From a virus: a stretch of DNA of 20,234 nucleotides. The position numbers were made by a program, and so were the translations under genes. Shown here piece by piece: positions 1 through 20,234 of the stretch; within the stretch, counting starts at the first letter, position 1, and each line of letters opens with the position of its first letter. The stretch covers positions 1 to 20,234 of the IMG/VR virus record IMGVR_UViG_3300028610_001749; one strand, 5' to 3'. The notes under the pieces were generated by a model. It was not told the origin of the DNA and did no database searches. It saw nothing but the letters and a program-made list of their open reading frames with translations.

Positions 1-144
1 AAATAGATTTTGACGATATTGAAATTGAAGATGTCTGGGAGGCCACTAAAGAAATGACAGAGGCCGGGAATAGTTTAGGAATACCAGTTGAGCAGACCTT
101 TGGAATAGCAAAAGGAATCCAAAATATAATGGATGGCGATATTA
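1..144. repeat. Terminal direct repeat, left copy
   Basis: These 144 bases are identical, base for base, to 20091-20234. The repeat lies inside the giant coding frame, and reading from the right copy into the sequence after the left copy keeps the frame open. The simplest reading is an assembly of a circular (or circularly permuted) molecule, so unique length is 20,090 bp. A real direct terminal repeat of a linear phage genome cannot be excluded. Confidence 0.95.
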
Positions 145-299
145 AGCAAGGTGTTGGTTTGATATTAGGTTGGTCAGAGTTTATCTTGAAAGAAACAAAA
201 AAACCCAAAGATGATTTGGGTTTAGACCTTGATTTGGATTTAGATTTGGATTTAGATTTAGATTTGGACTTAGACCTTGATTTAGATTTGGAATTATAA
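1..299 (+). CDS. Giant polyvalent-type phage protein (3' end, C-terminus)
   Basis: Codons begin at base 3 in the frame continuing from the 15632 gene, and the stop is TAA at 297-299. An internal ATG at 54 could look like an 81-aa gene start, but it has no ribosome binding site and lies within the continuous frame, so it is not a separate gene. The segment encodes a mostly helical region and then a pure Leu-Asp dipeptide run: 11 LD pairs from 222 to 287, closed by LEL. The run is written with mixed TTA/TTG/CTT and GAT/GAC codons. The next gene converges on it from the minus strand with one base between the two stops. Confidence 0.85.
   Translation, partial: IDFDDIEIEDVWEATKEMTEAGNSLGIPVEQTFGIAKGIQNIMDGDIKQGVGLILGWSEFILKETKKPKDDLGLDLDLDLDLDLDLDLDLDLDLDLEL
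222..287 (+). repeat. Hexanucleotide repeat encoding (Leu-Asp)11
   Basis: Eleven tandem six-base units of the form TTR-GAY or CTT-GAY code for alternating Leu and Asp at residues about 1561-1582 of the giant protein. The unit suggests expansion by slippage. Alternating hydrophobic and acidic residues could form an amphipathic beta strand or an acidic tail. Confidence 0.9.
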
Positions 300-300
300 G

Positions 301-516
301 TTAGCGGTTATTTTTCAAAATATCTTTAATGGTTTCCTGAAATAGTTTTTGATATTTTTTCCTAAATTCTTTTTGTTCCTTCTCTGATGTTGGCAGAGGA
401 TACGAAACAGACATTTTGATTATTGGCGATTCTTTTACCTTATAATAAAAATTCTTGTAGTAGCGATTTTCTACCTTATCAAATGTCTTGGTTGTTTTGG
501 TTAATTTATAAGACAT
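301..516 (-). CDS. Small hypothetical protein, 71 aa
   Basis: Minus-strand ATG at 516-514, stop at 303-301. The product is a charged, lysine- and tyrosine-rich soluble-looking protein with no signal peptide or membrane segment and no motif I recognise. It is the downstream member of a two-gene minus-strand unit (23 bp after the membrane protein at 540-713), the only genes opposing the main direction. No Shine-Dalgarno is visible. The stop abuts the giant gene's stop with one base between. It is judged real because the frame has normal amino-acid composition and no plus-strand gene competes for the space. Confidence 0.6.
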   Translation of the reverse strand: MSYKLTKTTKTFDKVENRYYKNFYYKVKESPIIKMSVSYPLPTSEKEQKEFRKKYQKLFQETIKDILKNNR

Positions 517-539
517 ATTTTTTCTTTCTTGATTTAGAT

Positions 540-713
540 TTAGGCCTTTAACTTTTTAGCTACAAACAAAAATATAATTCCACCTATAAAACCAGATGTT
601 ATTGTTGATGGTTCACGCGTGAACCAAATCAAATCTATTATAGCGGAAGCAATTAAAAGCACTCCCAATCCAAATAGAATATAATATAAAATTGTTTTAA
701 TTTTTTCTTTCAT
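540..713 (-). CDS. Small two-helix membrane protein, 57 aa
   Basis: Minus-strand ATG at 713-711, stop TAA at 542-540. A lysine-rich start (MKEKIK) is followed by a hydrophobic helix (about residues 8-29, ILYYILFGLGVLLIASAIID), a short polar loop with WFTREPST, a second hydrophobic stretch (about 38-50) and a lysine tail. Size and topology fit holins, superinfection-exclusion proteins or small toxins, but nothing separates these. The loop codons contain the perfect 18-bp palindrome at 609-626. It lies first behind the minus-strand promoter at 871-899 and the structured leader at 721-840. Confidence 0.6.
   Translation of the reverse strand: MKEKIKTILYYILFGLGVLLIASAIIDLIWFTREPSTITSGFIGGIIFLFVAKKLKA
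609..626. promoter_or_regulatory. Perfect 18-bp palindrome
   Basis: TGGTTCACGCGTGAACCA is fully self-complementary and lies inside the small membrane-protein gene. Its GTTCAC...GTGAAC arms recall ParB parS sites (TGTTTCACGTGAAACA), but the centre differs and no ParB is recognised here. It could be an operator or a recombinase or partition site. Function is not shown. Confidence 0.5.
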
Positions 714-720
714 TTTAGGT

Positions 721-840
721 TACTGGGTCGTCTATCATAACCTTCGGAAGAGAGGAAAATAGACGGACATATTATTGGGCAGTTTCAAAACCCACTCCCG
801 AAATTACCAGTAGTCCTTGCGGATTCTACCGACCCAATTA
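721..840 (-). ncRNA. Candidate structured 5' leader of the minus-strand genes
   Basis: Arms TGGGTCG (near 724-730) and CGACCCA (near 830-837) close a roughly 110-nt domain. Inside are GTCTAT/ATAGAC pairing and a hairpin which, read on the minus strand, is GTAG-AA-TCC capped by a GCAA tetraloop and closed by GGA-CTAC. A GNRA loop forms only in the minus orientation, which matches the minus promoter at 871-899. I do not recognise a known riboswitch or ribozyme class. Confidence 0.45.
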
Positions 841-870
841 TAAATTAAAAATCATTTTGTCTTTTATCTA

Positions 871-899
871 ATTTTAAACCGATTGATAATAATTAGCAA
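871..899 (-). promoter_or_regulatory. Minus-strand sigma70-type promoter
   Basis: On the minus strand, TTGCTA (899-894), a 17-bp spacer and TAAAAT (876-871) form a good -35/-10 pair. Transcription would start near 864 and read through the structured leader into the small membrane protein and the 71-aa gene. It is back-to-back with the plus-strand promoter at 918-947. Confidence 0.55.
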
Positions 900-917
900 G
901 GGAATAAACTCCTCCTC

Positions 918-947
918 TTGACAAGCATATCCCATCTGAAGTATGAT
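918..947 (+). promoter_or_regulatory. Plus-strand sigma70-type promoter for the Mini-A/recombinase unit
   Basis: Consensus TTGACA at 918-923, 18-bp spacer, TATGAT at 942-947. Predicted start is near 954. The transcript would run through two intrinsic terminators (1027-1053 and 1062-1136) before the first genes. Confidence 0.65.
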
Positions 948-1026
948 TAGGACAGGTCGGTAAAACAATTTAATTAAGTTAATCTTAATGACATTTCACA
1001 CAAACATTTCACTACGGATTAAAACC

Positions 1027-1053
1027 AACCCTTTTGGCAAGGGTTTTTATTTT
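1027..1053 (+). terminator. Intrinsic terminator in leader
   Basis: A perfect 7-bp stem AACCCTT/AAGGGTT (1027-1033 and 1039-1045) with a 5-nt loop is followed by a T-rich run. It lies about 75 nt downstream of the predicted start of the 918-947 promoter, so it would end a short RNA unless bypassed. Confidence 0.75.
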
Positions 1054-1061
1054 GGGCGAAG

Positions 1062-1136
1062 AAAGCCAGTTAATTGTTCCGCTTTATGCGGTGAAAAAGT
1101 TTTTGTGAAATGGAACTTTAGATTAACTGGCTTTTT
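1062..1136 (+). terminator. Long-stem structured element ending in a T-run
   Basis: A perfect 13-bp stem pairs 1062-1074 with 1122-1134 and is followed by TT to make a T5 tract. Inner pairing is GTTCC (1076-1080) with GGAAC (1112-1116), or alternatively CCGC/GCGG (1079-1082, 1088-1091). TGTGAAATG (1104-1112) is complementary to CATTTCACA at 992-1000 upstream, so the loop may pair with the leader. It serves as a second terminator in the leader or as a small RNA. Confidence 0.65.
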
Positions 1137-1244
1137 ATGTTGGAAATAATAGTTAGAGATTTACTCTTCGTTGTTCCCCTATTGGTCTTGATAGCTTGGC
1201 CGGTGTGGAAACTGACAGGAGTAATACATAAAAAATTAAGCTAA
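1137..1244 (+). CDS. Tiny single-pass membrane peptide, 35 aa
   Basis: ATG at 1137 directly follows the T-run of the preceding hairpin; stop TAA at 1242-1244, 17 bp before the Mini-A start. The product has a strongly hydrophobic middle (LLFVVPLLVLIAWPVW) and a basic C-terminal tail (KLTGVIHKKLS), typical of an inner-membrane peptide with a cytoplasmic basic end. No Shine-Dalgarno is present. The hydrophobic pattern is hard to get by chance, but a frame this short is weak evidence. Confidence 0.42.
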   Translation: MLEIIVRDLLFVVPLLVLIAWPVWKLTGVIHKKLS

Positions 1245-1261
1245 AAAAGAGGGGAAAAACA

Positions 1262-2134
1262 ATGACCAAAGGATTCAGAAAAAGAAAACAAAAGATATTT
1301 GACGATATTCAAATCGTATTAGCTAAAGACCCTAATCCAATGACGATTAGACAGGTCTATTATCAACTGGTAGCTTGGTTCAAATACAAACCAATAGTGG
1401 CAACCTATAATGATGTTTTGAGTGTCCTTATTGATGCCCGTAAAAAATATGGGCTTGACTGCGATAAAATTATTGACGCTGGTCGGTCATTAGTCCAATG
1501 GTCTGCTTGGAATGATGTAGCTGACTTTATTGATACAGTCAAACATTCCTACAACAAAGACAAATGGACTGACCAGAAAGAGTATCTTCAGGTTTGGATA
1601 GAAAAAGACGCTTTAGCTGGTGTTATTGAACCAATCTGTAAAAAATACAATGTTCCTTTATTAAGTGGCAAAGGAGCATTTAGCATAAGTTGTATCAATG
1701 AAGCTCAAAAAACATTTCCAGTAGCTAAGCGGGTTCGTATTCTTTATTTTGGCGATTTAGACCCAGCAGGAGTAATAAAAATTGAGAGAGGGGCTGTTGT
1801 AAATAATCTTAATGAAATCTTTAAACAATATCCAATAGTTGAAAGGATGAGTTTAACATTAGATGAAGTTGAGAAATATAAACTTCCAAAAGGAAAATGT
1901 AAAAGGTCAAGCAATACTAAATGTGGATATGCCGATACTTCTGCTCCAGAATACATAAAAGAGTTTAGCGATATAGTTGTTGAGTTAGACGCTCTACCGC
2001 CAAAGGTTTTAAGACAGAAGGTTGAGCAAGCTATTTTGAAATATCTTGATGTTGAGCAATTTAATAAAGACCTTAAAGCTGAACAAAAGGATGTTGAGGA
2101 GCTTAATAAAATAATAACGAAAGGAGCAAAATAA
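1262..2134 (+). CDS. TopoVI-A/Spo11-like DNA cleavage protein (Mini-A type)
   Basis: 290 aa; ATG 1262 behind an AGAGGGG site. The N-terminal winged-helix region carries TIRQVYYQLV, matching the TopoVI-A/Spo11 motif whose second tyrosine (here Y34) attacks DNA. A TOPRIM fold follows: VWIEKDALAG gives the metal-binding Glu (E114), and ILYFGDLDPAG gives the DxD pair (D165, D167). It is shorter than cellular TopoVI-A (about 370 aa), and no ATPase B subunit lies nearby. This matches the stand-alone 'Mini-A' proteins known from phages and plasmids, whose activity is unclear. It ends 2 bp before the serine recombinase, so the two are probably co-transcribed. A role in DNA nicking or double-strand breakage for replication or recombination is inference. 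Confidence 0.78.
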   Translation: MTKGFRKRKQKIFDDIQIVLAKDPNPMTIRQVYYQLVAWFKYKPIVATYNDVLSVLIDARKKYGLDCDKIIDAGRSLVQWSAWNDVADFIDTVKHSYNKDKWTDQKEYLQVWIEKDALAGVIEPICKKYNVPLLSGKGAFSISCINEAQKTFPVAKRVRILYFGDLDPAGVIKIERGAVVNNLNEIFKQYPIVERMSLTLDEVEKYKLPKGKCKRSSNTKCGYADTSAPEYIKEFSDIVVELDALPPKVLRQKVEQAILKYLDVEQFNKDLKAEQKDVEELNKIITKGAK

Positions 2135-2136
2135 TT

Positions 2137-2679
2137 ATGACTAAAAAAAGAACAGCATTATATTTGAGAGTATCAAAAGCCGATGATAGCCAATCCCCTA
2201 CTAATCAGCTTGAGCCATTATTAAAAATGGCAGAGAGTTTAGATTTAGAGGTGGTTGCCAAATATGTAGATATGGCAAGCGGTGGTTCAGCCAACCGGCC
2301 ACAATTTCAACAAATGCTCAATGATGCCAACAAAAGAAAATTTGATATGATTCTTGTTTGGTCAATGGACAGATTTAGCCGTTCTGGGATTTTATCCTCT
2401 ATGAGTTATTTAGAAATACTAAAAAGAGCAGGTGTAGCAATTAAATCATTACAAGAACCTCTAATTGATACAACTATTGGTGGAGCTGGTGAACTAATAA
2501 TAGCTGTTTTGGCTTGGGTAGCCGAACAGGAAAGGCAAAGAATTAGTGAACGAACTAAAGCCGGACTGGCAACGGCAGTAGCCAATGGTAAAAAGTTAGG
2601 CAGACCTAATGGTTCTAAAGATAAAGGCCGTAGAAAAAGAAGCGGCTACATAAATCGCTGGCTAACTGCTAATGCTTAA
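2137..2679 (+). CDS. Serine recombinase (resolvase/invertase family)
   Basis: 180 aa; ATG 2137 with AAAGGAG upstream inside the end of the Mini-A gene. The catalytic-domain motifs are complete: YLRVS with nucleophile Ser13, SGGSANRPQFQQML, VWSMDRFSRSG with the active-site Arg residues, and AEQERQRISERTKAGL on the long E helix. The C-terminal part after GKKLGRP is only about 25 residues of basic sequence and lacks the usual resolvase helix-turn-helix, so DNA recognition may be reduced or altered. In a circular 20-kb element the natural role is resolving multimers; DNA inversion or integration is possible. It is probably in one operon with Mini-A. Confidence 0.9.
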   Translation: MTKKRTALYLRVSKADDSQSPTNQLEPLLKMAESLDLEVVAKYVDMASGGSANRPQFQQMLNDANKRKFDMILVWSMDRFSRSGILSSMSYLEILKRAGVAIKSLQEPLIDTTIGGAGELIIAVLAWVAEQERQRISERTKAGLATAVANGKKLGRPNGSKDKGRRKRSGYINRWLTANA

Positions 2680-2811
2680 AAAAACGGGCTTTATTTAATT
2701 AGTTGATACAAACCCCACCTCTTGCCTATTCTCTTGTGTATGGCGATTCTGTTAAGCAGAAACCGCGCTAATAGAGGGTTAATATCATTGATTTTATGTT
2801 AATTTCTTACT
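2680..2811 (+). other. Intergenic region with hairpin; possible recombinase target
   Basis: Downstream of the recombinase, TTCTG/CAGAA (2747-2751, 2757-2761) forms a hairpin, extended by GCG/CGC and enclosed by CCTCT/AGAGG (2718-2722, 2774-2778). No open frame of note is present. Resolvase res sites often adjoin their gene, so this is the first place to look, but no clear paired 28-bp subsites are visible. Confidence 0.3.
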
Positions 2812-2880
2812 ATGGATAAAGTTTTAGTGATTTGGTTAGGAATCATTATATTTCTATCTATCAAAAATCATAGGGCTTAA
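2812..2880 (+). CDS. Possible 22-aa membrane peptide
   Basis: ATG 2812 to TAA 2878-2880. The product, MDKVLVIWLGIIIFLSIKNH plus RA, is one hydrophobic helix with a basic tail, the pattern of tiny phage membrane peptides and type I toxins. No convincing Shine-Dalgarno is present and no antisense RNA is recognised. The call is very tentative because of its length. Confidence 0.25.
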   Translation: MDKVLVIWLGIIIFLSIKNHRA

Positions 2881-2893
2881 TCCCCTCTCTTTA

Positions 2894-2902
2894 TTATCCA
2901 CA
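2894..2902 (+). promoter_or_regulatory. Consensus DnaA box
   Basis: TTATCCACA matches the strict bacterial DnaA box. It lies 44 bp upstream of the HTH gene that opens the replication module. Only one perfect copy was noticed here. It may couple replication or expression of the module to host DnaA. Confidence 0.55.
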
Positions 2903-2924
2903 GGCAAGCTATTGTTAGATATGT

Positions 2925-2937
2925 TATAATAACAGCA
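2925..2937 (+). promoter_or_regulatory. -10 element giving a probable leaderless mRNA
   Basis: A perfect TATAAT at 2925-2930 ends seven bases before ATG 2938. Initiation at the usual distance would place the transcript start at or within a base of the start codon, so the HTH gene would be translated leaderless. No good -35 is seen. The DnaA box occupies the -35 area, so DnaA might activate or repress. Confidence 0.45.
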
Positions 2938-3435
2938 ATGGAATTTATCTCACTCAAAGAAGCCAGCAAACTTTACGGCTGCTCCTCAATGTCTGTCAGG
3001 CGATTAGCTTTTAAGATTCGGGATAACGAAAATCCTGAAGTGGCTAACAATTTTAGGATTGTCCTTGATAAAAACCCGACCGGGCAACGATATGAAATAA
3101 CCAAAGAGATTTTATCGGAAAAATGGGGTGAGCCAAAAGTTATTGAGGAAGTGAAAGAGGAAGTTAGACCATCAGATAACGGGGAAATACCACAAGATAA
3201 CAGACATATAAAAGGTCTAACAGGTAATTTAACAATAACAATAACAGCTCTAACAAAGGAATTGGACAACAAACAAAGGACTATTGACGGATTAAATCAA
3301 CGGCTTAAAGAAACTCATATTTTATTGATTGACCAGCCAAGAAACTCTAACCCGGCGCCAAACAAGCCCGCAGAAGCTCCCACAGAGGCCGTAGGACAGG
3401 ATAGAATAGGATTTCTTAAAAGAGTATTTGGATAA
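2938..3435 (+). CDS. HTH/coiled-coil DNA-binding protein of the replication module
   Basis: 165 aa from ATG 2938. Residues 4-27 (ISLKEASKLYGCSSMSVRRL) form an excisionase/MerR-like helix-turn-helix. The middle is charged linker, and residues about 103-130 (LTKELDNKQRTIDGLNQRLK) form a heptad coiled coil, with a Pro/Ala-rich stretch and basic tail after it. HTH plus a C-terminal 'KELDNKQ..I..LNQRL' coil is common in plasmid and phage replication accessory or regulatory proteins. One base separates its stop from the start of the O-like gene, indicating one transcript. The role may be regulator or initiator partner; no catalytic motif is present. Confidence 0.6.
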   Translation: MEFISLKEASKLYGCSSMSVRRLAFKIRDNENPEVANNFRIVLDKNPTGQRYEITKEILSEKWGEPKVIEEVKEEVRPSDNGEIPQDNRHIKGLTGNLTITITALTKELDNKQRTIDGLNQRLKETHILLIDQPRNSNPAPNKPAEAPTEAVGQDRIGFLKRVFG

Positions 3436-3436
3436 A

Positions 3437-3835
3437 ATGGAAACAATAGAAAATACAATTCAAAGGAAATATCCTAAAGAGCCAACAAAATTTGAGGGTT
3501 TTCCTAAAGAACCACAAACTAACTATTGGCCTTATCCAAGAGAAGTTGATGGGTGGTGGCATAAACTAACTGGAGGCGAACAAAAAGTCCTTGATTATAT
3601 TTTAAGACATACTTGGGGATATAAAAAAACAACTGACAAAATCAGCTTTAGCCAATTTGAAAAGGGTATTTACTCAAAAAGAACAAGAAAATGGATTGAT
3701 AGGGGAACTGGATTAAGAAGCCAAGCGATAAGCAATTCAATTAAATGTCTTGAAGAAAAGGGCTTTATTATTGTTAATAGAACGAAAGGCAAAGCAACAG
3801 AATTTAAACTTAAAACAAAAGAACAACTACTTTGA
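3437..3835 (+). CDS. Phage replication protein O-like winged-helix protein
   Basis: 132 aa from ATG 3437; the in-frame TTG at 3428 inside the previous gene is less likely. The segment GWWHKLTGGEQKVLDYILRH, then TWGYKKTTDKISFSQF, then GLRSQAISNSIKCLEEKGFI matches the N-terminal winged-helix DNA-binding domain of the phage O family. The protein is much shorter than lambda O (about 300 aa) and lacks the C-terminal helicase-loader-binding part. Its stop codon TGA lies inside the first of three 19-bp iterons (3827-3891), reproducing the lambda arrangement in which O binds iterons within its own gene. The likely role is origin recognition. How it recruits the SF3 helicase is unknown. Confidence 0.72.
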   Translation: METIENTIQRKYPKEPTKFEGFPKEPQTNYWPYPREVDGWWHKLTGGEQKVLDYILRHTWGYKKTTDKISFSQFEKGIYSKRTRKWIDRGTGLRSQAISNSIKCLEEKGFIIVNRTKGKATEFKLKTKEQLL

Positions 3836-3891
3836 AAATCAAAGAACACTACTTTGAAAATCAAAGAGGTCGCTACTTTGAAAATCAAAGA
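3827..3891 (+). repeat. Three palindromic iterons, candidate replication origin
   Basis: Exact CTACTTTGAAAATCAAAGA occurs at 3827-3845, 3849-3867 and 3873-3891, with start-to-start spacing of 22 and 24 bp. Each unit contains the palindrome CTTTGA-AAA-TCAAAG. The array begins inside the 3' end of the O-like gene and is followed by a very AT-rich stretch (about 3892-3969) suited to strand opening. The layout parallels the lambda origin (iterons of about 18 bp in O, then an AT-rich tract). Confidence 0.8.
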
Positions 3892-3969
3892 CACAATAAC
3901 AGATATTACAACTAAAGATTTACAATAGGGAATTTTTTAAAAAATAAAAATACTTTTAAGAAAAAGACC
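3892..3969. other. AT-rich tract next to iterons
   Basis: About 78 bp rich in A/T, with long A and T runs and no gene. Its position right after the iterons suggests the duplex-unwinding element of the origin. Confidence 0.5.
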
Positions 3970-3998
3970 TTGACAGATTTAGACAAGAGAAGTAAGAT
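3970..3998 (+). promoter_or_regulatory. Sigma70-type promoter of the structured leader
   Basis: TTGACA at 3970-3975, 17-bp spacer, TAAGAT at 3993-3998; start near 4005. It would transcribe the non-coding RNA elements at 4030-4598 and, with read-through, the sigma-like, zinc-finger and helicase genes. In lambda, transcription past the origin helps activate it. Confidence 0.6.
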
Positions 3999-4029
3999 AA
4001 AGAAGTAAGTTTAAAAATTAAAAATTATA

Positions 4030-4126
4030 TCCATTTACCTTTAAGAACTCTTTAGCAGTTTCCTGTTCTCTATTTAATTAAGGTAAATGGAAAATGGGAA
4101 ACAGGGGACTGCTTGAGAGTTTTTTA
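4030..4126 (+). ncRNA. Structured RNA B: 22-bp stem with loop-to-leader pairing and T6
   Basis: Bases 4046-4067 pair with 4100-4121 over 22 positions with only one mismatch when G-U pairs are counted. The 32-nt loop contains AAGGTAAATGG (4080-4090), perfectly complementary to CCATTTACCTT (4031-4041) just upstream, plus one more pair at 4030/4091. The two helices interleave (a-b-a'-b'), so they form a pseudoknot or compete. The long stem ends at a T6 tract, making it a terminator. No ORF explains the covarying pairs. Confidence 0.65.
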
Positions 4127-4158
4127 ATTAACAATTTAATAGGAAAACTACCTAAGCT

Positions 4159-4177
4159 ACTTTCAATTATTGAAAGT
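4159..4177 (+). repeat. Perfect small hairpin
   Basis: ACTTTCAA (4159-4166) and TTGAAAGT (4170-4177) pair perfectly around a 3-nt loop, between structured elements B and C. It has no T-run and no clear function. Confidence 0.5.
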
Positions 4178-4190
4178 TGTATGGTAATAA

Positions 4191-4299
4191 AACGCATAAG
4201 GGGTGGGAAGCTCTCTATCGGAGTCCTTATGCGTTATATTCTGAAAGGAATATAAATAGCTTTTCAAAGCTATTCTCTGGATAGGGAGCTTTTTGTTTT
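4191..4299 (+). ncRNA. Structured RNA C: pseudoknot-type fold ending in a terminator
   Basis: Helix 1 is AACGCATAAGG/CCTTATGCGTT (4191-4201, 4225-4235), 11 perfect pairs. Its loop contains AAGCTCTCTATC (4208-4219), which pairs over 12 bases (one G-U) with GATAGGGAGCTT (4280-4291), giving an interleaved pseudoknot. Between them sit TATATTC/GAATATA (4235-4241, 4248-4254) and AATAGCTTT/AAAGCTATT (4255-4263, 4266-4274). The last helix runs into TTTTGTTTT. The layout is that of a terminator-coupled regulatory RNA or a compact small RNA. I do not recognise the class. Confidence 0.68.
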
Positions 4300-4319
4300 G
4301 AAAAATAAGTAAATTAAAA

Positions 4320-4401
4320 AATACTCTTAGAATATCTGGTCAATTTACTCTGATTGGCTGGTGGGTTATTCTAAAGAGATTATAAAACAGAGAAGAGTAT
4401 T
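4320..4401 (+). ncRNA. Structured RNA D with alternative pairings
   Basis: AATACTCTT (4320-4328) can pair with AAGAGTATT (4393-4401). The overlapping CTCTTAGAATA (4324-4334) can instead pair with TATTCTAAAGAG (4367-4378) with one bulged A, so the two states exclude each other. CTGGTCAAT/ATTGGCTGG (4336-4344, 4353-4361) forms a 9-bp inner helix with G-U pairs. No T-run follows. Confidence 0.5.
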
Positions 4402-4565
4402 CTTGATAAATCTAATAATTGATTTCACTTAAAAAAGAAGTGGAATACAAAAGGTTTATTTACATCGGTGGAAACTTTAAACGAAAGACGAATAAATTAA
4501 ATGTTTAGAGAAGAATAGCGCATAATGGTTTTTTTATGCCTTATTTTGATTTGAACATTTTTTTG
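4402..4565 (+). other. Rest of non-coding leader
   Basis: Contains a hairpin TTTCACTT/AAGTGGAA (4423-4430, 4438-4445) and a weak GCATAA/TTATGC stem (4520-4525, 4534-4539). No reading frame of note was found. It is part of the leader between promoter 3970-3998 and the gene at 4641. Confidence 0.4.
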
Positions 4566-4570
4566 ATTAG

Positions 4571-4598
4571 GCGGCCGTTATTGCGGTCGTTTTTTTTA
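4571..4598 (+). terminator. Strong intrinsic terminator before the sigma-like gene
   Basis: CGGCCG (4572-4577) and CGGTCG (4584-4589) form a GC-rich stem with a TTATTG loop, followed by eight or more Ts. It stands 43 bp before the start at 4641, so downstream expression needs read-through or a promoter not seen. Confidence 0.85.
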
Positions 4599-4640
4599 TT
4601 TATTAGAAACCAAATTTGACGGGATTTGGTGGGGGATTCG

Positions 4641-5594
4641 GTGGAAAATCAAGTGAAAGAAAATAACTATCAAGCCAGTTTAAATTTAAAGGAAGAAATA
4701 AAAAGAATAATAAAAGAAGCTCCATTTTTTCTTCAAGATAAATGGGCTGGGATTTTTATTGGTTTTTTAGTGAAGAAAGCGAATAGAAACAGATATTTGT
4801 TTGATGGATTTGATGATGCCCTGATGTGTTTCAAGATTAAGATTTGGGAAATTGGTCAAAAAATTAAGAGTGGTGAAATAAAAATAAATGGTGGTGCTTG
4901 GAAAACTCGGTCAGATTCTGAACAGGTTATTAAACAAGCATCTCAAAAGATTGCTTATGCTTATTTAAAAATAAGCATTAACCGTTATATTGAGAAGGTG
5001 GAAGACGAATTAGATACACAGAAACGGAAAGACCCAAATGGTCAACCGCTTTCGTTAGATGAAAAGGTTGGTGATGAAAATGGTAATAAAAATAAAGGAT
5101 TAGAGAGGAATGAGATAATCCCTGATAAGAAAATCCTCCGACCAGACCAGATAGCAGAAACAAGAGAAAATGAACGGGAAATCTTAAAAATGATAAAGAA
5201 GCTAAAAGAAACAATCGGAACAAAGCCAGAATGGGAAGTGATTAAATCTATTGTTGATAAGAAAAATGTCAAGCCAGAGGATATTATGACTGATACAAAA
5301 CAACCCGCCAATGGATACTCATATTCAATAGAGAAATTAAAAAAACAACAAATACTTAAAAAAATAATGTTCAACCTTCAATCAAGAGGAACAAAGGGAA
5401 ACAGATATTTAGATGGTGTTATTAGAGAAATTAAGAGATTATCTGAAGGGGAAACTGACCTTGAAAAATTAGCTTATATAAGAAAATTTACTTTATCAAA
5501 ACCAGACAGCTTTAAGCTCCCACAGAAGGAAGCATTGACCATTTTAAGCCGTTTACGGAAATATAGAGAAGGGAAATTCAATAAAAATCTTTAA
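4641..5594 (+). CDS. Sigma-70-like protein (divergent), 317 aa
   Basis: GTG 4641 is chosen because GGTGGGGG lies just upstream; an in-frame TTG at 4626 would add five residues. Residues about 50-120 (DGFDDALMCFKIKIWE, then AYAYLKISINRYIEKVEDEL) follow the spacing of sigma region 2. QPLSLDEKVGDENG (136-148), then EIIPDKKILRPDQIAE and ENEREILKMIKKL, are like the start of sigma region 3/4 in sigma-70 proteins. The last 130 residues are basic, and I do not see a clear region 4 HTH. If real, it could redirect host RNA polymerase or serve past the upstream terminators. An unrelated replication protein is the alternative. It begins the helicase gene cluster. Confidence 0.45.
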   Translation: MENQVKENNYQASLNLKEEIKRIIKEAPFFLQDKWAGIFIGFLVKKANRNRYLFDGFDDALMCFKIKIWEIGQKIKSGEIKINGGAWKTRSDSEQVIKQASQKIAYAYLKISINRYIEKVEDELDTQKRKDPNGQPLSLDEKVGDENGNKNKGLERNEIIPDKKILRPDQIAETRENEREILKMIKKLKETIGTKPEWEVIKSIVDKKNVKPEDIMTDTKQPANGYSYSIEKLKKQQILKKIMFNLQSRGTKGNRYLDGVIREIKRLSEGETDLEKLAYIRKFTLSKPDSFKLPQKEALTILSRLRKYREGKFNKNL

Positions 5595-5721
5595 ATGTCG
5601 TCTATATTAGATAGAGCGGCTGCGAACCCACTTCGCCCAGACATTACTTAACCATCAAAACGGGGAGGTCTTATCTGATTGACGGGGGGTTGGCAACTGC
5701 TTAAAGAAATCAAACAAAAAA
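5595..5721 (+). other. Intergenic segment with short coupled ORF
   Basis: Directly after the TAA of the previous gene, ATG 5595 opens an 18-codon frame (MSSILDRAAANPLRPDIT, stop 5649-5651). ATGTC...GACAT and GCGAA/TTCGC pairings suggest RNA structure instead. TGTCGTCTATATTA here recurs at 9837-9850. Real coding is doubtful. Confidence 0.25.
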
Positions 5722-6273
5722 ATGATAGACGAAATAGAAATAAAAAAATTAAATGAAACTTACTGGCAGGAAAAACCAAGATATAGTTCTGCCGAATTGC
5801 TTGACATTTTTGGTAAAAGTGAAGTCCGAAAAATTCTGGCAAGTAAAGAAAAAGAAAAAGAAGTATTGGACAAAGAAATTACCAGTGATTTAAGATTACT
5901 TTACCAAAAAGCGATTGATTCTTTTAGCGCTTGGTTTTGGAAAATGTATCTTAGAGTTTTCAAGGGCGATTATCTTGACGGACTGGAAAAGCAAATTAAA
6001 AAAATGAATTGGATTCTTTATCCGCCTAAAGTTAAGTTGGGGCAGATTACAGACCAGATGGTTCAGCAAGCCAAGCAATATCCAATCGTGGAGTTGATAG
6101 AAAATAAAAAAAATATGGCAACTTGTTTCAATCACCAAGACAGAAGACCAAGTTTAAATCTAAAAAATAATTTTGCTTATTGCCATAGTTGCGGTTATTC
6201 GGCTGATTCCATCAAATTATTTATGGATTTGAATGGCTACGATTTCAAACAAGCTGTGAAAGCACTTCAGTAA
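5722..6273 (+). CDS. CHC2-type zinc-finger protein (primase-like fragment)
   Basis: 183 aa from ATG 5722. The N-terminal 125 residues are helical and unrecognised. The C-terminal 50 residues form a DnaG-like zinc ribbon: C135-x2-H138, then RRPSLNL, then C154-x2-C157, followed by GYSADSIKLFMDLNGYDFKQA, the usual helix after a CHC2 finger. In DnaG the finger is N-terminal and followed by the TOPRIM polymerase core. Here it is C-terminal and no core follows, so this is not a complete primase. It may read priming sites for a host or unseen primase. It lies 110 bp upstream of the SF3 helicase. Confidence 0.68.
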   Translation: MIDEIEIKKLNETYWQEKPRYSSAELLDIFGKSEVRKILASKEKEKEVLDKEITSDLRLLYQKAIDSFSAWFWKMYLRVFKGDYLDGLEKQIKKMNWILYPPKVKLGQITDQMVQQAKQYPIVELIENKKNMATCFNHQDRRPSLNLKNNFAYCHSCGYSADSIKLFMDLNGYDFKQAVKALQ

Positions 6274-6292
6274 TAATTTCGTTTTTAATCGG

Positions 6293-6316
6293 GGTATGGT
6301 GAAAACAGGTATGGTG
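6293..6316 (+). repeat. Short direct repeat GGTATGGTG
   Basis: GGTATGGTG occurs at 6293-6301 and 6308-6316, 15 bp apart, between the zinc-finger and helicase genes. It could be a protein-binding site. Confidence 0.35.
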
Positions 6317-6324
6317 TAAATTCT

Positions 6325-6384
6325 TTGATGGATGGGCATTATATCAGTAGACACTATATCCCGACTAAGAATGCCATCCATCAA
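6325..6384 (+). promoter_or_regulatory. Hairpin masking the helicase start
   Basis: TTGATGGATGGGCATT (6325-6340) pairs with AATGCCATCCATCAA (6370-6384), 15 pairs with one bulged G. The right arm ends on the A of the helicase ATG (6384-6386), and no Shine-Dalgarno is present. In mRNA it would sit right at the initiation site and probably limits translation. Confidence 0.6.
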
Positions 6385-7757
6385 TGAGTTATGAAGAAAT
6401 TGAAAAAAAAACAAAAGAAGAAATTGAAAACCCCGAACTAACTTTCAAAAGAGAGTTTGAAAGGGACAAGAAAAAAGGGGTTCATATTATAGCGGAATAT
6501 CTGGTAAAGAAACATTGCTTTCTAACTATCTCTGGCGAAAAAAATGACGAGTTTTATTATTATAAAAATGGTATTTATCTGCTCAAGGCAAAGAAACTTA
6601 TTGAAACAGAAGTTGAAAATATACTTGGGGAGCTGATTAGCACACATTACTTGAATGAAATTGTAGCTAAAGTCAAGCGAATGACCTTGAAAGACCGAGA
6701 GGATTTTGAAGTCAAGGACTTAAACCTAATTTGCTTAAATAACGGAATCCTTGATATTAAAAAATTAAAACTGATACCGCATAGCCCAAAATACCTTTTC
6801 ACTTCAAAGATACCAGTAGATTTTGACCCAGAAGCAGATTGCCCAGAGATTAAAAAGTTCTTATCAGAGATTTTACATAAAGAAGATATTAAAGTAATCC
6901 AAGAATGGTTTGGATATTGCTTGTATAGGCGTTATTTTCTAAAAAAGGCAATGATTTTGGTCGGTGAAAAGAATAGTGCTAAAACAACTATTCTTAATCT
7001 ATTAGTTGATTTTATTGGTCAGGAAAATAAGGCAGGAGTTCCTTTACAGCATTTTACGGCAAGATTCACCTCAAGTTCGTTATACGGCAAGCTAATCAAT
7101 GTTTATGATGAGCTTACATCTAAAGATTTGGTTGATGTTTCAGCTTTTAAAATAGCGGTTGGAAACGGACAAATGTCAGGGGAGTATAAATTTGGAGATA
7201 GATTTGAGTTTGTTAATTTTGCCAAATTGATTTTTGCCTGTAATGCTGTTCCAGCAATTACCGAAGATGATGACGCTTTTTATGACAGATGGATTGTTGT
7301 TAGGTGTGATAATAAATTTGAAGGCAAGAACCGAGATACAGATATTGGATTTAAGATAAGCACTAAAAAAGAATTATCAGGTCTGCTCAACATTGCTTTA
7401 AGGGGACTAAAAAGGATTATTAAACACAGCAAGTTTTCCTACCGGTTAGATTTTGGAGATGTTAAAAAAATAATGGAAAGGTCAAGCTCAAGTATTTCTG
7501 CTTTTTGTCAAGATGAACTAATACAACAAAGCGAAAATTGGATTTCAAAATCAGATTTATTTCTGGCTTATGAGGGTTATTGTAATGAAAAAAGTATCAA
7601 AAAAATTTCTGTTCTAAAGTTCAGCCGTGTCTTAACAAATTATGCCTTCTATATTACAGATGGAAAAAAGGGCAAAAACAGAGGTTGGCGAGGAGTTGCC
7701 TTGAAAAAAAACATACCGGGAACAATTCCTGACAACGAGTTAATCTTTCCAGAATAA
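6384..7757 (+). CDS. D5/P4-family SF3 replicative helicase
   Basis: 457 aa from ATG 6384. Residues about 113-165 (NLICLNNGILDIKKLKLIPH onward, to DFDPEADCPEIKKFLSEIL) match the D5_N domain. The SF3 core follows: Walker A GEKNSAKTT (194-202), Walker B INVYDEL (D242, E243), sensor NAVP (N287) and arginine-finger DRW (R303). The residue before the Walker lysine is Ala199, not the usual Gly. The C-terminal 100 residues include a winged-helix-like segment (SKSDLFLAYEGYCNE, LKFSRVLTNYAF). The N-terminal archaeo-eukaryotic primase domain found in P4-type primase-helicases is absent. The likely role is a hexameric helicase unwinding the origin. Confidence 0.88.
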   Translation: MSYEEIEKKTKEEIENPELTFKREFERDKKKGVHIIAEYLVKKHCFLTISGEKNDEFYYYKNGIYLLKAKKLIETEVENILGELISTHYLNEIVAKVKRMTLKDREDFEVKDLNLICLNNGILDIKKLKLIPHSPKYLFTSKIPVDFDPEADCPEIKKFLSEILHKEDIKVIQEWFGYCLYRRYFLKKAMILVGEKNSAKTTILNLLVDFIGQENKAGVPLQHFTARFTSSSLYGKLINVYDELTSKDLVDVSAFKIAVGNGQMSGEYKFGDRFEFVNFAKLIFACNAVPAITEDDDAFYDRWIVVRCDNKFEGKNRDTDIGFKISTKKELSGLLNIALRGLKRIIKHSKFSYRLDFGDVKKIMERSSSSISAFCQDELIQQSENWISKSDLFLAYEGYCNEKSIKKISVLKFSRVLTNYAFYITDGKKGKNRGWRGVALKKNIPGTIPDNELIFPE

Positions 7758-7770
7758 AATCTAAGCAAAA

Positions 7771-7802
7771 AATAAAAAAACAGGCCAAAATAAAAAAACA
7801 GG
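7771..7802 (+). repeat. Tandem repeat AATAAAAAAACAGG
   Basis: Two exact copies at 7771-7784 and 7789-7802, 18 bp apart, just after the helicase stop. The second copy begins the hairpin at 7799-7840. Confidence 0.5.
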
Positions 7803-7857
7803 ATGGAGGAATGTAGTATTTAAAAACTCCATTATTCCTGAAAACCGCTTTTTTTTT
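7799..7857 (+). terminator. Likely terminator after the helicase gene
   Basis: CAGGATGGAG (7799-7808) pairs with CTCCA (7827-7831) and TCCTG (7836-7840), with a 4-nt bulge. T9 follows at 7849-7857, eight bases beyond the stem, so it is an imperfect terminator. A second hairpin AATGGCT/AGCCATT (7859-7865, 7872-7878) follows. Confidence 0.5.
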
Positions 7858-7889
7858 AAATGGCTTAAAATAGCCATTCTGTCAAAAGT

Positions 7890-7981
7890 GATAACAACTA
7901 TAACAAGTATTTTTAAGCTATAATTCAGAAATATATATTGTAATGAAGTAATAATAGAAATTAGTTGTTATACTTGTTATC
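7890..7981. repeat. Inverted array of four ATAACAA motifs
   Basis: GATAACAACTATAACAAGTA (7890-7909) and the reverse complement of 7962-7981 agree at 18 of 20 positions. Each arm holds two ATAACAA motifs nine bases apart (7891-7897, 7900-7906; inverted at 7965-7971, 7974-7980). The 52 bp between are nearly all A/T. This looks like paired initiator or repressor sites around an easily melted stretch, perhaps a second origin or operator. Confidence 0.6.
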
Positions 7982-8280
7982 AAAATTATAGATAAAATAC
8001 AGAAAGTTTTTCTAAAAAAGTGTAGTTTCCGTTGTCAAGATTAAGGGTAAAAAGCCAGTCAAGAAATGAAATCAGCTTGTTTTAGCCAAAAGGGCTTTAT
8101 GTGGCTTCACAGGAGGCAGTTAGAAGCGCTTAAATACTTGGAGTTGATATAATCATTAAAGTAAATAAAGGGGGTAGTAATAAGTCAAACAAAATTATGC
8201 CTCTGATGGTTTAAATGGGGATAAGAGGATTCGGGTAAAAAATAAATAACTGAACGATTTTAAGACCAATTAAAAAAAAT
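7982..8280 (+). other. Non-coding region with extended -10 promoter
   Basis: No convincing gene was found. AAAGCC/GGCTTT (8051-8056, about 8093-8098), CAAG/CTTG and GTG-GCTT-CAC suggest modest RNA structure near 8050-8112. TGATATAAT at 8145-8153 is a perfect extended -10 with no clear -35; its transcript would start near 8160 with a leader of about 120 nt for the gene at 8281. Confidence 0.4.
8145..8153 (+). promoter_or_regulatory. Extended -10 promoter
   Basis: TG-A-TATAAT matches the extended -10 class, which can work without a -35. It is the best candidate to drive the small-gene run from 8281. Confidence 0.5.
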
Positions 8281-8730
8281 ATGAAATTACGACAAATTGA
8301 AAATAGTATTTTAGAACAAATTGATATTATGAGTGAAATGAATGTTATTGATGGAATTAGTTTATTGCCAGAGATGTCAGATATTTTTGAAGAGTTAATT
8401 AACGCTGAAAATTATAAAGCGAAGAAAAAGGCAAAGACAAAATTACAATATAGGCAAAATAGAATCAAGTTGGTCTTTAATCAACTCTACTTAAAAGGTT
8501 TAGTTAGAAGTAAAAGCAATGGTGAATGGCTAACCCTTGCTCAATATAAAAATCGTTATCCAAAAATGGATTCAAATTTATTTAGTGGAAAGAAGGATAG
8601 CGGGGAAATGGTGAAAAGTAAAGATTGGAATAAGTTAGTTGGTTTAAATGTTGCTAATGGTGAGTTGGTTTATGTGGGGTCAGAATTATGTCAATGTGTT
8701 TGGCCAGATAGTATTAAAAAATTAAGCTAA
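8281..8730 (+). CDS. Hypothetical protein, 149 aa
   Basis: ATG 8281, preceded only by A-rich sequence with no Shine-Dalgarno. The protein has an acidic helical N-terminus, a Lys-rich stretch (YKAKKKAKTKLQYRQNRIK) and a segment NQLYLKGLVRSKSNGEWLTL that could be the last helix and wing of a winged-helix fold. The C-terminal part is beta-rich with a CQC motif. I do not recognise the family. It is the first gene after the promoter at 8145, so an early regulatory role is possible but unproven. Confidence 0.65.
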   Translation: MKLRQIENSILEQIDIMSEMNVIDGISLLPEMSDIFEELINAENYKAKKKAKTKLQYRQNRIKLVFNQLYLKGLVRSKSNGEWLTLAQYKNRYPKMDSNLFSGKKDSGEMVKSKDWNKLVGLNVANGELVYVGSELCQCVWPDSIKKLS

Positions 8731-8738
8731 CAATAAAG

Positions 8739-8768
8739 ACCAGCTTAAAAATAAAAGTCGGAGCTGGT
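8739..8768 (+). promoter_or_regulatory. Hairpin before the 97-aa gene
   Basis: ACCAGCT (8739-8745) pairs perfectly with AGCTGGT (8762-8768), a few bases before the AAGGAG ribosome site of the gene at 8790. It could mark an RNA end or affect translation. Confidence 0.45.
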
Positions 8769-8789
8769 AAATAATAAGGAGATAGCAAA

Positions 8790-9083
8790 ATGGGCAAAAA
8801 GAAAGAAGTTAAAAAAAACGAAGTAATTAAAAATTTTAAGGACAGGATAGAATCTTTAGAATCGCATTTATGGAAAGGTGGACTTTGGGGTAAAGAGAAA
8901 GCTGAAGTGTTTGATAGTTTGGCTCTTCATATTATTGATACTGACAAGTTACTTGAAGTAAAAAAATCTTTTGTGGAAGGATTAGATAAAGAAGGGATTG
9001 TCAGAATGTATGATGCTAAAGATAATATGATGGAGTTAAGGACTTTGAAACGGGTTGTAAAGGAAATAGAAGACCAAGAGTAA
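8790..9083 (+). CDS. Hypothetical protein, 97 aa
   Basis: ATG 8790 with a strong AAGGAGA ribosome site, one of the best in the window. The product is a charged helical protein (lysine-rich start, then LESHLWKGGLWGKEKAEVFD, then a coiled-coil-like C-terminus). No family is recognised. The good ribosome site suggests high expression. It sits in the early small-gene run between the unknown 149-aa gene and the coiled-coil gene. Confidence 0.7.
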   Translation: MGKKKEVKKNEVIKNFKDRIESLESHLWKGGLWGKEKAEVFDSLALHIIDTDKLLEVKKSFVEGLDKEGIVRMYDAKDNMMELRTLKRVVKEIEDQE

Positions 9084-9113
9084 GTGATAGATGGTTAGCT
9101 ATTGTTCACTATC

Positions 9114-9128
9114 CTGACCCGAAGTCAG
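9114..9128 (+). repeat. Small hairpin before the coiled-coil gene
   Basis: CTGAC-CCGAA-GTCAG is a perfect five-pair stem ending six bases before ATG 9135. It may affect translation start. Confidence 0.4.
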
Positions 9129-9134
9129 AAAATA

Positions 9135-9362
9135 ATGAAATGTAAATTTGTTAAAAAGTTAAAGAATGAAAAGTTTAGAAAATATGTTGATGTTTCAACT
9201 TTAATATCTACAAAGAGGGGATATCAAAAGCGGGTTGATAAAATAGAACGACATCAGGGGAAATTAGTAAAACAGCTAAAACATTCGGAAATGGAAAAGG
9301 AAAGGATAAATAAAGCGATTGAAGAAATTGAGCTTTTAATCCAAGAGAAATTTAATGAATAA
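9135..9362 (+). CDS. Basic coiled-coil protein, 75 aa
   Basis: ATG 9135 is preferred; an in-frame TTG at 9102 would add 11 residues across a hairpin. The protein is rich in Lys and Arg, and from about residue 35 it is a continuous heptad-like helix (RVDKIERHQGKLVKQLKHSE, then EKERINKAIEEIELL). It probably dimerises; function is unknown. Its last eight bases overlap the next gene's start. Confidence 0.6.
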   Translation: MKCKFVKKLKNEKFRKYVDVSTLISTKRGYQKRVDKIERHQGKLVKQLKHSEMEKERINKAIEEIELLIQEKFNE

Positions 9363-9543
9363 ATCTTTGCCAAAACTTATAAAATTGTGTGGTGATAAGT
9401 TTCATAAATTGGAACTATTACGAAATGGCAAATGGCGGGCTTGGTCAATTAAAGAAGCTGTTTCAGAAGAACATAAAACATTTGAAGAAGCCGTTGATGA
9501 ACTTCGGCTTAAAATAAATAACGAACCACTATGGAAACAATAA
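9355..9543 (+). CDS. Hypothetical protein, 62 aa
   Basis: ATG 9355 overlaps the previous gene by 8 bp, and the stop overlaps the PC4-like gene by 13 bp, implying translational coupling of three genes. The product looks like a small alpha/beta domain: FHKLELLRNGKWRAWSIKEA, then a helix TFEEAVDELRLKI. Such a strand-helix fold is common in small phage proteins, and I cannot name it. Confidence 0.62.
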   Translation: MNKSLPKLIKLCGDKFHKLELLRNGKWRAWSIKEAVSEEHKTFEEAVDELRLKINNEPLWKQ

Positions 9544-9737
9544 TAATTAAAAAAAACGATTATACACAAATCCAAATAAGTGAGAGCGAGTATCAAGGCC
9601 AGAAGTATATTCATATCCGGGAATACTACCTTGATAGGAATACAGACGAATATCATCCGACTAAAAAAGGCATTGCCTTTACTCTGACCCTGTGGGACGA
9701 GTTTTTGAAGAAGTTAAAGCAAAAGAAGCTACTTTAA
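9531..9737 (+). CDS. PC4/YdbC-like single-stranded DNA-binding protein
   Basis: 68 aa from ATG 9531. The core (KYIHIREYYLDRNTDEYHPT, then KKGIAFTLTLWDEFLKKL) matches the PC4 fold: beta strands with 'IREYY', a turn, 'PTKKGI' and a C-terminal helix beginning near the Trp. The PC4/Sub1 family includes small bacterial and phage proteins (YdbC) that bind single-stranded DNA as dimers. Here it would protect single strands in replication or modulate transcription. It overlaps the upstream 62-aa gene, so it is expressed with it. Confidence 0.75.
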   Translation: METIIIKKNDYTQIQISESEYQGQKYIHIREYYLDRNTDEYHPTKKGIAFTLTLWDEFLKKLKQKKLL

Positions 9738-9786
9738 CCCAAGACCGCAAAAAACAAAGCCATAGAATCAATTACAGGGCGATTAG

Positions 9787-9879
9787 ATGAAGAGGTTGAG
9801 TAATTGGTTAGCAGAAATTCCAGATAATTCTTTTTTTGTCGTCTATATTAAGAGAGGGAGTAAAAGCAATGAAAAATAA
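9787..9879 (+). CDS. Possible 30-aa peptide
   Basis: ATG 9787 to TAA 9877-9879; overlaps the start of the gene at 9869 by 11 bp in another frame. The product is MKRLSNWLAEIPDNSFFVVY with a basic tail. No ribosome site is present. It may be the remnant of a larger gene, or chance. Confidence 0.22.
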   Translation: MKRLSNWLAEIPDNSFFVVYIKRGSKSNEK

Positions 9880-10084
9880 AGCAAAGATTAGAAGTCAAAT
9901 CTATGACATTTTAAATAAAGAAGGCATTGACCATAAAAGAATTGAAGAGCTTGGTATCAGGAAACTATTAAGGGAATTGACTACCGAAGTAACTCCAGAA
10001 CAAGTCAATAAGGTTAATAGAAAACAAAACAATCGTCCAGATACAATTAGGACTTGGAAGGAGGGGGATGATTCAAAAAAATAA
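9869..10084 (+). CDS. Small basic protein, 71 aa
   Basis: ATG 9869 is chosen because GAGGGAG lies at a proper distance; the frame also opens at TTG 9836. The protein is helical and charged: KIRSQIYDILNKEGIDHKRI, then ELGIRKLLRELTTEVTPEQV. This looks like a small HTH or DNA-binding fold. It may be a terminase or packaging accessory, as it stands two genes before the large terminase. The family is not recognised. Confidence 0.62.
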   Translation: MKNKAKIRSQIYDILNKEGIDHKRIEELGIRKLLRELTTEVTPEQVNKVNRKQNNRPDTIRTWKEGDDSKK

Positions 10085-10146
10085 TTCTAAACCTAATCAT
10101 TCAGTAGTTAGAGTATGGCAGGTTATCTGTGTTAAAACTGCGAAAT

Positions 10147-10488
10147 ATGTCAAATATAAAAACACTAAAATCATTCAAAAAAGGTAAAGACCCAAGAAGA
10201 AACCTCAAAGGCAGGCCTGTTGGGAGTGTTAGTATTACTAAAAAGATAAGGGAAGAATTAGCCAAGATTCCGAAGGGTAATAAGAAAACACAATTAGAAT
10301 TGTTGGTAGAACAAGTTTTAAAGAAAGCGATAAAAAAAGGCGATATTCAAATGTTAAAAATGATATGGAATTATATTGATGGATTACCAATGGGGAGTTT
10401 AGATATAACTTCAGGCGGTAAAAGAATCAGCATCAAATTTGACGAGGCGTTTAATAAAGATACTAACCAAAAAAACAAAAAAAAGTGA
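10147..10488 (+). CDS. Small terminase candidate (DUF5681-like)
   Basis: 113 aa from ATG 10147; GTG 10129 in frame is an alternative. The N-terminal segment FKKGKDPRRNLKGRPVGSVS resembles the 'F..G.SGNP.GRP.G' signature of DUF5681 proteins, which lie beside large terminases and are thought to be small-terminase-like. Then comes a helical part (LELLVEQVLKKAIKKGDIQM, IWNYIDGLP). The C-terminus ends in RISIKFDEAFNKD, a motif repeated at the end of the next gene. The role is DNA recognition for packaging. It overlaps the next gene by GTGA. Confidence 0.6.
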   Translation: MSNIKTLKSFKKGKDPRRNLKGRPVGSVSITKKIREELAKIPKGNKKTQLELLVEQVLKKAIKKGDIQMLKMIWNYIDGLPMGSLDITSGGKRISIKFDEAFNKDTNQKNKKK

Positions 10489-10715
10489 TTGAAAATAATA
10501 CTAAGTTTATGGACTGGGCAATAAAGATTATGCGAAGCAAGAGTAAAACAAAAGAAACGTTGAAACAAAAGGAACTTGTTATTGAAAAGATATTGCCGAC
10601 TTGCGTTCCACGACTAATTAAAGTTACCAGAGAAGATGGTCAACTAATAACTTTAGAATTTGATGAAGCGTTTAATGAAAATGATTTTACACCAGAAACA
10701 AAAAGATGTAATTAA
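10485..10715 (+). CDS. Small terminase-linked protein, 76 aa
   Basis: GTG 10485 overlaps the TGA of the previous gene (GTGA), so translation is probably coupled. Helical N-terminal half, then LIKVTREDGQLITLEFDEAF and a short tail. The ending LITLEFDEAFNEND copies the C-terminal motif of the preceding protein (RISIKFDEAFNKD), although the rest differs. Its last 35 bp overlap the large terminase start. It may be a second small-terminase-type subunit or an adaptor that uses the shared motif. Confidence 0.5.
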   Translation: MIENNTKFMDWAIKIMRSKSKTKETLKQKELVIEKILPTCVPRLIKVTREDGQLITLEFDEAFNENDFTPETKRCN

Positions 10716-12063
10716 AAATAATGCGAGATTCAAAGTAATCAGAGCCGGTAGAAGAAGCGGTAAGACAATACTTGAACGAGAGGATATGAGCTTTGAAGCA
10801 ATATCTCAAAAAGATAGAAATATATTTTATATTTGTCCTACACAAATCCAAGCCAGAGAAATAATCTGGGAGATGTTTAAAAAGAGATTATCAGCAATGG
10901 CCACTTTTCACGAACAAAGGTTGGAAATAAAAGTCCTTGCTCAAGATGATGGATATTCTTATATCAAATTAGGAAGCTGGGAAAATAGAGAGAACTTTAG
11001 AGGTAAGCCAGCAGACAAGATTGTATTTGACGAAGTAGATACAATGCGTGATTTCTTTATTGGCTGGCAAGAGATATTTAGACCAGCTTTAATGGATTCA
11101 GGCGGAGGCGCTTCATTTATAGGAACGCCAAAAAAAGAAAACCCCAATTTACGAAGATTAGAAAAGATAGCCGAGATAGATAGCGACTACGCTGTATTTC
11201 ATTTTACATCATTGGATAATCCTTACTTGTCAGACGAGGAGAAGAAAAAAACCAAAGATGAGCTTGATTTTGAAACTTACAGACAAGAGATATTGGCTGA
11301 ATATGTGGATAGTCAAGGAGCTTTATTCAGATATGACGCTCTAATAGACATCTTTTCAAATACAATAACTAAGACAGGGAAGAAGTATTTAATTGTAGAT
11401 ATTGCTGATGACGGCTCTGATAAGACCATATTTAGCTTTTGGGAAGATTTAGAAGAATACAGACGAGAGGAGTATGCCCAATTAAATACCGAAATCATAG
11501 TCAATAAAATAAGAGAGTATGCTTCACAAGACCAAATCCCCTATTCTCAAATAGCTGTTGACGCTATCGGAGTAGGAGCGGGTATAGCTTCAAGTTCTAT
11601 ACTGAAAGGCATAATTGGATTTAAGAGTTCTTATCAAGCTATTAAAACCGAAAGAAGTATAGTTTATTTACCGGATGTCAGTTTTACCAAAGAAGCTCCG
11701 CTTTTAACAGAATACAGAAACCTTAGAAGTCAATGTATCTTTACCCTTGCTGATTTAGTCAACAATCATAAAATAGCTTCAAGATTAGATGGCAAAATGA
11801 AAGAGAATATTATTGAAGAACTGACAGTTTATCAAGACGCAAGCAAAGGAGATGGTAAGCAAATGGCTACTCAAAAAGAAGATGTTAGAGCTTTGATAGG
11901 GCGTAGTCCAGACCATTCAGATTGTTTTATTATGAGAATGTATTTTGAAGTTATGGGTAAAATGATTCCAGACCAGTCAGAAGAACAAGAAGATATTACC
12001 AGAAAAATGAAGGAACAGTTTGAGATAAATAAGGTAAACATCTTAAATGAATCTAACAAATAA
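10681..12063 (+). CDS. terL: Terminase large subunit
   Basis: 460 aa from ATG 10681, chosen because family members begin just before a 'LHxKQK' segment (MILHQKQKDV here); ATGs at 10663 and 10675 are also in frame. Walker A is GRRSGKT (23-29), Walker B KIVFDEVD (D117, E118), and the coupling motif is SFIGTPKK (145-152). The nuclease domain has D240 in YLIVDIAD, D294 in IAVDAIG, and D411/D414 in PDHSD. All motor and nuclease motifs are present. It should cut and pump DNA into a procapsid. The start overlaps the preceding gene by 35 bp. It is the only unambiguous virion-assembly gene seen. Confidence 0.93.
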   Translation: MILHQKQKDVIKNNARFKVIRAGRRSGKTILEREDMSFEAISQKDRNIFYICPTQIQAREIIWEMFKKRLSAMATFHEQRLEIKVLAQDDGYSYIKLGSWENRENFRGKPADKIVFDEVDTMRDFFIGWQEIFRPALMDSGGGASFIGTPKKENPNLRRLEKIAEIDSDYAVFHFTSLDNPYLSDEEKKKTKDELDFETYRQEILAEYVDSQGALFRYDALIDIFSNTITKTGKKYLIVDIADDGSDKTIFSFWEDLEEYRREEYAQLNTEIIVNKIREYASQDQIPYSQIAVDAIGVGAGIASSSILKGIIGFKSSYQAIKTERSIVYLPDVSFTKEAPLLTEYRNLRSQCIFTLADLVNNHKIASRLDGKMKENIIEELTVYQDASKGDGKQMATQKEDVRALIGRSPDHSDCFIMRMYFEVMGKMIPDQSEEQEDITRKMKEQFEINKVNILNESNK

Positions 12064-12150
12064 ACTACCGATTATTCCTTTTAAAAATTAGAATTAAAAA
12101 ATAGCTTAATTAAGCCAAAAGAATATAACTAAATTAGACCCCTATTATTT
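12064..12150 (+). other. Short intergenic region with 12-bp palindrome
   Basis: GCTTAATTAAGC at 12104-12115 is a perfect 12-bp palindrome in an AT-rich gap after the terminase gene. It is a possible operator or recombinase site. No ribosome site precedes ATG 12151. Confidence 0.35.
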
Positions 12151-12708
12151 ATGAATAAACCACTTCTACAAAAAGATATTTCTAAAAACGGAACATTTTA
12201 TAAATTCGTTGGTTGGTTTATGAAACTTCAAAAAATAATTGCTACCAGAGCAATCCTTTTGGATTTTATTGAGGAGCTAATCCACGAATTTGATTATCTT
12301 GACAAAGCCCATAACTTGCCTGACAGCTTCAGTAAGGTTGCTAATGAGTGGAAAGGAAAATATAACTTAAAAGCTGGGATAATAAAAAATAGCTTGAGTG
12401 ATTTGAGAACCTATGAATCATTTATGACCTCTTTTCCTAATTGGGTGATACATCAAGATAAGGTTTGGATAAAGTTAAACTTAGAAGATGAATTTACTAA
12501 AAAGGAAATGGCAGAAGCCAGAGCTGATTTAAAAAAAATTCATAACAAAAAGAAAAAAGCGGAAGATTTTAATGAAGAAAAATTTAAGGATTTAATAATT
12601 GGCAACATTATGAAAAGTATAGGAACTACAAATCTTGAGGACTATATGAAAATTGAGCAGGCCTATGAGGTATACAAACACATATTCTTTGATAAGTCGC
12701 TTTTATAA
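12151..12708 (+). CDS. Hypothetical protein, 185 aa
   Basis: ATG 12151. Mostly helical, with an aromatic N-terminus (FYKFVGWFMKLQKII), an acidic middle and a lysine-rich segment near residues 130-145 (KKIHNKKKKAEDFNEEKF). No membrane segment is present. Its position after the large terminase is where a portal would normally lie, but it is far too short and has no portal-like features. Its TAA overlaps the next ATG by one base (TAATG), so the pair is coupled. Confidence 0.66.
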   Translation: MNKPLLQKDISKNGTFYKFVGWFMKLQKIIATRAILLDFIEELIHEFDYLDKAHNLPDSFSKVANEWKGKYNLKAGIIKNSLSDLRTYESFMTSFPNWVIHQDKVWIKLNLEDEFTKKEMAEARADLKKIHNKKKKAEDFNEEKFKDLIIGNIMKSIGTTNLEDYMKIEQAYEVYKHIFFDKSLL

Positions 12709-13031
12709 TGAAAAAAACAATAACAGCTAAACACAGGAAAGCAATAAATAAGGGCAAACAAAAAGCCAGAGAGCTTTACGGACTTATTCTGAAAATAGAT
12801 GAGGATATTTCAATTTGGGCTGATAAATTTCAATACATTGTCCACTTCAAAAGCGATACTTGGTATTTGCCAACTTTGGAATCTTGTTTTGAAGAAATCT
12901 TTAAGACAAAAGTTAAAATCAATTTGATAGAAAATAAGAAAAAAGAAATTGAAACGATTATTGAGCAAATCAAATCAACTTCTGATTGGCTCAAAAAGAT
13001 GTTTAGGAATCTTGAGAACCCCAAATTATAG
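12708..13031 (+). CDS. Hypothetical protein, 107 aa
   Basis: ATG 12708 uses the last base of the previous stop (TAATG). A basic N-terminus (MKKTITAKHRKAINKGKQKA) is followed by a beta-like segment (FQYIVHFKSDTWYLPTLESC) and a long C-terminal helix. The family is unknown. Tight coupling with the 185-aa gene suggests a complex. Confidence 0.66.
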   Translation: MKKTITAKHRKAINKGKQKARELYGLILKIDEDISIWADKFQYIVHFKSDTWYLPTLESCFEEIFKTKVKINLIENKKKEIETIIEQIKSTSDWLKKMFRNLENPKL

Positions 13032-13180
13032 TCAAAACCATTTCCTGTTCCCGCATTAAAAGGCATTTCTGATTAGATTCTCTTTGATAAAAGCGATTTA
13101 ACCCCGATACTTGATAAATACTATGTCTTTTTTAAAAAAAGCTCTAAAATCAAAGGAAAATTAAAAAAAGGAATAAAAAA
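13032..13180 (+). other. Intergenic region, possible promoter for the giant genes
   Basis: TTGATA at 13084-13089 and GATACT at 13106-13111, 16 bp apart, are a weak -35/-10 candidate. AAAGGA near 13167 is the ribosome site for the TTG start at 13181. No other gene was found. Confidence 0.35.
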
Positions 13181-15628
13181 TTGGTCAAAAAAATAACAAA
13201 AGTTAATCCACCTTTTGGGGATATTCCAGAACAAACTTTTTCTTACAGCATTCCTGAAGAGGCGGAAATAGTTAGGCAAACTGGCGACCCCGATAGTGAT
13301 ATTTATTTACGAAAAGCCGGTAGGATTTTTACATTAGACCCCAAAAGTTTTATGACCCCAGAGGAATTAGACCCTGCTTTTGGAGCGGCTGGTAAGTTTG
13401 TTGTTGAAAGCACATTAAGAAAAAGAGGCGCTGAATGGATAAAGCAGGCGGGAGTTCCTGTCGGGGAAATAAGTTTAGGTGATACTCTTAGAGAACTTGC
13501 CGAAGAGTTTGGATACAGAAGTCCGCAAGCAGCTGTTGGTGGAGTGATAGGCAAAGAGCAGTTTTTAGCAAGAACGCCAACTGCTCCATTAGCGGCTATT
13601 ACTCCAGAAGTCCCTTCTGATTTAGCCGCTTTTAATCAGCAAATGGTAGCGGCTCAAGTAGAACCTGATATTTATAGCGGTTTAGTTGAAAGAGATGGAA
13701 CTATTTTTGAAAAAGCGACTGGTAGGGGTTTTAAAACCGAAGCAGAATTAGCAACTTCATTAGGTATTCAACCTCATCAAATTGAATGGGGAAAGATTGC
13801 TAAACAACCTATTACTCCAACACCGCCAATTTCTCCAGAAGCTCCAGAAGTTATTACTCCTGAAGGGGATATTGCCGGTATCAGGCAGGTTCTTGGAGCT
13901 GACTGGACACCCAGCCCGGCCTTTACGACTGCTCTTCAATCTAAAGGGATATACGGGGCAATTCGCATTCAAGGGACTAATGAAGTGTATAGTATTGGAG
14001 TTGGAGGGCGAAAAGAAACGGCTGAAAGTTTTAAAGCAAGGTTTGGGACAGACAGCCAAAAAGGCATTGTTGATGTAATTTCAAGAGAGCAAGCTGCTAA
14101 ATTGGGTATTACTGATACAGGACAAACTCCGGTAGCTCCAAGCCCAGCTATTCTGATAGATGGATTATCCAAACAACAGCCACAGCTTGAGATTCCAGAT
14201 TTAGTAACTGATGATGGACAAACAGCGACAACAATAGCAGCCAGTATTGAGAAATACATAGAATTACAAAAAGCTGCTAAAACTAAAGAAGAAAAAGAAG
14301 CAGAAGAAAAAGTTAGTGATATAACAACTCAAATAGAGGAATTGGTAGAAGAAGGAAAGAGCAAAGGAATAATACAATTAGAGGAAGAAAAAAAAAGGGA
14401 AATAGAAGAAAAACAAACGGCTGTTGATGACGCTGATTCTAACTTAGCAATGAAATTGGCGGAGATAACAGCATTAACTGCTGACTACTATTTAAAAAAC
14501 CAAGAAATAGCAGGCAGACCGGGTTTTACTATGGCTTCTGTTCAAGGTCAGCAACGACAAAATTACCAAATGTTTCTGGTTCAAAAAAATGTTCTCGTAG
14601 CGGAGGCATCTATGCTCCAAGCAACAAGTTTGGGATTAGCTGGAAAGCTCAATTCAGCTATAAAGGCAGCAAACCGAGCAACAGATTTGCGTTGGAGTAA
14701 TTACGAACACCGCCTAAATAGCCAATTAACTCTTCTTGATATGGCAAGTAAAGAATTAAGCGGGGAACAAAAGATTAGGGTAGATGCTTTAAATGCCTAT
14801 TATGAGCAGCTTCAAGAAACATTAGATACTCAAAAAGATTTAGAAAAAGCAAAAAATACAACCCTTCTTTCTCAAATGAAAACTTACCCTGACGCATTTA
14901 TCACTTTAGATGATACTTTAGAAATAGCGAACCAAAAGATAACTACTCAATCAAGGATTTATTCTGAAAAGGTAAGACCACCGCAATATGTAACAGACCC
15001 AACAAGAGTAGTAGATACCAGAATATCAGATACAGAAATAGAAGGGAATCTTAATGAAATCTTTTCTAATGTTTCTGTTGGTGAAGGAATAGAAAAAGCA
15101 GAAGAGGCAGGACATAGCAAATCTGATGTTAAAACATTTTTAGATACTAATACTAAAATGACTATTTCATCTATCAATTCTGCTCTTGATGAAGTGTTTG
15201 TTGGGAAGGGCGGACTATTTGATATTTTCACTCCTGATACTCAAATTGGTAATGGCATAAGAAAAGCAAGGGACGCTGGACACAGCAGAGCTGATATTAA
15301 AGGTTTCTTGGATTTAGAAACTGATTTGAATGTATCAAGTATTGATTCTGCTCTTGATGAAGTGTTTGGTTCTGAAAAGGTAGCTACGCTATCTGATGAG
15401 AATCTAAGAGATATTGCTATTGCTCTTGTCAAAAAGACAACTTCTGTTTTTGGTTCAAAGACAACCAATGAAGCGAAGGCATTAGCCAGACAGGGTTCAA
15501 TTACAAGCGGAGGCAAAAAGATTGAATTAAGTCCAGACCAAGTGGATAGAATTATTGAATTGATTGATGAGATATATCCTGGCGGTGAAAGAAGTTTAAT
15601 CAGAACGCTTTTGCCATTTGGAAAATAA
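13181..15628 (+). CDS. Large repeat-containing putative virion protein, 815 aa
   Basis: TTG 13181 is used because AAAGGA lies before it and the next Met is over 55 residues in. Residues 1-345 contain several small beta-rich modules linked by Pro-rich spacers (KQPITPTPPISPEAPEVI near 208-225). Residues 355-425 are a highly charged coiled coil, and 425-600 a long helical region with few charges breaking it. Two 40-residue repeats lie at 634-673 and 690-729, with 25 of 40 identical residues. No enzymatic motif or signal peptide is present. The modular, linker-rich, coiled-coil build suits a virion-internal, tail or scaffold protein. It is followed after 3 bp by the giant gene. Confidence 0.62.
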   Translation: MVKKITKVNPPFGDIPEQTFSYSIPEEAEIVRQTGDPDSDIYLRKAGRIFTLDPKSFMTPEELDPAFGAAGKFVVESTLRKRGAEWIKQAGVPVGEISLGDTLRELAEEFGYRSPQAAVGGVIGKEQFLARTPTAPLAAITPEVPSDLAAFNQQMVAAQVEPDIYSGLVERDGTIFEKATGRGFKTEAELATSLGIQPHQIEWGKIAKQPITPTPPISPEAPEVITPEGDIAGIRQVLGADWTPSPAFTTALQSKGIYGAIRIQGTNEVYSIGVGGRKETAESFKARFGTDSQKGIVDVISREQAAKLGITDTGQTPVAPSPAILIDGLSKQQPQLEIPDLVTDDGQTATTIAASIEKYIELQKAAKTKEEKEAEEKVSDITTQIEELVEEGKSKGIIQLEEEKKREIEEKQTAVDDADSNLAMKLAEITALTADYYLKNQEIAGRPGFTMASVQGQQRQNYQMFLVQKNVLVAEASMLQATSLGLAGKLNSAIKAANRATDLRWSNYEHRLNSQLTLLDMASKELSGEQKIRVDALNAYYEQLQETLDTQKDLEKAKNTTLLSQMKTYPDAFITLDDTLEIANQKITTQSRIYSEKVRPPQYVTDPTRVVDTRISDTEIEGNLNEIFSNVSVGEGIEKAEEAGHSKSDVKTFLDTNTKMTISSINSALDEVFVGKGGLFDIFTPDTQIGNGIRKARDAGHSRADIKGFLDLETDLNVSSIDSALDEVFGSEKVATLSDENLRDIAIALVKKTTSVFGSKTTNEAKALARQGSITSGGKKIELSPDQVDRIIELIDEIYPGGERSLIRTLLPFGK
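15080..15367 (+). repeat. Two 40-residue coding repeats
   Basis: Codons 634-673 (15080-15199) and 690-729 (15248-15367) of the 815-aa gene share the pattern G-x-G-I-x-K-A-x-x-A-G-H-S, then D-x-K-x-F-L-D, ending in SALDEVF. Their last 20 or so bases are the same in DNA, so the duplication may be recent or maintained by conversion. Confidence 0.8.
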
Positions 15629-15631
15629 TCT

Positions 15632-18600
15632 ATGGCAAACATTTTAGGACTATTATTTAAAGATGTAGTTAAAACTACTGGCAGAATCCCTGCTAAATTT
15701 CCACCAACACCTAAAAGATTTACGCCAATAGAGGAACTTCCTGGAACTATTGGAGGAGGACTTTCCGTAGCTGATATTATGGCTACTCCGTTTAAAAGAT
15801 TAGCCAAAGGGAAACCAGTTTTTAGAGAACCGATAACAGCTCCAAAGATAGAACCTGTTTTGCCAGAATTAGCTCCTAAAAAGTTTATTGGCGACCCAGA
15901 AAAGAAACTGGACTTAATTAAAAATACTATTTTAGGATTGCCAGAGGCAGCACTTCAAACATTGCCATTTGTTAAGCTATTAAGACAGCCAGCACCTGAA
16001 ACTTTTGCTGGCAGAGCTAAAGCGATTGGCAACGAAGCAATAGATTTTATCAGAGGGCTTGGTCAGTATGTCGTTAGTGTAGGCACTTCAGCAGTTTCAT
16101 TATTAAGAGATGAGCCAATAGAGGAACAAATAAAAACCTTGCCATTTTTAGGGCAAGTTCCTACTTATGAAAAAGAAGCACACGAACAGCTAATCGCTGG
16201 AGTTAGTCCTCTTGAGGTTGGTATTAGTTTATTTGCTAAGGCGGCTATCACGACCAGTATTCTTACCCCGGGGGCTTTAAGGATTACCCGGGCATTAAAA
16301 CCAAAGATAACAATTAAATCCACCAAGACATCTTTATCAAAGCAAGATGTTTCTGACATTACCAGAGGAGCAGAGATAGCACCTGAAAAACTTAATGCTT
16401 TCAAACAAGCTGTTGATGAAGGAATTAAAATTGGACAAGAATTAAGAAGAGGCAATGAGGTTATTGTCAGGGTAGATACGCCAAGAGCCACAGGCGAATT
16501 ATTATATCAGCCGGTCAGCAAAACATTATTTAAAAAAGTTATTCAAGAAGTTAAAGCAAAAGAGTTTGCCCCGGGTCTGACTATTAAAGATATTTCAAAA
16601 GAACTTCAACCTTTAGTTAAGGTGGCAAAGAAGTTTAAGACAGCAGAGGATTTTGTGGCAAGTTCGGTCAATATAGATAAAGCAGTCAAAGCCGTTACTG
16701 GCAAAGATATCCCTGAAGCTGGAGTTGGCCGTAGAGAGTTATTAAAAGAAACCCAAGACATATTGATTAAAAATGGATTCAAGGATTTACAAGATTTTTA
16801 TAACAAAGTAGTTAGACCAACAGAAACTCCCGGTGGCATACCAATTAGTTATATAGAAGAAGCTCCGCCTGTGTTTGGCGAGGCAAAGACCATAGCTGAT
16901 TTAAAGAAAGTTCAGTTTGGCGAAGTTGTTAAAAAACCAGTTAGAAGAAGAGAGCCAGAAATTCCAATCACGCTCCGAAAGCAAAGAGAAATGGTTTTGA
17001 CACCTGAAGAATATGCTGAAACAGATTTATTCAAACAAATTGAAAAACAGGTTGAAGACCTAACACCAGAACAGGAGCAGGCAATTTTAGAGGCAGATGT
17101 TCAACGGGACTTAGGCGATATTGAAAGGAATGTTAAAAAGCAGTTGTTTGATGATATTTTATTGATTGGTGGAATTAAAAGTTTTAAGGGTGGATTCTTA
17201 GCAGAGGAGTTGGCACAAGTTCCATTGAGATTAAGAAATAATAAAACTGGCCAGCCATTAGACGAGGTTTCTTCATCATTAAACGAAAGGGGATATAATT
17301 TTGAAAGCGATACTGATTTATTAGAAGCTATCTTGAAAGTTGAAACAAGAGGGGCAGTTGTTGCTCAACCAAAGAAAGCTCAAGTTAGGGCAATACTCAA
17401 ATCAATTCAAACTATTAAGAGAATTACACCAGAGGCCATTATCAAGAAAGCCACAACAGGCAGAAACGCAACACTTAGGCAATTACTGGCCAAAGTTTCC
17501 AAGCTCCCGTCAAGGATAGGAGCAAGGAAGATAACTAAACCAGAACCAGTCCTATTAAGAGGAAAAATCAGAGCAATAGCTAAAGGAGCTAAGATTGGAG
17601 CAAGGGCAGGACGGGCAGAGGCAAGATTATCCACGACCAGAGCTTTAATTGATAAGTTCACAAACAGAATAACCTTAATGAAAAGGCAACAGGAGCTTGG
17701 AAAGCTCAAAGGCAGAATCCTTGAAAGAGAGATTGCTAAAATAAAACAAGAAGCTGAAGATATTATTAAAACCTTTTTACCTAAAGCTGAAAGAGGAACA
17801 TCAGATTTATTGACCAAGTTAAGAAAAGCCAAGACCCTAAAAGATATTGAGGCATTAAAAACCAGAGTTGGCAATTTAGCAGAAGCAAAAGATATCAGAG
17901 TTTTGAAAACTTTAATCAGGAAAGAGGTAAAAGTAATCAAGCCAAAAAAGGTAGCTGGTAAACCAGTTGGAAGGTTTACGCCAGAGATTCAAAAAGTTCT
18001 TGATACTTTTAGGAAAACGATATTGTTAAAAGCGTCTGATGTTGAGTTGAAAATACAAGAAAATTTATTGAAGTTTGAGGAGCAAATAATGCCTTTAGAT
18101 ATAGCTTTAGAGAACAGAATTTTGAGTTTATTTCAAGGTAATCCCCAACAGCTTCAAACATTATTGAATCAGATTATTGAAATGAAGAATACCGGCCGAA
18201 TGTTGTCAGAACTAAAGGCCTTTAATTTAGAGGAAGACCTAACGAGAAAAAGAAACCTTGTTGTTGACCACGCTACCGGATTTGCTGGGACTAAGGAGGG
18301 ATTACAAACAACAGGAAAACCAGCTAAGACGACATCAGAGAGATTGAAGCAATCCTTGAAGTCCTTAGGCGACAAGTGGATTGTGAGTTGGGAGGGCTTA
18401 ATGGATATAGTTGACTTCAATGCTGGAGTTGAGAATCAGGCATTAGCCAAGACCTTTTCAGTTATCAAACAAGAGAACAGATTTAAAGAATTAGAAAATG
18501 CCTATATTGATGACTTCAATAAAATGATTTCTGATGTCTATGGAATTGAGAACAAACCAAGCAAGATAAATAAGAAAATAATAGACAATAATCAACCAAT

Positions 18601-20234
18601 CAATCTTGGCAAGGTTAGTAATTCAGTTGGCCAAGAGGTTGAGCTTATTTTTACTAAAGATGAAATGATTAAGATGTGGCAGGAGTTTCAAGACCCAACA
18701 TTAGATTTATCTTTTGAGCTTGGCAATAATTTCACTCAAGAAATAAAAGACAAGATAATTTCTCAATTATCTAAAGAAGATATCGTATTAGGCAAAGCAG
18801 AAATGGAGCTTTACCGAGAACAAGGGAATAAAATCAATGATATCTTTAGAGATATTAACGGAATTGATTTACCTTTTAATGAAAATTACTCTCCAATTAG
18901 ACGAGTTGGATTCCGGTCAAGCACAGAAAAAGGACTTGGGGAGTTCATTGAGGAGGCAACCTATCGCAGAGCCGTTACTACTGGAAGCGTAAAGAGCAGA
19001 ATCAAAACATTCTTGCCTCTTGAAAAACAAGGGAGCTTAGAAGTATTAGACAAACACTTTCACGAAACCAATTATTATATCGCTTGGGCTAAAAAAGTCC
19101 GGGAGCTTGATTTGGTATTTAAGAACGCAAGAGTTAGAGATGTTTTAAAAGACCAATATGCCAATAGCACTATTTCGGCCATAGACGCTACAATCAATGA
19201 CTTATCAACGAATGGAAATAAGTTTGCCAGAAGATATAAGACCGTTGATTACTTCAGGAAAAACTTTACCATTGGAGCTTTAATGGTTAAGCCGGCGCTA
19301 ACGGCTAAACAATATGTATCCACGATAGCTTATATGGAAAAACTGAATCCTATTGATTTTGCTTTAGGAGTAGCTAACTTTTGGAAACACCCTATTGCTA
19401 ATACCCGGATACTAAACGAGGAAAGTATTTTTATAAAAACAAGAGGAAAGTTAGGAGCTATTGAAAGAGATATCAAGTCGGCTATAAGTTCTGATGTCGG
19501 AAAACGATACTCAAAGAAACAAAACTTTATGAATACTTTTATGATGAATGTCCGGCTTGGCGACAAAGGAGCTATCCTGACAGGTTCTTGGGCTATAAGA
19601 AAAGCAAGATTAAAACAAGGCATTGGAATTAAAGATATTATTGATGAATACGAGAAGTTTGGAAGCGAAACCCAACAATCAGCCGACCTCTCTCAATTAT
19701 CAGAAGTTCAAAGAGGCGGAAGTTTAGAACAGCTTTTTACAATGTTTAAGTCCAGTCAAAGACAATATCTGGCCAAAGAGTTAAATGCTATCAAAAGCGT
19801 ATTTCAAAAAGGTGGAGCAAGCAGGAAAAACATCAAAAGGGCTGCGAGGATATTTACTATCTATCATATTCTCTTACCGGTTATATTCCAGTTGATTGCT
19901 AACTTTGGAGGTTGGGACGAAGATGACCGCAAGGATTATATCCGGGCAGGGATACTTGGTTCACTCAACGGCTTGTTTATTTTTGGTGATATTGTGGATA
20001 GCATAGTCAGGACGGCATTAGGTTTGAGGGTTTGGGATATGGAAGTCCCGGTTGCGACAATCGCTGACGACATCAACAAAGGAATCAGGGAAATAGATTT
20101 TGACGATATTGAAATTGAAGATGTCTGGGAGGCCACTAAAGAAATGACAGAGGCCGGGAATAGTTTAGGAATACCAGTTGAGCAGACCTTTGGAATAGCA
20201 AAAGGAATCCAAAATATAATGGATGGCGATATTA
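15632..20234 (+). CDS. Giant polyvalent-type phage protein (5' part; continues at base 1)
   Basis: Starts at ATG 15632, 3 bp after the stop of the 815-aa gene, and stays open to the window end. Joined in frame to 1-299 it gives about 1,585 aa. No single enzymatic domain is obvious. The N-terminal part has proline-rich linkers and a hydrophobic patch near residues 195-215; the middle (about 630-850) is basic and helical. The C-terminal third resembles the C-terminal regions of large polyvalent protein-associated (LPD) domains. Marks there are NENYSPIRR near residue 1083, PALTAKQY near 1221, RLGDKGAILTGSW near 1305, FTMFKSSQRQYLAKEL near 1365, and two hydrophobic segments near 1410-1425 and 1440-1460. 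Polyvalent proteins are generally thought to be delivered with the DNA into the host cell. The family call is by pattern only. A virion-internal or ejected role is inference. Confidence 0.72.
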   Translation, partial: MANILGLLFKDVVKTTGRIPAKFPPTPKRFTPIEELPGTIGGGLSVADIMATPFKRLAKGKPVFREPITAPKIEPVLPELAPKKFIGDPEKKLDLIKNTILGLPEAALQTLPFVKLLRQPAPETFAGRAKAIGNEAIDFIRGLGQYVVSVGTSAVSLLRDEPIEEQIKTLPFLGQVPTYEKEAHEQLIAGVSPLEVGISLFAKAAITTSILTPGALRITRALKPKITIKSTKTSLSKQDVSDITRGAEIAPEKLNAFKQAVDEGIKIGQELRRGNEVIVRVDTPRATGELLYQPVSKTLFKKVIQEVKAKEFAPGLTIKDISKELQPLVKVAKKFKTAEDFVASSVNIDKAVKAVTGKDIPEAGVGRRELLKETQDILIKNGFKDLQDFYNKVVRPTETPGGIPISYIEEAPPVFGEAKTIADLKKVQFGEVVKKPVRRREPEIPITLRKQREMVLTPEEYAETDLFKQIEKQVEDLTPEQEQAILEADVQRDLGDIERNVKKQLFDDILLIGGIKSFKGGFLAEELAQVPLRLRNNKTGQPLDEVSSSLNERGYNFESDTDLLEAILKVETRGAVVAQPKKAQVRAILKSIQTIKRITPEAIIKKATTGRNATLRQLLAKVSKLPSRIGARKITKPEPVLLRGKIRAIAKGAKIGARAGRAEARLSTTRALIDKFTNRITLMKRQQELGKLKGRILEREIAKIKQEAEDIIKTFLPKAERGTSDLLTKLRKAKTLKDIEALKTRVGNLAEAKDIRVLKTLIRKEVKVIKPKKVAGKPVGRFTPEIQKVLDTFRKTILLKASDVELKIQENLLKFEEQIMPLDIALENRILSLFQGNPQQLQTLLNQIIEMKNTGRMLSELKAFNLEEDLTRKRNLVVDHATGFAGTKEGLQTTGKPAKTTSERLKQSLKSLGDKWIVSWEGLMDIVDFNAGVENQALAKTFSVIKQENRFKELENAYIDDFNKMISDVYGIENKPSKINKKIIDNNQPINLGKVSNSVGQEVELIFTKDEMIKMWQEFQDPTLDLSFELGNNFTQEIKDKIISQLSKEDIVLGKAEMELYREQGNKINDIFRDINGIDLPFNENYSPIRRVGFRSSTEKGLGEFIEEATYRRAVTTGSVKSRIKTFLPLEKQGSLEVLDKHFHETNYYIAWAKKVRELDLVFKNARVRDVLKDQYANSTISAIDATINDLSTNGNKFARRYKTVDYFRKNFTIGALMVKPALTAKQYVSTIAYMEKLNPIDFALGVANFWKHPIANTRILNEESIFIKTRGKLGAIERDIKSAISSDVGKRYSKKQNFMNTFMMNVRLGDKGAILTGSWAIRKARLKQGIGIKDIIDEYEKFGSETQQSADLSQLSEVQRGGSLEQLFTMFKSSQRQYLAKELNAIKSVFQKGGASRKNIKRAARIFTIYHILLPVIFQLIANFGGWDEDDRKDYIRAGILGSLNGLFIFGDIVDSIVRTALGLRVWDMEVPVATIADDINKGIREIDFDDIEIEDVWEATKEMTEAGNSLGIPVEQTFGIAKGIQNIMDGDI
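20091..20234. repeat. Terminal direct repeat, right copy
   Basis: Exact copy of bases 1-144. It contains coding sequence near the C-terminus of the giant protein that starts at 15632. Only one copy should be counted in the biological molecule if it is a circle. Confidence 0.95.

Follow-up and report, generated by a model that had tools for sequence, protein, structure and literature searches.

What occupies the gene-free leader that lies between a replication O-like gene and the gene at 4641 in this phage genome, and what might it do to the genes that follow? The original prediction regarded the leader as unlike anything described, a view that did not survive, because its strongest element belongs to a known Rfam family, the LOOT RNA. 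Most of what can be said of its possible role comes from the relatives of this RNA in other genomes.

Phage genome and layout of the leader

The window, by which we mean the whole stretch of DNA analysed, is a viral contig 20,234 bases long. An exact direct repeat of 144 bases at its two ends (1-144 and 20091-20234) makes it probable that the genome is complete and either circular or permuted. It encodes a terminase, a D5-like helicase, a primase zinc finger, the replication O-like protein, a serine resolvase, and a topoisomerase-like protein. The last ORF (15632-20233) is open at its end and runs on into an ORF at 54-299, which ends in a run of DL dipeptides. The terminase (10660-12063) is 51-70% identical to those of 38 virus contigs (L419-L456), which have almost no other gene in common with the window, one weak match excepted, and none of which carries a LOOT RNA above the cut-off. 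More distant relatives of the terminase, with 34-36% identity over parts of the protein, are present in three Patescibacteria genomes, and these, taken together with the LOOT RNA, point to Patescibacteria as the likely host at the phylum level. The search for relatives of the window based on the helicase reached only ~27% identity, that based on the protein encoded at 4641 found none, and the leader itself had no BLASTN match among phages and plasmids.

The leader, all features of which lie on the plus strand, is headed by a sigma-70-type promoter (TTGACA-17-TAAGAT, 3970-3998), which is the likely start of the leader transcript. This promoter is present as predicted and matches the consensus at 10 of 12 positions, but such sites are no commoner in the region than in shuffled sequences (5 versus 3.5 expected). 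The absence of genes behind it was confirmed, as there is no plus-strand ORF of at least 60 aa between 3835 and 4626 and no convincing gene. The next gene (4641-5594) encodes 317 aa when read from GTG, or 322 aa from a TTG at 4626. It had been called sigma-like, a label that neither Pfam nor PHROGs nor the sequences in PDB support; the protein is helical by prediction, and its AlphaFold model, built from the single sequence, was uninformative (pLDDT 38).

Three strong folds had been proposed in the leader, of which the first two are strong and the third is weak. Fold 1 (4031-4125) consists of a hairpin A:A' (4031-4043 with 4078-4090), followed by a longer hairpin at 4043-4124 (-36.8 kcal/mol, z -5.6) with a T6 run behind it (4120-4125), an order that resembles an antiterminator and a terminator. 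When folded stepwise, 4030-4090 alone forms A:A' (-16.6 kcal/mol), while addition of the 3' arm yields the long hairpin and T6, and fold 1 is predicted in this way to be a second attenuator-like hairpin beside the one in LOOT. A possible mini-ORF of nine codons (MENGKQGTA, 4087-4116), noticed on reading the sequence, lies inside A' and extends into the 3' arm of fold 1, where it stops; it could be a candidate leader peptide for attenuation. The motif AAGG occurs a few bases 5' of this mini-ORF. Fold 2 is the LOOT RNA described below. Fold 3 (4320-4401) has a z of only -2.3 in the region 4310-4410, where 4 of 200 shuffles folded equally well. A further hairpin (4501-4558), absent from the original prediction, stands in a region (4410-4558) with a z of -3.75 and encloses a candidate copy of a LOOT strand.

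Three intrinsic terminators had also been listed. One of them (4569-4597) is canonical, with a G+C-rich stem, a short loop, and a T8 run, and it is the single hit of a scan of the region in which 0.2 were expected. The other two, near 4121 and near 4291, are T-runs (4120-4125 and 4290-4294) behind long large-loop helices, which a short-loop scan does not flag. The dense stacking of structured RNA and terminator-like helices ahead of the next gene was thus upheld, and attenuation is the most economical reading of the leader.

The LOOT RNA and its distribution

Fold 2 is a full-length LOOT RNA (Rfam RF03000). The region 4147-4295 folds at -47.8 kcal/mol (z -5.3), and within it 4149-4274 matches model positions 1-121 of 121 with 69.1 bits, above the gathering cut-off of 46.4. 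When the whole window, and the leader with E values up to 1, were searched against Rfam, LOOT alone was convincing; microRNA matches to fold 1 at E values up to 1 fell far below their cut-offs and were due to its long perfect hairpin. Helices P2 and P3 of the window LOOT are complete, with 12 pairs in P2 (5' strand 4191-4202, here called the code of a locus, and 3' strand 4224-4235) and nine pairs in P3. Just 5' of the RNA lies the motif ACAATTTAAT (4131-4140), which, from a comparison of ACAAYT motifs across loci, is probably the usual 5' end of the RNA; the TATAAT that usually stands 6-7 nt 5' of such a motif is missing here.

LOOT came from the survey of 224 candidates by Weinberg et al. 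2017, as cited in PMC7779021. It was taken as an example of a metagenomic family in the Rfam 14 paper, its structure was improved in the Rfam 15 paper, and the CaCoFold paper presented it as an extreme case with 28 cross-covariations (PMC7657543). None of these last three papers gives a function for LOOT, the family being defined by its structure.

A pattern scan of genome contigs and its follow-up located LOOT in Gottesmanbacteria, Patescibacteria, and other small genomes. Of 380 genomes sampled from one Patescibacteria phylum, 82 carry LOOT, with one to seven copies each; it is present in 22 of 137 genomes of a class-level sample, and 14 control genomes have none. Forty-nine other genomes were obtained with a loose pattern, 46 of which lack LOOT, and the three positives are genomes of 0.9-1.3 Mb. 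One Patescibacteria genome (G366; L469, L470, and others) holds seven copies with differing codes, four of them within 46 kb.

Four further IMG/VR virus contigs with LOOT were found by a P3 pattern, and matches of a loose 5' pattern in virus contigs were mostly due to chance. The neighbours of LOOT in the four contigs, as judged by eye, include serine recombinases and ParB-like and terminase-like genes. Among 107 proteins adjacent to chromosomal LOOT RNAs, raw counts gave 10 serine integrases and five large terminases, together with ParB-like proteins and restriction-modification genes, which suggests that many of the chromosomal loci lie in mobile or defence regions. A degenerate LOOT of 39 bits (G123:C132; L466 7659-7782), on a contig which also has a terminase related to that of the window, was left out of further comparisons.

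Features of LOOT loci beyond the Rfam model

Comparison of LOOT features across ~105 loci established that LOOT is a 5' leader ahead of genes. The next ATG ORF and the Rfam 3' end are separated by a median of 57 nt (interquartile range 49-65, ~100 loci), the gene start having been defined as the first ATG of an ORF of at least 40 codons, by which rule some starts will be wrong. On the 5' side, 61 of 108 loci have ACAAYT at a distance of 6-34 nt from a downstream CCTAA, compared with 1 of 108 for a control stretch. In 34 of these 61, a TATAAT-like -10 box 5-8 nt further upstream scores 5 or 6, compared with ~4% of random positions. The genes behind LOOT are diverse and encode zinc-ribbon proteins, DNA methylases, Staphylococcal-nuclease-like and glucodextranase-B-like proteins, and many small membrane proteins. 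The window LOOT, which sits 150 nt from the only good promoter, lacks the usual spacing of ~57 nt, as no ATG ORF of 40 codons follows within 400 nt.

The apical loop of P2 (B) pairs with the sequence immediately 3' of the Rfam model (B'), behind which comes a T-rich tail. The native B:B' duplexes average -24.9 kcal/mol, compared with -14.7 kcal/mol for mismatched loci (rank-sum p 6e-51); judged by this comparison, B:B' is a conserved and co-varying helix of terminator-like shape, at which transcription might end. In the window, B (4204-4222) and B' (4275-4294, beyond the Rfam model and overlapping the T-run 4290-4294) form a duplex of -24.2 kcal/mol, close to the family mean. The unconstrained fold of the window LOOT prefers B:B' over P2, at -47.8 kcal/mol against -41.6 kcal/mol when B' is kept unpaired. 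Since B:B' usually takes up nearly the whole P2 loop (median L1 0 nt), full B:B' and full P2 would probably compete, and a partial pseudoknot is possible. The LOOT tail is commonly CTTTGTGTT and not a pure U-run, so that B:B' may be a stable pseudoknot rather than an efficient terminator. A candidate pairing between the ACAA 5' end and a UUGU tail was also noticed by eye. Covariation, which had been suggested as a check on the whole leader, was obtained for the LOOT part; it covers that part only, as no homologues of folds 1 and 3 are known.

In about a quarter of the loci, the P2 5' strand recurs as an exact copy of 9-17 nt that abuts the start codon of the following gene. Runs of at least 9 nt were found in 24 of 99 loci, with 1.1 expected from mismatched loci, and runs of at least 10 nt in 18, with 0.3 expected; no copy at the start codon in antisense orientation was found among the 99 loci. 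Copies are also placed regularly, 23 of 27 runs of at least 8 nt falling 36-52 nt after LOOT and 21 of the 27 ending at most 5 nt from an ATG (17% for random positions). By duplex energy, the P2 3' strand pairs with the start region beyond the 1% control limit in 20 of 96 loci (16 of 81 in a simpler test). About three quarters of the loci have no copy, and they do not differ significantly in Shine-Dalgarno strength from those that have one.

Two pairs of loci bear on the origin of the copies. Orthology between G248 and the virus contig L464 extends over 614 nt (73% identity), yet their codes differ, each being repeated at its own start codon. The LOOT cores of L464 and G257_C3 are 96% identical over 128 nt, with unrelated genes behind them and otherwise unrelated spacers, and both have a matching copy. 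Neither chance nor simple shared descent explains such copies, for which pairing of the P2 3' strand with the start region would be the simplest cause and masking of the start the simplest effect. On the reverse strand of L464 (LOOT at 3454-3581), the code (AATCCGTCCAA) recurs once more just after the start codon, within the coding sequence.

A candidate copy in the window (4514-4529) overlaps an ATG at 4525-4527. Its predicted pairing with the P2 3' strand amounts to -15.4 kcal/mol (shuffle p 0.014), and none of the P2 strands of 108 other LOOT RNAs pairs as well with this start region. The exact run is 7 nt, the ORF has nine codons, and the site lies inside its own hairpin ~250 nt from LOOT (usual distance, 57 nt), so that it is a weak and suggestive instance only. 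No description of the leader position, the B:B' helix, or the start-codon copy was found in the Rfam 14, Rfam 15, and CaCoFold papers.

Proposed attenuation, rival readings, and known systems

The reading that we put forward, and hold about as readily as we doubt it, is that several transcription attenuators follow one another in the leader, with a Patescibacteria-type LOOT at their centre. Transcription would start near 4005 and pass the attenuator-like fold 1 before LOOT is made. P2 would close first during synthesis of LOOT, and once B' emerges it would pair with the P2 apical loop and, together with the T-rich tail, form a terminator-like helix. Some signal, whether a ligand, a protein, a ribosome, or another RNA, might stabilise or prevent B:B' and in this way determine whether a short LOOT RNA results or the polymerase reads on into the mRNA. 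A second level may operate at a subset of loci, where the P2 3' strand would either close P2 or cover the start codon. In this phage, access of transcription to the operon of the replication module, from 4641 onwards, would be governed by the LOOT switch.

An alternative is that LOOT, transcribed from a promoter of its own and ended by its own terminator, is an independent small RNA gene that acts in trans via the P2 3' strand, the phage copy targeting host or phage messages. The Rfam type of LOOT ('Gene; sRNA'), the -10 box and conserved 5' end of many loci, the complementarity of the start-codon copies to the P2 3' strand, and the window LOOT without a gene at the usual distance are all in its favour. 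The near-constant short spacing to the next ATG and the match of codes to the adjacent gene speak for linkage in cis instead, as does the weaker pairing of the code with every other gene start in the window, and we consider action in trans unlikely. It is likewise conceivable that stacked terminators passively shield the operon at 4641 from transcription arising at 3970 and upstream, LOOT being kept for its terminator alone. Terminators insulate mobile elements such as Tn916 (PMC11658703), and the leader has terminator-like ends at 4120-4125, 4290-4294, and 4590-4597. A terminator would need B:B' only, whereas P2, P3, P4, and B:B' are all kept in the window, and a promoter-like site heads the stretch, which together make passive shielding distinctly improbable.

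Processive antitermination of the put type, in which an early leader RNA (fold 1 or LOOT) would bind RNA polymerase so that later terminators are passed, seems very improbable. The put RNA of HK022, of ~70 nt with two stem-loops, binds RNA polymerase (PMC9378689), and putL and putR resemble the present case in that a structured phage RNA comes shortly after a promoter and ahead of terminators. LOOT is longer, has four or more helices in a different fold, ends in a terminator-like 3' helix of its own, and precedes many unrelated single chromosomal genes, so that the likeness to put that had been raised is not supported. Nor, judged by boxA, is that to lambda nut, with the boxA consensus no commoner in the window than in shuffled sequences (38 versus 47 expected) and the best match in the leader having three mismatches.

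Beyond attenuation in this one leader, LOOT is possibly a mobile regulatory cassette that is widespread among Patescibacteria and their viruses, an idea that we offer tentatively and with more doubt than belief. The P2 code, repeated at the start of the cargo gene, would serve as a private antisense switch atop a terminator, and phages would carry and exchange the cassettes, block-wise exchange of codes explaining the exceptional cross-covariation. The new features may themselves account for the 28 cross-covariations that were singled out (PMC7657543). Structure apart, the Rfam and CaCoFold papers contain neither function, nor gene context, nor host for LOOT, and the present comparison, in which LOOT heads genes across a large share of the Patescibacteria, supplies all three as testable statements; a role of LOOT as an on/off switch can now be tested via the B:B' helix and the start-codon copies, and the family may show how a phylum with obligately small genomes and its phages check mobile cargo genes.

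Among known systems, attenuator leaders of the riboswitch, T-box, and leader-peptide kinds share with the present leader mutually constraining helices, a terminator-like 3' helix, and possible masking of the start, as well as the mini-ORF in fold 1. They differ in that the genes behind LOOT are mutually unrelated, which suggests no shared metabolite. In type III toxin-antitoxin loci such as ToxIN, a pseudoknot-prone RNA is followed by a terminator and then a gene, a layout like that of LOOT; this identity was rejected because the genes behind LOOT are so diverse (zinc ribbons, DNA methylases, nucleases, membrane proteins), and LOOT has no tandem RNA repeats. With RF03000 itself, the window shares helices P1-P4 in a full-length match above the curated cut-off, and it differs in its phage setting and in having no gene at the usual distance, while the B:B' helix, the ACAAYT 5' end, and the start-codon copy lie outside the covariance model. 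The leader is real and unusual, with a known RNA family as its core. The phage LOOT is a new member of that family in a new setting, and the family-level features are the more interesting result.
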